Below the pieces are notes generated by a model that was not told where the DNA came from, did not search any database, and saw nothing but the letters and a program-made list of their open reading frames with translations. 64,000 nucleotides of DNA from Clostridioides difficile ATCC 9689 = DSM 1296 (GTDB lineage Bacteria > Bacillota > Clostridia > Peptostreptococcales > Peptostreptococcaceae): contig NZ_CP011968.1 of NCBI RefSeq assembly GCF_001077535.1, positions 3,100,001 through 3,164,000 on the forward strand, read 5' to 3'. Position numbers and translations under genes: made by a program. Below are positions 1 to 64,000 of this stretch, piece by piece (within the stretch, counting starts at the first letter, position 1; every line of letters begins with the position of its first letter).

Positions 1-917
1 AAGAATCCTTTCATAGAGTTAAACTCTCCCCAACTGCTTTTTACTAACCATGCTCCATTTGATTCTGGTTTTACATCAGATGCAAAATTATCTTTTGAAT
101 AATTATCATCCCATCCTACTATCGCTACAGCGTGATTTAATGGAGCTCTCTTATTTGTACAGTTATATGCTGTTTCATCTTTATTAAAATATGTTGAATA
201 ATGTGCATAACCTGATGTCACTGAACCATATTGCATTATAGCATTCTTTACAGTTTCCTTATCTTTATTAAGACGAACAACATCTGTTACATTAAATTGA
301 GTAGGTGCAGTATCCATATTTGAAGGTTCAGTTGCACCTTGTGCCTCAGATTTAAGATTATATGGTATGTCCTTTTCTAACTTAGGACCTGCCCATGCTG
401 TCAGATATCCTATAGCTGTTACATTTGAACTCCCTGACATATCATCTAAGTTCCATCCATATTTTCCACCAGTTGCCCACCATCTTAAATGTTCTTCTGA
501 TAAGTCATACGTTCCATATCCTTTTAATTTAAGATATGCTTCTAAAGTTGACATACCTGAAAAAGACCAGCATGTATTAAGACTTCCTTGATTTTTTGCT
601 GGTGTAGTAAGACCAAGATCCATTGGGTTGTATGCTACACTTGATTTATATGCTGATGGAAGACTACTTCTACCCTTATTTCGAAGTGTTGTACCTTCCA
701 TTTCATGTGGAAAAGGTATTACTCCATTATATTTTGCTGTGTCTCCATTTTTGACATCTTCTAGGTATTGAAGATAGCTTTCAGAATACTCTGCAGTTTC
801 TACTCCATCTAGAGTTTTATGGTTTTCTGCTGAGACAGGTATTGTTGACACTATTAAAAAGCAAACTGTCAACAATGCTAGTAGCTTTGACAATTTTTTT
901 AATTTGTACTTTCTCAT
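1..917 (-). CDS. cwp84: Cwp84, S-layer-processing cysteine protease (N-terminal part; gene runs off the left edge)
   Basis: Only about 305 N-terminal residues lie in the window; the rest, including the CWB2 wall-binding modules, is beyond base 1. Seen: a signal peptide ending near VSA (residue 30), then a C1A papain-type domain with the catalytic Cys in QGSLNTCWSFS (C116) and the catalytic His in LNHAVAIVGWD, followed by the NGAWLVKSSWG segment that carries the active-site Asn region. Family knowledge: Cwp84 is exported, cleaves the SlpA precursor into its two S-layer subunits and self-matures by removing its propeptide. The start is the ATG at 917 behind a GGGGG ribosome site. It is divergent from the GtrA-like gene. 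Confidence 0.93.
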   Translation of the reverse strand, partial: MRKYKLKKLSKLLALLTVCFLIVSTIPVSAENHKTLDGVETAEYSESYLQYLEDVKNGDTAKYNGVIPFPHEMEGTTLRNKGRSSLPSAYKSSVAYNPMDLGLTTPAKNQGSLNTCWSFSGMSTLEAYLKLKGYGTYDLSEEHLRWWATGGKYGWNLDDMSGSSNVTAIGYLTAWAGPKLEKDIPYNLKSEAQGATEPSNMDTAPTQFNVTDVVRLNKDKETVKNAIMQYGSVTSGYAHYSTYFNKDETAYNCTNKRAPLNHAVAIVGWDDNYSKDNFASDVKPESNGAWLVKSSWGEFNSMKGF

Positions 918-1082
918 GTTTACCCCCTTATATGTATTTAATTTTTATTATATCAGATTTCTAAATTAAGGTCATATTTTATTTTGATAAAATATGGATT
1001 ATGAGTACATATTAATTATAGAATATTATAGTTTTATTTTTTATAATATTTTAAGATATATTGATTTATTAATAGATGTGCT

Positions 1083-1102
1083 ATACTAATGTTTGTTAGT
1101 AT
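1083..1102. promoter_or_regulatory. Inverted repeat over the putative promoter of the GtrA-like gene
   Basis: ATACTAA and TTAGTAT form a perfect 7-bp inverted repeat with a 6-base spacer, overlapping a TATACT -10-like hexamer in the divergent gap between cwp84 and the GtrA-like gene. It could be an operator or simply a short hairpin at the transcript start. No regulator is assigned. Confidence 0.3.
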
Positions 1103-1144
1103 CTTTAAGTATATTTATATTAAATTAGCTTAGGAGGATTATAT

Positions 1145-1540
1145 TTGATTTTAAAAAAGTATAAAGAGACAATATTATATTTATTTTTTGGAGCATTTAC
1201 TACTCTTGTAAATATAGTTTCGTATTTATTTTTTACTAGAGTTATTTTATTTAATTTTATGGTTGCAAATGCTTTGGCATGGATACTTGCTGTTTTATTT
1301 GCTTATGTTACTAATAAGTTTTTTGTGTTTGAAAGTAAAAGAATTGAAATAAAGTTCTTATTTAAGGAATTTTTGTCTTTTGTTAGTTTTAGGCTACTTT
1401 CTGGTGTCGTTGAAATGTTAATTATGTATGTAATGATTGATTTGCTTTTTGTAAATGATGTTATTGTAAAAATATTTACTAATATAGTTGTTATAGTTTT
1501 AAATTACTTGTTTAGCAAGATGATAATTTTTAAAAAATAA
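1145..1540 (+). CDS. GtrA-like small membrane protein
   Basis: This 131-residue protein has four predicted hydrophobic segments and the GtrA-like pattern of short loops: an N-terminal LYLFFGAFTTLVNIVSY segment, then ALAWILAVLFAYVTNKFFVF. GtrA-family proteins are thought to flip or pass undecaprenyl-linked sugars across the membrane during surface-glycan modification. The start is a TTG at 1145 behind GGAGG. It is the only plus-strand gene in the first 28 kb, lying between cwp84 and cwp66, so a role in wall-polymer glycosylation near the S-layer fits, but this is inferred from family and context. Confidence 0.75.
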   Translation: MILKKYKETILYLFFGAFTTLVNIVSYLFFTRVILFNFMVANALAWILAVLFAYVTNKFFVFESKRIEIKFLFKEFLSFVSFRLLSGVVEMLIMYVMIDLLFVNDVIVKIFTNIVVIVLNYLFSKMIIFKK

Positions 1541-1543
1541 ATA

Positions 1544-1567
1544 GCAGATTACTAAATAGTAATCTGC
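1544..1567. terminator. Hairpin between convergent gtrA-like gene and cwp66
   Basis: GCAGATTAC and GTAATCTGC form a perfect 9-bp stem with a 6-base loop, directly after the stop of the GtrA-like gene and just downstream of cwp66. T-runs are weak, so it may act for both strands only modestly. Confidence 0.6.
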
Positions 1568-1587
1568 AAAATGAATAAGTTTAATGT

Positions 1588-3423
1588 CTAAATTCCATCA
1601 TCTGTAATGCTAGATTTTCCCCATCGTGAAACTTCATTATTTGAGGTATCTATTTCTACTGCTTCTATATATGATCCATCTTTGGCTCTTTCAATAAAAG
1701 ATTGATTTGATATTGTAACCATACTCCAACCTTTAGTACTAATTTTTTCTCCAACATATTTCGCAGATGGTTTTTCATCAACTACTCTATAATAAATTTT
1801 ATACTTTGAACTCTCTGGTTTTGTTGATATAGTTATTCTTACATAATCTTTTAAAGCAGGTATACAAGATTCTACTTTAGGATATAAACCACGTGCCTTT
1901 TTATCTTCATCTTTATCTGTATCATTAGTTATAGGTTTTTTACCACTTATTGATGGTTCTTCACTTCCACTTATAGTATTAATATTACCTGAATTTTTTA
2001 TTGTTACACTAGAAGAATTATTAGATATTTTAGTTATTTCTCCACGATTCAAAATATATACATCTTTTGAATTTTTAAGTATCGTTATAAGCCATATTTC
2101 TCCAGAATCCTCATTCTCTATTTTACATCCATTCTCATCATAAACATCTATCCCTTGTATACTTCCTTCGTTAACTAAAGTCTCATTTTTTATATTATTT
2201 ATTACTAGATCATTATCTATGTCCCCAAAGTTTTTTATATCTCCATTTGGCATATCTATAGTTATTGATTGTTTATATATACCATCAAATTCAATAGTTA
2301 TAGCTTTATTTGTTTCTATTTTAAAAGAATTAGTTATATTTTTATCTTTTTCTGGCTTAAATCTTATGATGTCATTTGCATCTGATTTTTTTATAGCAAC
2401 ATTAAGTTCATCAATAGTTTCAACAGTATACTTAGTTTCTTCTTGCATATCTATTACATCTTCTACAACATTTTCATTACCCAATCCGCCAATTTGAATA
2501 ACTTTATCTATAATTTTAGTGTTTAACACATCTTTTTGAGAACTATCTAGCTTATTTCCTGCTAAAAGTATTGGAGAACCATTTTTAGAAGCTAATACAC
2601 CCACAGCTAAAGAATCTATTAAATCATGCTTACTCCTTGTACCATCCTTTGTTACATAAATATTTTTTATATCAGTATCTTTGTAAAATTCTTCTATAAT
2701 TTTTGCATTTGTCTCACTTCTACTACTACCTGCTATTCTTGTTGCATTTGGTAAACTTCTTTCTACAGAATTAGAAATAGAATATGTACCACCTATTACA
2801 TACGATTTTTCTATATCTTTACTATCTATAAAATTATCAGCTACTTCAGTTCCATTCTCTGAATCAGAAAGTATTATTGGCATGTTTTCTTGAGCAGCTA
2901 TAGCTCCAACACTCACTGCATCAGCAAGACCCTTTTCTCCATTTACTACTACTATTTTAGATATAGATTTTTCCCTATCTAGCTTTTCAGCTAATTTTAA
3001 AGAAGTATCATATCTACTATTTCCAGATATTCTTTCAAAACTTATATTTTCTGCATTTAACTGCTTTTCAATCTCTGAACTTAATGCAATTGAACCACCT
3101 ATTAAATATACATTTTTCACACCAAGTCTTTTTAATTCTGCTTTTGTTCTACTATCCAATTTATTACTTTGAGTTAATAATATTGGTACATCTTTTGCCT
3201 TTGCAAATGGAGTAGCTGATAAAGCATCTGCTATTGAATTATCATTTACTAATACAGCACTTTCAGACTTTGTCCATCCAGCTTGACTTATTTTTATTGC
3301 TGTTTCCCATCTTCCAGAACCTGTTAATGTATCTTTTGTAGATGCATTAGATGTATTTCCATATAACATAATAGTTAAAAATGTTATAGTTAACAAGGAC
3401 ACTATCTTTTTTGATATTTTCAT
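1588..3423 (-). CDS. cwp66: Cell-wall adhesin Cwp66
   Basis: The 611-residue protein has a signal peptide (MKISKKIVSLLTI... to about residue 27), three CWB2 modules filling roughly residues 28-325 (recurrent RWETA/RYDTS, ADALSATPFA, PILLTQ and VYLIGG motifs), then a C-terminal half unrelated to CWB2. That half is rich in Asn/Ile/Ser with a repetitive beta-strand character (about 330-490), a charged linker near KDEDKKARG, and a final globular segment. In the family, CWB2 modules bind the anionic polymer PSII and the C-terminal half is surface-exposed and strain-variable; Cwp66 was described as an adhesin. GGAGG precedes the ATG at 3423. The PIG-L gene lies 32 bases upstream, suggesting cotranscription. 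Confidence 0.9.
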   Translation of the reverse strand: MKISKKIVSLLTITFLTIMLYGNTSNASTKDTLTGSGRWETAIKISQAGWTKSESAVLVNDNSIADALSATPFAKAKDVPILLTQSNKLDSRTKAELKRLGVKNVYLIGGSIALSSEIEKQLNAENISFERISGNSRYDTSLKLAEKLDREKSISKIVVVNGEKGLADAVSVGAIAAQENMPIILSDSENGTEVADNFIDSKDIEKSYVIGGTYSISNSVERSLPNATRIAGSSRSETNAKIIEEFYKDTDIKNIYVTKDGTRSKHDLIDSLAVGVLASKNGSPILLAGNKLDSSQKDVLNTKIIDKVIQIGGLGNENVVEDVIDMQEETKYTVETIDELNVAIKKSDANDIIRFKPEKDKNITNSFKIETNKAITIEFDGIYKQSITIDMPNGDIKNFGDIDNDLVINNIKNETLVNEGSIQGIDVYDENGCKIENEDSGEIWLITILKNSKDVYILNRGEITKISNNSSSVTIKNSGNINTISGSEEPSISGKKPITNDTDKDEDKKARGLYPKVESCIPALKDYVRITISTKPESSKYKIYYRVVDEKPSAKYVGEKISTKGWSMVTISNQSFIERAKDGSYIEAVEIDTSNNEVSRWGKSSITDDGI

Positions 3424-3455
3424 TAATTCTTACCTCCTAATTCTTTCATAATATT

Positions 3456-4163
3456 TTATGGAGCATGTACATACTGTATTTTATTTGTAGCTAGCTCATC
3501 AAAATGAGATTTTACTGAATGGTATCCTATAGCATAATGTCCACTTTCAGGATTCCATTTTTTATATGCATTCATTGCACTTAATAATTTCTCTTCTTGA
3601 CTAGGTAATACCTTCCATACCTCTACATTTGGATTAACTTTTTTAAAATCCTTATAGTCATATGGTTCTACATAAAATCTTAAATCTTTTATTTTGCCTT
3701 CTTTATATAACTCTAGTGCAGCTTCTCCTAATGCCCTATGGTCTTCATGTATTCCACTAGCTTTAAACGGAGTAACAGTTTTTACTTTTGCATCTGGATA
3801 TTCTTCTAAGTACTTAAGTATTATTTCCCTTGCCTTTTCTTTACTTAACTCACCATCATGTGCTCTATTATCTTCTATATGTATATTACTTTCTTTTACA
3901 CCCATTGCTTCACAGCTATCCTTAAATTCTTCATCTCTATCTTTTGAAAATTCATTTTCTGATAAAGAGTATTTATGAACATCTTTAATATGATAAGAAC
4001 ATGACCCTCCATCATCCAAAACTTTTCTTATTATAGATTTACTACCATCTGTACATAATATGACATGTGTATCACTTTTTTCAACATGTTCAATTATAGC
4101 ACTTCCCATACTTAAGGTTTCATCATCTTGATGTGGTGTAAAAAATAAAGTTGCATCTACCAC
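3456..4163 (-). CDS. PIG-L (LmbE-like) family N-deacetylase
   Basis: This 235-residue protein shows the PIG-L fold signature near the N-terminus, TPHQDDETLSMG (usual HPDDE with Q replacing P), CTDGSKS after the next strand, and IHEDHRALGEAAL for the second metal-site His residues. The family deacetylates N-acetyl sugars in zinc-dependent fashion, for example GlcNAc-PI or mycothiol precursors. No signal peptide is visible, so it should act in the cytoplasm. The start is a GTG at 4163, placed 8 bases after GGAGG. It sits inside the S-layer cassette between cwp66 and cwp2, which hints at a role in making or trimming a wall-glycan precursor; its substrate is unknown. Confidence 0.8.
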   Translation of the reverse strand: MVDATLFFTPHQDDETLSMGSAIIEHVEKSDTHVILCTDGSKSIIRKVLDDGGSCSYHIKDVHKYSLSENEFSKDRDEEFKDSCEAMGVKESNIHIEDNRAHDGELSKEKAREIILKYLEEYPDAKVKTVTPFKASGIHEDHRALGEAALELYKEGKIKDLRFYVEPYDYKDFKKVNPNVEVWKVLPSQEEKLLSAMNAYKKWNPESGHYAIGYHSVKSHFDELATNKIQYVHAP

Positions 4164-4220
4164 TACTACATCCTCCTACTTTATAAAATGTTATAATTTA
4201 CAATAAATAGCATAATTATA

Positions 4221-4252
4221 GAAAAAGATTCCTGTATTAATTAAGGAATCTT
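4221..4252 (-). terminator. Rho-independent terminator of cwp2
   Basis: On the minus strand AAGATTCC and GGAATCTT form an 8-bp stem followed by TTTTTC, just downstream of the cwp2 stop. Confidence 0.8.
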
Positions 4253-4269
4253 CTCCACAGTATAAGTTA

Positions 4270-6141
4270 TTACCAACCTAGTATTTTAGCTATCTTTTGT
4301 ATTACTGTCAATTCAACTCCATTACCTATTTGAGTTACTTCTGCACCAAGATTTAATTTTTTACTAAGTGCATTCTTTTGTGAGTCTGTTATATCAGTTT
4401 TAGCTAGAAGTATTGGACCTTTACCTGCTGCTAGAGGTCCTGCTGCTAATGCATCTACTAGCATACCATTATTTCCATATCCATCTTTTGCTATATATAG
4501 TTTATCTAGCTTGCCATAATATGTTTCTATAACCTTAGCATTGGTATCATGTCTTGTTTCTCCTTCAACTCTTTGAACTTTTCTATCTTTATCAATATCA
4601 GCAAGTTGATTTTCAATTTGACTAGATACATTGTTAGAACCACCAACTATACCAATCTCTTTTCCATCCATCAATTTGATAGCGTCTGCTGAAAGATCAT
4701 TCCAGCCATTTACTATTATAGGAGCCTTAAGTTCAGCAGCTTTGGCAGCTATACTCATAGCATCAGCCTCCCCTTTCGCACCTACTACAAATGCATCTTT
4801 AAAAGACCCCATAGCTTTTGCTACTGCTACAGAAGTCATATGTCTATCATCTCCAGCTAGTCTTTCAACATTCTTAGTTACTGATTCTAATTGCTTTTTA
4901 GCTGTATTTGATACTGCTGATTCTCCACCTACTATATATATTTTAGCTGATGGGCTTTTCTTAATTATATCTTTTATATAATCTAAAGTTACTTTTGGTA
5001 TTTCATTATCGGATGCTAATAATATAGGTGCTTTTTTAGATTGAGCAAGTGGTGTAGCTGCTAATCCATCAACTAGTTTATTTGAATTAACTATAACTAT
5101 ATTGTCAGTATATTTTGTTTGTTTTGCTATAGCCACTGCAGTTGCATATCTATCATCTCCAGCTATCAATTTAACCTTTGAATTACCTTCTAATGCAGCT
5201 TTGGCATCTTTTAAATCTTTTTCATTAGTACTTTCTACAGTAAGCTCTGTTGCTTTTCCAGATGCATCAGTATACTTAATAGTAAATTTATATTTTCCTG
5301 TTTCTGAATCTTTTGCTGAAATATCACTAATTGACTTTGATGTACCATTTGCTACCATATTACCTTTAACAGTCAATCTATATCCATCATATAAATCTTG
5401 TGGTGAAACTGTATTTAGGTCACTATTTTTTATAGTTATTTCGGCCAATTGGACATCATCAATATTTTTAGCTCCTGCTACACCTAGTTTATCGATTTTA
5501 TTTACTCTAAATCCTTCTGCAGAAGGGTCTAAATTTGTTCCAGTTGAATCAACTGGATTTGCTGTTAAATCAACTTTTTCATCACCAATACCTACATATA
5601 TAGTTTTAGAAGTTACTGTTTCTGTTTTATCTCTTAAAGTTATAACTAACTTATCTTTAGCACTATCATATGAAGCTTTTACATCTGCAACTTTATAAAT
5701 TCCATTGGTTTCAGTTTTAGCTTTTTCTGTTATAGAATTAGCTTCAGCGGAAAGGTCTGCTGAATTTTCATATTTTTCAGTTGCTTCTGCAACTACTTCA
5801 TTTGCACTATTTGTTATATGCCCTTTATCTGTTATAGTTACAATAAGTTCTTTATTTTCTCCCAAAGCATTTACTAATTTTTCTAATTCATCTATATTAG
5901 TTATTATTTTTAATTTTGATAAAGTCTCACCAACTTTTATTTCATATATTGGTTGTCCAACTTGAGAACCTCCTGTATACTTTTGAGACATTAAACCTCT
6001 AACTTTCGAAACTAATTCTGTAGCCTCTTTCTTAGTTATTGTTTCTTTTTTTACCTGTGTAGTTTCTGCAGCAAAAACTGGAGCTACTGATGTACTTATC
6101 ATTGCAGCAGCCATAATTACAGAAAGATTTTTTTTATTCAT
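4270..6141 (-). CDS. cwp2: Cell-wall protein Cwp2
   Basis: The 623-residue protein has a signal peptide ending at VFA-AET (about residue 24). An N-terminal functional region follows (about 25-325) made of small mixed domains related in style to the SlpA low-molecular-weight subunit (an opening KKEATELVSKVR helix; LSAEANSITEKAK). The C-terminal half has three CWB2 modules (about 328-623), with RYATAVAIAK, DGLAATPLAQ, PILLA and IYIVGG motifs. CWB2 trimers anchor the protein to PSII polymer within the S-layer. The length matches Cwp2 as I remember it. It is transcribed from its own promoter between secA2 and cwp2. Confidence 0.92.
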   Translation of the reverse strand: MNKKNLSVIMAAAMISTSVAPVFAAETTQVKKETITKKEATELVSKVRGLMSQKYTGGSQVGQPIYEIKVGETLSKLKIITNIDELEKLVNALGENKELIVTITDKGHITNSANEVVAEATEKYENSADLSAEANSITEKAKTETNGIYKVADVKASYDSAKDKLVITLRDKTETVTSKTIYVGIGDEKVDLTANPVDSTGTNLDPSAEGFRVNKIDKLGVAGAKNIDDVQLAEITIKNSDLNTVSPQDLYDGYRLTVKGNMVANGTSKSISDISAKDSETGKYKFTIKYTDASGKATELTVESTNEKDLKDAKAALEGNSKVKLIAGDDRYATAVAIAKQTKYTDNIVIVNSNKLVDGLAATPLAQSKKAPILLASDNEIPKVTLDYIKDIIKKSPSAKIYIVGGESAVSNTAKKQLESVTKNVERLAGDDRHMTSVAVAKAMGSFKDAFVVGAKGEADAMSIAAKAAELKAPIIVNGWNDLSADAIKLMDGKEIGIVGGSNNVSSQIENQLADIDKDRKVQRVEGETRHDTNAKVIETYYGKLDKLYIAKDGYGNNGMLVDALAAGPLAAGKGPILLAKTDITDSQKNALSKKLNLGAEVTQIGNGVELTVIQKIAKILGW

Positions 6142-6373
6142 GGTATTTTCCCCCTAAAAAATTCAAATTTTTATTATTTTTTCCTTATTTACCAATTATA
6201 ATATATATTTGATATTATTTCAATAAATGAGACTTATTGTAATAATTAACCAAAAGATATAAACTTTTTCTTATATTTTATTTTTTTAATATTTATGTAT
6301 ACAAAAAAGTAACAAAATTGTAATTTTTTTTAATAATCCAGTTTATAACTAATAGACTTTTCATCTTCTTTAT

Positions 6374-6406
6374 AGTATAATATTAAATGGAAGAAAGAAA
6401 TTTCAA
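6374..6406 (-). promoter_or_regulatory. Putative sigma-A promoter of cwp2
   Basis: On the minus strand TTGAAA (6406-6401) is followed 18 bases later by TATTAT (6382-6377), with an overlapping TATACT. This would give a 5-prime leader of roughly 230 bases before the cwp2 ATG. The rest of the 414-base gap holds the secA2 terminator, the TGTGAGAAATAC element and no ORF. Confidence 0.5.
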
Positions 6407-6421
6407 GCATCTCTTTTTTCC

Positions 6422-6433
6422 GTATTTCTCACA
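6422..6433 (-). repeat. Copy 1 of the TGTGRGAAATAC element (cwp2 upstream)
   Basis: The minus strand reads TGTGAGAAATAC, directly after the U-tract of the secA2 terminator. Near-identical copies lie upstream of secA2, slpA and cwp8. Confidence 0.6.
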
Positions 6434-6435
6434 CA

Positions 6436-6466
6436 GAAAAAGAAGCTGATTTTCAGCTTCTTTTTC
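6436..6466 (-). terminator. Rho-independent terminator of secA2
   Basis: A 14-bp perfect stem (GAAAAAGAAGCTGA with its complement) has a 3-base loop, and its arms provide the A and T tracts. It lies about 90 bases downstream of the secA2 stop. Confidence 0.85.
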
Positions 6467-6555
6467 ATTTGTATTCCTTAATTATTTAATTGTAATTACA
6501 ATATAAAGAATCAAAATATTTTATTTTTCATTTAATAAAAATTACATGAACTTTT

Positions 6556-8901
6556 TTAGTTAAATTTATATAAGTATTGTACTGTTGCTTCCCTTATATT
6601 TTTATTTAAAGCTTCAAACATATCATATCCTTCTAAAGCATATTCTTTAAACGGATCTTTTTGAGCATAAGATTTAAGACCTATATACTGTCTTAACTGT
6701 TCCATAGCATCTATATGATCTATCCAGTATTGATCAACCACTTTTAAAAGTACTGTTTTTTCTAACTCCGCAACTTTATCAATACCAATCATCATCTTTT
6801 TCAAGTCATAAACCCTTTTTGAAATTTCATATGTGCTATCAATTATCTCTTGGACACTTTTTTTATCTACACCGGGTATTAGTAATGTATCTGCAGGCAT
6901 AAATGTACTATATAAATGTTTAAAATATCCATAATAATCTCTTTTTCTTCCAATTAAATAAGTTTCTCCTGCTTCTTGTATGATGTCTTTAACCATTTTT
7001 TGAATATCTTCTTTTATATCTTCATCATTTAACACTTTATTTCTTTCATTATATATAACCTTTCTTTGCTCATTAATAGTATCATCATATTTAAGAACAT
7101 TTTTTCTTATTTCAAAATTTTTACCTTCTACACCTTTTTGTGCTCTTTCTATAGCCCTTGTAAGTGCTTTACTTTCAATAGCCGTATTTTCCTTTGAACT
7201 TGTTCTCTTCATAAGTTTCTCTATAGTTTTTCCACCATAAAGCTTTATTACATCATCTTCAAGACTTACAAAGAATCTTGATGTACCTGGGTCTCCTTGA
7301 CGACCAGAACGCCCTCTAAGCTGATTGTCAATTCTTCTTGATTCGTGTCTTTCTGTTCCTATAACATAAAGACCACCTAAATTTTTAACTTTTTCTTCTT
7401 CTTCTTTATCTCCTGCACCTAGAGAAATATCCGTACCTCTACCTGCCATATTTGTAGCAATCGTTATAGCATCTAATTTACCAGCTTTAGAAATTACCTC
7501 TGCCTCTTTATCATGTTGTTTAGCATTTAAGACTTGATGCTTAATACCTTGCTTCTTAAGCATTTTAGATAACTTCTCAGATTTTTCAACAGAAACTGTT
7601 CCCACGAGTATTGGCTGTCTAGTCTTATGTATCCTTATTATTTCTTCTACAACAGCACTATACTTTTCTTCTTCTGTTTTAAATACCTTATCATGCAAAT
7701 CAGCTCTAATAACTGGTCTATTAGTTGGTATTTGGACAACATTTAATTTATAGATTGACTCAAATTCCCCTTCTTCTGTCTTTGCAGTACCAGTCATACC
7801 AGAAAGTTTTTCATATAGTCTGAAGAAATTTTGATAAGTCACAGTAGCCATAGTTTTAGATTCATTCTTTATCTCAACACCTTCTTTGGCTTCTATAGCT
7901 TGGTGAAGTCCATCTGTATATCTTCTACCATCCATTACTCTTCCTGTAAATTCGTCAACTATCATTACTTCTCCATTTGAGATAACATAGTCAACATCTT
8001 TTTCCATAAGCTTATGACCTCTTAAAGCTTGATTTATATGATGATATAATTCTATATTCTTTATATCAGTAAGGTTTGTTATACCAAAAAATGACTCAGC
8101 TTTGCTTATACCACTTGCTGTTAATGCTATAGTTTTATCTTTTCTATCCATCTCAAAGTCTTCTTCTTTAACAGTTTTTACAAAGTTATTTGCTAACTCA
8201 TAAAGTTTTAAATCTTCATCACCATCTCCTGCAATAATAAGTGGAGTTCTAGCTTCATCTATTAATATTGAGTCTATCTCATCTACTATGGCAAAGTTTA
8301 GTTCCCTTTGTACTTTATGAGACAAATCTGGCACCATATTATCTCTTAAATAGTCAAATCCAAATTCACTATTTGTTCCATAAGTTATATCACATTTATA
8401 TTGTTCTTTTCTTATACTTGGGTCTTGGTTAGATAAAATTACACCTACAGTCAATCCTAAAAATTCATATACTGGACGCATAAGTTCTTTATCACGTTCT
8501 GCCAAATAATCATTTACTGTAATTACATGTACACCTTTTCCTGTTAAAGCATTTAGATATACTGGAGCTACCTCAACTAAAGTTTTCCCCTCACCAGTCT
8601 TCATCTCAGCTATCTTTCCTTGATGAATTACTATACCTCCAATTAACTGAACTTTATATTGACGCATTCCTAAAACTCTTTTTGAGACCTCTCTAACAAC
8701 AGCAAATGCTTCTGGAAGTATATCATCCAAACTTTCACCTTTGTCTAATCTAAGTCTAAAAGTATTTGTCATTTCTTTTAATTGTTCATTCTCTTTGATT
8801 TCCATATCTTTTTCTAAAGATTCTATTTTATCTACTATTAAATTTAATTTTTTAATTTCTTGTTCATCCGCTTTATCTAAGATTGCATCTAAAACTGACA
8901 T
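6556..8901 (-). CDS. secA2: Accessory preprotein translocase ATPase SecA2
   Basis: The 781-residue SecA-family motor has Walker A MKTGEGKTLVEVAP, DEAD-like motif VDEIDSILIDEARTPLI, the conserved NMAGRGTDI and QLRGRSGRQGDPG motifs of the second nucleotide domain, and a helical scaffold near the C-terminus (VVDQYWIDHIDAMEQLR). It ends at about the scaffold domain with no C-terminal Cys/His zinc-binding tail, as usual for accessory SecA2. In C. difficile SecA2 drives export of SlpA and Cwp proteins through SecYEG. It lies between slpA and cwp2. GGAGG precedes the ATG at 8901. Confidence 0.95.
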   Translation of the reverse strand: MSVLDAILDKADEQEIKKLNLIVDKIESLEKDMEIKENEQLKEMTNTFRLRLDKGESLDDILPEAFAVVREVSKRVLGMRQYKVQLIGGIVIHQGKIAEMKTGEGKTLVEVAPVYLNALTGKGVHVITVNDYLAERDKELMRPVYEFLGLTVGVILSNQDPSIRKEQYKCDITYGTNSEFGFDYLRDNMVPDLSHKVQRELNFAIVDEIDSILIDEARTPLIIAGDGDEDLKLYELANNFVKTVKEEDFEMDRKDKTIALTASGISKAESFFGITNLTDIKNIELYHHINQALRGHKLMEKDVDYVISNGEVMIVDEFTGRVMDGRRYTDGLHQAIEAKEGVEIKNESKTMATVTYQNFFRLYEKLSGMTGTAKTEEGEFESIYKLNVVQIPTNRPVIRADLHDKVFKTEEEKYSAVVEEIIRIHKTRQPILVGTVSVEKSEKLSKMLKKQGIKHQVLNAKQHDKEAEVISKAGKLDAITIATNMAGRGTDISLGAGDKEEEEKVKNLGGLYVIGTERHESRRIDNQLRGRSGRQGDPGTSRFFVSLEDDVIKLYGGKTIEKLMKRTSSKENTAIESKALTRAIERAQKGVEGKNFEIRKNVLKYDDTINEQRKVIYNERNKVLNDEDIKEDIQKMVKDIIQEAGETYLIGRKRDYYGYFKHLYSTFMPADTLLIPGVDKKSVQEIIDSTYEISKRVYDLKKMMIGIDKVAELEKTVLLKVVDQYWIDHIDAMEQLRQYIGLKSYAQKDPFKEYALEGYDMFEALNKNIREATVQYLYKFN

Positions 8902-9026
8902 ATTTTTTGACCTCCTTTTTTATCATACAATTATTATTATACCTTAAAATTATAGAATAGTAGACAATTATTTTATTGTATAGTATAATAATCATACTTA
9001 AATAAATTACATCTTTATATATTTAA

Positions 9027-9038
9027 GTATTTCTCACA
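9027..9038 (-). repeat. Copy 2 of the TGTGRGAAATAC element (secA2 upstream)
   Basis: The minus strand reads TGTGAGAAATAC, again immediately after a terminator U-tract (the distal slpA terminator). Confidence 0.6.
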
Positions 9039-9039
9039 T

Positions 9040-9070
9040 AAAAAAGAGACTAAATTTAGTCTCTTTTTTT
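9040..9070 (-). terminator. Distal terminator of slpA
   Basis: A perfect 15-bp stem (AAAAAAGAGACTAAA with its complement) flanked by A/T tracts; the symmetric arms would work on either strand. Confidence 0.85.
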
Positions 9071-9089
9071 GTATTCGAAAACATAATAT

Positions 9090-9120
9090 AAAAAGACTTC
9101 TCATATAAGAAGCCTTTTTA
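9090..9120 (-). terminator. Proximal terminator of slpA
   Basis: On the minus strand AAAAGGCTTCT pairs with AGAAGTCTTTT (one G-U pair), followed by TTTTTAT, within 20 bases of the slpA stop. Together with the hairpin at 9040 it makes a tandem stop after this very highly expressed gene. Confidence 0.85.
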
Positions 9121-9136
9121 TATTATTATATTTATA

Positions 9137-11407
9137 TTACATACTTAATAAATCTTTTAATTTGTTTATAACTGAAGTAGCTATACCTTTACCAACTTGA
9201 ACTAAGTTTTCTCCATTATCTTTATCAAGAACTTTACTTATAGATACACTTTGATCTGAAGATAAAGAATCAGTAGCTAATACTATAGGTGCTGGAGATA
9301 CTAATTTATTTTTATCATTATCAGAACCAGTTAATACTTTACCATCTTTATCTACTGGCTTACCATCAGAATTAAGAGTTACACCAAAGTTTGCTGCAAC
9401 TGGAGCTGCTGCTAAAGCATCAACTAATTGATCTTCTTTAGTAGAACCATCTTTAGCTACAAAGAAATTAACTACTTTTTTATCATTATTTAAGTTATCT
9501 TGATAATAAGAAGATTCTTTTATAACTTTTGCATTAGTTGCTTGTCTATCATCTCCACTATATCTATCTGGAGATTTACCTGTAGCATCATCTATTGCAT
9601 TTTCAACATCTTTAGATACACTGTTTTCTCCACCTATTATATCAACTTGTGAATCATCTAAGAAATCTTTTACATCATCATTTATAGTTTTAGCTTTTCC
9701 ATCTACAACTACTATTGGTGTAGCATCACCATCAGCTAAATCCATTTTACCATTAGCATTTCTTAATTGAGATGCAACTGGAGCTATACTCATGGCATCT
9801 GCTAATCCTGTTCCTCCAACTACAAATGCTTTATCATTATCAAGACCTACTTCATCAGCTATTTTTAGAGAAGTTTCATATCTATCATCTCCTGCTAATC
9901 TTGTAACTTTAAGTCCCATATCTTTTAATTCATTTTCTACTTCTTTAGATATAGAATTAACTCCACCAGCTAAATAAACTTTCTTTGAAGTATTTATACC
10001 TGTTGTACTCTTTATATTCATAACTCTCTTTATTTCAGCTTTTACGCTTGAATCTAATTTATCTTTTGAAGTTAATAATAAAGGAGCTTTCTTTTCAGAA
10101 GCTAAAGGAGAAGCTACAAGTCCATCAACTATTGCATTTCCTCCAACCAATACTACATTATCAACTGAATCTCTAAATATAGCATTTTCATCATCAGAGT
10201 TATAATATTTTTGACTTAATGCTATTGCAGTTTCTATTCTATCTTCTCCTGCTACTTCTATAGCATTTGAATATCCATTATTATATGTTCTTAAATCATC
10301 CACATAATCTTTTAAGTCTTTCTTCTTATCTGACTTAAGAGTTAATTTAACTGGTGAATTTTCATCAGCAATTGAAGCCTTTGCAGCACTCTTAGTTGTA
10401 ACTCTTTTTCCTTCTGGATAAAGAACTACTTGATATTTTCCACTAACTTCTTCTATTAATCCATTAGTATCTGCTTCATCTCCATTTAATACTTTATAAA
10501 GAGTATTTAAATCAGTTTTATTAAATACATATTTTTTAGCTAAATCTTGTGCTGTTTTACTAGAACTAGCGTCAATATCTATTGTTTCTTCTTTAGCATT
10601 TATTATTCTAAGCTTTGTTATTACTGGTTGAACACTGGCACTTGGTGTTTTTTCAGCAAACTTAACAGTTGCTTTACTTCCAGGAACAACAGTAAGTTTA
10701 AGAGCTTTAGTTATATCTATAATATCACTGTCCCCTAATTTAACAATTTTTTCTGTAGACCCATCTTCAAATGTAAGCCCAGTTGAATAAGTTGTCTCAC
10801 CTGCTTTACCAAATTTAGTATCATTCATATCTGCTTTTATAGTAATCTTAACCGCAGTTTCAGATGAATCTGTATATGCTGTGTCAAAAATAGCTGACAT
10901 TGCAAGTTTTGTTCCTGCTGAATTTGTCTCAGTAGAACCACTAGCAGCTCCAGTATTTGTAACAACACCATCTGCTGAAGATGTTCCAGCAATTATAGCA
11001 TCTGCTGAAGCACCTGTTAAATCTTTCAATGCAACAAGTTTACTTGTAGTTATTTTATCCCCTTGACCTGGAGAAGTTATTAAGAAATCTACATAATCTC
11101 CATCACCTAAATTATCTAGTTTATTATCTACTTGTGTAAACAATAATTTACTTGCATCTGCTGCATTAAGCTCAGAACCTACTTTTATAGTAGATGCTAA
11201 AGTTCCCTCAAAGAAAACTTTAATTTCTGTTATACTTCCATCTAATATTCCTTTTTGTAATTGTTCAACAGCTTTCTTATACTTGCTTTGTACCACTGTA
11301 TATCCTTGATCACCAGTTTCAACTTTTGTATCATCTGCAAATACAGGTGCAGCCGAAGCTAAAACTGTTAAACCTGACATAGCTATTGCTATATTTTTCT
11401 TATTCAT
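9137..11407 (-). CDS. slpA: S-layer protein precursor SlpA
   Basis: The 756-residue precursor has a signal peptide ending VFA-DD (cleavage near residue 24), a variable low-molecular-weight subunit (about 25-340), the Cwp84 cleavage context KRVTTKS/AAKASI at about residues 340/341, and a conserved high-molecular-weight subunit (341-756) with three CWB2 modules (IEVAGEDRIETA, DGLVASPLAS, PLLLTS, VYLAGG and repeats). The two subunits re-associate to form the S-layer lattice. The mature N-terminus DDTKVETGDQGY and a C-terminus ending near KLKDLLSM are as I recall for the ribotype-027-like family, whereas residues about 130-260 look divergent. GGAGG precedes the ATG at 11407; tandem terminators follow. 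Confidence 0.96.
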   Translation of the reverse strand: MNKKNIAIAMSGLTVLASAAPVFADDTKVETGDQGYTVVQSKYKKAVEQLQKGILDGSITEIKVFFEGTLASTIKVGSELNAADASKLLFTQVDNKLDNLGDGDYVDFLITSPGQGDKITTSKLVALKDLTGASADAIIAGTSSADGVVTNTGAASGSTETNSAGTKLAMSAIFDTAYTDSSETAVKITIKADMNDTKFGKAGETTYSTGLTFEDGSTEKIVKLGDSDIIDITKALKLTVVPGSKATVKFAEKTPSASVQPVITKLRIINAKEETIDIDASSSKTAQDLAKKYVFNKTDLNTLYKVLNGDEADTNGLIEEVSGKYQVVLYPEGKRVTTKSAAKASIADENSPVKLTLKSDKKKDLKDYVDDLRTYNNGYSNAIEVAGEDRIETAIALSQKYYNSDDENAIFRDSVDNVVLVGGNAIVDGLVASPLASEKKAPLLLTSKDKLDSSVKAEIKRVMNIKSTTGINTSKKVYLAGGVNSISKEVENELKDMGLKVTRLAGDDRYETSLKIADEVGLDNDKAFVVGGTGLADAMSIAPVASQLRNANGKMDLADGDATPIVVVDGKAKTINDDVKDFLDDSQVDIIGGENSVSKDVENAIDDATGKSPDRYSGDDRQATNAKVIKESSYYQDNLNNDKKVVNFFVAKDGSTKEDQLVDALAAAPVAANFGVTLNSDGKPVDKDGKVLTGSDNDKNKLVSPAPIVLATDSLSSDQSVSISKVLDKDNGENLVQVGKGIATSVINKLKDLLSM

Positions 11408-11484
11408 TCCTTAAATTCCTCCCAACATTATATTAAAATTACATCTCTTATTATGTACATAGAATAATCATCCATATATTCCTA

Positions 11485-11496
11485 ATATTTCTCACA
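11485..11496 (-). repeat. Copy 3 of the TGTGRGAAATAC element (slpA 5-prime end)
   Basis: The minus strand reads TGTGAGAAATAT. It falls at the predicted transcription start of slpA, 6-8 bases after the -10 hexamer. Confidence 0.6.
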
Positions 11497-11501
11497 TCTC
11501 T

Positions 11502-11530
11502 ATAATAATCCATTTTTATTCTTTTTGCAA
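11502..11530 (-). promoter_or_regulatory. Putative sigma-A promoter of slpA
   Basis: On the minus strand TTGCAA (11530-11525), 17-base spacer, TATTAT (11507-11502). The implied start near 11495 gives a leader of about 90 bases. Spacing is ideal; no experimental start is known to me from the sequence alone. Confidence 0.65.
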
Positions 11531-11618
11531 GGCATTTTTTTGAAATTATTATTTTTCCCAAGCATATGAGTTTTTATACCCTTAAATTTCAATATTTAAT
11601 AACTTAAAAAATTTAATT

Positions 11619-13208
11619 TTACTTATTTAAAAATTCTTGAGTAGCATACACTTCTCCATTAGGCAATATATATAATCCAAACCCAGTATATACAAAATCA
11701 CTATTTAACATATTTTCATTATATTTATCTGACTTTTTCCAAACTGTAAATATTACATTTGCTAGTTCTCTAGCATCTTTTGTTGTATAAGTGCTCTTTG
11801 TAACAAGTGGTACAAAAGCTATATTTTCTTCACTTCTCAACCCATATCCAGTAAATACTTCAACAGATTTTTTACCATCTATTACATGTGAAAATTGGCC
11901 TTTATCTGCCATGTACTTAGACCAGGAATTAGAAAGCCCTTCTAAGTTTTTAGAAACTTGTAATGGCTCTTTACCTTTTTCTTTTCTATATGAATTTACC
12001 AAATTATACATTTCACTAGAAACCATTCTTTTAAACTCACTACTATTCATATCATTAGTCTTATATTCAAGTACATTTACTTCTACACTTATTGAGGTAG
12101 TCTTTCCACCAATATCAGTAGCTTTTATAGTAACTTTGTATTTACCAACCTTATCAGTATTGATATTTCCTATAAGCTCTGGTGTCAAATCGTTACCATT
12201 GCTATCCTTTGCTACTATATTAAGTTTACTTATATCAAACTTATCACCTTGATAAATATTTAAATTTCCAACAGTTATTGTTGGTGCACTTGCATCCAGT
12301 GATGATGCACTTAAACATTGTTCTAGTGTCTTTTCATCTATTCCTCCTAGTGCTGTGATTTTATCAGCACTTCTAAGTACAGACTTATCACTATTTCCAT
12401 CAACCAATACAATAGGTGCATTTTTAGCTATAGAAGAACCAGCAACTGCATCTACTAATTGATAACCTTTAGAAAGATAAAATTCTTTTGCTGAACTATA
12501 AAAATGTTTTATAACTTTTTTATTAGTCTCAAATCTATCTTCTCCAGCTAATCTAACTGCATTAGTTTTTTTAACTAAATCATTACTTATTATCTCCTCT
12601 GAACCAAGAGCATAGCATTGCACACCTTCTTTTTTCTCAAATGGAACATTTTTACCATTAGTTAAAATTATAGGTGCTCCATCTCTTGATGCTACTGATG
12701 ACGCACTCATAGCATCTGCTTCACCTGTATAACCATTAGTTATAAAAACCTTATCTATAGGTTTTATTGAAGCTATTTCTTTTGCTATAAGATAACTTGT
12801 TTCAATTCTATCATTACCACCTATTCTTTTAACTTCTATCCCTTTTTGCTTTAATTCATTTTCAACTGATTTTCCTATTGAATCTTCAGTTCCTATTATA
12901 TAAACCTTCTTTACATCTTTTAACATTTTTTCTGTGTCTGATGGTATACTGTTTCTTTGTGATAATAATATAGGTGCTTTAACTGTTCCTGCTAATCCAC
13001 TTGCACTTAATCCATCAGCTAGTGTATTATCTGTATTTACTAATACTACATTTTCATATGTTTGTTTCTGTGCAATTTTGGCAGCTGTCTCATATCTATC
13101 TTTCCCTTGTATCTTTTCTATACTTGAAAGTGCATTGATATTTGGTGCTCCTGCCATTATTAATGATATTGCCAATCCTATTGATAATACTCTCTTATTT
13201 ACCTTCAT
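11619..13208 (-). CDS. cwp12: Cell-wall protein Cwp12 (CWB2 x3 + Ig-like + CAP domain)
   Basis: The 529-residue protein has a signal peptide (MKVNKRVLSIGLAISLIMAG, cleaved near residue 27), three CWB2 modules at about 30-315 (RYETAAKIAQ, DGLSASGLAG, PILLSQ, VYIIGT), a bacterial Ig-like domain (about 325-400, ending TDIGGKTTSISVEVNV) and a C-terminal CAP/SCP domain (about 405-529; RKEKGKEPLQ, FSHVIDGKK, RSEENIAFV). CAP-domain function in clostridial wall proteins is unknown. ATG at 13208 follows GGAGG by 6 bases; a TTG one codon upstream is less likely. It is highly similar to the adjacent Cwp11. No terminator is obvious before the slpA promoter. Number assigned from remembered gene order. Confidence 0.85.
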   Translation of the reverse strand: MKVNKRVLSIGLAISLIMAGAPNINALSSIEKIQGKDRYETAAKIAQKQTYENVVLVNTDNTLADGLSASGLAGTVKAPILLSQRNSIPSDTEKMLKDVKKVYIIGTEDSIGKSVENELKQKGIEVKRIGGNDRIETSYLIAKEIASIKPIDKVFITNGYTGEADAMSASSVASRDGAPIILTNGKNVPFEKKEGVQCYALGSEEIISNDLVKKTNAVRLAGEDRFETNKKVIKHFYSSAKEFYLSKGYQLVDAVAGSSIAKNAPIVLVDGNSDKSVLRSADKITALGGIDEKTLEQCLSASSLDASAPTITVGNLNIYQGDKFDISKLNIVAKDSNGNDLTPELIGNINTDKVGKYKVTIKATDIGGKTTSISVEVNVLEYKTNDMNSSEFKRMVSSEMYNLVNSYRKEKGKEPLQVSKNLEGLSNSWSKYMADKGQFSHVIDGKKSVEVFTGYGLRSEENIAFVPLVTKSTYTTKDARELANVIFTVWKKSDKYNENMLNSDFVYTGFGLYILPNGEVYATQEFLNK

Positions 13209-13426
13209 CAAACTCCTCCTACTAATTTTTTTATATAATTCAGCTAATCATAAATTACATCCTCAGTAGTGATTCCCTCAAAATCTATAAACTACTAAAA
13301 CAAAAAACACCTAAAATACCATAACCTGTAAAGCAATAACAAAACAGATTACAAAAAGTACTTTAGATGTGATTTTCATTTTATAATATCAGTAAATTAA
13401 CAAAAAAACAAGATTTATGGAATTTT

Positions 13427-15022
13427 TTACAAGCTATCTTCATTTCCATTTAAAAACTCCTGAGTAGCATGCACTTGACCATCAGATAATATATAAAGCC
13501 CAAATCCAGTACTATAAAACTCATCACTAAGCATGTTTGCATTGTATTCTGGAGACTTCTTCCACACTTCAAATATAGCCTTTGCCAAGTCTTTTGCATC
13601 TTGTGTCGTTTGAACGTTCTTAGAATCTATATAAATATATGCTATATTTTCCTCACTTCTCATTCCAAATTCAGAAAATACTTGTGGAGCATTTTTTCCA
13701 TCTATATAATGTGCAAATACTTTTTTATCCATCATATACTTAGACCATGCATTTGCCATACCTTCTAGCCTACTAGACACTACCAAAGGCTCTTTGCCTT
13801 TTTCTTTTCTATAGGAATTGATTAAGTTATACATTTCAGTAGATACCATTTTTTTAAATTCTGGGCTGTTGTAATCATGAGATTTGTCATCCAACACTTT
13901 TATTTCTACTCTTTTTCCTGTACTTTTTCCCCATTCGTCTGTAGCTTTTAATGTCAATATGTATGTACCTACTCTATTTGTATCTATAAACCCATCAACT
14001 TCTATTGGTAATACCTTCCCAGTGTTATCTTTAGCTACTATATTTAACTTGCCAGTGTCAAACTTTTCACCCTTATATACCTCTGTACTTCCAACTGTAA
14101 TTGTTGGGGGTTGTCCATTTGACTTTGAAGCACTTATACATTGTTGTATTACCTTCTCATCTATTTCACCTACAGAGGTTATATTCTTAGCTCCTTCTAA
14201 TACAGTTTTATCGCTTCCATCATTTACTAGTACCATTGGAGAGTTTTTAGTAAGTGGTGCGGCTGCTATTGCATCTACTAATTGGTATCCATCTGATACA
14301 TAGAATCCATCTGCACTATTAAAAAAGTAGTCTATTACGTTTTTGTTAGTTTCAAATCGGTCAGTTCCTTCTATTCTTACTGAGTTTGTATTTTTAACTA
14401 GAAGATTACTCATTATCTCCTCTGAACCTATACAATATGATTGAATATTTTTTACATCAAAAGGCACACTCTTTCCATCTGTAAGTATGATTGGAGCTCC
14501 ATCTCTAGTAGCTACTGATGATACACTCATTGCATCTGCTTCTCCACTATATGCATTAGTTAATAGTACTTTATCCACTTTTTTTATAGTTGCTATTTCT
14601 TTAGCTATTAAATAGCTTGTTTTTAGTCTATCTTCTCCACCAATTCTTTTGACTTCTATATTTTTAGAATCTAGTTCTTTTTCTACTGATTTACTTATAG
14701 TATCTTCTGTACCTATTATATATGCTTTTTTGATATTTTTTAGACATCTATTTGTGTCTGCTGGTATCTTATTTTGTTGTGTAAATAGTATTGGAGCTTT
14801 TGTAGCTCCCGATAATCCACTTGCACTTAATCCGTCTGCAAGTGATTTTTCTGTATTTACTAAAATTACTGTTTCATAAGTCTGTTTATCAGCTATCTTT
14901 GCTGCTGTTTCATATCTATCTTTACCGTATATTTTTTCTACTACTGATGATGCATTTACACTTTTGAAGTTTACTAAGATTAATGATACTGCTAGACCTA
15001 ATGATAATATTTTTTTGTTCAT
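13427..15022 (-). CDS. cwp11: Cell-wall protein Cwp11 (CWB2 x3 + Ig-like + CAP domain)
   Basis: This 531-residue protein has the same architecture as Cwp12 and appears to be its tandem duplicate: signal peptide, three CWB2 modules (RYETAAKIAD, DGLSASGLSG, PILFTQ, AYIIGT), an Ig-like domain (TDEWGKSTGKRVEIKV) and a CAP domain (RKEKGKEPLV, FAHYIDGKN, RSEENIAYI). The likely start is the ATG at 15022 (MNKKILSLGL), 8 bases after GGGGG; longer upstream versions lack a ribosome site and would disrupt the signal peptide. Number assigned from remembered gene order. Confidence 0.85.
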   Translation of the reverse strand: MNKKILSLGLAVSLILVNFKSVNASSVVEKIYGKDRYETAAKIADKQTYETVILVNTEKSLADGLSASGLSGATKAPILFTQQNKIPADTNRCLKNIKKAYIIGTEDTISKSVEKELDSKNIEVKRIGGEDRLKTSYLIAKEIATIKKVDKVLLTNAYSGEADAMSVSSVATRDGAPIILTDGKSVPFDVKNIQSYCIGSEEIMSNLLVKNTNSVRIEGTDRFETNKNVIDYFFNSADGFYVSDGYQLVDAIAAAPLTKNSPMVLVNDGSDKTVLEGAKNITSVGEIDEKVIQQCISASKSNGQPPTITVGSTEVYKGEKFDTGKLNIVAKDNTGKVLPIEVDGFIDTNRVGTYILTLKATDEWGKSTGKRVEIKVLDDKSHDYNSPEFKKMVSTEMYNLINSYRKEKGKEPLVVSSRLEGMANAWSKYMMDKKVFAHYIDGKNAPQVFSEFGMRSEENIAYIYIDSKNVQTTQDAKDLAKAIFEVWKKSPEYNANMLSDEFYSTGFGLYILSDGQVHATQEFLNGNEDSL

Positions 15023-15325
15023 TTTCATATCCCCCTGATGATTTTTATATTTTATATTTATATTGTAATTATTTTCCATTTATTTTCTCTTTATTTTCCA
15101 TATATTATAGAGTATATATGATATGAATATATCTCGTCTATATATTAGTGTTTTATTTTATTAAATTTAAAAAATTATTTTTAACTTCTTTATTAAACAT
15201 ATTCAAAATTGAATTTATATTTATATATATAAAAGATATCTGCTTTATTTAAAATTAAACTTAATATAGCTCAAATTATTATACATTTTAACCTCAATAT
15301 TATTAGATTGTTAAGATAATGAAAA

Positions 15326-15380
15326 TAAAATAAGAATGCATTTAAATATATAACTTTATATCTAAATACATTCTTATTTT
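15326..15380 (-). terminator. Terminator of cwp10
   Basis: AAAATAAGAATGCATTTA and its near-complement TAAATACATTCTTATTTT form a long stem just downstream of the cwp10 stop. The rest of the 15023-15395 gap is AT-rich sequence that must hold the cwp11 promoter; I see no ORF in it. Confidence 0.75.
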
Positions 15381-15395
15381 CTATTTACTTAATAT

Positions 15396-17276
15396 TTATT
15401 TTTCAATTAAACTCTTAATCTTGTCTATTACAGATGAGGCTATTCCTCCACCTACTTCAAACAACTTTGATGAATTTTTACCTTTTAATGACGATTCTTG
15501 TGATTTATCTAACGTATTTGTAGCAAGTATAACTGGTGAATTGTTTTTAGCTGCTAATGGTCCAACTGCTAAAGCATCTATAAGTTTATCTTGATTTGCA
15601 ACTACAACTCCATCTAGCTTAGATTGAGAGTAGAATTTATCTATTACTTTGGCATTCGTCTCTTGTCTAGTTTGACCTGCCACCCTATTGTTTGATATAT
15701 CTTTGTTTGCTATTTTTCCAACTTGTTCAATAGCCTTGTTAGATATTTTTTCTACTCCACCAATAAAATATATATTTGACACCTTATTTGATTTAATAAA
15801 TTGTTCAGCTTCATTATCTACACCATCTTTTTGTGTAAGTACTATTGGAGTTTTTTCTTTACCAGCCAGTGATGCTATTGATAATGAATCAGCTTCTCCA
15901 TTTCCTGCTCCTATATACAACTTGCTTACATTATTCGTCTTATCTATTTCTTTTGCTATATTAATAGAAGTTTGATATCTTGTATCTCCACCTATTCTTT
16001 GTACTGATATTTTTGAATTTACAGCTTTGATAGCTTCAACAACTGAATTTGGCATTGAGTTGTTTCCACCTATCACAATTACTTTTGATGGATTTAGCCT
16101 TTTCAATTCTTCTACAGTTTTTTGAGGAAGCTTTTCATTTGATGATAAAAGAATTGGTGAGTTTTTTACACTAGCAAGTGGTGTAGCTGTAAGCCCATCC
16201 ACCATACTTTTATCTTCTCCATTTACTATTACAACTGTATCTGATTTTGTCCAACCACTTTGAGATATTTTGATAGCTGTCTCAAATCTATCAGCACCTT
16301 TTAATTTTTTGACTGTGACATTAGATGTAGAATCACTTGAATTTCCTCCTCCAGAGCTTCCACCACTAGATGAGCCGCCTGAATTACTTCCTCCGCCATT
16401 ATTTCCACCATTGCCATTATCTGGTGGTAATTCATCCGGTTTTGATAATTCATTTTCAACTATGTATTCTAAACTTTTTGGAAGTGTAACTTCAACATAT
16501 TTGTTTATTGTAGCTTTTCTTCCCTTAGTTGTTTTTTGTGCTAATCCAAGTTTTAATATTACATTTGAACCACTTTCTTGTGTTTCTTTACTAACAATAG
16601 AATAGTTTATCCTAATATTGTTTAATAAATATTCAAGTGCTTCACTTTTCTCTACCTTATACTTTTCAGGGTCGTTTTTACTAGAACCAGTTCCACCAAT
16701 CGGTTTTACTTCACTCTCATTAATAAGGGTAAATATTAATCCTTCATCAGAGCTTATATTTTCATAATCCAATGTTTTGTTGTTATATGTTACAATTTTT
16801 AAAGCTGGTTTATCGCTTGTTCCTTTTCCTAAAACTTTATAGTCAGCATTTGAGTTACTGCCAGATTTTTTTATAGATATTCTTCCTATATTCAATCTAT
16901 TTCCGTCTAGTAAATCTTCATTTGATGTAACATATATATCTAATGTAGTTGTATTACTTGATTTGTTGTATTCTGCTCTACAAGTAGCATTTGCATTTCC
17001 ACTTTTTATCTGAGATTTTATATTATCAGACCAAGTAATCTTTTCTTTCTGCTCATTATCTACTACTTCAACCTCACCTTGTACTTTTATACTGGCTTGA
17101 AATGAATATACTATGTTTTCTACTGAGTCCACAGATATATCTATAGTATTTACTTTCTCATACGTTTTTGTTCCTTGTAAAACTGGAGCTGCATATGCAC
17201 ATGTAGCACTACCAGTTACAGCTACTGCCATAGTTGATACTGCTATAGTTCTTATAAAAGATTTTCTTTTACTCAT
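15396..17276 (-). CDS. cwp10: Cell-wall protein Cwp10
   Basis: The 626-residue protein has a signal peptide (MSKRKSFIRTIAVSTMAVAV to about AYA), an N-terminal region of unassigned fold (about 30-280), a Gly/Ser/Asn-rich flexible linker (about 290-320, runs such as GNGGNNGGGSNSGG), then three C-terminal CWB2 modules (about 325-626; RFETAIKIS, DGLTATPLAS, PILLSS, VIVIGG). The Gly/Ser linker separating functional and anchoring halves is unusual within this locus. ATG at 17276 follows GGACGGG. A hairpin lies in the leader. It is downstream of the riboswitch-controlled 1987-residue gene, so readthrough into it is possible. Number assigned from remembered gene order. Confidence 0.85.
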   Translation of the reverse strand: MSKRKSFIRTIAVSTMAVAVTGSATCAYAAPVLQGTKTYEKVNTIDISVDSVENIVYSFQASIKVQGEVEVVDNEQKEKITWSDNIKSQIKSGNANATCRAEYNKSSNTTTLDIYVTSNEDLLDGNRLNIGRISIKKSGSNSNADYKVLGKGTSDKPALKIVTYNNKTLDYENISSDEGLIFTLINESEVKPIGGTGSSKNDPEKYKVEKSEALEYLLNNIRINYSIVSKETQESGSNVILKLGLAQKTTKGRKATINKYVEVTLPKSLEYIVENELSKPDELPPDNGNGGNNGGGSNSGGSSSGGSSGGGNSSDSTSNVTVKKLKGADRFETAIKISQSGWTKSDTVVIVNGEDKSMVDGLTATPLASVKNSPILLSSNEKLPQKTVEELKRLNPSKVIVIGGNNSMPNSVVEAIKAVNSKISVQRIGGDTRYQTSINIAKEIDKTNNVSKLYIGAGNGEADSLSIASLAGKEKTPIVLTQKDGVDNEAEQFIKSNKVSNIYFIGGVEKISNKAIEQVGKIANKDISNNRVAGQTRQETNAKVIDKFYSQSKLDGVVVANQDKLIDALAVGPLAAKNNSPVILATNTLDKSQESSLKGKNSSKLFEVGGGIASSVIDKIKSLIEK

Positions 17277-17304
17277 TAACACCCGTCCTTATCTATCATT
17301 AACT

Positions 17305-17330
17305 AAGTGGATAAATTTACTTATCCACCT
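17305..17330. other. Hairpin in the cwp10 leader
   Basis: GTGGATAA and TTATCCAC form an 8-bp stem with a 6-base loop about 30 bases upstream of the cwp10 start. On the minus strand it lacks a clear U-tract, so it may be a weak terminator of the upstream gene or a leader structure. Confidence 0.4.
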
Positions 17331-17485
17331 AGCTTTTATATTTAATTTATAAATTACCCTAAACTTATAGTTACATTTATATACTTTACTTTTAATATCT
17401 ACTATTTTAAAACTATTCTAGTACCTAATCTTATTAGATATACAATGTTAGTGTTAGTATTTTTACGTTTTTAGAGTTCCACCTA

Positions 17486-20400
17486 CTATTTATCTCTAAC
17501 AATATTACCCTTTACTTTATTGCTTACAGTTATAACCTTCTTATTACTGATATCAATAGAATTTCTTGTAGCTTTTCTAGCTTTACTATTACTATCAGTA
17601 AGACTTATTGTCTTTAACTCATCATAATTCTTAGCTCCTACAGGTACATACATTGTATCACTTACAAATCTTTGACCTACTGGAGTATCTCCTTGAAGGT
17701 CATTGTATCTATATAGTTCAGCCTTAACCTTATCACTTAAAGAATCAAAGTTTTCTTTTGGCATATAGTAAACCCATGTACCTTTACTGATTTCACCTAG
17801 TTCACCTTTTTCTGGAACTTCTGCAAATAAAAGCGCTTCTCCAGATATAGTCTTATTGTTTTTATCTATAAGTAGTGGTAAATTAAATGCTGGATTTCCA
17901 CTGTATTCACCTGTAATAACTATTGAACCCGCTGGAATCTTACCTGTTTCATCTTCACTTGTGCTAGAGTCATCACTTTGATATACATAATCTTCTGCTA
18001 ATTTTCCAATTCCATTAGTACGAGTTTCGTCTGCATTATTCATTGTGCCAATTTCTATATTATCACCTGGAGGTCCTATTATATCTAATTCTGCAACTTC
18101 TATATTAGACTTATTATTTGAGATTAGTTTTACATATCTAGCTTGGTATGTCCAAAGTTTACCATCTTTATTAAATGTAACTCTAGCTTCATTATCTTGG
18201 TCTTTTCCTCCACCAACTAAATCTTGTCCATATTCAAAAGTTCCTTGACTTACATCTTCCCAGTTCTTTTTATCATTACTTACTTGTATTTTGTAATTAG
18301 TTAAAGGATTGTATGTTGTGCTAGTATTTTTTCTAAAGTTAAATAATCCTTTTAATGAGAACTTCCTAGCTTCTGCCTCTGGTTTTGTATATTTTAGTCC
18401 TACTATAGGTAATGTTTCTTTCATGTCTACCATTATATATGGATTTTCTTCTACATTTATATCAGGGTCTTTTTGAGGGTCTTTGTTCCACTCTGCTTTA
18501 CTTATTATCTTTCCTTTATATGTAGTACTTGCATCATTATCTTTTATATTATCAATTTCAGGATTTTGTAATGGTCCATGTGAGTCATTTTCAGTTCTAA
18601 CATCACCGTCAGAAACAGTATTTGTTATGAATGACCATGCTGATTTATTTATTTTCCCTTCATCTGATAATTTTACAGTACCAACTTCAAATTCTTCTGT
18701 TGGATTTAGGTGATAATCATATGCAACTACCTTATATGTAAATGCTCTGTTATTAAGAGGAGATATATTATCAGTAAATTTAGTCTTACTATTTCCTTTT
18801 GCATCCACAAATCCAACTGTTCTGTATTTTACCTGTGTTCCATTTTCACCATCTAAATAATTTCCATCACTTCTTATTATTTCGTATCCTAGTATCTTAT
18901 CTTTATCCTTATCTACATCTAGGTCTATAGATATTTTATTAGATTTAACTAGAGAACCACTTTGTATTCCATCAGAAAAACTAGCACTTACTTTAGTATC
19001 TTTTGCCATACTAGCTATATTTTCATTTAAAATCTTTCTTCTAGCTTCGTCATTTACATATTGTATCTTTCTTGATTCTTTTTCGTAGTTCTTACTATCC
19101 ATTATACTGTTTAATTCTGGTGTAATTTCTACTCCCCATGCCTTAAAGTAATCTCTTAAATCTTTTTCAACAACACTTGATGCCATTGCTACTAGCATTT
19201 GGTCTTTTGGTAAACTATTAATTGGGTCACTACTTGAAAGTGCTCTGTATTTTCTTGAAATCTTTGCATAGAATGTATCATTACTTAAATCAGCATCTGA
19301 GTTATTCTTTAACATTGAACCCGTAAAATCATCATCATAAGCTAGATGTAATTGCCATAACATTCCAAGCCTTTCAAATACATTGCTTGGTATACCTAAG
19401 CTATTTGAAGTTACATGCTCATATATCTTATCCATTGTTGAACCTTCAAGTCTTGAATGTGTCTTATCATCAAAGGTCTGAGCAAGTAAAGCAAGTACAT
19501 TGTTACTAGTTTCGCTATATGTCATCTTTCCAATATCTGTAACATGTCCTATCTCATGACCTATTCCCCATCCAAATAAGTTTCCTCCTGTAGCTTTTCC
19601 ACTATCATCTATTTGGAAAGGTACTCCATTCATAAGCCCTGGAACTGAACCATATTCTACTCCTACATGTAATCCAGAAGCATACATAAATGCTCCAATA
19701 AACATTCTTTGGTATTTTATGTTCATACGAGATTTTGGAGCCATATCATTTTTAGTTAAGTTAAATTCATTATCATCTACAGTTCCATTACCATCTAAAT
19801 CTTGTGTTTTAAATACTCCTCTTTCTGAGTAAACTAAATCCATTATTTGTTCCCATGCAAGCATACTATTATATAATCTATCTACTTGTGTATTTAAATC
19901 AGCATTTCCTTTTGATATCCCTTGATATACAGCTGTTGCAGGAACATTTAATGTTACTTTATCACTTTCAATATCTGTAGTGTTTAACACACCAGTTTTT
20001 TCTGAATATCCATATGAATTACCAACATTTGTTCCTGGATAATATGGTTCTCCTTTTACAGCATCTTTATATTTAGCTAATTCTTCTATATATGCTTTTA
20101 TCTTTTTCTTAGATTCAGAAACTCCCGCAGGACTCTTATCATTTATTGTTCCATTTAGATTAAGATGTGGTATCTTAGTAGCTCCTGCTACACGTACTTT
20201 TATATCTCCTCCACTTGGAGTATCTTCAGCGTATCTTATGTATAAACTTCCTCCACATTCTATATCTAAACTATGAAGTTTGCTTAATTGAATTACATTT
20301 TTTCCAGTGTTAAGATTTATTTCTCCACTCTTATATGCACCAGATTCTCCATAGTACTGTGTATATATCAACTTAGGAGTTTTTCCACTTTTACTTCCAA

Positions 20401-23400
20401 CATATACTGTGATTTCATCTCCTGCTCTAGCAGCTACTCCTAATGCCTGCCAGTCATTTTGCATACCTAAATTATTGGAATTTACAGTATACTGTCCATT
20501 TTTATCTTTATATTTTCCTAATTTATTTATTTCTTGATTTACAGTAGTTACATCAGTAAGTGTGGCTCTATCATTATATAAGTCTTGAGCTAATTTTAAT
20601 TCTCTCTCAATAACTGTCTTATATGGATGATATTCTCCACTAGCTTTATCTGGAGTATTTAATCTATCTTTTAATTCAGTTATTTTTTCTTGAGTTACAT
20701 CTTCTTTTAATTCAACTTGTAGGTCATCCATAAATAGATTTCTTACATCATCTTCTATACTGTCATACTCATAAAACTTAAGTTCTGATATATTAGACTT
20801 ATATGAATAGGATGAGCAAACACTTACTTGTATTTTGGTAGCAGTTATTGGTTCTTTTAATCTAACCATTACATACTTATTATTATTTATAGGGTCTGTC
20901 TTTGTTTCAAAAGGAACATCCCCCAGATTGTGTAATTGACCATTTTCATCCCAATATCGTACCTCAAAGTCATTTATTGTCTTATCAGAAACATCAAAAC
21001 GAGGTGTAGCCATAAAAGTATCCATAGTATAAGATTTATCAAAAGTTATTATTGGTCCTCTATTCGTTCCCTCAGCTGCATTATATGTTGGGAATGTCCA
21101 ATGTGTTGTAAAGTCCCCATCTACTACATTGAATTTATCAAATGGATTTTTATCACTATATTCACTTTTGTCATATCCTGCTGGATAAGTAACATCTACA
21201 ATGTGATTTGTTGGTATTCCAAATCCACCATTCTCTTTAGGAGTATTAATTAATCTATAGTTAGGTGTTGTTGGTGCATCCATGCTTTCAGTTGTACCTA
21301 TATATGTTTTAGACATTCCACTAGTTCCCAAGTGGTTAGTAGCTGTCATTCTAACTTCATATGTTGTATTATCCTTAAGACCTTCTATCTTTGAACTTGT
21401 CCCACGAATAAGCTTATCATTGTATTTTATCCAAGACCCATTAGAACCTTTTTCTTTATAGTACAAGTCAAAGTCTTTAGCTTGTTTATGATTTTTCCAG
21501 CTTACATCAAGAGATTTAAATTTACCTTTAACATTTATACCTTCTGGTGGTTCTGGTTTTGTGTCTGGAACAACTTGAAATTCTAATATACTATCTGGGC
21601 TAAATTGTATAGGTTTATAGTTTGAATCTACATTTTCTGGTACTCCGTCTAAGTTTTCTGGTGTTGCATCTTTATAACCACTAGACCAATCTCCATTTAA
21701 AGATTGTATGCTAACCCTATATAGTCCATATGCTTCTATATCTCTAACTTCTATTGTATTTTTACTAGTTTGTAATTTTTTAGTAGATAATACTTTTCCC
21801 TTACTATCAATTTTGTCTAGTATAAGTTCGTATGCTGATACATTTACTTCATTATTCCAATAAAAAGATATTTTTTCATTTCCAACAGCAGTGCTAGTCG
21901 ATATTTTATTTATTTTAGGTATATTCATCTCTGGTTTTGGTATTTCTTTATATACATTGTTTAAAAATTCAACTTTTGATATTTCTGCAAGATTTCTATC
22001 ATTTGCTGTTGTAGCTGTTATTTTTATAGTTATCTTTTTTACTGCTACTTGTTTACCAAGATTTATTACTATATCACTATTTTGAACATCTGCATATGTT
22101 TCTAATGCTGACCTACTATATGTAGATGTTGTAAAGTTATCATCTTTACTGATATTATCCCCTTCTTTTGGAGTATCTTCATCTGAATTAGGTTTATCCA
22201 TTGATGAATTTTCTTTATCATTATTTTTATCTTGATTGGTATTAGAGTTTGCTTCTTGTTTATCGCTATTTTCCTGTTGTTTATCATTATTTTCATCTTT
22301 ATTATTTGAGTTATTATCAGTCTGGTTTATATTTTCATCTTTATTATTTACTTCTTCTTGATTTACTTCTTCTTGTTCGTTATTTACTTCCTCTTGTTGC
22401 TCCTCATCTTTTAAGTTTTTCATATATTCTTTGTTTTCATAAGGAATCTGTTGAATATTACCATCTTTGTCAGTAACCTCAACTATTCCTTTTGCTGGAG
22501 CAGTACCTTCTGGAGCTTTTATATTGATGACTTCCATATTAAGTGCTTCTGATAAAGCTATATCCATTACTGCTGGTTTTTCCTCAGATATTTCATCATT
22601 TTTTGAAGATATTGTAACTCCATTATTTTCTCCACTAAATAAATTTTCTACATTACCATTAATATCTACATCACTATTTCCTTTTAATTCAACCTTACTT
22701 GTATCTACTATAGGATTGGTAGATACTATACTTTCTAGGCTTTTTGCATCTTCACTTTGTCCTAAATTTTTCTGTACATAATCTAAGTCAACAATATCTA
22801 CCTTTCCATCTCTATTTAAATCAAATTCTCTTTTATTTGAATCTATATTCTCTAAAACCTTATTATAATCACTCTTATCTACTTTACCGTCTCCATTTAC
22901 ATCACCCATTAAGAATAATTCATAATTTAAAGGTTTATTTTTATTATCTACACTTGCTCTATTGCTTAATAAGACTCTTTGTGAATAACTTGATATATCA
23001 ATGTCTTTAATTTCTTTGTTCTTAAATCCAGCTCCAGAGACTTCTACATTGTATTTTCCAACAGGTAAATTATTAAATACAATATTATAATATGATATAT
23101 TCTCATCTTTATTTTTTATTTCACTTCTACTTGCAGATAATTTTTTTATAGTATATTCTATATTATCTGTCCCAACATTTACTGTTCCTGAATCTTTTTC
23201 TCCAAGCTTTATTATTCCACTATTGTTACTATCATCTTTTAATCGTAACTGCATATTAGTCATACTTTCTGACTCGCTATTTTTTATTGGCAGTGAAAAA
23301 TTTAAATCTACTTCAAGACTCCCCCTTAACTTTTCTGTAACTGATTTTTCAACTGCCCTTAGCTTCCCCTCTAATATAGGTTCTGCAAAAACGTTTAGTG

Positions 23401-23449
23401 GTGCACTACACATAGATACTGCTAGTACACAAGATATTGCCTTTTTCAT
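17486..23449 (-). CDS. Large secreted protein with dockerin-like EF-hands, FN3, discoidin and M60-type metallopeptidase domains (CD2797-like)
   Basis: This 1987-residue protein has a signal peptide (to about residue 22). A dockerin-like EF-hand pair spans about 182-228 (GDVNGDGKVD and DLNRDGKVD). An Asn/Glu/Lys-rich low-complexity tract covers about 345-430. FN3-like domains lie around 510-720, and an F5/8-type C (discoidin) domain around 745-900. An M60-like peptidase region (about 995-1450) has HEIGH at 1298-1302 and a downstream Glu at 1313 (YSETSNN), matching HExxHx(8-28)E. A second discoidin-like domain lies at about 1690-1850. There are no CWB2 modules and no sortase motif. Family knowledge: M60-like enzymes cleave mucin-type glycoproteins. 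It was historically called a calcium-binding adhesin, which the EF-hands support. A c-di-GMP-I riboswitch precedes it. Confidence 0.88.
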   Translation of the reverse strand: MKKAISCVLAVSMCSAPLNVFAEPILEGKLRAVEKSVTEKLRGSLEVDLNFSLPIKNSESESMTNMQLRLKDDSNNSGIIKLGEKDSGTVNVGTDNIEYTIKKLSASRSEIKNKDENISYYNIVFNNLPVGKYNVEVSGAGFKNKEIKDIDISSYSQRVLLSNRASVDNKNKPLNYELFLMGDVNGDGKVDKSDYNKVLENIDSNKREFDLNRDGKVDIVDLDYVQKNLGQSEDAKSLESIVSTNPIVDTSKVELKGNSDVDINGNVENLFSGENNGVTISSKNDEISEEKPAVMDIALSEALNMEVINIKAPEGTAPAKGIVEVTDKDGNIQQIPYENKEYMKNLKDEEQQEEVNNEQEEVNQEEVNNKDENINQTDNNSNNKDENNDKQQENSDKQEANSNTNQDKNNDKENSSMDKPNSDEDTPKEGDNISKDDNFTTSTYSRSALETYADVQNSDIVINLGKQVAVKKITIKITATTANDRNLAEISKVEFLNNVYKEIPKPEMNIPKINKISTSTAVGNEKISFYWNNEVNVSAYELILDKIDSKGKVLSTKKLQTSKNTIEVRDIEAYGLYRVSIQSLNGDWSSGYKDATPENLDGVPENVDSNYKPIQFSPDSILEFQVVPDTKPEPPEGINVKGKFKSLDVSWKNHKQAKDFDLYYKEKGSNGSWIKYNDKLIRGTSSKIEGLKDNTTYEVRMTATNHLGTSGMSKTYIGTTESMDAPTTPNYRLINTPKENGGFGIPTNHIVDVTYPAGYDKSEYSDKNPFDKFNVVDGDFTTHWTFPTYNAAEGTNRGPIITFDKSYTMDTFMATPRFDVSDKTINDFEVRYWDENGQLHNLGDVPFETKTDPINNNKYVMVRLKEPITATKIQVSVCSSYSYKSNISELKFYEYDSIEDDVRNLFMDDLQVELKEDVTQEKITELKDRLNTPDKASGEYHPYKTVIERELKLAQDLYNDRATLTDVTTVNQEINKLGKYKDKNGQYTVNSNNLGMQNDWQALGVAARAGDEITVYVGSKSGKTPKLIYTQYYGESGAYKSGEINLNTGKNVIQLSKLHSLDIECGGSLYIRYAEDTPSGGDIKVRVAGATKIPHLNLNGTINDKSPAGVSESKKKIKAYIEELAKYKDAVKGEPYYPGTNVGNSYGYSEKTGVLNTTDIESDKVTLNVPATAVYQGISKGNADLNTQVDRLYNSMLAWEQIMDLVYSERGVFKTQDLDGNGTVDDNEFNLTKNDMAPKSRMNIKYQRMFIGAFMYASGLHVGVEYGSVPGLMNGVPFQIDDSGKATGGNLFGWGIGHEIGHVTDIGKMTYSETSNNVLALLAQTFDDKTHSRLEGSTMDKIYEHVTSNSLGIPSNVFERLGMLWQLHLAYDDDFTGSMLKNNSDADLSNDTFYAKISRKYRALSSSDPINSLPKDQMLVAMASSVVEKDLRDYFKAWGVEITPELNSIMDSKNYEKESRKIQYVNDEARRKILNENIASMAKDTKVSASFSDGIQSGSLVKSNKISIDLDVDKDKDKILGYEIIRSDGNYLDGENGTQVKYRTVGFVDAKGNSKTKFTDNISPLNNRAFTYKVVAYDYHLNPTEEFEVGTVKLSDEGKINKSAWSFITNTVSDGDVRTENDSHGPLQNPEIDNIKDNDASTTYKGKIISKAEWNKDPQKDPDINVEENPYIMVDMKETLPIVGLKYTKPEAEARKFSLKGLFNFRKNTSTTYNPLTNYKIQVSNDKKNWEDVSQGTFEYGQDLVGGGKDQDNEARVTFNKDGKLWTYQARYVKLISNNKSNIEVAELDIIGPPGDNIEIGTMNNADETRTNGIGKLAEDYVYQSDDSSTSEDETGKIPAGSIVITGEYSGNPAFNLPLLIDKNNKTISGEALLFAEVPEKGELGEISKGTWVYYMPKENFDSLSDKVKAELYRYNDLQGDTPVGQRFVSDTMYVPVGAKNYDELKTISLTDSNSKARKATRNSIDISNKKVITVSNKVKGNIVRDK

Positions 23450-23514
23450 GAAATAACAATCCTCCCTTAATAAATATCTAATTTTTCATGAATTTAAATA
23501 CTATAAGTTTCAGA

Positions 23515-23545
23515 CAATAAAAAAAGACACTCAAAGAGAATCTTA
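23515..23545 (-). terminator. Intrinsic terminator of the c-di-GMP-I riboswitch (giant M60 gene)
   Basis: On the minus strand AAGATTCTC and GAGTGTCTT form the stem, followed by TTTTTTT. The CTCTTT of its 5-prime arm can alternatively pair with AAAGAG just after the aptamer, giving a mutually exclusive antiterminator. Confidence 0.7.
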
Positions 23546-23574
23546 ATTATAAAATAAAAAGACTTTACTCTTTT

Positions 23575-23649
23575 TAGCAACTGGCTGATATGGCTTTAAA
23601 AGCTTTAATCCCTATAGTTTTGCGTCATTAGATTTCCCTAATTTTGCCA
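23575..23649 (-). ncRNA. c-di-GMP-I (GEMM-I) riboswitch aptamer
   Basis: On the minus strand the GEMM-I landmarks appear in order: GGCAAA, GGGAAA tetraloop-type hairpin, GACGCAAAACTATAGGG, then ATATCAGCCAGTTGC closing the aptamer. A terminator follows within about 35 bases, before the ATG at 23449. The layout predicts ligand-induced termination, an OFF switch, as for zmp1. Expression of the M60 protein should thus be highest at low c-di-GMP, in motile cells. Confidence 0.9.
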
Positions 23650-23829
23650 TTTAATTTTCACTACTTTCTTACCCATTTTATACTATATTTAAACTTTTTA
23701 ATACAATTTTTTTAGATTAAATTATAAAAAAATAACATTTATATTAATTTATTAATATAAATGTTATTTTCCATTATAATTTAATTATTTATATAGCTTC
23801 CTTACAAGCATAATTTTGTGTATATTTTC

Positions 23830-25233
23830 TTATTCTTTATATCTTCCATAAAATTCATGTGTAGCATATAGATTCTTATCTCCTGTTATAGCTATACCAA
23901 ATCCCATTATTTCATACCCTTTATGCAACATATTAGTTCCTTCTTCTGGATTTGTCTTCCACTCATTAAAAATAAAGTTTCCTATATCATCTGCATCTCT
24001 ATTTGTATATACAGGTTTATCTGGAATTTTATATTTAATTATATTTTCACCTTGAACTGCTATATATCCAGGTTTAATCTCACTCCAATCTAAGTATTTC
24101 AAAAAAGTAGAATATGAATTTTTTCCATTTATCGTATGAGATAAAGTCTTCTTATTTGCCATTAAATTAGACCAATCATTTGCTAGACCCTCTAATCTGC
24201 TTGCTACAGATAACGCTCTTACTCCATTCTCTTTTCTATACTGCTTTGTAAGAGCATATACTTTACCCTTTATTCTCTCTTTAAATGCTCTATCATTTGG
24301 ATTGTAATATAAACCTTGTTGATTTGGTGAAGCTTGATTTATACATTGCTTGATAACATTCTGATTTATGCCTCCTAGTACAGTCAATTTGTCTGCACCA
24401 CTTAAAATACTCTTGTTACTGCCATTTTCAACTAAAACTACAGGAGCATTTTTTGCTATTGTAGAGGCAGCCAAAGCGTCTGTTAATTGTAAGCCTTTAC
24501 TTAGATAAAATTCTTTACTATTTTTATAAAACTCTTGTATAACTATCTTATTAGTTTCAAATCTATCTGTGCCACCCAATCTAATAGAATTTGTGCTCTT
24601 AACTAATTCGTCGCTGATTATTTCACTAGAACCAAGCGCATAACTCTTTAAGCCTGTCGTGTCAAATCCCACACTATTTCCATCTGTAAGTATTATAGGT
24701 ACTCCATCTCTAGCAGCTACTGGTGATGCACTTATCGCATCTGCTTCTCCTGTAAATCCATTGGCTATAATTACTTTATCTATTGGCTTAATTTCTTTGA
24801 TTTTTTCAGCTATTTTTATACTTGTATCAAATCTATTTTCACCAAATATTCTTTGTACAACCTTCTTTTTGGATAGTAACTGATTCTCAACATTTTTACT
24901 TATTGTTGATTCTGAGCCTATTATATACACAGTCTTTGCTTTGTTTAATCTTTCCATAGTTGTGTTTGGAATCTGGTTTTGTTTTGTCATCAAAATAGGC
25001 GCATTTAAGGCTCCAGCTAAACCACTTGCACTTAGACCATCTGCTAAGCTATTATCTGAGTTGATTAGTATTGCTGTATTGTAGTTTTGCTTATCTGCTA
25101 TTTTTGCTGCTGTCTCATATCTGTCATTCCCTTTTATTTGCTCAACTGATGTCAACGCATTTACCATAGGAGTATTTACCATTACTAAAAATAGTGTAAG
25201 TCCTATAGCTAATATCTTTTTACTATTCTTCAT
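23830..25233 (-). CDS. cwp9: Cell-wall protein Cwp9 (CWB2 x3 + CAP domain)
   Basis: The 467-residue protein has a signal peptide (MKNSKKILAIGLTLFLVMVN), three CWB2 modules (about 30-315; RYETAAKIAD, DGLSASGLAG, PILMTK, VYIIGS) and a C-terminal CAP/SCP domain (about 325-467; RKENGVRALS, LSHTINGKN, GENIIKY, THEFYGR). It resembles Cwp11/Cwp12 but lacks their Ig-like domain, so CWB2 joins CAP almost directly. The start is the ATG at 25233, 10 bases after GGGGG; an upstream ATG has no ribosome site. Number assigned from remembered gene order. Confidence 0.85.
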   Translation of the reverse strand: MKNSKKILAIGLTLFLVMVNTPMVNALTSVEQIKGNDRYETAAKIADKQNYNTAILINSDNSLADGLSASGLAGALNAPILMTKQNQIPNTTMERLNKAKTVYIIGSESTISKNVENQLLSKKKVVQRIFGENRFDTSIKIAEKIKEIKPIDKVIIANGFTGEADAISASPVAARDGVPIILTDGNSVGFDTTGLKSYALGSSEIISDELVKSTNSIRLGGTDRFETNKIVIQEFYKNSKEFYLSKGLQLTDALAASTIAKNAPVVLVENGSNKSILSGADKLTVLGGINQNVIKQCINQASPNQQGLYYNPNDRAFKERIKGKVYALTKQYRKENGVRALSVASRLEGLANDWSNLMANKKTLSHTINGKNSYSTFLKYLDWSEIKPGYIAVQGENIIKYKIPDKPVYTNRDADDIGNFIFNEWKTNPEEGTNMLHKGYEIMGFGIAITGDKNLYATHEFYGRYKE

Positions 25234-25532
25234 ATTATTTTCTACCCCCAATGTACTTTTCATATTTTTTATTAGTACTCATACTTATTTTTAATCAAAA
25301 GTTACAATTTTGTTACCATATTTTATATATGATACCATAGTTATCCATACAACTCAAACAATATACCTAAAGTTTTTATTCTCTATAAATTCAAAACATT
25401 ATAATTTATTTTATTTAATTAAGTTATAAGTTCAAAATAATTTATGTTAGTAATATGTTTAATCATTATAAGAAGTATCTTTTTATAATAATTTTTGCAA
25501 TATGAATTTCTCAACATTATAATCAAAAAATA

Positions 25533-25575
25533 AAATAAGGTATCTCAATCTAATTCTAAATGAGACACCTTATTT
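25533..25575 (-). terminator. Terminator of cwp8
   Basis: AAATAAGGTATCTCA and TGAGACACCTTATTT form a 15-base stem with one mismatch, flanked by A/T tracts, about 120 bases downstream of the cwp8 stop. The remainder of the 25234-25694 gap is AT-rich and holds the cwp9 promoter region; no ORF is seen. Confidence 0.8.
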
Positions 25576-25694
25576 TTATTATTTTATCTTGTTATTTGTA
25601 TATTTTATAATATCTACACTATGTCTTACATATTAACGCATTGTATAATCATATATTATCTAAATAAACTTTTAATATTAATTCCTATATCTTA

Positions 25695-27590
25695 TTAGTT
25701 CTTAGTAAATAAGTTTATTTTTTCTGCTATTTTTTCAATAGCGTTTTTAGCTATTCCTTCACCTATTTGTACTAACTTAGTAGCATTCTTAAGTCTTAAC
25801 TCAACTACTTCTTCTTGTGATTTAGAAAGTTCTTCTGTAGTTAATACTATTGGAGCCTTTGAACTAGCTGCAAGTGGTGCTGCTGTAAGTGCATCAACTA
25901 ATTGTCCATTTCCACCTACATAACCATCTTTTGCTACATATGCTTTAGTTGCACCTGCATAGTATTTATTGATTACTTTAGCATTAGTATCTTTTCTATT
26001 TTCTCCAGCTAATCTTTCAACTTTATTATTTAAATCTATATCAACTAATTTGTCTTCAACTTCTTTTGATACAGAATTTTCTCCACCCACTATTTCTAAT
26101 TCTTTTCCTTTTAATAATTTTTCAGCATTTGCATCTAATTCGTTACCTGTAACTATTATTGGAGCACCAAATTGAGCAGCTCTAGCTGATATACTCATAG
26201 CATCAGCTTCTCCATTTCCACCTACTACAAAAGCAGTCTTAAATGTATCTTTTAATTGTTTTGCTATTTCTAAAGAAGTTTCAAATCTATCTTCTCCAGA
26301 AACTCTCTCAACTTTACTTAAACCTAATTTAGAAAGTTTTTCTTCAGTTTCTTTTGATACTTTAGATTCTCCACCTACTATATATATTTTCTTAGAAGAT
26401 AGATTACTTCCAAGTACTCTTAATATTTCAGCTTCTATTTCTGATGGTAGTGAATCTTTTTTAGATAATAATATTGGTGCATTTTTTTGAGAGGCAAGTG
26501 GTGCTGATGCTAATCCATCAACTATAGCATCTTCTCCAACTAAAATTATAGCTTCTGCTTCTCCATCTTTGAATCTCTCTTTACTAACTTCTACTGCTGT
26601 TGTAAATCTTGAATCACCAGATAAAACTTCTACTTTTAATTCTTTTCCACCTTTTACATCAGTTAATACTTTGTGTAAGTCTCTAACTAACTTATGGTTT
26701 TTACTTGAAACACTTATTGTTTCTGGCTTTTCATTTGCCTTGCTTAAAACTATATCAAAGCTTGATTTTTCTGGTTTATCTTTATCATCACTATCTTCTT
26801 GTTCTTGAGTAAGGATTGCTTCATTTTCAAATGTTAAAGCATATCCATTTTTAACTTTATTAACTATTTCTCTTCCTAATGTAGTTAATCTAATTCCATC
26901 AAATAATTCTTCTGCTGATATGTCTTGTAAATCTGCGTTTTTAACTGTTATCGTATGTAATTCTTTTGAATCTATGTCACTATAACTCTTTTCATAACCT
27001 TCAAAAGTACCTTCTTCTGATGTTATCACTTTTGAGAAATCTAAATGTTGGTCTCCTACATTTAATGTAATAACATTTGCTGAATCTTTTGCTCTTTTTA
27101 CTTCAACTGTATTTGTAGATTTTATAGTTGCTGTTAACTTGTTATCAGAATCTTCTGCTAAAGTTGCATTGTAAGCATTAACTGCATCTACTATTTCTTG
27201 AGCAGTTTTGTAGTTTTCAATTTTATAGTCAACTACTTTTCCACCTAACACTTGATGTCCTTTATCTTGAATAGTAACTTTTAAACTTTGCCCTTCTGTT
27301 AAAGAGTTTATCTTATTTTGTAATTGAGTTGCATTAGTTAAGTTTACATTGTCTACTTTTATATCGTAAACTCTATCATTTACATTTGCTCCTGCTTTTG
27401 TATCTTCAAACTTAACTTCTAATGCTTTTCTAACCTCTTCGATTAGTTTAGCAGAATCTTTCGCACTTACTGTGTAATTTTTATCAACATTTTCTGTCAC
27501 AGTATTGTCTGCGAATATTGGTGCTGCTGCACTCATAACTGTAGCACCTGCCATTACTATTGCCATACTTCTCTTTTTGTTGCTTAACAT
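25695..27590 (-). CDS. cwp8: Cell-wall protein Cwp8 (SlpA-like architecture)
   Basis: The 631-residue protein has a signal peptide (MLSNKKRSMAIVMAGATVMSAAAPIFA-DN), an N-terminal half built like Cwp2/SlpA low-molecular-weight regions (VSAKDSAKLIEEVRKAL; SKELHTITVKNADLQDISAEE), and three C-terminal CWB2 modules (about 330-631; RFTTAVEVSK, DGLASAPLAS, PILLSKK, IYIVGG). Compared with Cwp2, the repeated LQDISAEELFDGIRLT / LNTVSPQDLYDGYRLT segment shows that the N-terminal halves are homologous too. GGAGG precedes the ATG at 27590. Number assigned from remembered gene order. Confidence 0.87.
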   Translation of the reverse strand: MLSNKKRSMAIVMAGATVMSAAAPIFADNTVTENVDKNYTVSAKDSAKLIEEVRKALEVKFEDTKAGANVNDRVYDIKVDNVNLTNATQLQNKINSLTEGQSLKVTIQDKGHQVLGGKVVDYKIENYKTAQEIVDAVNAYNATLAEDSDNKLTATIKSTNTVEVKRAKDSANVITLNVGDQHLDFSKVITSEEGTFEGYEKSYSDIDSKELHTITVKNADLQDISAEELFDGIRLTTLGREIVNKVKNGYALTFENEAILTQEQEDSDDKDKPEKSSFDIVLSKANEKPETISVSSKNHKLVRDLHKVLTDVKGGKELKVEVLSGDSRFTTAVEVSKERFKDGEAEAIILVGEDAIVDGLASAPLASQKNAPILLSKKDSLPSEIEAEILRVLGSNLSSKKIYIVGGESKVSKETEEKLSKLGLSKVERVSGEDRFETSLEIAKQLKDTFKTAFVVGGNGEADAMSISARAAQFGAPIIVTGNELDANAEKLLKGKELEIVGGENSVSKEVEDKLVDIDLNNKVERLAGENRKDTNAKVINKYYAGATKAYVAKDGYVGGNGQLVDALTAAPLAASSKAPIVLTTEELSKSQEEVVELRLKNATKLVQIGEGIAKNAIEKIAEKINLFTKN

Positions 27591-27630
27591 ATTTATGTCC
27601 TCCGAATATTATTTTTTATTTTTTATATTC

Positions 27631-27642
27631 GTATTTCCCACA
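27631..27642 (-). repeat. Copy 4 of the TGTGRGAAATAC element (cwp8 5-prime end)
   Basis: The minus strand reads TGTGGGAAATAC at the predicted start of the cwp8 transcript. It is followed by a CGAATAT/ATATTCG stem that ends directly against the GGAGG ribosome site. Confidence 0.55.
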
Positions 27643-27647
27643 CATAA

Positions 27648-27676
27648 ATAATATTATATATAATATTATTTTTCAA
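27648..27676 (-). promoter_or_regulatory. Putative sigma-A promoter of cwp8
   Basis: On the minus strand TTGAAA (27676-27671), 17-base spacer, TATTAT (27653-27648), the same layout relative to the TGTGRGAAATAC element as at slpA. From about 27720 to 28136 the sequence is AT-rich and I see nothing definable. Confidence 0.55.
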
Positions 27677-28136
27677 TATATTTTATGTGTTTACATAATT
27701 TACTAACACAAACACTAATAATATCTTCTTGAACCCCTTCCCCCTACTTAGCTCTCTATAATTATGCTCAAAGATAGAAATCCCTATTTTATAGTGATTT
27801 TCTACTAAACAATCATATACTAACAAAAGTATTCAAACTCCATTTTTATATACTACTATGCACTAATTTTTGCTTTACTCTTATTACTTAAATATATATC
27901 ACTAAATTAATATCTATCTCCATATATTAAAATATATAACATATTATAAAAATCATCATAAATTAGAGTTTAAAATTAAAAATTATTCTAATACATGTAA
28001 TTGATAAAAAATAAAATATAAGAGTAGCTACTTTAAAATAAATGTTCTTATATGATTAGATATTTTTGCATAATTAAACGATAAGAAATCAAATTTAATT
28101 TTACATAAATAGAATATATATTTTTATATAATAATT

Positions 28137-28190
28137 GAAAATAAAAGAGGATACCTCATAATGATAAAAGAATCACTTTGAGATACCCTC
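28137..28190 (-). terminator. Terminator of the SCIFF peptide gene
   Basis: On the minus strand GAGGGTATCTCA pairs fully with TGAGGTATCCTC (two G-U pairs) and is followed by TTTTATTTTC. Confidence 0.8.
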
Positions 28191-28216
28191 TTACAAACAA
28201 CTAAATCAATAATTTT

Positions 28217-28360
28217 CTATCTTTCACACTCTTGATTTGCAACTGTACAAGAAGTTTTACAAGCTGATTGACAAGAAGTTTGACACTCTCCACATCCACC
28301 TTTTGCAGCACTTTGCTTTAAAGTAGCTTGAGATAAAGTTTTTACATGTTTATTTTCCAT
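28217..28360 (-). CDS. scfA: Six-cysteine SCIFF ribosomal peptide precursor
   Basis: This 47-residue ORF opens MENKHVKTLSQATLKQSA and has six cysteines in its C-terminal half (positions 23, 26, 30, 34, 38, 45). That is the SCIFF pattern (six cysteines in about forty-five residues), near-universal in Clostridia. The family is modified by a radical-SAM/SPASM maturase that makes Cys-to-Thr thioethers; Thr residues sit between the cysteines here. GGAGG lies 7 bases before the ATG. The function of the mature peptide is unknown. The maturase normally encoded next to it is absent from this window; the S-layer locus begins where it would be expected. Confidence 0.92.
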   Translation of the reverse strand: MENKHVKTLSQATLKQSAAKGGCGECQTSCQSACKTSCTVANQECER

Positions 28361-28425
28361 TTTCAACGCCTCCATTTCTAATTGTTTCCTATTGATTATA
28401 TCATAAAACTACTTTAATATAAACT

Positions 28426-28788
28426 CTATTTAAAGTTGACACCCAATACGCCTCCAATGCCTCCTGCTGCTGATATTAGCAATAACTTATAAATCATCCC
28501 TATTTCAAATACAAACTTTTCTTGTGCTAAAAACACAGTCAAAAAAATACATACTATGTACAAAAGTCCTACTAAAAGCCCATACATAAGTCCTTTTTCT
28601 TTCATGTGTTTTGAAGTGTAAAACCCTCCTATAGCTGCAGAAATAGTAGTTATAAATGATGAGACCATAGTTATATTATCTCCACCAATATCTGTAAATG
28701 TCAAAAATAAGTTATACACTAATAAAACAGCCAAAGTTATTATATATGCATATCCTAGACCTTTAAAAATATAATTAGATTTTCCCAT
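28426..28788 (-). CDS. TIGR04086-family small membrane protein
   Basis: This 120-residue protein has four hydrophobic segments (YAYIITLAVLLVYNLFL; TTISAAIGGFYTSKHM; LVGLLYIVCIFLTVFLA; LLISAAGGIGGVLGVNF). It sits between yajC and the SCIFF peptide, the conserved clostridial position of TIGR04086 proteins. The function is unknown. The likely start is the ATG at 28788, 7 bases after GGAGG, not the longer in-frame version. Confidence 0.75.
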   Translation of the reverse strand: MGKSNYIFKGLGYAYIITLAVLLVYNLFLTFTDIGGDNITMVSSFITTISAAIGGFYTSKHMKEKGLMYGLLVGLLYIVCIFLTVFLAQEKFVFEIGMIYKLLLISAAGGIGGVLGVNFK

Positions 28789-28845
28789 AAAAAAACCTCC
28801 TCTCAAATTAATATATATTCGAGAAAAGGCTTTTAAATTACTAAT

Positions 28846-29139
28846 TTAGTCTTCTTCTATTTCTTCTTTTTTAGATTTAACAGTTCCTATAGCCCATTTT
28901 TCAAATGGAACTTTAGTTCTATTTGGTCCTAATTCTAATATTACAACATCATCTTCAACTTTAGCTACATTAGCTACTATTCCACCTATTGTAATGACCT
29001 TGTCTCCTACACTTAGGCTACTTCTCATTTCTTTTAATTGTTTGTCTTTTTTCTTTTGAGGTCTAATCATTAGGAAATAAAAGATTGCGATTACTACTAC
29101 CCATAGACCTATACTCATAATTATTTGTTGCTGTGGCAT
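28846..29139 (-). CDS. yajC: Preprotein translocase subunit YajC
   Basis: This 97-residue protein has one N-terminal transmembrane helix (MSIGLWVVVIAIFYFLMIRP) and the typical YajC RPQKKKDKQLKEM motif followed by GDKVITIGGIVANV. YajC associates with SecDF and the Sec channel at the membrane. It is downstream of tgt, a common bacterial arrangement (queA-tgt-yajC). Confidence 0.93.
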   Translation of the reverse strand: MPQQQIIMSIGLWVVVIAIFYFLMIRPQKKKDKQLKEMRSSLSVGDKVITIGGIVANVAKVEDDVVILELGPNRTKVPFEKWAIGTVKSKKEEIEED

Positions 29140-29272
29140 TAATTTTTCACTCCTTTGTAAATTATACTCTTTTGTAAATCATAATAAATGTTTATATAAC
29201 AATTTACTTTCTCTATCTTTGAGTACTATTGAATATTATATATTAAAATGATTATAATTAATAGTGCAAAAC

Positions 29273-30421
<1,149 letters not shown>

Positions 30422-30472
30422 TCATTATTTCTTAAGATATATTTGTAATAAGCTATTCATATAATTTATTGT

Positions 30473-30958
30473 CTAAATAGATTTATCTTCGTCTTCTTTG
30501 TTCTGTTGTTCCTTAATTGCTTCTTCATCATGAATACTCATTATATTAAGAGCACTCTTGTCTTTTGTTACTAAAAACTTTTTTATAGCAAATAGTCCTG
30601 CTATAGCTATAACTCCTATTAAAACATCTATCATACCTTCATTTTTAGGCAGTAGCAACATTTTTCTAGCTATTGCGTAAAGTAATGCCTCAATAAATGC
30701 TCCTGGTATATGAAGAGATAGCATTACTACAAGTTCAACACCTATTACTAAAAGTAATATTTGTGCTAAAAAATCATTAAGCTGACTGTATTGTACTGGA
30801 TTTTGAAAATCAACTATATATGCTCCCCACATAAGTCTTAGAACATCTATAGTTCCTAAAAATACTGCTATTAGAACTACTACTGCTAAAACACGTTCAA
30901 ATATAAAAGCAATCTTTAATATAGGGTTATTCTTTTTTTGTTTTTGTAAACTATGCAT
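30473..30958 (-). CDS. PsiE-like membrane protein
   Basis: The 161-residue protein has four hydrophobic segments (VLAVVVLIAVFLGTIDVLRLMW; FLAQILLLVIGVELVVMLSLHIPG; ALLYAIARKMLLL; MIDVLIGVIAIAGLFAIKKFL) and an acidic cytoplasmic tail. Topology and the IGVELVxMLxxHxPG region resemble phosphate-starvation-inducible PsiE proteins; the function is unknown. GGGAGG precedes the ATG. It lies between queA and tgt and is probably cotranscribed. Confidence 0.55.
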   Translation of the reverse strand: MHSLQKQKKNNPILKIAFIFERVLAVVVLIAVFLGTIDVLRLMWGAYIVDFQNPVQYSQLNDFLAQILLLVIGVELVVMLSLHIPGAFIEALLYAIARKMLLLPKNEGMIDVLIGVIAIAGLFAIKKFLVTKDKSALNIMSIHDEEAIKEQQNKEDEDKSI

Positions 30959-30969
30959 CCATTACCTCC

Positions 30970-31995
30970 CTACTTTATAATCATAGCATCTCCAAAACTG
31001 AAGAATCTATATCTTTCTTTTACTGCCTCATTATATGCATTTAAAACATTATCCTTTCCACAAATAGCACTTACTAACATTATTAGTGTAGACTCTGGTA
31101 AGTGAAAATTAGTAATAAGTTTATCTAAAACTTTAAATTTATAACCTGGATATATAAATATTTCTGTCCATCCACTAGTTTCTTTCATCTTTCCATCCTC
31201 ATTACAAGCTGATTCTATAGTTCTACAACTGGTAGTACCAACACATATTACATTTTTTCCATTTTCCTTTGCTCTATTTATTTTGTCAGCTGCTTCTTGG
31301 CTAACCATATAATATTCTGAATGCATCTTGTGATTTAAAACATCCTCTACTTTTACTGGTCTAAAAGTTCCTAAACCAACATGTAGAGTTACAAAGGCTA
31401 TATCTACACCTTTTTCTTTTATTTTATTTAACAATTCTTCTGTAAAATGTAATCCTGCTGTAGGTGCTGCTGCTGAACCATTATGCTTTGAATAAACAGT
31501 CTGGTATCTTTCTTTTTCATCTAGTCTAGCAGTGATATATGGAGGTAGTGGCATATTTCCAAGTTCATCCAATATTTCTTCAAAAATTCCATCATAATGG
31601 AATTTTATAATTCTTGAACCTTCATCTGATAAATCTACAACTTCTCCAATTAGCTTTCCATTTCCAAAAGAAAATTTAGTCCCTACTTTTGCTCTTTTTC
31701 CTGGTTTTACTAAAGCCTGCCAAGTATCTTCCTCTGTTCTTTTTAATAATAAAAACTCTATTTTACCTCCAGTTTCAAGCTTCTCTCCTATTAATCTAGC
31801 TGGTATAACTCTAGTATTATTTAATACTAAGCAATCTCCTGGATTTAAATATTCTATTATATCTCTAAATACTTTATGTTCAATATTACCTGTCTCTTTA
31901 TCTAATACCATCAATCTTGAGCTAGCTCTATCTTCTATAGGAACTTGAGCTATAAGTTCCTGTGGTAAGTCAAATTTAAAATCACTTGTTTTCAA
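30970..31995 (-). CDS. queA: S-adenosylmethionine:tRNA ribosyltransferase-isomerase
   Basis: The 341-residue enzyme transfers and isomerises the AdoMet ribosyl group onto preQ1-tRNA to give epoxyqueuosine. Seen: [21 protein letters not shown] at the N-terminus, [39 protein letters not shown] and [16 protein letters not shown], all family hallmarks. The start is TTG ([11 protein letters not shown]). It is the first gene of the queA-psiE-like-tgt-yajC run, with the DnaA-box-like cluster upstream. Confidence 0.96.
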
Positions 31996-32053
31996 TGTTA
32001 AACTTCCTCTCTTAAAATTTCTCCAGCTACAATAATATCAAAAAAACAACTTA

Positions 32054-32235
32054 TTTTCCACAATATTACCATAATCTATCAAGAAATTGCTATTTTTAAC
32101 AGACACCATATCCACAATATATAGATATTTTTCCACGATATACATGTCTTATCCACAATATATAGATACAATACACACAATTTTTATCGTGTTTATCCAC
32201 AGTATCTACAGATATAATTACCATTTTGTGGATAT
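32054..32235. promoter_or_regulatory. Cluster of DnaA-box-like 9-mers in the queA/ruvB gap
   Basis: Six sites match or nearly match TTWTNCACA: TTTTCCACA at 32054, ATATCCACA at 32108, TTTTCCACG at 32129, TTATCCACA at 32149 and at 32193 (both perfect), and an ATATCCACA in reverse orientation at 32227-32235. A 19-base direct repeat, TATCCACAATATATAGATA, occurs at 32109 and 32150. The 317-base gap has no ORF of note. The sites could titrate DnaA or tie queA-operon transcription to replication state. Confidence 0.6.
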
Positions 32236-32312
32236 GTTTGAATTTTTAGCCATTTTAGAAATATTTTAATTTAATGACTCTTTTATTTTATAAATACTCG
32301 TATAATCTATTT

Positions 32313-33332
32313 TTATTTTTCATTAGGATATGGAATTTTTAAGTGTTCATATGCTAATGGCATGGCTACTCTTCCTCTAGGACCTCTATTTATAAATCCT
32401 AATTGAAGCAAATATGGCTCATATACATCTTCTATTGTATTTCTATCTTCTCCGATAGAAGCTGCCAATGTATCTAAACCCACTGGTCCTCCTCTAAATT
32501 TTTCTATTATAGTCATAAGAAGCTTCTCATCTACAAAATCGAGACCCAAACTATCGACTCCTAAAAGTTCCAGAGCATCTTTTGCCACCTTATCAGTTAT
32601 TTTTCCATCAGCTCTAACTTGTGCAAAATCTCTAACTCTTTTTAGTAATCTATTTGCTATCCTTGGAGTCCCTCTTGAACGTTTTGCAAGTTCTAATGCT
32701 CCATTAGACTGTATCTCTGCATCTAAGATGCTTGAAGACCTAAGTACTATTTTTGAAAGTTCATCAACTGTATAATAGTCCAATTTACAAATAACACCAA
32801 ATCTATCTCTAAGTGGATTTGTAAGCATACCAGCTCTTGTAGTAGCTCCAATAAGTGTAAATTTAGGAAGGTCAAGTCTTATGCTTCTAGCAGATGGCCC
32901 TTTCCCAATTATTATATCTAGGCAAAAATCCTCCATTGCTGGATATAAAACTTCTTCAACACTTCTATTGATTCTATGAATCTCATCTATAAATAAAACA
33001 TCATTTTCATTTAAATTCGTAAGTATGGCTGCCAAATCTCCAGCTCTTTCTATTGCGGGTCCTGACGTAATTCTTAAATTTACCCCCATCTCATTTGCTA
33101 TTATACTTGCTAGTGTAGTTTTTCCAAGACCTGGTGGTCCATATAAAAGCACATGGTCTAACTGCTCATTTCTCGATTTAGCTGCTTCTATAAATATACT
33201 AAGTTGTTCTTTGGATTTTTCTTGACCCAAATAATCTTCTAAAGTTTTTGGTCTTAAACTGTTTTCTATATCTATATCTTCCATCTTCATTGTAGAAGTT
33301 ATTATCCTATTTTCATCTTCAAAACCTTGCAT
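32313..33332 (-). CDS. ruvB: Holliday junction branch-migration helicase RuvB
   Basis: The 339-residue AAA+ motor has Walker [12 protein letters not shown], Walker [11 protein letters not shown], sensor motifs [18 protein letters not shown] and [18 protein letters not shown], and the C-terminal winged helix ([19 protein letters not shown]). It drives branch migration with RuvA. Start ATG behind GGAGGGG. Operon order ruvC-ruvA-ruvB on the minus strand. Confidence 0.97.
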
Positions 33333-33438
33333 TTATACCCCTCCTCTCATACTTTTGAAAATCTACTTTATATATTTTCAAATTTACATAAACTCCTTAA
33401 ATATTGTTTTAAAATCCAAATATTATAAAATCCAAATA

Positions 33439-34041
33439 CTATTTCAAAGATTTACTCATTATATATGTAAGTGCTTTCTTTATAATAGCTTCTGTATTCA
33501 TACCATCTTTTTTACATTTTTGAACTGCCTCTTTTGATTCCGACAAAGTATAGCCTAAAGCTACAAGTGCATCTACAGACTCATCTTGTGATATCAAGGT
33601 AGGTTTTTGTGATAATAACGTTGGTTCAAACTCTATGTTATTTTTGTCTACCTTATCCTTAAGCTCTAAGACGATTCTTTCTGCTGTCTTTTTACCAACA
33701 CCAGGAGCTTTGGATAATTTTCCAATGTCTTCACTTAAAATATATGCTCCTAACTGTGCTGGTGATGCAAATGATAGTATTGAAAGCGCCACCTTAGGTC
33801 CTATTTTAGATACAGATGTTAGTAATTCAAACATCTTAAGTTCTTCCCTACTTACAAAACCACAAAGACTCATATCATCTTCTCTTACAATTAATTTAGT
33901 ATATATTTTTGTGGCTTCTCCCACTTGTAAATTCATTATTGTATTGGATGATACATTTATTTTATATCCTATCCCATTATTTTCAACAACTATACTGTCT
34001 ATATAAATTTCTTCTACTGTACCTTTTATATAACTATACAT
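33439..34041 (-). CDS. ruvA: Holliday junction DNA-binding protein RuvA
   Basis: The 200-residue protein has an N-terminal OB fold (MYSYIKGTVEEIYIDSIVVENNGIGY split over strands), helix-hairpin-helix motifs (LLTSVSKIGPKVALSIL; LSKAPGVGKKTAERIVLELKDK), a linker, and the C-terminal RuvB-interacting three-helix domain (DALVALGYTLSESKEAV). The best start is the ATG at 34041 behind GGTGG; it overlaps the ruvC stop by 8 bases, indicating translational coupling. Confidence 0.96.
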   Translation of the reverse strand: MYSYIKGTVEEIYIDSIVVENNGIGYKINVSSNTIMNLQVGEATKIYTKLIVREDDMSLCGFVSREELKMFELLTSVSKIGPKVALSILSFASPAQLGAYILSEDIGKLSKAPGVGKKTAERIVLELKDKVDKNNIEFEPTLLSQKPTLISQDESVDALVALGYTLSESKEAVQKCKKDGMNTEAIIKKALTYIMSKSLK

Positions 34042-34543
34042 ACTTACCACCTATATTCTTTAGAGTTTTTTCAAGTTTGTTTGAATGAGCATGGCAAATA
34101 GCCACAGCTAAAGCATCTGCAACATCATCTGGTTTTGGAACTTTTTTTAGACTTAAAAATGAAGTTACCATCTGTTGAACTTGTGCCTTATCTGCTCTCC
34201 CATATCCAACTACACCTTGTTTTACTTGAAGTGGAGTGTATTCATATACAGGCTTCCCATTATGAGCACATGCAAGCATAGTAACACCTCTAGCTTGTGC
34301 AACTGTTATAGCTGTTTTTACATTCTTGTTAAAGAATAATTCTTCCATTCCAACTTCATCTATATTGTAATTCTTTACTATTGTATCAATTCCTTTATAC
34401 ACAAGTTCCAATCTTCTCGATATATTCATATGGGCAGGTGTTGTAACTGCTCCATAATCGATTACTTTAAACTTGCTATTTTTGTATTCAATTATACCAT
34501 ATCCAACTATGGCTATACCTGGGTCAATCCCCAATATTATCAT
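34034..34543 (-). CDS. ruvC: Holliday junction resolvase RuvC
   Basis: The 169-residue nuclease has its first catalytic Asp in MIILGIDPGIAIVGYGI, the Glu in VGMEELFFNKNVKTAITVAQARG, and the final acidic pair in KPDDVADALAVAICHAH. It cuts junctions symmetrically within RuvAB complexes. Start ATG behind GGGGGA. Confidence 0.97.
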   Translation of the reverse strand: MIILGIDPGIAIVGYGIIEYKNSKFKVIDYGAVTTPAHMNISRRLELVYKGIDTIVKNYNIDEVGMEELFFNKNVKTAITVAQARGVTMLACAHNGKPVYEYTPLQVKQGVVGYGRADKAQVQQMVTSFLSLKKVPKPDDVADALAVAICHAHSNKLEKTLKNIGGKYV

Positions 34544-34676
34544 TTTTTAAAATTCCCCCTAAAAATAAAAGAAATACCAAAATGTATTTCTCATAAAAAC
34601 TTATGTTCTAAATCATTATATCATAAATAATATTAACAAATCATAAAATGCTCTATGTAAAATATAAAATCAAATA

Positions 34677-34719
34677 AAAAAGTTATATCAAAGCAAGATT
34701 TTACCTCAATATAACTTTT
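34677..34719 (-). terminator. Terminator of the BofC-like gene
   Basis: On the minus strand AAAAGTTATAT pairs with ATATAACTTTT, followed by TTATTTG. The surrounding 34544-34870 gap also contains a 16-base tandem repeat (ACTTAGTATTTAACTT twice, about 34817-34848) with no visible function. Confidence 0.7.
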
Positions 34720-34870
34720 ATATTTATTACAAATAAATTATTGTATTTTTATAGGAATTAAATGTGACTACAATTTTAATACTAATCTATTTAATATTAA
34801 ATTATTTATTATTAATTTACTTAGTATTTAACTTACTTAGTATTTAACTTAAAATAATATTAATTTACTA

Positions 34871-35500
34871 TTAACTTGCAAAGTCTTCTAATCTTGAATA
34901 GGCCTCTTCTTCAGTATCCATAACTACACCTTTTTTGATTTCATCTTGAACTGTTTTAGGAAGTGAATCTACTCTTATTTTTGTTTTTTCTACTAATGTT
35001 TTAGTTCCACTATCATCATATTTATATAGTGCTATATTTCCATTATCATTTTCAATAGTATATTTACCTTTTATAGTAACATCCATTGCTTGTACATCTT
35101 TATTATCACTATATTTAGATTCTACCAATATGATTTCATTTTTATCCATACTCTTTATTTTTTTAGTTGGATATTCTTTTTTAAAATATGATACTATTTC
35201 TGACTTCGTCTTATCTAATAATGACTCTGGAACTATTCCTGCCATTGTAAGTGTTCTCTTATAGTTAGTTTCATTTTCGCCTTCACTTTGAAGCCAAACT
35301 TCACAATTTTTATTTAATCCAAAAGCTTCTTTTGACTTTTCATTCATATTCGCACTAGTACTTACAACTTCACCAGTTTGAACTCCATTGTGTTTTAATC
35401 TTGTCCCTATATAAACTCCGCTACTTAATACAAATACTCCAACCAGTATTAAGGCAGATATTTTCCAAGGAAATAATTCTTTTTTCTTCTTTTCAAACAT
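34871..35500 (-). CDS. Membrane-anchored BofC-like protein
   Basis: The 209-residue protein has a short basic N-terminus, one transmembrane segment (ISALILVGVFVLSSGVYIG) and an extracytoplasmic region. The C-terminal part (about 80-170: TMAGIVPESLLDKTKSEIVSYF, YPTKKIKSMDKNEIILVES, then alternating strands and ALYKYDDSGT) resembles the C-terminal domain of BofC, the forespore-secreted regulator of SpoIVB in Bacillus. Whether it acts in sporulation here is unproven. It lies upstream of ruvC as a separate unit with its own terminator. Confidence 0.55.
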   Translation of the reverse strand: MFEKKKKELFPWKISALILVGVFVLSSGVYIGTRLKHNGVQTGEVVSTSANMNEKSKEAFGLNKNCEVWLQSEGENETNYKRTLTMAGIVPESLLDKTKSEIVSYFKKEYPTKKIKSMDKNEIILVESKYSDNKDVQAMDVTIKGKYTIENDNGNIALYKYDDSGTKTLVEKTKIRVDSLPKTVQDEIKKGVVMDTEEEAYSRLEDFAS

Positions 35501-35702
35501 TGATTACGCCTCCTTTTTCTATTATTTTCTCCAAGCTGTAAGTTTTTATACAATTTAGGTAAATTTTAGAAGAAAATATATTTATATTTCAAATTACTCT
35601 AAGAATAGATATTTTCTAAAAGGTAGTTTTCTCTTAATGGTTATATTCTTGTAATTATATGGACATAATTTATAATAAATAATCGTTTAGGAGGTAATAA
35701 CT

Positions 35703-36026
35703 TTGGAAAGAATAAACTGTAATGTAATTAACTGTTCACATAACAACAGCCATATATGTTATGCAGATAAAATTTTTATAAATGGTGAAAAAGCTCACAA
35801 TGATAGACATACTTGTTGTAGTTCATTTTTAGATGAATCTATTTATAGTAATTTATCTAGCAACGTTAATAATAGAAATTGTGAGGAATTAGTTTGTACT
35901 GTAAAAAATTGTAAATACAACAAAGATGGTAGCTTATGTACACTTGATAATATATTGGTTGCTCCTGAAACTGATAGAGTAAATCTTTATATTGAAACAT
36001 GTTGCTCTAGCTTCGAATGTAAATAG
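35703..36026 (+). CDS. DUF1540 protein with two Cys-rich modules
   Basis: This 107-residue protein holds two DUF1540 modules: CNVINCSHNNSHICYADKI ... TCCSSF and CTVKNCKYNKDGSLC ... TCCSSF. The spaced cysteines suggest metal binding. No function is established. The start is TTG at 35703, 7 bases after AGGAGG. It is a single-gene unit ended by a long hairpin. Confidence 0.8.
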   Translation: MERINCNVINCSHNNSHICYADKIFINGEKAHNDRHTCCSSFLDESIYSNLSSNVNNRNCEELVCTVKNCKYNKDGSLCTLDNILVAPETDRVNLYIETCCSSFECK

Positions 36027-36040
36027 TCATAGTATAAATA

Positions 36041-36119
36041 TAAGGGTGTCAAATGTAATTAAACTAACATAGTGTAGAGTATCTACAACTATTAGTTTGA
36101 TTATACTTGACACCCTTAT
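36041..36119 (+). terminator. Very long nested hairpin terminator after the DUF1540 gene
   Basis: TAAGGGTGTCAA pairs with TTGACACCCTTA; inside it TAATTAAACTAA pairs with TTAGTTTGATTA (one G-U pair), then ATAGT with ACTAT, capped by GTAG/CTAC. Nearly the whole 79 bases is one stem, followed by TTTATTTT. Confidence 0.85.
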
Positions 36120-36293
36120 TTATTTTAAATAAAATTTCATTATTATAACCATGTTTATAATGTTCTAACTGTAATTAAATTTGATAAATTTCTATAAATT
36201 GGTATAATCAATATGTAAATTGAATTTAGTAAATTAATCATAAAAATAAAATATCGAGTATATAGTGTTATACTAACTAGAAATGAGGTGCTT

Positions 36294-37148
36294 ATGAGTA
36301 CATTTTATATTCAATTTCTTTATTTTGTAATTTATAGCTTTATAGGATGGTGTTGTGAAACTACATATTGTTCAGTTTTACAAAAACAATTTGTAAATAG
36401 AGGTTTTTTAAATGGTCCATTTTGCCCTATATATGGATTTGGAGCATTAGCAATAGTTGCTACCTTGACTCCTTTTGTACACAATATTCCTTTGTTATTT
36501 TTGTTTAGTATAATTATAACTAGCATAATGGAGTATTGTACGAGCTTTATTTTAGAAAAAATATTTAATATGACTTGGTGGGATTATTCTAAACATAAAT
36601 TTAATATTCATGGAAGAGTTTGTCTGGAAAACTCACTTATGTTTGGTGTATTATCATTGATTGTAATGCTTATAGTACATCCTATTGTGGTTGACTTTAT
36701 TAACTCTATCTCCAAAAATGTGCTATTTATATTTGCTATATCTATAGAAATTTATTTTGTTTTAGATTTAGTTATCACAGTCCATACAATTTTACAATTA
36801 AATGGTAAGTTAAAACAAATCAATCTTATAATTAAGGAATTAAAAGATAAGAAAGAATACTACAAACTTATTACACAAGAAACTATAGAAAACAAACTTG
36901 AATCTTTAGTTGAAAATAGACTGGATACTTTGGAAGATAGGTTTGAAATACTTAAAGAAAAAGAAAATTATCGCTATGCTAAAAATCGTATTGATGAGCT
37001 AAAAAATAAACTTAATACTTTGCTGTCTAACCACAAATTACTTCATAGACGTATAATCAAAGCATTCCCCAACATAAGCTCTAATAAGCATACAGATATT
37101 TTAAATAAAATCAAAGAAAATATTAAATCAATTAAAAAAGATAAATAA
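36294..37148 (+). CDS. CmpB-type putative ABC-transporter permease-like membrane protein
   Basis: The 284-residue protein has five or six hydrophobic segments in its first 170 residues, including the hallmark GWCCETTYCSV...FVNRGFLNGPFCPIYGFGA near the N-terminus and WWDYSKHKFNIHGRVCLENSL in the middle. A coiled-coil-rich cytoplasmic C-terminus follows (about 175-284). This is the PF06541-type family labelled putative ABC transporter permease; no ATPase partner is adjacent and the true function is unknown. The ATG at 36294 fits the GAGG site better than the upstream GTG. Confidence 0.7.
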   Translation: MSTFYIQFLYFVIYSFIGWCCETTYCSVLQKQFVNRGFLNGPFCPIYGFGALAIVATLTPFVHNIPLLFLFSIIITSIMEYCTSFILEKIFNMTWWDYSKHKFNIHGRVCLENSLMFGVLSLIVMLIVHPIVVDFINSISKNVLFIFAISIEIYFVLDLVITVHTILQLNGKLKQINLIIKELKDKKEYYKLITQETIENKLESLVENRLDTLEDRFEILKEKENYRYAKNRIDELKNKLNTLLSNHKLLHRRIIKAFPNISSNKHTDILNKIKENIKSIKKDK

Positions 37149-37194
37149 TAAAATAAACACATAAGTTAAATAATAAAAATACTAATACATAAGA

Positions 37195-37239
37195 TTAAGG
37201 TTTAGAATATTTTTTGTAAAATACTCTAAACCCTAATTA
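37195..37239. terminator. Shared hairpin between convergent genes
   Basis: AGGTTTAGA and TCTAAACC with inner TATTTT/AAAATA make a stem between the CmpB-like gene (plus) and the acid-sugar kinase (minus). Confidence 0.65.
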
Positions 37240-37333
37240 ATATACTATTATTTTTAATCTTAATTTATAATTTTAGTTTATTTTAATTTTAACTCAGTAA
37301 ATTTAAGCGTTTAAACTTCAATACACTAATATA

Positions 37334-38770
37334 CTACCCCATCAATATCTCAACTGATTCTCTAAGTGTGCTAATCTCTCCCACATTTCCAGGGAAAATT
37401 ATATATGGCATATTAGGAAATTTGCTTTCTTTGCCTGTCATCCATACTGGTATACCAGGTTTTATCTGTCCCATTACTGTAGCTTTTTTTACTCTTAGTG
37501 CTTTAGTACCAACATCACTAGAAGTAATTCCACCCTTAGCTATAATAAAATTTGGTCTTACATTAAGCATACCAATTATACTGGTAACTGCATCTGATAT
37601 TTCTACAGAAATCATAAGCTGTTTATCTTTATCATTCGTATCCAAGTCAAAACGCTCTCGTCTAGTATAAACAGCAACAGTTTTACCCCTGCTTATTTTT
37701 TCCTCTACAACTTTTATAACTCTTTTTACCTCATTTTTTAGACCATTTTCTTGAAGAACTAAATGTTGATTAAATTCTATAAATTCTATCGGATATTTAC
37801 AATTTTTAAGTTCTTCTAACTGTTGGGTAGTCTTATTCACATGTGAACCAACAAGTATAATTCCTCCATTGGTATTACCTTTTGATACTAATTCATCCTT
37901 AGTAAGTAGTTCCTTGTCACTCACTCCGCCAAGTACTTTTGTTATGGCAGCAGCACTTCTAAACATAAATTCCTTACCACTATTTACTGCTCGTATAAAC
38001 GCAATTGTAAATACCTTTACATCTACATAATCGGTTGCATTTACAATAATTTTATTGAATCCTTCAGCTTTTTTAAGTTTTTCTGTTATAGCTTCAATAT
38101 TTAGCTCTCTAAGTTCTTTTGACGAAATATATATCATATCACTAGATTTGTACTTTCCATTTGTCTTTTCTTCACACCACTCACCTATATCAGATGATTT
38201 ATATCCAAAAGATTTATCTTTTGCAAATTCAGTCATTCCTGCTGGTACAAGTATTTCTCCTTCTTTAACATAATGTACATTATCTATAGTAAACCTACCA
38301 CCTTCTTTAAAAAATGGCATTATTATTTCACCCTGAAATAACTTCCCCGATAATCTCTCTACTTCACTTTTTAATAAATTAGTTTCAAGAGGATAATGTC
38401 CTCTCATAGTAGAATCACTACGACTTATGATTATAAAATCCTTATTAACTTTCTTTGATACATCCACAATATTCTTTGAAATTTCTTTATGTGCTTTTGT
38501 AGTTTGAGCAACAGTAAATCCCCTTGAATTGGTAAGTATAAAAAACATACTATTTTTCTCATTAAAACCTTGTTCCATACTATCCTTATCCCAATCAGTA
38601 TAAACAGAAATATCATGAACTGTTTGTACACCTGTTGGGTCATCATCTAATACAACAATTTTTCTATCTAAATGCTTAAGCTCATCTGCAAGAAGTTTAT
38701 TTAATCTGTCCTCATCTACTTGTTTAAAAGTATTAAGTATATCTATGCTAATTGGTTTTACTTCTCTCAT
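37334..38770 (-). CDS. Four-carbon acid sugar kinase (DUF1537/OtnK-like)
   Basis: The 478-residue protein has the N-terminal substrate-binding domain opening IVVLDDDPTGVQTVHDISV and TNSRG, and SRSDSTMRGHYPLETNLL. The C-terminal nucleotide-binding domain contains KGGITSSDVGTKALRV and GKESKFPNMPYIIFPGNVG. The family phosphorylates four-carbon 3-oxo acid sugars (for example 3-oxotetronate) or D-threonate. It is the last gene of a cluster with a GntP permease and a GarR-like dehydrogenase. No OtnC-type aldolase/decarboxylase or PdxA2 partner is nearby, so the substrate cannot be fixed from context. Confidence 0.85.
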   Translation of the reverse strand: MREVKPISIDILNTFKQVDEDRLNKLLADELKHLDRKIVVLDDDPTGVQTVHDISVYTDWDKDSMEQGFNEKNSMFFILTNSRGFTVAQTTKAHKEISKNIVDVSKKVNKDFIIISRSDSTMRGHYPLETNLLKSEVERLSGKLFQGEIIMPFFKEGGRFTIDNVHYVKEGEILVPAGMTEFAKDKSFGYKSSDIGEWCEEKTNGKYKSSDMIYISSKELRELNIEAITEKLKKAEGFNKIIVNATDYVDVKVFTIAFIRAVNSGKEFMFRSAAAITKVLGGVSDKELLTKDELVSKGNTNGGIILVGSHVNKTTQQLEELKNCKYPIEFIEFNQHLVLQENGLKNEVKRVIKVVEEKISRGKTVAVYTRRERFDLDTNDKDKQLMISVEISDAVTSIIGMLNVRPNFIIAKGGITSSDVGTKALRVKKATVMGQIKPGIPVWMTGKESKFPNMPYIIFPGNVGEISTLRESVEILMG

Positions 38771-38840
38771 TTAAAACGCCCCTTTATGTAATTTGTATAG
38801 TCTAAATGTAATTTATATGATATAAACAATAGTTTGTTAT

Positions 38841-40223
38841 TTATAGACCTGGAAGTGGTATAATTCCATTTATAACACTAAGCAATAAAATCATTATAAA
38901 TGCTACAACTCCAGCAATGGTTCCTCCAATTGTCCAAGAGTTTAAAGTATCTTTAACTGATAATCCACTAAATCTTGAAAGTACCCAGAATCCAGAATCA
39001 TTTGGAAGGGAGAAACCAACTCCTCCAGCACATATAGCAAGCCCTACTAAAACTGGTGACATTCCAGTTGCCAAAATTGTAGGTCCTAAAATTGATGATG
39101 TTGTTACTAAGGCTACAGTAGCAGAACCTTGAGAAATTCTAAGCAAGGCACTTAATAAGAATCCAAGCACTACAACTGATATACTAAGACCAGACATAGT
39201 ATCAACTAAGAAGTTACCTATACCACTTGCATTTATAACACTGCCAAACGCACCACCTGAACCTGTTATCAATAATATTAGCCCTGCTGAATCAGCAGCT
39301 TCAATAACTACATCTCCCATAGGTTTATTTATGTATTTCTTTAAAAATCCTATTGCCACCAATATTCCAAGAAGTATTGCTATGTTTTTATCTCCTATAA
39401 ATGCAAGTACTCCACTCATTGTAGAACCTTTTTCTAAGAACATACTAAATACATTTGATATAAGTATAAGAAGTATTGGGAACAATAAAGAAAACATAGA
39501 AATTCCAAAACCTGGTGCTTTAGAAGAATCATCATCTTCAATTTTTATGCTATCTTTTCCCTGCTCTAAATTTTTTTCTCTATCATTCTCATCAATAGCA
39601 TAAGCTGGATATTTTTCAAAACGTTTTCCATAAATCCATCCACCTATAAGAGCTGCTGGAAAAGCAACAATTATAGAATAAAGTATAAAACTACCTACAT
39701 TTGCATTTACATTTGCTGCAACTGCTAAAGGTCCTGGTGTAGGTATTACAAGTGCATGACCTACTATAGTCCCAACTCCTAATGCACATACAAAAACCAT
39801 TAGAGATTTCTTAGTTACTCTCGAAACATACTTAATTATAGGCATCATTATAACAAAAGCTGCATCCATAAAAACTGGAATTGAAATTAAAAAACCTGCT
39901 GTAGTTACTGCTAAAGCACTGTTTTTTTCTCCAGTCTTAGCTAACAACCCCTTTGCAATAGATTCTGTTGCTCTTGATTCTGAAAGAATATTTCCAAATA
40001 TTATTCCAAGTCCAATTACAATACCTATACTACCTAATGTATTTCCAAATCCAGTCGATATTGTGGTTGATATTTCATTTATAGGCATTCTAACCATAAA
40101 GCCTGTAATTATAGATGTTATCAGTAATGCCAAAAATGGATTTACTTTAAATTTAATAATCGATACAAGTAAAATTCCTATAGATATAACAAATGCTATC
40201 AAAAGTCCATATCCTGTAATCAT
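38841..40223 (-). CDS. GntP-family gluconate/acid-sugar:H+ symporter
   Basis: The 460-residue membrane protein has about 12 hydrophobic segments with GntP hallmarks: VIPTPGPLAVAANVNANVG, a central cytoplasmic loop with an acidic stretch (SIKIEDDDSS), and RISQGSATVALVTTSSI plus AGGVGFSLPNDSGFWV. Members import gluconate and related hydroxy acids. It lies between kinase and dehydrogenase and likely imports their substrate. Confidence 0.9.
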   Translation of the reverse strand: MITGYGLLIAFVISIGILLVSIIKFKVNPFLALLITSIITGFMVRMPINEISTTISTGFGNTLGSIGIVIGLGIIFGNILSESRATESIAKGLLAKTGEKNSALAVTTAGFLISIPVFMDAAFVIMMPIIKYVSRVTKKSLMVFVCALGVGTIVGHALVIPTPGPLAVAANVNANVGSFILYSIIVAFPAALIGGWIYGKRFEKYPAYAIDENDREKNLEQGKDSIKIEDDDSSKAPGFGISMFSLLFPILLILISNVFSMFLEKGSTMSGVLAFIGDKNIAILLGILVAIGFLKKYINKPMGDVVIEAADSAGLILLITGSGGAFGSVINASGIGNFLVDTMSGLSISVVVLGFLLSALLRISQGSATVALVTTSSILGPTILATGMSPVLVGLAICAGGVGFSLPNDSGFWVLSRFSGLSVKDTLNSWTIGGTIAGVVAFIMILLLSVINGIIPLPGL

Positions 40224-40358
40224 AATCTTTACCCCTTTATCATTCTACTTTATTATTTATCAATTTTATTTTTCTTTTACTATGATAACTTAACCTCGCT
40301 GTATTTATATAATCTAATCCTAATAATATGTATTTAATTATATTGATATATTTAAATA

Positions 40359-41249
40359 TTAATTATTGTGTTTTTTTATTTCAACACCTGCCAACTTTTC
40401 AAAATACTGTGCTATTCCACTATGGTCATCTTCCAAATGTCCATGTACTTTTAATGTCTGCATAATTTCTAATAATTGACTTGTCATAGGTAGTGGTACA
40501 TCTAAATTGTGTGCTGTTTGCATTACATTCTTAATATCTTTCAAATTAATAGATATTTTTCCACCTGGTTTAAAATCACGATTCATAATCATTGGTATCT
40601 TCACATCCAATATTGTACTACCAGCTAGGCCTCCTCTTATTGCCTTATATACTTTTTCTGGGTCTGCACCTGCTTTTGCTGCAAGTACAAATGCCTCAGA
40701 AACTGCTGCTATCGTCAAATTAACTATTACTTGGTTTGTAAGTTTTGTAACACTTCCACTACCATTATCTCCAATTAAAATAGATGAGCTTCCCATTATA
40801 TTAAAAAATGGCTCTACTTTCTTATAAATTTCTTCCTTACCACCAGCCATAAAAGCAAGTGTACCATCAATCGCTTTTGGCTCCCCTCCACTTACTGGTG
40901 AGTCTATAAATTCTAAGCCCATATCTTTTAATTTATTTGCACACAATATTGATTCTGTAGGAGTAACTGAACTCATATCGACTACTATACTTCCTTCTTT
41001 TAAAGTTTTTGCCAATCCATCCATCCCAAACAATATATCCTGCACAATAGTTCCATTTGGAAGGATTGTAAATACAATATCACATTCTTGACCCATTTCT
41101 AAAACACTTGCGTATTTTGCTCCACATGATATAAGTTCATCCACAGCAGATTTATTAATGTCATACACCAAAAGATTAAATCCATCTTTTAATAAATTTT
41201 TTGCCATTGGCTTTCCCATTATTCCTAATCCAATAAATCCCAATTTCAT
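40359..41249 (-). CDS. GarR-like 2-hydroxy-3-oxopropionate reductase / beta-hydroxyacid dehydrogenase
   Basis: The 296-residue protein has an NAD(P) Rossmann motif (MKLGFIGLGIMGKPMAKNL), the substrate-binding signature FIDSPVSGGEPKA, the catalytic Lys in GSGSVTKLTNQVIV, and the C-terminal all-helical domain with KDIKNVMQTAHNLDVPLP. The family covers tartronate-semialdehyde reductase and L-threonate or D-erythronate dehydrogenases. The real start is the ATG at 41249; the longer frame begins inside the GGAGGG ribosome site. First gene of the acid-sugar operon, behind cre and GntR-type sites. Confidence 0.88.
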   Translation of the reverse strand: MKLGFIGLGIMGKPMAKNLLKDGFNLLVYDINKSAVDELISCGAKYASVLEMGQECDIVFTILPNGTIVQDILFGMDGLAKTLKEGSIVVDMSSVTPTESILCANKLKDMGLEFIDSPVSGGEPKAIDGTLAFMAGGKEEIYKKVEPFFNIMGSSSILIGDNGSGSVTKLTNQVIVNLTIAAVSEAFVLAAKAGADPEKVYKAIRGGLAGSTILDVKIPMIMNRDFKPGGKISINLKDIKNVMQTAHNLDVPLPMTSQLLEIMQTLKVHGHLEDDHSGIAQYFEKLAGVEIKKHNN

Positions 41250-41277
41250 TTTATAACCCTCCATATCTTCACATTTT

Positions 41278-41291
41278 TGAAAACGTTTTTT
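41278..41291 (-). promoter_or_regulatory. cre-like CcpA site
   Basis: TGAAAACGTTTTTT matches the CcpA cre consensus (TGNAANCGNTTNCW) closely and lies 29 bases before the dehydrogenase start, where bound CcpA would block transcription. It suggests glucose repression of the acid-sugar operon. Confidence 0.65.
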
Positions 41292-41299
41292 ATGTTTTA

Positions 41300-41326
41300 G
41301 AGTATACTACATACCAGTATACCGGT
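41300..41326. promoter_or_regulatory. Paired GTATAC operator, likely for the adjacent GntR regulator
   Basis: Two GTATAC-centred palindromes lie 15 bp centre-to-centre: AGTATACT (41301-41308, perfect) and ACCAGTATACCGGT (41313-41326, one mismatch). GntR/FadR-subfamily operators are short palindromes with GT...AC arms. Both sit in the promoter region of the dehydrogenase gene. Confidence 0.55.
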
Positions 41327-41659
41327 CAATATAAAATATAAAAGTATTTATTTTAACAATAAATAGTAATTTTTAAAGTCATTTATTATATTTAGTCATC
41401 CTATATAAGTTTTAATACATACTATTGTTTTCAAATATAATATACTACTTTTACAGTTTTGTATTTTAACTAATTTCAATTAGTTTTAATTAATCTGCCT
41501 TTAATGTTAATCATGCTTCACACTTCAATAATTTTTTATATTTTTTAATCTTATCTGCAATTTAAATTGCAAAAGATTGACCTTATTTTCACTATGTTGT
41601 ATGCTTAAAATTATATAAGTTTTTGTATTTTTATATTGTTTAGGGGGGTATTATTAAGT

Positions 41660-42331
41660 ATGGCTACATTTAAAAGATTACAAGAACAAGCATATGACTA
41701 CTTAAAAGAATTGATACTATCTGGAGAAATGATAGAAAATGAAATATATTCTGAAACAAAACTTGCTAGTGAAATAGGTATCTCTAGAACACCTATAAGA
41801 GATGCTCTTCAAAGACTTAGTCAAGATGGATTTATAGATATAATTCCAAGCAAAGGATTTAGAATCCATCAAATTACAGCAAATGAAATTGTAGAGATAT
41901 TCCAAATACGCTCTGCAATAGAAGGATTTTGTACTTTTTTAATTACAAGTCAATACAAAGAACCTAGAGCAGTAGAAACTATAAGTAAATTAAAACATCT
42001 TTTAGATAAACAAAAAGATATTTTATTAGGTGATAAAAATTTAAACTCATTTGCAGAATACGATACATTATTTCACACAACTATAGTTTCATATGCTCAA
42101 AATACTGAATTTGACAAAATGTTTAACAATTATATGTACAGAATAAAAAAATTAGCTCTCGATTCATTGTCACATGAAGGAAGGCTTGAAACAACATTAA
42201 AAGAGCACACAGATATTTTTAATAATATTGCAAATGGATGTATTGAAGATATTTACAGAACTACTCTCATTCATATGGAAACTCCTAAATACATTAATTT
42301 AGAAGATTTTTGTAACAATAAGTTATTTTAG
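41660..42331 (+). CDS. GntR/FadR-family transcriptional regulator
   Basis: The 223-residue protein has an N-terminal winged helix (KLASEIGISRTPIRDALQRLSQDGFI; IIPSKGFRIHQI) and a C-terminal FCD effector domain (IRSAIEGFC; EYDTLFHTTIVSY; LKEHTDIFNNI) whose Asp/His residues usually bind a metal and an organic acid. It diverges from the acid-sugar cluster, so it probably senses that substrate. The best start is the ATG at 41660 behind a GGGGGG run. A C-terminal tail is short but not truncated. Confidence 0.88.
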   Translation: MATFKRLQEQAYDYLKELILSGEMIENEIYSETKLASEIGISRTPIRDALQRLSQDGFIDIIPSKGFRIHQITANEIVEIFQIRSAIEGFCTFLITSQYKEPRAVETISKLKHLLDKQKDILLGDKNLNSFAEYDTLFHTTIVSYAQNTEFDKMFNNYMYRIKKLALDSLSHEGRLETTLKEHTDIFNNIANGCIEDIYRTTLIHMETPKYINLEDFCNNKLF

Positions 42332-42442
42332 TATTATACTTTCATTTATTAAAAATATATCTATCTCAAATTAATTTCCTAATTTATAAAAAATATTCTA
42401 TAATTATATTGTAACTAATACTTATTCTAAGGAGTGATTTTT

Positions 42443-42982
42443 TTGAACGAAGATGTTGTAACTAATGAAACTATTGACAAAGATTATGCTATTGAAGAAG
42501 TTCGTATGGCATGCAAACATTTTGGTGATTTATATTTTTATTTTTCCAAAGTGTTATTTGAAGAGTTTGGTGAAGATAAAACTAGCGAAATATTAAGAAA
42601 AGTTTTATTTGAAAGGTCTGAAGAAAGAGCTATTGCTATGAGAGAGAGAGCTCATGAAAATGGAGATGAATTAATTGCAGACAATATTATTAGCACAACT
42701 GATGTTCCATTTCTAGGATGGGTTCCTGAATTTGAAGAGTTACATTGCCCCTATGGAGCTTCCTGGCTTTTAAGATTTGAGGAAAATCCTTGGTTTAAAA
42801 AATTTGCTTCTCTTTACTGTGATGTTACAGATACTACTGTAGCTGAAGTATTTACAGGAGATACTTCCCATAAAATAACAAAAAACATTCTATGGGGAGA
42901 TAAAAGTTGTGAAAGAATATATTTCCATGATGACAAGGTATCTGAAGGTAAATATACTTATGGAAATAAAAACTGTAAATAA
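42443..42982 (+). CDS. L-2-amino-thiazoline-4-carboxylate hydrolase-like protein
   Basis: The 179-residue protein resembles the ATC-hydrolase-type family (PF14196): an N-terminal helical half, FLGWVPEFEELHCPYGASWLL in the middle, and CDVTDTTVAEVFTGDTSHKIT toward the end. Those enzymes open the thiazoline ring on the way to L-cysteine, but many paralogues are uncharacterised. The start is probably TTG at 42443 after GGAG; a GTG at 42434 overlaps the ribosome site. Monocistronic. Confidence 0.65.
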   Translation: MNEDVVTNETIDKDYAIEEVRMACKHFGDLYFYFSKVLFEEFGEDKTSEILRKVLFERSEERAIAMRERAHENGDELIADNIISTTDVPFLGWVPEFEELHCPYGASWLLRFEENPWFKKFASLYCDVTDTTVAEVFTGDTSHKITKNILWGDKSCERIYFHDDKVSEGKYTYGNKNCK

Positions 42983-43191
42983 ATAATTTAAATTTTCTAT
43001 ATTCATATACTATATTTTGTACTTTTTCATATAAATATTATAACTAGTCTTTTATTTTACTTTTGTTTAACCTAAAGATAATTTACTTTTAATCTATATG
43101 AATTATCATATAAATAATCAGAAAGTTATCTTTATAAATTATAGTTTTAGATTTATAATTTATAAAATATTTATGTTCTTTGTAAAATTTT

Positions 43192-43205
43192 TTAGAAGCT
43201 TCTAA
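43192..43205. promoter_or_regulatory. Perfect 14-bp palindrome upstream of the 102-residue gene
   Basis: TTAGAAGCTTCTAA is a perfect palindrome about 39 bases before the start at 43244, positioned between plausible -35 and -10 elements. It could be a repressor site; the regulator is unknown. Confidence 0.35.
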
Positions 43206-43243
43206 TGTTATGCTATAAAACTATCTTGAGAAGGGCTGATTGA

Positions 43244-43552
43244 ATGTTTAATAAAATATATGAAAAGAAAGAATTTATAGTTTTTCAAGTTAAAAAAGGT
43301 TATGTAGTTTATAATACTAGAAAGAGTTTTGAAGAAGGTCATACACATTTAAAGCATTTTGAAGCAGCAAAGACAGCTATTGATTTAGCAATAAATAAAA
43401 AGATTCCTAGAAGCAAAGATGGATATTATCTGACTAGTTTAATTCGCATAAGTGATGATGGTTATTACATTGATAAGTTAAGCGAATTGTTATATGTTAG
43501 AGAACAAAAAGGTAAAAAAGAAAAGTACTGTAATTCTGGTTATCAGATGTAA
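43244..43552 (+). CDS. Hypothetical protein, 102 residues
   Basis: I do not recognise a family. It is basic and soluble with no signal or membrane segment, and carries alternating strand/helix character: KKEFIVFQVKKGYVVYNTRKSF, a helix HFEAAKTAIDLAINKKIPRS, then LIRISDDGYYIDKLSELLYVREQKG. The pattern suggests a compact alpha-beta domain. The ribosome site (GAAGGGC) is weak. It is bounded by a palindrome upstream and a terminator downstream, so it is a single-gene unit. Confidence 0.65.
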   Translation: MFNKIYEKKEFIVFQVKKGYVVYNTRKSFEEGHTHLKHFEAAKTAIDLAINKKIPRSKDGYYLTSLIRISDDGYYIDKLSELLYVREQKGKKEKYCNSGYQM

Positions 43553-43607
43553 CAAGACTAGTTGTGAATTATAAGTACCAATCATAAATACCTTTAGTCT
43601 TAAAATC

Positions 43608-43656
43608 AAAGAGTATCAGTAAATCTATAAAAAAACAACTTACTGATACTCTTTTT
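43608..43656. terminator. Bidirectional terminator between the 102-residue gene and the ABC operon
   Basis: AAAGAGTATCAGTAA and TTACTGATACTCTTT form a perfect 15-bp stem with A- and T-tracts on both sides; the two flanking genes converge on it. Confidence 0.85.
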
Positions 43657-43713
43657 AATTATATGATTAATATTTGAATTTGATACAAAATTTTATACAA
43701 AAGTTTATGTTAT

Positions 43714-45504
43714 CTATTCTGATTCTTTGTCTGCAAATTGGCTATTATAAAGCTTCTCATAAAATCCACCCTTTTCCATTAATTCATCATGATTCCCCTG
43801 CTCTATAATACTTCCATTATTCATAACTAAAATCAAGTCAGCATTGCGAATTGTAGAAAGTCTATGTGCTATAACAAAACTAGTTCTACCATTCATAAGA
43901 TTTCTCATTGCTTTTTGAAGCATAAGTTCCAGCCTAGTATCAACAGAACTCGTAGCTTCATCAAGTATCAATATTGAAGGGTCTGATATAAAAGCTCTAG
44001 CTATGGTTAAAAGCTGTTTTTCCCCTAGAGATATATTAGATGCTTCTTCATTTAAAAACATATTGTATCCATCTGGAAGAGTGGTTATAAAGTGATGAAC
44101 ATTTGCTACTTTTGCTGCTTGTATAATTTCTTCTTTAGTAGCCCCAAATCTACCATATTCTATATTTTCAAAAATGGTTCCATTAAATAACCATGTATCT
44201 TGAAGCACCATACCAAACATTGAACGCAAATCTTTACGTTTCATATCTCTTATATCTACTCCATCAATTTTAATAGCACCTTTCTTTACATCATAAAACC
44301 TCATCAATAAGTTTATTAATGTTGTTTTACCTGCTCCAGTAGGTCCAACAATAGCTACCATCTGACCACTTTTTACTTCTGCATTTAAATCTTCTATTAA
44401 AGTTGAATTTTCTCCATATCCAAAATTAACATGCTCAAATGTAACATTTCCTTTTACATTTTCTATCTTAACTGGATTTTCAACATCAGGTATTTCCTCT
44501 TCTTCGTCTAAAATTTCAAATACACGTTCTATAGCTGCAAAAGAAGATTGTATTACTGTAGATAACTGAGTCATTTGTGAAAGTGGCTGATTTATCTGCC
44601 ATATATAACGCACAAATGCTTGTAAATTTCCTACTGTTATTCCTCCACTTACTGCATATATAGAACCGACAACTGCCACAGCTGCAATTCCAAAGTAAGT
44701 TACTAATGAAACCATAGGATTCATCATACTTGATATAAATTGTGCCTTAAATCCATTTTCACAAAGTTCTTGATTTACTTTTTTAAATTCTTTTATAGAA
44801 TCTTCTTCTTTACCATATAGTTTTATTTCATTAAATCCAGTATACATTTCTTGTACTTTCCCATTTAATTTTCCAAGAGCATTTTGTTGCAATGAAAATC
44901 TACTTTGAGATTTTTTTACTACAAATTTAGATACAAAATAACTAATTGGAATTATAAAAAGAGCTATAAGAGCCATATATATATTAATTGTAAACATCAT
45001 TGAAAGTGCCAAAATTATGACTAAGATTGAGTTTACAATTTGCATAAAACTCTGTTGCAATGCATTTGATATTGTATCTACATCATTTGATATACGACTT
45101 AATACATCTCCAAAACTATTACTATCAAAATAACTAATAGGCAATCTTCTTATTTTATTTTCGACTTCATTTCTTAAATCTCTCATTGTGTTTTGAATAG
45201 CATTCGTAAGTAGAAAACTTGAAGTATACGTAAAAATTGCATTGGCAAAATATATACATGCTAAAATCACCAATATTTTTGTTACATAATCAAAATTTAC
45301 GGAAGCCCCTGGTACTCCTTTTGCGATACTAATTACATCTTTAGTCAATTGTGTTATTATCAATCCTTCAGTTTTAGGTGCAAGTGCATTCATAGTAGCT
45401 GCTGAAATTATACATATAATAGCTATAATAAAGGAAAATTTATATTTCTTTACAAATGGAAGAAGTCTACCAATTGTTTTCTTAAAACCTTTAGACTTTT
45501 TCAT
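43714..45504 (-). CDS. ABC exporter half-transporter (degenerate signature subunit)
   Basis: The 596-residue protein has a six-helix exporter domain (about 20-320) then a nucleotide-binding domain with Walker A VGPTGAGKTTLI, Q-loop MVLQDTWLF, signature region SNISLGEKQLLTIAR (ISLGE instead of LSGGQ) and Walker B ILILDEATSSVD with intact catalytic Glu. Its start overlaps the stop of the upstream subunit (TAATG). Together they form a heterodimeric type IV ABC exporter of the multidrug type; the substrate is unknown. Confidence 0.92.
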   Translation of the reverse strand: MKKSKGFKKTIGRLLPFVKKYKFSFIIAIICIISAATMNALAPKTEGLIITQLTKDVISIAKGVPGASVNFDYVTKILVILACIYFANAIFTYTSSFLLTNAIQNTMRDLRNEVENKIRRLPISYFDSNSFGDVLSRISNDVDTISNALQQSFMQIVNSILVIILALSMMFTINIYMALIALFIIPISYFVSKFVVKKSQSRFSLQQNALGKLNGKVQEMYTGFNEIKLYGKEEDSIKEFKKVNQELCENGFKAQFISSMMNPMVSLVTYFGIAAVAVVGSIYAVSGGITVGNLQAFVRYIWQINQPLSQMTQLSTVIQSSFAAIERVFEILDEEEEIPDVENPVKIENVKGNVTFEHVNFGYGENSTLIEDLNAEVKSGQMVAIVGPTGAGKTTLINLLMRFYDVKKGAIKIDGVDIRDMKRKDLRSMFGMVLQDTWLFNGTIFENIEYGRFGATKEEIIQAAKVANVHHFITTLPDGYNMFLNEEASNISLGEKQLLTIARAFISDPSILILDEATSSVDTRLELMLQKAMRNLMNGRTSFVIAHRLSTIRNADLILVMNNGSIIEQGNHDELMEKGGFYEKLYNSQFADKESE

Positions 45505-47231
45505 TATTCTAATTCCTCCTTTTTTAACTGAGATGTTGCAATTTCATAGTATATTTCACAGTTTTTTAATAATTCTTTATGAGTTCCCATTCCTACAACT
45601 TGTCCTTCATTGAGTACTATAATCTTATCAGCATCAATAATAGAACTAATTCTCTGGGCAACAATCAATACAATTGCATCTTTTGTTTCCTTCTTCAATT
45701 TAGCACGAAGTATTGCATCAGTTTTAAAGTCAAGTGCAGAAAAACTATCATCAAAAATGTATATTTCAGGTCTTCTTATAATAGCCCTTGCAATAGAAAG
45801 TCTTTGTTTTTGACCTCCTGATACATTTGCTCCACCTTCACTAATCAATTCATCAAACTTTCTAGGTTTTTTTGATATAAACTCATATGCTTGTGCAACT
45901 TTTGCGGAATATTCTAATTCTGACTCTCCTGCCTTATGTTTCCCAAATCTAATATTATTTGCTATGCTACCAGTAAAAAGCAGTGATTTTTGAGGTATGA
46001 ATCCTATCTTTTTTCTTAAAGCTTTTAAATCATATTCTCTTATATCTACTCCATTTATCTTAATGCTACCTTCTGTTACATCATAAAATCTAGGTATCAA
46101 GTTAATTAGAGTACTTTTCCCACTACCAGTACTTCCTATAAAAGCGACTGTTTCACCTGTTTTTGCAGTAAATGAAATATCCTTAAGTACAGAAGCTTCT
46201 CCATCTGGATAGGTAAAAGTTACATTATCAAATTCTATGATACCCTTATTTTCAGTATCCTTAATTCCATTTTCAGGATTTTTTATCAATGGTTCTTCAT
46301 TTAATAGTTCTTTTATTCTATTTGCAGATACCTCTGCTCTTGGATACATAATAAATACCATTGAAAAAAGCATAATTGAAAACATGGCATGGAAAAGATA
46401 TTCCAAAAATGCAACCAACTGTCCAACTTGAAGCTCTCCAATATTTATCTTCTCACTTGAAATCCAAAATACAGCCAAAACAGCTATATTTAACAGTAAA
46501 AAGAATGCTGGTTGAGTAATTGACATAAGCTTAAATAGTTTCTTAGAAACATTAGCATAATATGTATTTGTTTTTTCAAATCGCTCTGTTTCATAATCAT
46601 CATTTCCAAAAGCTCTAATTACTCTTATTCCAGTTAAATTTTCTCTCGATATAAGGTTTAATTTATCTAGTCCTTTTTGTTGTTTTGAAGATATTGCCTG
46701 AGATACTTTTGCTATTATTGCTACTCCAATAATTATAAAAGGTACTGATATAGCCAATACTATAGAAAGTTCCACACTGGTTCTAATTGTCATTATTATA
46801 CTTATAATGAACATAACTGGAGTTAATAAGGCAGTCCTTAGTAGTATATTAACAAATTGTTGAATTTGAAATGCATCATTCGTTGTTCTTGTAATCATTG
46901 AAGAAATTCCAAATTTATTGTATTCAGTATGTGAAAATTCTTGTGATTTCTCAAATATGTCATTTCTTATATCTCTGGTTACACTTGTTGATACCTTAGC
47001 AGAACAATAACCCAACAATATACTACCTACAACCCCTATAATAGAAATAATAACAATCACTATTCCCATTTGTTTTATGTAAGCTATATTCTGATTTGCA
47101 ATACCATTGTCAATTATTTTAGCTATTATAGTTGGAATCCCCAACTCGACTAATGCAAAACTAAATATAGCCAGTATGTTTAATACTATTAATAACTTAT
47201 AATTCTTTAAATAACTTAAAATTAATTTCAT
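45504..47231 (-). CDS. ABC exporter half-transporter (degenerate Walker B subunit)
   Basis: The 575-residue protein has six transmembrane helices (first from KLLIVLNILAIFSFALVELG) and a nucleotide-binding domain with Walker A IGSTGSGKSTLI, an intact signature NVSGGQKQRLSIAR, but Walker B IYIFDDSFSALD with Asp replacing the catalytic Glu. With the partner's altered signature this makes one degenerate ATP site, the hallmark of heterodimeric exporters. The ATG at 47231 follows AAAGGAG; the longer frame has no ribosome site. It is preceded by an attenuator-like leader. Confidence 0.92.
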   Translation of the reverse strand: MKLILSYLKNYKLLIVLNILAIFSFALVELGIPTIIAKIIDNGIANQNIAYIKQMGIVIVIISIIGVVGSILLGYCSAKVSTSVTRDIRNDIFEKSQEFSHTEYNKFGISSMITRTTNDAFQIQQFVNILLRTALLTPVMFIISIIMTIRTSVELSIVLAISVPFIIIGVAIIAKVSQAISSKQQKGLDKLNLISRENLTGIRVIRAFGNDDYETERFEKTNTYYANVSKKLFKLMSITQPAFFLLLNIAVLAVFWISSEKINIGELQVGQLVAFLEYLFHAMFSIMLFSMVFIMYPRAEVSANRIKELLNEEPLIKNPENGIKDTENKGIIEFDNVTFTYPDGEASVLKDISFTAKTGETVAFIGSTGSGKSTLINLIPRFYDVTEGSIKINGVDIREYDLKALRKKIGFIPQKSLLFTGSIANNIRFGKHKAGESELEYSAKVAQAYEFISKKPRKFDELISEGGANVSGGQKQRLSIARAIIRRPEIYIFDDSFSALDFKTDAILRAKLKKETKDAIVLIVAQRISSIIDADKIIVLNEGQVVGMGTHKELLKNCEIYYEIATSQLKKEELE

Positions 47232-47305
47232 ATTTTTCTCCTTTCTTAATTTTTGAGATAGTGTAATCATGTAATAATACTAAATTTATAAATGCTTAAT
47301 TTTAT

Positions 47306-47342
47306 AAAAAAAGGAGAAAAGAGTTAACGCACTCTCTTCTCC
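47306..47342 (-). terminator. Attenuator hairpin upstream of the ABC exporter operon
   Basis: On the minus strand GGAGAAGAGAG pairs with CTCTTTTCTCC (one G-U pair), with an 8-base loop, followed by TTTTTTT. It sits between the promoter at 47383-47411 and the first ABC gene, so it must be read through for expression. Confidence 0.75.
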
Positions 47343-47347
47343 AGCAT
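47324..47347 (-). CDS. Possible 7-codon leader peptide inside the attenuator
   Basis: On the minus strand ATG CTG GAG AAG AGA GTG CGT TAA encodes MLEKRVR. The ORF covers the 5-prime arm of the terminator and its stop codon falls in the loop. A GGAGGG site lies 15 bases upstream of the ATG, farther than ideal; an in-frame ATT start would be closer. A ribosome stalled or moving here would block the hairpin. Translation is not shown by sequence alone. Confidence 0.35.
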   Translation of the reverse strand: MLEKRVR

Positions 47348-47382
47348 ATTCTTTTTAATACACCCTCCGACAAGTCGCTTAT

Positions 47383-47411
47383 ATGTTAACATATTTGACA
47401 AGTAATGTCAA
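47383..47411 (-). promoter_or_regulatory. Promoter and palindromic operators of the ABC exporter operon
   Basis: On the minus strand TTGACA (47411-47406), 17-base spacer, TAACAT (47388-47383). Two palindromes overlap it: TTGACA-TTACT-TGTCAA over the -35 and ATATGTTAACATAT over the -10. The layout suggests repressor control; no repressor gene is adjacent. Confidence 0.65.
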
Positions 47412-47475
47412 TTCATATAGCCAAAAGTCTTTTAAATGCTTCGTTTCATAACATTGTAACAAATTGGCATGTAAT

Positions 47476-47742
47476 TTATTTTTGTTTTTTACTGTATTCC
47501 AATTTTACAAGTTCTCCAATATTACTAGCTTTCTTAAAATTCAAATTAGTCTTGTCTATACCAGACTTAAATAGTGAAATCCCTCTCCCCAATATTATTG
47601 GCAATATATATATATAATAATCATCAATTAAGTTATCTTTCATAAATAATTTTACTATATCGCCTCCACCAACTATCCAAATATCTTTTTTATCCTTCTC
47701 TTTTCCAATTTGCTCAATTAATTTTTTAGGTTCTAAATTAAT
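47476..47742 (-). pseudogene. 5-prime-truncated dihydrofolate-reductase-family (RibD C-terminal-like) gene
   Basis: The frame is open for about 88 residues with clear family motifs: KKDIWIVGGGDIVKLFMKDNLID, then ILPIILGRGISLFKSG and a C-terminal LVKLEYSKKQK. A stop lies immediately upstream in frame and no start or N-terminal cofactor-binding half (about 85 residues) is found between it and 48039. The fragment thus looks like a decayed reductase. The rest of the gap to 48039 is AT-rich and holds no recognisable feature except the promoter region of the next gene. Confidence 0.75.
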
Positions 47743-48039
47743 TTATAGTGTGATTATTCTATGTAAACATCACTTTTTTACTCATTCAATAATACCCTAT
47801 TAATAAATCCTCAAACTAATTTAAATAAACTTTGCATAAAATTAAAAATATATTATATAAATAATTTAAAACTACACTAACTTATTGAAAATTCTAATTA
47901 TTACAAATAAATATTGCTCTCTGTTAACGCTAGTTCTATAATATAATTATAAGCTATTAATATTATAAAGCCGATATTACTAATATAATAATTATAATAC
48001 TTATAGTTAATTTACTTTTGTTGAAAGGTGGTAAATAAC

Positions 48040-49152
48040 ATGAAAATTTCAGAAGTCGCTACTCCAAATTTTTTGCTAGATTTAGACCAGTTAGAAAAGA
48101 ATATAGATAAAATTCAACAAATTTGTACAAATAATAATAAACAACTTTGGCCTATGCTTAAGACACATAAAAGTACTTACATAGCGAGACTTCAAAAAAA
48201 TGCAGGTGCTAGTGGTTTTCTAGCTGGAACACTTGATGAAGGTGAAGCTCTGATAAAAGCAGGTTTTGAAGATATTATGTTGGCTTATCCTTACATGGGA
48301 GAAGTAAATATAAATAGAATTGTGACTATGGCATCAAAAATAAATTTAATCTGTGCTACAGATAATATAGAATGTGCTAAGGCTTATAGTGAAGCTTTTT
48401 CTAAATCAAAAATAGAGTGCAAGCTACTTATTATTGTAGATTGTGGCTTACACCGTTTTGGGGTTGAACCAGAAAAAGTGGTTGAACTTGCTACTGAAAT
48501 TTCTAAGCTAGAAAACATCAAGATTGTTGGTATAAGTTCGCATCCAGGTCAAGTGTATGGTTGTAGTTCTCCAGAAGGTGTTCCAGATGTTTGTGTTCAA
48601 GAAGATTCTTCTATGGAGAAAGCATACAAAGCTCTAACTGATAATGGATTTAATATAGAAATTGTCGCTTCTGGTAGTACTCCAACAGTTGAATCTGAAG
48701 CTGCTTCTAAAACTATAACTGCTGTAAGACCTGGAAACTATGTATACTATGATGCTATACAGATAGGTTTAGGTTGTGCTACTGAAGATATGTGTGCTCT
48801 TACTGTTGTGTGCACTGTAATCTCAAAAAATAGCAGTGGATACTATTTAATTGATTGTGGAAGTAAGTGCCTTGGACTTGATAAAGGTGCACATGGAAAT
48901 AGTAGTATTGTTGGTTATGGTAGGGTATGTGGACATCCAGAACTTACTATTGATTCACTTTCAGAAGAAGTTGGAAAAATTAAAGTAAATGGTGAAACTG
49001 ATATAAAAATTGGTGATAGAATAAGAATTATACCTAATCATTCTTGTTCCACTGCAAACTTGACAAGTAATTTATTAGGTTTTAGAGGAGATACAATAGA
49101 AAAAGTCATAGAAGTAGATATTCGTGAAAATTCAAAACAAATCATCCTTTAA
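48040..49152 (+). CDS. D-threonine aldolase / D-serine dehydratase-like PLP enzyme
   Basis: The 371-residue protein has an alanine-racemase-type barrel (TPNFLLDLDQLEKNI; PLP Lys in WPMLKTHKST; DCGLHRFGV; ISSHPGQVYG; ASGSTPTV) and the C-terminal D-Ser dehydratase-like domain with the metal ligands in IPNHSCSTANL. Relatives cleave D-threonine to glycine and acetaldehyde or dehydrate D-serine. The start is the ATG at 48040 behind GGTGG; the longer frame begins inside the ribosome site. It is convergent with the yjiG-like gene and transcribed alone. Confidence 0.85.
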   Translation: MKISEVATPNFLLDLDQLEKNIDKIQQICTNNNKQLWPMLKTHKSTYIARLQKNAGASGFLAGTLDEGEALIKAGFEDIMLAYPYMGEVNINRIVTMASKINLICATDNIECAKAYSEAFSKSKIECKLLIIVDCGLHRFGVEPEKVVELATEISKLENIKIVGISSHPGQVYGCSSPEGVPDVCVQEDSSMEKAYKALTDNGFNIEIVASGSTPTVESEAASKTITAVRPGNYVYYDAIQIGLGCATEDMCALTVVCTVISKNSSGYYLIDCGSKCLGLDKGAHGNSSIVGYGRVCGHPELTIDSLSEEVGKIKVNGETDIKIGDRIRIIPNHSCSTANLTSNLLGFRGDTIEKVIEVDIRENSKQIIL

Positions 49153-49270
49153 AAACACATTTATTCTGATATTAACATGAAAGTATATTTTTCTTAAAAT
49201 TATTTCTAATAACTAATGTTAATGTTGGATAAATAAAAAACATAAATTCTAGAAATATAAATTTAAAAGA

Positions 49271-49301
49271 AGAGGCTGTCTCAAAATAGAGATAAGCCTC
49301 T
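49271..49301 (+). terminator. First hairpin after the D-threonine-aldolase-like gene
   Basis: AGAGGC/GCCTCT with inner TCTC/GAGA forms a stem; its following T-tract is weak (TTTCATTG). Confidence 0.55.
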
Positions 49302-49343
49302 CTTTCATTGTTGAAATTATGAAAATATACTTGATTTCATACA

Positions 49344-49396
49344 AAGAGAGTATCTCATGAACTAAAAAGTTCACTTTGAGATACTCTCTTCTTTTT
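49344..49396. terminator. Strong bidirectional terminator between the D-TA-like gene and yjiG
   Basis: AAGAGAGTATCTCA and TGAGATACTCTCTT form a perfect 14-bp stem enclosing a second TGAACT/AGTTCA stem, followed by CTTTTTT. The rest of the 49153-49524 gap is AT-rich with no ORF. Confidence 0.85.
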
Positions 49397-49524
49397 TAAT
49401 TGATATACAATATACATATTAATTACTATATTATTTTATTACTATATATCAATTACTATTCATCAATTCTTGCATATATTAATTCTTATATATCATTTAT
49501 AATTAGGCTATAATTTTATGTTAT

Positions 49525-50034
49525 TTACATTAATCCCATAACAGTGAGTAAAACTCTTACTATTAACATCCCCACTATTGCATCAAATATAGGAACTGCC
49601 AACAGTAACATTCTATACTTAGTACTGGCATTTGCTACAAGCACTATTCTGGCATAATGACCAACTAGAGTACCCATTAACATACATGGCATAATTAATA
49701 TGGTTGCTTGTGGTGCAGTGATTAGACCTTGTGCAAATAAGTTTGCAGCTGTAGCTGCTCCTGCTGCCTTAGCAAAGAATGCTGCTATCAAAACTACAAC
49801 AGATTCCCCAGGTAGTCCAAAAATACCCATTACTGGTCCAAAAATATTTCCTAAAATATCAACTAAACCAGTTAATTGTAAAAACTGCACTATTACATAA
49901 CCCATTATCATGGCTGGTAATATCTGTTCAACACCTATGTAAAAACCTTTTTTTGCTCCCCCCATAAATATCTCAACAGCAGTTTTCTTAGGTTTACTAT
50001 TTACAATTGCATTTCCAGTATTTTGTTGACTCAT
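49525..50034 (-). CDS. YjiG-like Gate-domain membrane protein
   Basis: The 169-residue protein has a nucleoside-recognition (Gate) fold: FMGGAKKGFYIGVEQILPAMIMGYV, LVDILGNIFGPVMGIFGLPG, then FFAKAAGAATAANLFAQG and a final helix pair. Size and position match E. coli YjiG (partner of YjiH, next to isoaspartyl dipeptidase). It starts one base after the yjiH stop, so it is coupled. Probably half of a two-component permease; the substrate is unknown. Confidence 0.75.
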   Translation of the reverse strand: MSQQNTGNAIVNSKPKKTAVEIFMGGAKKGFYIGVEQILPAMIMGYVIVQFLQLTGLVDILGNIFGPVMGIFGLPGESVVVLIAAFFAKAAGAATAANLFAQGLITAPQATILIMPCMLMGTLVGHYARIVLVANASTKYRMLLLAVPIFDAIVGMLIVRVLLTVMGLM

Positions 50035-50035
50035 A

Positions 50036-50683
50036 CTACACAGCCTCCTTAGCCTTATTCTTTTTATTTCTTACACCTATGATTAATCTAACTAGATTAG
50101 CACCAAGTATTTTACAGAATATCTCTATAAGGATTATTGGACCTAATGCCAATAATGCTATTGGTAAAAGTGGAGCTTGAGTATTTATTGTGTTCAGTAT
50201 AACAGCTGAACCAGCATATTGATATGCTACAAATATAGTTCTTTCATCATCTGTTATTTCCCCACTTTCAAATAATTCTTTCGTCATTATTGAGGCTACA
50301 TCTGAACTAGTAAATGAAGATACAAATGCTATTCCTGCTATTCCAGGTATACCAAGCAGAGGTCTAAGCAATGGATTAAATATCTTTGATGCCGCTTTCA
50401 TTCCTCCCATAGATTCAACTACATCTATAAGACCTACAGCAAAACAGACAGTTGGAATCAAAGTCAGAGCAAATAAGAAACCATCTTTTGCTCCCGTTCC
50501 TCCTTTACCCATAAAGTCTACACCATCTGCAATAGTACCAAATGAACCTGTCAGATTAGCAAAATCTAATGCTTTAAGGAAGCCTTGACTATCTTTAAAC
50601 ACTCCTGAAAATAATACTATCAATACAAATAAAGATAAATACCCTTTCCATGTTACCTTATTATCTCCAGCTGTTACATCCAT
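50036..50683 (-). CDS. YjiH-like Gate-domain membrane protein
   Basis: The 215-residue protein has six or so hydrophobic segments, with Gate motifs (FLFALTLIPTVCFAVGLIDVVES; KIFNPLLRPLLGIPGIAGIAFVSSFTSSDVASIM) and YAGSAVILNTINTQAPLLPIALL. It pairs with the YjiG-like protein downstream. The start is the ATG at 50683 (MDVTAGDNK) behind GGGGGA, 13 bases after the M20 gene stop. An M20-yjiH-yjiG operon suggests import of a peptide-like substrate that the peptidase cleaves; this is inference. Confidence 0.75.
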   Translation of the reverse strand: MDVTAGDNKVTWKGYLSLFVLIVLFSGVFKDSQGFLKALDFANLTGSFGTIADGVDFMGKGGTGAKDGFLFALTLIPTVCFAVGLIDVVESMGGMKAASKIFNPLLRPLLGIPGIAGIAFVSSFTSSDVASIMTKELFESGEITDDERTIFVAYQYAGSAVILNTINTQAPLLPIALLALGPIILIEIFCKILGANLVRLIIGVRNKKNKAKEAV

Positions 50684-50696
50684 ATAAAATCCCCCT

Positions 50697-51869
50697 TTAT
50701 ACCTCAAATTTATCTAAGTTTAAAATAACTGTAGAAATTAATTTCACCCTCTCAAACATAGAATCTACTACTGCATATTCTCTTGATGTGTGGTTCCATT
50801 CCCCTCTTACACCAAATGAACAGATTGTAGGAACGTTTGCAATAGTTAAATAACTTGCATCTGAACTACCTCCAAGTCTCTTAGCATTTAATTCTCCAAA
50901 TCCATTTTCTTTTGACACTTCATTTACAAATGTATGAAATCTCATAACATCTTCTGTAGTTTCAAATGGCATCATTTCACTTATAAAATTAACTTCTGTA
51001 GAAGTTCCTTCTATGTAAGTTTCTTTACATATCTCTCTAACTTGTTCTTTAACATTCTCCATTTCTTCTACTTTTTCAAATCTAAGGTCTACTTTTATAC
51101 TACAATCTTCTGGAATAGAATTTTCCACTCTTCCACCCTTAATCACACTTACACTTACTGTAGTTCCAACATCTAAATTAGTCAATTTTTGTATGCGTAG
51201 TATCTTATTAGCCATTTCTTCTATAGCATTTCTTCCACCTTCAAAATCATTACCTGCGTGTGTTTCTACACCTTTTACATGTATATTACATCCGATTCTT
51301 CCTTTTCTACCTACACACAAACTATTATCTACTAATCCAGTTTCCATATTAAAAGCACAAAGACCACCTTTTGCTTCCCTCAATATAACATCTGCACCTG
51401 CTGAATCCTTATGTCCTATCTCTTCATCTCCAGAAAATACTATTTTTATTGGTCTTTCTTTGTATCCTATTTTATTTAAAGCTTTAATAACATATAAGGA
51501 AATTATTATACCACCCTTCATATCTAAAACACCTGGGCCATATGCTTTTCCTTCTATTATTTTAAATGGATTCTCTCCAAATGTACCTGTTTCAAAGACA
51601 GTATCCATGTGGCCTGAAAAAATTATAGGCTTTTTATTTATATTAGAACCAAGTGTACCTATCAATGTACTACCATTATCTCCAACATCTACTAATTCGC
51701 AATCTAAACCTTCTTTTTCAAACTCAAACTTTAATCTCTTAGCCAATTTATTTACGCTTTCTTTACAATGTGTATAGCTTTCCATATTAACAATCTCTTT
51801 CCATAATGAAACTATTTCTTCTCTATTCTCATCAACAAACTTAGAAATTTCATTTAAATATGTATTCAT
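50697..51869 (-). CDS. M20-family metallopeptidase / deacylase
   Basis: The 390-residue zinc enzyme has FSGHMDTVFETG (metal His and Asp), GPGVLDMKGGI (bridging Asp), SGDEEIGHKDSAGAD (catalytic Glu pair), a lid domain beginning KGRIGCNIHVKGVETHAG, and a C-terminal GGSSDASYLTIANVPT followed by WNHTSREYA (last His). It resembles ArgE/DapE/carboxypeptidase G2. The start is the ATG at 51869 after AAAGGAG. First gene of the operon with yjiH and yjiG, divergent from the regulator. Confidence 0.88.
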   Translation of the reverse strand: MNTYLNEISKFVDENREEIVSLWKEIVNMESYTHCKESVNKLAKRLKFEFEKEGLDCELVDVGDNGSTLIGTLGSNINKKPIIFSGHMDTVFETGTFGENPFKIIEGKAYGPGVLDMKGGIIISLYVIKALNKIGYKERPIKIVFSGDEEIGHKDSAGADVILREAKGGLCAFNMETGLVDNSLCVGRKGRIGCNIHVKGVETHAGNDFEGGRNAIEEMANKILRIQKLTNLDVGTTVSVSVIKGGRVENSIPEDCSIKVDLRFEKVEEMENVKEQVREICKETYIEGTSTEVNFISEMMPFETTEDVMRFHTFVNEVSKENGFGELNAKRLGGSSDASYLTIANVPTICSFGVRGEWNHTSREYAVVDSMFERVKLISTVILNLDKFEV

Positions 51870-51940
51870 AATCTTCTCCTTTATTTTCAAATAAAATGTA
51901 TTTCTTTCCTAAAACCTAAGTTTATTTTAGGAAATCTTAA

Positions 51941-51953
51941 AAGACTAGTCCTT
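51941..51953. promoter_or_regulatory. Near-palindrome in the M20/regulator divergent region
   Basis: AAGACTAGTCCTT, with a perfect GACTAGTC core, lies between the divergent M20 and regulator genes. It is a candidate operator for the regulator; support is weak. Confidence 0.3.
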
Positions 51954-52136
51954 AATTACAAAATAGCACAATTATTCTTGACAGTCAACATATTTTTCAG
52001 TCTTTTTTATATTTTCTGATTTTTCTTTCAATTATCCTTTTGTAAAATAAATTGACGCGTTTTATCTACTATTATAAAATGAGGTTATAAATTGATTGAT
52101 TAGTTACAATACTCTCGAAATTTTAAAGGAGGTTTT

Positions 52137-53513
52137 ATGAAATATAAAATTGGTTTTTTGACAACATCTTATTTTATGTCAGATAAGTTTAAACAAGCTC
52201 TTAAAGAATTAAATGATACTTGTGAAATTACATTTATTGAGCTCAAAGGGGAGAATCCTTTTAATAATTTACCTAATATATACTATGAGCAAGTAGATAA
52301 TTTTGATGGATTTGTATGCAGTGGTATAGTTCCATATAGTGAACTTATAATAAATATAAAAGACATAAAAGTTCCATTAAATTTTTTAAAGCTTGATGAA
52401 AGAGATTTTTATAAATACTTATTCAAATTATTAAATAGCCAAAAAGATATTGACTTTACAAAATCATTTATGGATTTTTTAAGAGAGGACAACAATTATT
52501 ATGATATATATTCATTAATAGACTCTAATAAATGTCCATATACAATTAAAGATTTTAATATCCCTCAACCTGTATATGACTTTAAAAAATTAAATGATAA
52601 ATTATTGGAAATACATTTAGACTTATTGCGAGATAATAAGATTAACCTTTCTTTTACTAGAAATTACATCATTAGTTGTGAACTTAATAAGCTTGGATAT
52701 GATTGTATTTACATGGTTCCATCTACAGAATCAATCCTGAATACATTTAAATCTCTGGTGAATGAAATAACATTACAAAACTTAGACAAAAATAAATCTG
52801 CAACTTGTATAGTTACAGTAAATAGTTCAGAGTACATAAATGAAGATTTGATATTTAAAAATGATGAGATACAAAATCAAATATATAACACTATATTAAA
52901 TTCTCTATCAAGACATGGATTCTATGGAGTTCAGGTCAAAAAAAATGATATGAAAATAGAGATACACACTACTAAAGAAATGTTAAACAATATGACCAAT
53001 AACTATACAGATTTTTTTATTTCAGAAGATTTAAAAGAAATTAAATATAGCTTAAATATAGGTTGGGGCATTGGAAATACAAATATTCATGCAGAGCAAA
53101 ATGCTCGTCAAGCTAATGGTAAATCTGCTTCTTTGAATGGAAACTGTACTTTTATAGTAAATGATACTAATGATACAATAGGTCCTTTATATTCAAATAA
53201 AAATTCTAATAATATTGAAGATAGCTCAATAGCCAATAAAGTTGCTTCTTTTATACCTCTATCTAATACAAATGTATCTAAAATCATGTGTATGATTAAT
53301 GATAGAAATTCAAATAATGTGTCAGCAGAAATATTAGCAGACTATATGAACATAACTCTTAGAAGTGCTAATAGAATATTGAGTATTTTATATAAAGCAG
53401 GAATTGCAACTATTGTAAATACAAAACTCGATAATCAAAGAGGAAGGCCAAAAAAAATATATAAAGTTGATTTCTTATCTTTTCTAAATAAGATGCAGAA
53501 ATTAAATTCTTAA
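52137..53513 (+). CDS. Multidomain transcriptional regulator: PrpR_N-like sensor, nucleotide-cyclase-like domain, winged helix
   Basis: This 458-residue protein is not a family I can name. Residues about 1-120 resemble PrpR_N sensory domains (DNFDGFVCSGIVPYSELI; VPLNFLKLDERDFYKYL). Residues about 215-345 contain a palm-type cyclase/GGDEF/GTP-cyclohydrolase-III-like stretch ending LNIGWGIGNTNIHAEQNARQA, without a GGDEF motif. Residues about 370-458 are a winged helix (ADYMNITLRSANRILSILYKAGI) with RGRPKKIYKVD. Start ATG at 52137 behind GGAGG. It diverges from the M20-yjiHG operon and probably controls it. Confidence 0.65.
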   Translation: MKYKIGFLTTSYFMSDKFKQALKELNDTCEITFIELKGENPFNNLPNIYYEQVDNFDGFVCSGIVPYSELIINIKDIKVPLNFLKLDERDFYKYLFKLLNSQKDIDFTKSFMDFLREDNNYYDIYSLIDSNKCPYTIKDFNIPQPVYDFKKLNDKLLEIHLDLLRDNKINLSFTRNYIISCELNKLGYDCIYMVPSTESILNTFKSLVNEITLQNLDKNKSATCIVTVNSSEYINEDLIFKNDEIQNQIYNTILNSLSRHGFYGVQVKKNDMKIEIHTTKEMLNNMTNNYTDFFISEDLKEIKYSLNIGWGIGNTNIHAEQNARQANGKSASLNGNCTFIVNDTNDTIGPLYSNKNSNNIEDSSIANKVASFIPLSNTNVSKIMCMINDRNSNNVSAEILADYMNITLRSANRILSILYKAGIATIVNTKLDNQRGRPKKIYKVDFLSFLNKMQKLNS

Positions 53514-53691
53514 TATTTAATTTTTTAATAAAAGCAATGTATTTTCTCTAATTTTAAAGAATCAAAATGTTTAAATTTTATTAGAATATACAACTTTTTA
53601 CTTTAAAATACCTAAACCTTTTATCAGTGAAATAAACCATAATATATCGTAACTTATTAGAAAAACAAAATAATTTCATATACAAATAATA

Positions 53692-53732
53692 AAATAGCCA
53701 CTACAATCCATAATTTGCAGTGGCTACTTTTT
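53692..53732. terminator. Terminator between the regulator and the DUF1648 fragment
   Basis: TAGCCACT and AGTGGCTA form an 8-bp stem followed by CTTTTT on the plus strand; A-tracts allow use on the minus strand too. Confidence 0.7.
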
Positions 53733-53763
53733 ACACTATCACTTATTACTTAATTTTTAAAAA

Positions 53764-54099
53764 TTAATTGTATTTTTTAAATAATTTATACATACCTATT
53801 ATCAGTAAAGCAATAAATACAAGTATATCTATAAAAATAATTATTGTAACATGTCTGGCAATATTGTAAATAAAAAGTATAGAGAAGATTTCTATAGACA
53901 ACGCTACAAAACACATAAAATTCGTTAAATAATCTGCAATAGTATCACTATAAAAAGCATGTATTTGTAACCATCTCCATATAAATGGACGTAAAAGTAT
54001 TCTGAATACAACACAAATGACAGGGTAGGCATAAATAAATTTTTTATCTACATAATTAGCTACACCATTATTCCATTGGATAGGAATTTGAGGTGGCAA
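53764..54099 (-). pseudogene. Truncated DUF1648 membrane protein
   Basis: The reading begins TVFPKLPPQIPIQWNNG, the core DUF1648 motif that normally follows a first transmembrane helix, but an in-frame TAA (near 54130) cuts it off. The remaining part has two or three membrane segments. Only TTG (54099) or ATT starts are available and no good ribosome site serves the TTG. It looks like a 5-prime-truncated gene, though a short functional protein cannot be excluded. Confidence 0.5.
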
Positions 54100-54367
54100 C
54101 TTTGGAAATACTGTTATTGCAATTTAAACACTACCTCTCTATTCTATTAATTTATAACTATAATATAGTCTTAAATATTTTCACTCTATAAAATTGTATA
54201 TTTAGTATATCTTAAAATCAAACTAATTATCTTTTATAAGTTTTCATACAATAATATCTCCTTTCAATAATATATCTTTTTTTATATTTAAAACTATCTT
54301 ATTTTCTATAAAATAATGTATAAACAAGGTTTACAGTCAAGTATTTTTATTATTTTTTTGATTTCAT

Positions 54368-54402
54368 AAAAAAAGCATAGCAAATTATTTGCTATACTTT
54401 TT
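54368..54402 (-). terminator. Terminator of the bil operon
   Basis: On the minus strand AAAAAAGTATAGCAAAT pairs with ATTTGCTATGCTTTTTT (one mismatch), directly downstream of the flavodoxin gene. Confidence 0.85.
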
Positions 54403-54449
54403 TACTAAATTATTTATTCTATATCTTATATGAACTTATTGTTTAACTA

Positions 54450-54980
54450 CTACACAATACTAGCTTTAATCATCATATTTTTTGCAAACATACTGGCTTC
54501 ATATATTTCTTGTTCATCTGGATGACTTTGAGATTCCTCATGGTTATTTAATTGTTGGCGAATATGTTCGTTGTCAGGAGAAAGTTTTAGCATCTCTTTA
54601 TATTTTGCTTTCAATCCTTCTGCTATCTTACCTTGACATATGAATGAACCTAATATTTCATTATCTTTTGGGATAATTGATTCTATCTTTTCTATTATAC
54701 TAGCTCCATAACTTCCTTTTTTACTTGCTCCCATTGTTCCAAATAGTGCTATCTTTTTATTGTGAATATTTTCAAGCACTTGTTTTGAATTTTTATCACA
54801 AATTCCCTTGTCCACCCAATAGCCTAAGAATACTATATCATAATTTTCATAGTCAATACTATAATCAACTAATTCATTTACATCTTTAATGTCTTTTTCT
54901 TCTTGAATTTCATCATATATAGTATAAGCAATCTTTTTAGTATTTCCAGTTAAACTTGAATATAAAACTAAACTTTTCAT
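54450..54980 (-). CDS. bilS: Flavodoxin-like protein BilS
   Basis: The 176-residue flavodoxin opens MKSLVLYSSLTGNTKKIAYTI, the FMN-phosphate loop (SLTGNTKK), with later FMN-binding loops FLGYWVDKG and FGTMGASKKGSYG. It lies 87 bases downstream of bilR in the order bilQ-bilR-bilS. In the described bilirubin-reduction operon BilS probably supplies electrons to the short form of BilR, which lacks its own FAD/NAD domains. GGAGGAG precedes the ATG. Confidence 0.78.
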   Translation of the reverse strand: MKSLVLYSSLTGNTKKIAYTIYDEIQEEKDIKDVNELVDYSIDYENYDIVFLGYWVDKGICDKNSKQVLENIHNKKIALFGTMGASKKGSYGASIIEKIESIIPKDNEILGSFICQGKIAEGLKAKYKEMLKLSPDNEHIRQQLNNHEESQSHPDEQEIYEASMFAKNMMIKASIV

Positions 54981-55067
54981 GATGTCTCCTCCTCTTTATC
55001 TAAATACTTATCTAAATCACCAAAAATATATTAACCTTAACAAATTATTTATTTTTATAAGGATATT

Positions 55068-56610
<1,543 letters not shown>

Positions 56611-56641
56611 CTTAAATTTCCCTTCTATAATTATAATATGT

Positions 56642-56685
56642 TTGACTATATCAACTATATTATATTAAACAATTAATATAGTCAA
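56642..56685. promoter_or_regulatory. bilQ promoter with overlapping MarR-type inverted repeat
   Basis: TTGACTATAT (56642-56651) and ATATAGTCAA (56676-56685) are perfect 10-bp inverted arms. On the minus strand the outer arm supplies a TTGACT -35 hexamer with TATAAT 15 bases later. BilQ binding would occlude RNA polymerase. The rest of the 56611-56915 gap holds the aminotransferase promoter region. Confidence 0.6.
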
Positions 56686-56915
56686 GAATATTTTATTCTC
56701 TAAATCTATGTTTTATTAATTCTTTAAAAAACTATTATATAAAATAATCATGATAAAATTAGAAATTGGAATTTTTAATATGCACTGTACATAAATATAT
56801 TTTATATAAAAGTTTATATTTTCAAACAAGTAATTTTTCGAAAATTGTCTAAATTCAGTAAAAATATGGTAATATATACATAAGCAATATAAATCTATAA
56901 AAAGGAGTGTTACAT

Positions 56916-58106
56916 ATGATATCTAATAAAATGCAAACTTTAGTTGCAAATAGTTCTGTTATAAGAGCTATGTTTGAAGAAGGAAAGAAACTTTCTGATA
57001 TTTATGGTGAGGAAAATGTTTTTGATTTTAGTATAGGAAATCCAAGTGTTGAACCTCCAGAGACTATTAAAGCAGTTATAAATGATATTTTAAATGAAGA
57101 ATCTCCAAATTTAGTTCATGGATATATGAACAACTCAGGATATGAGGATGTAAGAGATGCTATTGCTGAACACATAAATAAAAAAGATGGATTAAATCTT
57201 ACAAGAGAAAATTTAATTATGACTTGTGGTGCTGCTGGTGGTCTAAATATTATTTTAAAAACTCTTTTAAATCCTGGTGATGAAGTTATTGCTTTTGCAC
57301 CGTATTTTGGTGAGTATAAAAATTATACAGAAAACTATGATGGAAAATTAATAGAAGTTCCTACAAATATAGAGACTTTTGAGCCAGATTTAGATGCTCT
57401 AAAAAATGCTATTACTCCAAAAACAAGAGCTTTAATAATAAACACTCCAAATAATCCTACTGGTGTCATATATTCTGAAGAATTATTAAAAAATCTTGGA
57501 GAATTATTGGATTCAAAACAAAAAGAATTTAATACAAGCATATACCTAATTTCTGATGAGCCATATAGAGAAATAATTTATGATGGTGCCAAAGTTCCTT
57601 GTGTACTAAAATACTATAGAAATTCATTTATAGGATACTCTTATAGTAAATCATTATCTCTACCTGGTGAACGTATAGGATATATTGTTGCTAATGGGCA
57701 AATGGATGATTTTGATGATGTTATGTCTTCATTAAATGTTGCAAATAGAATACTTGGATTTGTAAATGCTCCTTCTCTTTTTCAAAGGGTTATTGCAAGA
57801 AGTTTAGATGCAGAAGTTGATGTAAATATTTATAAAAAGAATTTTGACCTTCTATATAATAGTTTAATCGATATGGGATATTCTTGTGTTAAACCTAATG
57901 GTACATTCTATTTGTTCCCAAAAGCTCCAATTGAAGATGATAAAAAATTCTGCAATGATGCAAAACAATTTAATTTATTATTAGTACCAGGTTCTTCTTT
58001 TGGTTGTCCAGGTCATTTTAGAGTATCATATTGTGTATCTTATGATAAAGTTAAAAGTTCTTTACCAGCATTTGAAAAATTAGCCAAATTATATAATTTA
58101 AAATAA
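56916..58106 (+). CDS. Class I/II PLP-dependent aminotransferase
   Basis: The 396-residue enzyme has FSIGNPSVEPPETI near the N-terminus, MTCGAAGGLNIILKTLLNPGDEVI, NTPNNPTGVIYS (Asn/Pro substrate loop), LISDEPYREIIYDG (PLP Asp and Tyr), SYSKSLSLPGERIGY (PLP Lys) and FRVSYCVS (substrate Arg). It is an AspB-like aminotransferase; the amino donor cannot be told from sequence. ATG at 56916 follows GGAG by 8 bases; the upstream GTG overlaps it. Monocistronic. Confidence 0.88.
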   Translation: MISNKMQTLVANSSVIRAMFEEGKKLSDIYGEENVFDFSIGNPSVEPPETIKAVINDILNEESPNLVHGYMNNSGYEDVRDAIAEHINKKDGLNLTRENLIMTCGAAGGLNIILKTLLNPGDEVIAFAPYFGEYKNYTENYDGKLIEVPTNIETFEPDLDALKNAITPKTRALIINTPNNPTGVIYSEELLKNLGELLDSKQKEFNTSIYLISDEPYREIIYDGAKVPCVLKYYRNSFIGYSYSKSLSLPGERIGYIVANGQMDDFDDVMSSLNVANRILGFVNAPSLFQRVIARSLDAEVDVNIYKKNFDLLYNSLIDMGYSCVKPNGTFYLFPKAPIEDDKKFCNDAKQFNLLLVPGSSFGCPGHFRVSYCVSYDKVKSSLPAFEKLAKLYNLK

Positions 58107-58131
58107 CTAAATCAAAGTAATTCAAATAATT

Positions 58132-58175
58132 AACTACCTTAGTATAGAATACTTACATTCTATATTAAGGTAGTT
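58132..58175 (+). terminator. Terminator of the aminotransferase gene
   Basis: AACTACCTTA pairs with TTAAGGTAGTT, with an inner TATAGAAT/ATTCTATA stem, about 30 bases downstream of the stop. Confidence 0.8.
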
Positions 58176-58275
58176 TATAATTTTATGTACTATATTTTAT
58201 ACATACCATATTATTCCAATATGCTTGAATATTCTTATCTATAGTACTAATATAAATTACAAGGAGGTGTTTGAC

Positions 58276-59238
58276 TTGAAAAAAGGTTATGTTTATATAA
58301 TACTGACTACCTTATTTTTTAGTTCAATGGAAATTAGTCTAAAAACTGTCACTAATGACTTTAATCCCTTACAAATAACTTTATCAAGATTTTTTGTTGG
58401 CGGTTTAGTCTTACTACCTTTTGCTGTAAAAAGATTAAGAGCCCTTAGTCTTTCTATTACAAAATCAGACTTAAAATACTTTGCATTTTTAGGTTTTATG
58501 TGTGTAGTAGTAAGTATGTCATTGTATCAACTTGCTGTTCTAAACACAAAGGCATCTGTAGTTGCTGTTTTGTTCAGTTGTAATCCAGTCTTTGTAATGC
58601 TTTTAGCTTACTTAATTTTGAAGGAAAAAATATATAGGCACAATGTAATTTCACTTATATTAGAAGTTCTTGGAATTATAGTTATAATAAATCCATTGCA
58701 TACAAAACTAACTCTTAGTGGAATATTCTTAACATTATCTTCTGCTATTATTTTTTCAATGTATACTGTATTTGGTAAAAGAAAAACCTTAAAATTTGGT
58801 GGAATAGTTGTAACCTGCTTTAGCTTTATATTTGGTAGTTTGGAAATGTTGATATTGGTTTTACTCACTAAAATTAATTTTATCGCAGATATATTAAATA
58901 AAAATAAGCTTCATGTATTTGCAAATATCCCTATTTTTAGTGGATATACCTTACACAATATGCCCATTATGATTTATGTATTCGTATTTGTTACAGGTGT
59001 TGGTTATGCGCTTTACTTTATGGCAATGGAAGCTACATCTACTAGTCTTACATCTTTAGTATTCTTCTTTAAACCAGTAATATCTCCAATACTAGCATTA
59101 TTAATACTTAAAGAAATTATCCCTATAAACATGGTTGTAGGAATTTTATTGATAGTAATTGGTTCAATAATTTCTATTATACCTACGATAATTACTCAAA
59201 TGCATAATAAACACGTTGAAGCCTTGTATAAGGAGTAG
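58276..59238 (+). CDS. EamA/DMT-family transporter
   Basis: The 320-residue protein has ten predicted transmembrane segments in two EamA repeats: first FFSSMEISLKTVTNDFNPLQIT with SRFFVGGLVLLPFA, second SAIIFSMYTVFGKRKT through LVFFFKPVISPILALLILKE. The start is TTG at 58276 behind GGAGG (MKKGYVYIIL); the longer frame has no ribosome site and would add a non-membrane tail. DMT exporters handle amino acids, sugars or drugs; the substrate is unknown. Confidence 0.85.
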   Translation: MKKGYVYIILTTLFFSSMEISLKTVTNDFNPLQITLSRFFVGGLVLLPFAVKRLRALSLSITKSDLKYFAFLGFMCVVVSMSLYQLAVLNTKASVVAVLFSCNPVFVMLLAYLILKEKIYRHNVISLILEVLGIIVIINPLHTKLTLSGIFLTLSSAIIFSMYTVFGKRKTLKFGGIVVTCFSFIFGSLEMLILVLLTKINFIADILNKNKLHVFANIPIFSGYTLHNMPIMIYVFVFVTGVGYALYFMAMEATSTSLTSLVFFFKPVISPILALLILKEIIPINMVVGILLIVIGSIISIIPTIITQMHNKHVEALYKE

Positions 59239-59296
59239 TAATTGATAATCTATCATAGTTATACATAAGACAAAATTTATTAGATTTAAACGCAAT

Positions 59297-59330
59297 ATAA
59301 AAGAGATGCCATTATAATAGCATCTCTTTA
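59297..59330. terminator. Bidirectional terminator between the EamA gene and zmp1
   Basis: AAAGAGATGC and GCATCTCTTT form a perfect 10-bp stem with T-tracts after it in both orientations. Confidence 0.85.
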
Positions 59331-59359
59331 TTTATATTTATTTTAAATTTATTAAAACT

Positions 59360-60022
59360 CTATTTAGCTAAATTTTGCAAAAAGCTATAAGTTTGTGGAC
59401 AAGCTGATTTTAACTTACTATTTGTATCTTGATTTAAATAGTAATATGCAAATGATTCTGCAAAAAATTCTTCTGGATATACACCTAAGTAGTTTACATT
59501 ACCTAAAGAACGACCTTCTTTAGCAAATATTTGTTTGAATTGTGCTGATTTAGATATATCATTTAATACTATATGGTCTATTGCATGTGCTGTTTCATGT
59601 AATTCTAAATTTATTGAATCATGCCCTTTACCTTTGTTACTAAATCCTATTCTAAGAGCTACTGTACTTCCACCTAAACCTGGAACATCATCCCAAGTTT
59701 TTCCAGTACCTTCCCATCCCTTAGGAACTACACCTTTTAAATAAGCATATTCTTTTTCATCTGTTAACTTTCCACTTAATAATTTTATTTTTAAGTTATT
59801 TTGCTTTAATGCATTTAAATACTTTCCATCTATATTAGCTAATCTATTTACCATAGCATTAGCTTCGTTTTTATCGTAATTTCCAGTTGGAAAAACTACT
59901 ATTTGACTAAGTGTGTCTTTATTTTGTTGTATAGTAGTACTATCTGCATGTGCACTTACTGGAACTGAACTTATTAAGAATATTGATATTATAGCTATTA
60001 ATAATTTTTTACTTGGTCTCAT
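59360..60022 (-). CDS. zmp1: Pro-Pro endopeptidase PPEP-1 (Zmp1)
   Basis: The 220-residue secreted metallopeptidase has a signal peptide (MRPSKKLLIAIISIFLISSVPVSAHA) and HExxH as LELHETAHAIDH (H142, E143, H146), with the third metal ligand in YPEEFFAESFAYYY. PPEP-1 cuts between two prolines in xNP/PVP-type sites of the adhesins CD2831 and CD3246, releasing cells from the surface. The adjacent upstream gene encodes such a substrate. GGAGGG precedes the ATG. A c-di-GMP-I riboswitch lies in the leader. Confidence 0.95.
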   Translation of the reverse strand: MRPSKKLLIAIISIFLISSVPVSAHADSTTIQQNKDTLSQIVVFPTGNYDKNEANAMVNRLANIDGKYLNALKQNNLKIKLLSGKLTDEKEYAYLKGVVPKGWEGTGKTWDDVPGLGGSTVALRIGFSNKGKGHDSINLELHETAHAIDHIVLNDISKSAQFKQIFAKEGRSLGNVNYLGVYPEEFFAESFAYYYLNQDTNSKLKSACPQTYSFLQNLAK

Positions 60023-60066
60023 ATTATTCCCTCCTTTGAGTTAGGCCGGGAGTAATAAATTTCAAA

Positions 60067-60093
60067 ATAAAAAAGATACCCAAGAGTATCTTT
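60067..60093 (-). terminator. Intrinsic terminator of the zmp1 riboswitch
   Basis: On the minus strand GATAC and GTATC close a hairpin followed by TTTTTTATTTT. TACTCTT in its 5-prime arm can instead pair with AAGAGTA right after the aptamer. Confidence 0.8.
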
Positions 60094-60121
60094 GTATATA
60101 CAAAAAGAAATTTTTACTCTT

Positions 60122-60200
60122 TTCGGCAACTGGCTGGCATGGTTTACTAAACTTTAGCCCCTATAGCTTTGCGTGACTAGGTTTCCCTAGTTTTGCCTCA
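60122..60200 (-). ncRNA. c-di-GMP-I (GEMM-I) riboswitch aptamer of zmp1
   Basis: On the minus strand: GAGGCAAA, GGGAAA hairpin, CACGCAAAGCTATAGGGG, then ATGCCAGCCAGTTGCCG. All core GEMM-I positions are present. The terminator immediately downstream gives an OFF switch: high c-di-GMP stops zmp1 transcription, as reported for this gene. Confidence 0.95.
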
Positions 60201-60301
60201 TTTAATTTTATATCTATATTATAGCTTATATCTTTTTAATTGTCTATATCCCTTTGGAACTTTTTTCTAAAAAGTTATTATTTTTTTACATAAATCTTCA
60301 A

Positions 60302-60360
60302 AAAAAAATATCTTCTAACAATATTTTCATTATTAAATATTGTTTTAGAAGATATTTTTT
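60302..60360 (-). terminator. Terminator of the CD2831-like adhesin gene
   Basis: AAAAAATATCTTCTA pairs with TAGAAGATATTTTTT, with an inner CAATATTT/AAATATTG stem; long A/T tracts on both sides. Confidence 0.85.
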
Positions 60361-60392
60361 AATATAACTTATATTTTTTATAATGTTAGGGT

Positions 60393-63311
60393 CTAATTTG
60401 TATTTTTATTTCTTCTTAATACGATAAGTCCTACAATAGCTCCTATAACCAAAAGTATTTCTCCAATAATTGTAGTACTATCCCCTGTTTTTGGTGGTAC
60501 TGGTGGATTTACCAAAGTATCATCTTTAACTTTATTATTTTTTTCTTCTGACACTGATGGCTTTACTACTTCTGGTATTGGAATAATCTGTTTAACAGGA
60601 GTTTCTATCATCTCTTCTGATGGTGGTACTGGCGGATTCAATACCTCTGGTATTGGCGGATTTATTATATCTTCTGATGGTGGTACTGGTGGATTTATAA
60701 CTATAGTATCCTCTGTATCAGATGAACTTGATGGTTTCCTTGGTTTATCTGTGCTTGGTGGTACTGGTGGATTTACCATTGGTTCATCTGTATCTGGAGG
60801 TATTGGTGGATTTACTGGTGGATTTTCTTGTTTTAGATTTTCTATATTTCCAATATCTACTATCTTACCAATATCTTCATTACCAATTTCAACCTTAACT
60901 TTATCCTTCAGTTTTTCATATCCACGTGGAGCCATTATCTCCACTAAATAATATGTTCCTGGGTTTTTTACACTAGATTGAATTATACCATCTTCATCAC
61001 TAACTAAATCCTTAACTACTATATTTCCAAATGCATCTTCTAAATTGAACTTAGCACCTGAAAGTACATTTTTATCTAAAGCATCCACTTTTTTAGCTTC
61101 AAAAGCATAACCTTGCTTAGTAGTCTCTACTCCTGGAGGACTTGAACCATTAATCTGAGCCACATTTCGTATAGTCTCCCCAACTTTTACATTTGTGAAG
61201 TTTGCATCAAATGTAACCCAACTTTGCACAGGTTCCCCTTCTTTTATCTGTTTAAATTCGTATTTATTTACTAATCTTATTGTATTTTTTCCATCTCCAG
61301 CTTCTTTTTTAAGTTCAAGATTATCAGAATATTTTATATTAGATATTTCTAGAACTGAGTTTACTTCATCTAAAAGATTTACTTGTCCTGCATCATAAAC
61401 TCCATAAGTTGACATATTGATTTTGTATTTAACAATCTGGTTATCACTACTGTTTAAAACTTTTTTATCAACTTCTTTTTTTGCGCTTATTAATCCAGAA
61501 TTTTTCTTAAAGTTTATCTCATCATTTTTATCAATTTCACTATTATTTGCATCAAGAACAGCTCTATTTATATAGCTATCTTCAATACTAATTACCTTTA
61601 ATGTATAAGCTATAAAAAACTTTGATTCCACTTCTTCTTTACTGAGATTAATTGTAAATCCAGTTATAACTTTATCTACTTGCCCACTTTCATTTCTTTT
61701 TTCTTCTACTTTATATGAAATATTATTGGCAATTTTTTCTTTACTCCAAGGAGTCCAGCTCCCATTCATTGGAATTTCTACAACTCTAAAATCATGCCCA
61801 GCTTCTCCTGAAGTAGTTAATCTCATGCCTTCTGGTATATTATCTGTTATAACAACATTACTTATTGGTGATTTATCATCATTTATTGAAATCTGATAGT
61901 TTATTACTTGACCAACTTGAGTAATATTTGTTGCTCCTGAATGTCCTTTAGTAAGAAGATAATCATCTCCTCTATCAAATATACTTACAGTAGCATCATC
62001 TTCTTGTATCTTCTTACCATCAGATTCAATCCTAGCTACATTCTTATATTTATTACCATGTTTTGCATTTTTGTCACTGATTCTAGCCTTATACTTAACA
62101 GTATACGATTTATCTATATTTCCAAAATTAACTGAAATAGAATTTTTACTCTGTTCAATATTAAAATCACTAACTTCTTTTCCATCACTTGTTACTACAC
62201 TTACAGAACCATTTATCAATGTCAATCCTTCAGGAAGCTCATCATACAAAATAATATCTTTTAACTCTTCCTGCTTTTCATTTACTTGTATACTGTAATT
62301 TATATCTTTATTTTTAACTGGCATAAATACAGTAGTTGATTTTTTTCCTTCAACAAGCTTTTTAAGTGTTCCTTTAGCATCTGGAACATCCGTTTTATCT
62401 CCAGGTTTTATTTCTACATCTATATCTCCACTTCCACTTTCTATTTTTCCAGTAGTTTCAATATGTATTTTTGCATTAGTATCTTCATCAACCTTTTTAA
62501 CATATGCTTCCAAACCTATTTTACCTTGCATTACACTTTGGCCATTAGGTAATTCTCTAAATGTAAGTGTATACTCTCCATTACTTTCTGTTTTATCAAA
62601 GCATTCACTTGTATAATCTAAATTAACTTTATTGAATACATCTGGCACCTTAAAAGTTATTGAATCTCCTGCTTGTATTCCTTTTGATGTTGGAGTATAA
62701 GTTAAATTAAATGATATTTTTTTCATTGATTCTGTTTCTATTGTATTGTTATTAATTTTTACAACAAATCCATAGTCTTCATTTTCTTCATTAAGTTCTT
62801 CTTCTAAAACTTTCAATAAATTTTCATCTTCTAATAGATTATCTTCCTCTGGAGTTTTTTCTGTATTTTTATTATCTAGTGGTTTTTCATCTTCTAAAGC
62901 TTGTTCTGACTTTTTATTATCTGTTGACTTATCTTCTTCTGGTATCTGCTCTGGCTTTTTATTATCTATTGGCTTTTCTCCTTCTGGAGTTTGCTCTGGC
63001 TTTTTATTATCTGTTGACTTATCTTCTTCTGGGGTCTGTTCTGGTTTTTTATTATCTGTTGGTTTTTCTTCCTCTGGGGTCTGTTCTGGTTTTTTATTAT
63101 CTGTTGCCTTATCTTTCTCTGGAGTCTGTTCTGGCTTTTTATTGTCGCTTTCCTTCTCCTCTCCAGTTGATGAATTAGTTGAACCACTTTGAATCTGACT
63201 ATTCTCTCCTAATTCCGAAGCATAAGATACAGTTGGATATATTGTAGACACCACCATACTTAAAATCATAATTAAACTAATTAATAATGCCTTTCTATTT
63301 CCTTTCTTCAT
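60393..63311 (-). CDS. Sortase-anchored adhesin with PPEP-1 cleavage sites (CD2831-like)
   Basis: The 972-residue protein has a signal peptide (to about residue 31) and seven 15-residue Lys/Glu/Pro repeats (residues 56-160). Isopeptide-type Ig domains follow from about 180 to 750, e.g. SFNLTYTPTSKGIQAGDSITFKVPD. A Cna_B/SpaA-like domain spans about 755-835 (GAKFNLEDAFGNIVV; GTYYLVEIMAPRGYEKL). A Pro-rich stalk carries six xNPP(V/I)P sites. The PPKTG sorting signal, hydrophobic span and basic tail (RRNKNTN) end it. Sortase B in C. difficile uses (S/P)PxTG. PPEP-1 cuts the stalk. A c-di-GMP-II riboswitch lies upstream. Confidence 0.92.
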   Translation of the reverse strand: MKKGNRKALLISLIMILSMVVSTIYPTVSYASELGENSQIQSGSTNSSTGEEKESDNKKPEQTPEKDKATDNKKPEQTPEEEKPTDNKKPEQTPEEDKSTDNKKPEQTPEGEKPIDNKKPEQIPEEDKSTDNKKSEQALEDEKPLDNKNTEKTPEEDNLLEDENLLKVLEEELNEENEDYGFVVKINNNTIETESMKKISFNLTYTPTSKGIQAGDSITFKVPDVFNKVNLDYTSECFDKTESNGEYTLTFRELPNGQSVMQGKIGLEAYVKKVDEDTNAKIHIETTGKIESGSGDIDVEIKPGDKTDVPDAKGTLKKLVEGKKSTTVFMPVKNKDINYSIQVNEKQEELKDIILYDELPEGLTLINGSVSVVTSDGKEVSDFNIEQSKNSISVNFGNIDKSYTVKYKARISDKNAKHGNKYKNVARIESDGKKIQEDDATVSIFDRGDDYLLTKGHSGATNITQVGQVINYQISINDDKSPISNVVITDNIPEGMRLTTSGEAGHDFRVVEIPMNGSWTPWSKEKIANNISYKVEEKRNESGQVDKVITGFTINLSKEEVESKFFIAYTLKVISIEDSYINRAVLDANNSEIDKNDEINFKKNSGLISAKKEVDKKVLNSSDNQIVKYKINMSTYGVYDAGQVNLLDEVNSVLEISNIKYSDNLELKKEAGDGKNTIRLVNKYEFKQIKEGEPVQSWVTFDANFTNVKVGETIRNVAQINGSSPPGVETTKQGYAFEAKKVDALDKNVLSGAKFNLEDAFGNIVVKDLVSDEDGIIQSSVKNPGTYYLVEIMAPRGYEKLKDKVKVEIGNEDIGKIVDIGNIENLKQENPPVNPPIPPDTDEPMVNPPVPPSTDKPRKPSSSSDTEDTIVINPPVPPSEDIINPPIPEVLNPPVPPSEEMIETPVKQIIPIPEVVKPSVSEEKNNKVKDDTLVNPPVPPKTGDSTTIIGEILLVIGAIVGLIVLRRNKNTN
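60485..60830 (-). other. PPEP-1 target stalk of the adhesin, ending in the sortase motif
   Basis: The encoded segment contains six sites of form (V/I/L)NPP(V/I)P: VNPPIPP, VNPPVPP, INPPVPP, INPPIPE, LNPPVPP and VNPPVPPKTG. The last overlaps the PPKTG sorting motif. Confidence 0.85.
62832..63146 (-). repeat. Seven tandem 45-bp coding repeats in the adhesin N-terminus
   Basis: Units encode DNKKPEQTPEEDKST-like 15-mers (residues 56-160). The first three or four are nearly identical and later ones drift (KKSEQALEDEKPL, KNTEKTPEEDNLL). Copy number is expected to vary between strains. Confidence 0.9.
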
Positions 63312-63401
63312 GTAAATCTCACCCCTTTAGGTTACCTATAATTTATAATCTAATCTTCCATTAATATCGTATATAAAGTAATTTTTACTAAAAAATTATA
63401 C

Positions 63402-63440
63402 AAAAAAAGCTATGAAAATAAATAAATTTATATTCATAGC
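63402..63440 (-). terminator. Terminator of the c-di-GMP-II riboswitch
   Basis: On the minus strand GCTATGAA pairs with TTCATAGC, followed by TTTTTTT. The 5-prime arm GGCTATG is also the closing strand of the aptamer, so ligand binding and termination compete. Confidence 0.8.
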
Positions 63441-63500
63441 CGGTTGCACCACTGACTCAGTATATCCATAAGGTGCCCAATAATAGAATATACTTCAACA
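63432..63500 (-). ncRNA. c-di-GMP-II riboswitch aptamer
   Basis: On the minus strand TTGGGCACC, TATGGATATACTGAGTCA, then GTGGTGCAACCGGCTATG match the class-II aptamer core (TTGGGCAC...GTAGTGCAACCG). Because the aptamer shares its last stem strand with the terminator, ligand should prevent termination: an ON switch. No sequence suggestive of a self-splicing intron lies alongside. It lies about 120 bases upstream of the adhesin ATG. Confidence 0.9.
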
Positions 63501-63640
63501 TCTCTATAATATTTCATAAAAACAATTAAAATTGCTTTATTTATATTAAAAATACAATTATATACTTCTATTATATTATGCCTCTATACTATTGTCTATC
63601 CTTTTTACATTTTTTACCTTATGATGAGATTAATTAATAA

Positions 63641-63991
63641 TTAAATAAAATCCTTGTCTACAACAATTACACAATTATATTCAGGATTTATCTCCTTAAC
63701 TAATTTTGTTATATCTTCTTTTAAGTCATCTTCTGACATGTTTTTGGAAAATTCGGAAGGATTAACTACTATATCAAATATTAAATTCTTCTTGCTTCCT
63801 TTTCCAACTATTCTAAAATCATGCATAGATTTTACAAGACTATTTTTCTTAAGTATTTCTTCAAGTTCTTTTTTGGCTGACATAACTTCTTTATCTTCAA
63901 GACATATTGGGTCCATGTGAATTACTAGATATATATCTAATTTTTCAGATATTTCTCTCTCTGCAGTATCTATAATTTCATGTATTTCCAT
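63641..63991 (-). CDS. Cation diffusion facilitator, C-terminal cytoplasmic domain (gene runs off the right edge)
   Basis: About 116 residues are visible and the frame stays open to base 64000, so the six-helix membrane domain lies outside. The part seen is the CDF cytoplasmic dimer domain: an opening helix (EIHEIIDTAEREISEK), IYLVIHMDPICLED with the conserved HMDP motif, and HDFRIVGKGSKKNLIFDIVV. CDF proteins export Zn, Mn, Fe or Cd by proton antiport. The internal ATG at 63991 is not the true start. Confidence 0.82.
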   Translation of the reverse strand: MEIHEIIDTAEREISEKLDIYLVIHMDPICLEDKEVMSAKKELEEILKKNSLVKSMHDFRIVGKGSKKNLIFDIVVNPSEFSKNMSEDDLKEDITKLVKEINPEYNCVIVVDKDFI

Positions 63992-64000
63992 TATATCTAT

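Follow-up and report, generated by a model that had tools for sequence, protein, structure and literature searches.

Why does a group of DnaA-box-like sequences lie between ruvB and queA in Clostridioides difficile, far from the replication origin? The initial annotation of the window, i.e., the whole 64-kb stretch of DNA that was analysed, had pointed out six DnaA-box-like 9-mers, two of them perfect, in about 180 bases, together with a 19-base direct repeat, and both observations held. The six 9-mers are found in 182 bp of the ruvB-queA intergenic gap (31996..32312; 317 bp, 24% G+C), which contains the whole cluster. Five of them are on the plus strand, namely box 1 (TTTTCCACA, 32054..32062), box 2 (ATATCCACA, 32108..32116), box 3 (TTTTCCACG, 32129..32137), and boxes 4 and 5 (32149..32157 and 32193..32201), which are the two perfect copies of TTATCCACA. 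Box 6 (32227..32235) is ATATCCACA in the reverse orientation, on the minus strand, and a weaker possible box, GTATCTACA, adjoins box 5 at 32202-32210. The consensus TTWTNCACA is matched exactly by three of the boxes. The direct repeat is exact: its two identical copies, both on the plus strand, consist of box 2 (32109..32127) or box 4 (32150..32168) from the second base, followed by the extension ATATATAGATA, and a third copy (79%) is located at 32194-32212. The tetramer RTAT directly follows all five plus-strand boxes on their 3' side. The helical phasing of these five boxes (p = 0.037) is weak support for a DnaA array, and is suggestive only.

The gap is bordered by ruvB (32313..33332, minus strand), which is preceded on that strand by ruvC and ruvA and is the upstream neighbour of queA (30970..31995, minus strand), with tgt and then yajC downstream of queA. 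These six genes were typed with NCBIfam; the other ORFs of 27-38 kb were listed only. The dnaA gene, also identified by NCBIfam, is at the start of contig C1, 978 kb from the cluster in a genome of 4.15 Mb, in agreement with the earlier statement that no dnaA or origin is near. The cluster is similar to oriC1 and oriC2 of C. difficile in its box consensus and AT-rich setting, but unlike them it has no DnaA-trio and is far from dnaA. A relic or minor origin, or a set of plasmid-like iterons, would fit the direct repeats, the AT-rich DNA and the box steps of 20-21 bp and 44 bp. However, the neighbours queA, ruvB, ruvA, ruvC, tgt and yajC argue against it, and a search of the gap with six trio-like hexamers gave 0 matches, whereas oriC2, located after dnaA, carries an 18-base core of the trio published for C. 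difficile (match at L070:1495). We regard this explanation as very improbable.

To compare the cluster with chance, strict sites were defined as those with no more than one mismatch to TTATCCACA. The gap contains five, while 3000 dinucleotide shuffles of the 317-bp gap gave a mean of 0.22 and a maximum of 3. With the looser motif, TTWTNCACA allowing one mismatch, seven sites were counted, a number reached in 2 of 1000 shuffles. The window as a whole has 28 strict sites, and every other 190-bp stretch in it has at most two. The objection raised in the initial annotation, that equally dense clusters might occur in many AT-rich gaps, found no support in either the window or the shuffled sequences, none of which reached five. 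The boxes of the gap (five strict sites and TTTTCCACG) thus form a group of some 300 bp at most, away from oriC, that exceeds chance.

The genome-wide counts were made against the patterns read backward, an imperfect null, as the short words that make up the control may themselves be favoured on other grounds. Against this control, no excess was detected for the single perfect TTATCCACA (65 vs 96) or for TTWTNCACA (696 vs 680), so that single boxes are not enriched. Two-box direct patterns also gave no excess (13 vs 15 and 11 vs 15), and the opposed-box patterns gave 4 vs 6 and, for a second pattern, 5 vs 1; the two-box direct patterns served to list places, not as a genome-wide test. On the other hand, the 65 perfect boxes include six neighbouring pairs no more than 60 bp apart, against 0.06 expected for random places. 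The three-box pattern was found four times in the own genome vs once for the control, and 19 vs 8 times in the eight genus genomes, where 15 of the 19 matches are this locus and four are a second element. In 63 genomes of other genera its count was far below the control (5 vs 25); the same pattern also finds the dnaA region in the relatives G017 and G018. The signal is clustering, in longer chains and close perfect pairs, and not box number.

The conservation of the cluster was analysed in 71 genomes of the family, 68 of which gave a match in a DNA search with the region. The ruvB-queA gap was measured in 60 of them (eight genomes were left out, as were three stretches without ruvB, one being that of G031), and the box count took 55 of these gaps, five gaps of 1.6-1.7 kb being set aside. 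All eight genus gaps are 315-317 bp long with four or five strict sites each, so the cluster passed the conservation check that the initial annotation had named. In the other genera, strict sites are absent from 44 of the 47 short gaps (9-339 bp); two gaps have a single one, and L043 has three in a degenerate form. None of these 47 contains a cluster of comparable strength. The test with the looser motif covered the gaps between 60 and 400 bp in length, eight from the genus and 39 from other genera (47 in all), with 300 shuffles each. The ten lowest values (p from 0.003 to 0.013, uncorrected) belong to the eight genus gaps and to L042 and L043, and the next is p = 0.076. L042 (G032) and L043 (G033) come from one other genus and have four and six loose sites, respectively, in the ruvB-queA gap; the third member of that genus, G031, has a 926-bp gap with other content, which was left unscored. 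Box enrichment upstream of queA is seen in two genera, and is weaker in the second. A scan of contigs with QueA gave 80 loci, none titled Clostridioides, which entered the 200-bp box count only; the best of them (L173) has three sites.

Within the genus, the conservation is concentrated on the boxes and the promoter side of the gap. Over the eight species, 2 of 54 columns are variable in the boxes, 30 of 128 in the linkers, 3 of 58 on the promoter side and 24 of 77 on the ruvB side (boxes vs linkers, Fisher p = 5.6e-4), and no indels occur between boxes 1 and 6 in the genus genomes. Boxes 3, 4, 5 and 6 are unchanged in all eight species, box 2 is ATATTCACA in one, and box 1 is TTTTCTACA in three. 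These results support a genuine DnaA-box cluster that is conserved in the genus and distant from oriC, and to which DnaA itself would bind.

Two features of the alignment speak against DnaA as the reader of these sites. Box 1, which is TTTTCTACA in three species, stands at the place of a promoter element of many relatives, and the conservation of the 10 bases that follow boxes 2 and 4 is as strong as that of the boxes. In each copy of the ATATATAGATA extension (32117-32127 and 32158-32168), one column of 11 is variable in the eight species; the extension seems to be conserved beyond the need of DnaA boxes alone, and this is unexplained. A different regulator that reads the 19-bp unit TATCCACAATATATAGATA, with the likeness to DnaA boxes incidental, would account for this near-invariance and for the exact repetition of the 19-mer. 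However, only the two copies here match the unit with fewer than three mismatches genome-wide, and with up to three mismatches 20 sites were found vs 14 for the control, so that no regulon is visible. Boxes 3, 5 and 6 are, moreover, conserved without that extension. We consider such a regulator quite improbable.

The initial annotation had overlooked the position of the cluster, immediately upstream of the predicted queA promoter. This predicted promoter (32032..32060, minus strand) consists of a weak -35 element, TGGAAA (32060-32055), a 17-nt spacer and the extended -10 element TGATATTAT, so that its elements are about 37-65 bases before queA. The promoter scan alone shows nothing, as it gave four promoter-like sites vs 3.5 in shuffles. 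The motif TTTGNTATNAT, on the queA strand, was found in all eight genus gaps and in 35 of the 47 short ones from other genera; shuffling gave a mean of 0.24 of 46. In the 20 gaps for which its position was listed, one copy each starts 44-47 bases before queA, and L011 has a second copy at 139 bases. These results make the queA promoter credible. Box 1 overlaps its -35 element, and the other boxes are located near it. In many of the relatives printed, the place of box 1 is taken by a TATAGAAAAA-like promoter element, and therefore box 1 may belong to the promoter and not be a site for DnaA. The stretch from ruvB to queA gave no terminator-like site, and read-through from ruvCAB is accordingly possible.

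The promoter also bears on whether the boxes could be incidental to a small coding gene or to a riboswitch in a leader RNA of queA. A leader transcript from the predicted promoter would not contain boxes 2-6, since the promoter is downstream of them, and in 28-36 kb no Rfam family, preQ1 for example, was found at the gathering score. The point in favour of a small gene is a frame of 60 aa (32087-32269) that is free of internal stops in the eight species. This ORF was rejected as coding: its variable sites are even over the codon positions (10/11/11), and its TTG start is not conserved. Either form of this explanation is hardly credible.

With the cluster directly upstream of the queA promoter and a box over the -35, control of transcription is no less likely than titration. 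Starting from the array, its conservation and its position at a conserved promoter, we infer the binding of DnaA, the sign of the regulation and the titration, and consider it probable that the gap is a genuine DnaA-binding cluster of the B. subtilis type, which tunes queA-tgt and holds some DnaA. DnaA would bind first to the strong boxes at 32149, 32193 and probably 32227, and would spread in the direction of the queA promoter over boxes 3 and 2 (32129 and 32108), which share one orientation. When abundant, it would reach the -35 element overlapped by the box at 32054. Bound DnaA would lower the transcription of queA-tgt according to the DnaA level, and the array would keep several molecules of DnaA from oriC, a role also proposed for the B. 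subtilis clusters. It has been reported that the box-recognition residues of C. difficile DnaA are unchanged, and that the purified protein acts on oriC in vitro (PMC7561715).

In B. subtilis, the regions outside oriC that DnaA binds most strongly in vitro are described as intergenic clusters, with 4-11 sites in 300 bp, and several of the genes beside them appear to be repressed by DnaA (PMC4447404). Like the clusters at ywcI-vpr, gcp-ydiF, trmE, ywlC, yqeG-sda and yydA, the present one brings several boxes together in some 300 bp of intergenic DNA distant from oriC; such clusters are often beside a promoter, with a few per genome. It differs from them in its locus and its host, and DnaA binding and its effect are here predicted. 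As in the DnaA-repressed promoters of ywlC, vpr and trmE-noc, the boxes are at the promoter region, but the target would be queA-tgt and the promoter is a predicted one. The initial annotation had likened the cluster to datA and DARS as well as to the Bacillus clusters; the latter comparison is apt, while the former gained no support from the tests run. Like E. coli datA and DARS, the array is a DnaA-box cluster outside the origin. DARS2 depends on Fis. The datA locus is described as dependent on IHF (PMC5295017).

If the array only lowered free DnaA, as a reservoir without any effect on queA, the promoter would be a mere neighbour. The same queA -10 motif is present without a box cluster in most of the other-genera gaps measured, a point in favour of this explanation. 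Removal of six B. subtilis clusters together is reported to cause early initiation (PMC5295017, PMC13220808), and the two genomes in which dnaA was located have it at a similar distance (978 kb for G000, 990 kb for G010). In addition, six boxes with one mismatch are found in G002 between two converging genes, a setting in which one would hardly expect a promoter. On the other hand, the 210 bp or so before the predicted start of transcription contain five boxes, and the sixth, over the -35, is intact in five of the eight species. The sole other genus with box enrichment in the gap also has it upstream of queA, and a single array with five or six boxes may count for little beside the DnaA pool. 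The contrast between B. subtilis and E. coli drawn in PMC5295017 further tempers the titration reading. Titration without regulation is, in our estimate, unlikely.

The ruvB-queA cluster is neither unique nor the densest in its genome. Strict sites per 200 bp were counted in the stretches that the pattern searches had pointed to, rather than in a complete genome scan. The count was seven both before dnaA (L076) and at the replicative helicase-purA junction (L071), about 22 kb from dnaA, five in the ruvB-queA gap (L001), four before hpf (L072), four and three in a duplicated element (L077 and L074), and three both ahead of a putative 16S rRNA start identified by eye (L073) and after dnaA in oriC2 (L070). 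The present cluster, at five, is thus placed between the region before dnaA and oriC2.

Several of these places were observed more closely. At L071:2346-2550 (G000:C1 about 4087.35-4087.55 kb), the starts of seven one-mismatch sites fall within 155 bp, in the interval that separates the gene of the replicative helicase from a small ORF adjoining purA, and the cluster is kept in G007, G009 and G010. L073:2130-2213 (G000:C1:146629-146712) has three perfect TTATCCACA about 230-315 bp before the 16S rRNA start read by eye; its 27-base two-box stretch is present in all eight genus genomes, with the context checked in the own genome. Upstream of hpf, the gene for a ribosome hibernation factor, L072:1602-1707 (G000:C1 about 193.6 kb) contains two abutting perfect boxes and two near-boxes, and the same sites are found in G010 (L081). 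A unit of three to four boxes followed by a terminator-like palindrome occurs twice in the genome (L074:1648-1701 and L077:1746-1799), and similar units in other genus members give it the look of a dispersed element. The G002 boxes, six with one mismatch at L084:1447-1600, lie at a convergent gene junction, one gene of which is a spoIIE relative.

The initial annotation knew of no such element at this place, and the literature that we searched on C. difficile DnaA boxes likewise revealed none. Judged by title, the oriC paper was the only one on DnaA boxes in C. difficile among the matches listed, and none of the matches listed for DnaA boxes with queA or ruvB was relevant. Searches on a DnaA regulon or box clusters with Clostridium and titration found none. 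As far as these searches reach, this cluster is undescribed, while its kind, DnaA-box clusters outside oriC, is already known.

A further difference from B. subtilis concerns the YabA family (PF06156), for which no match was found in the whole genome G000, whereas B. subtilis and L. lactis were the matches among 14 control genomes. It is conceivable, if distinctly unlikely, that the conserved clusters at helicase-purA, ruvB-queA, hpf and the rRNA operon form a distributed system that sets the level of free DnaA in Clostridioides, a genus without detected YabA, and ties this level to translation genes. If so, the DnaA level would be linked to queuosine tRNA modification, ribosome hibernation and rRNA. 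Independently of this idea, a conserved cluster at a fixed place offers a concrete, removable element for probing DnaA titration or DnaA-controlled transcription in an organism in which the YabA family was not detected.
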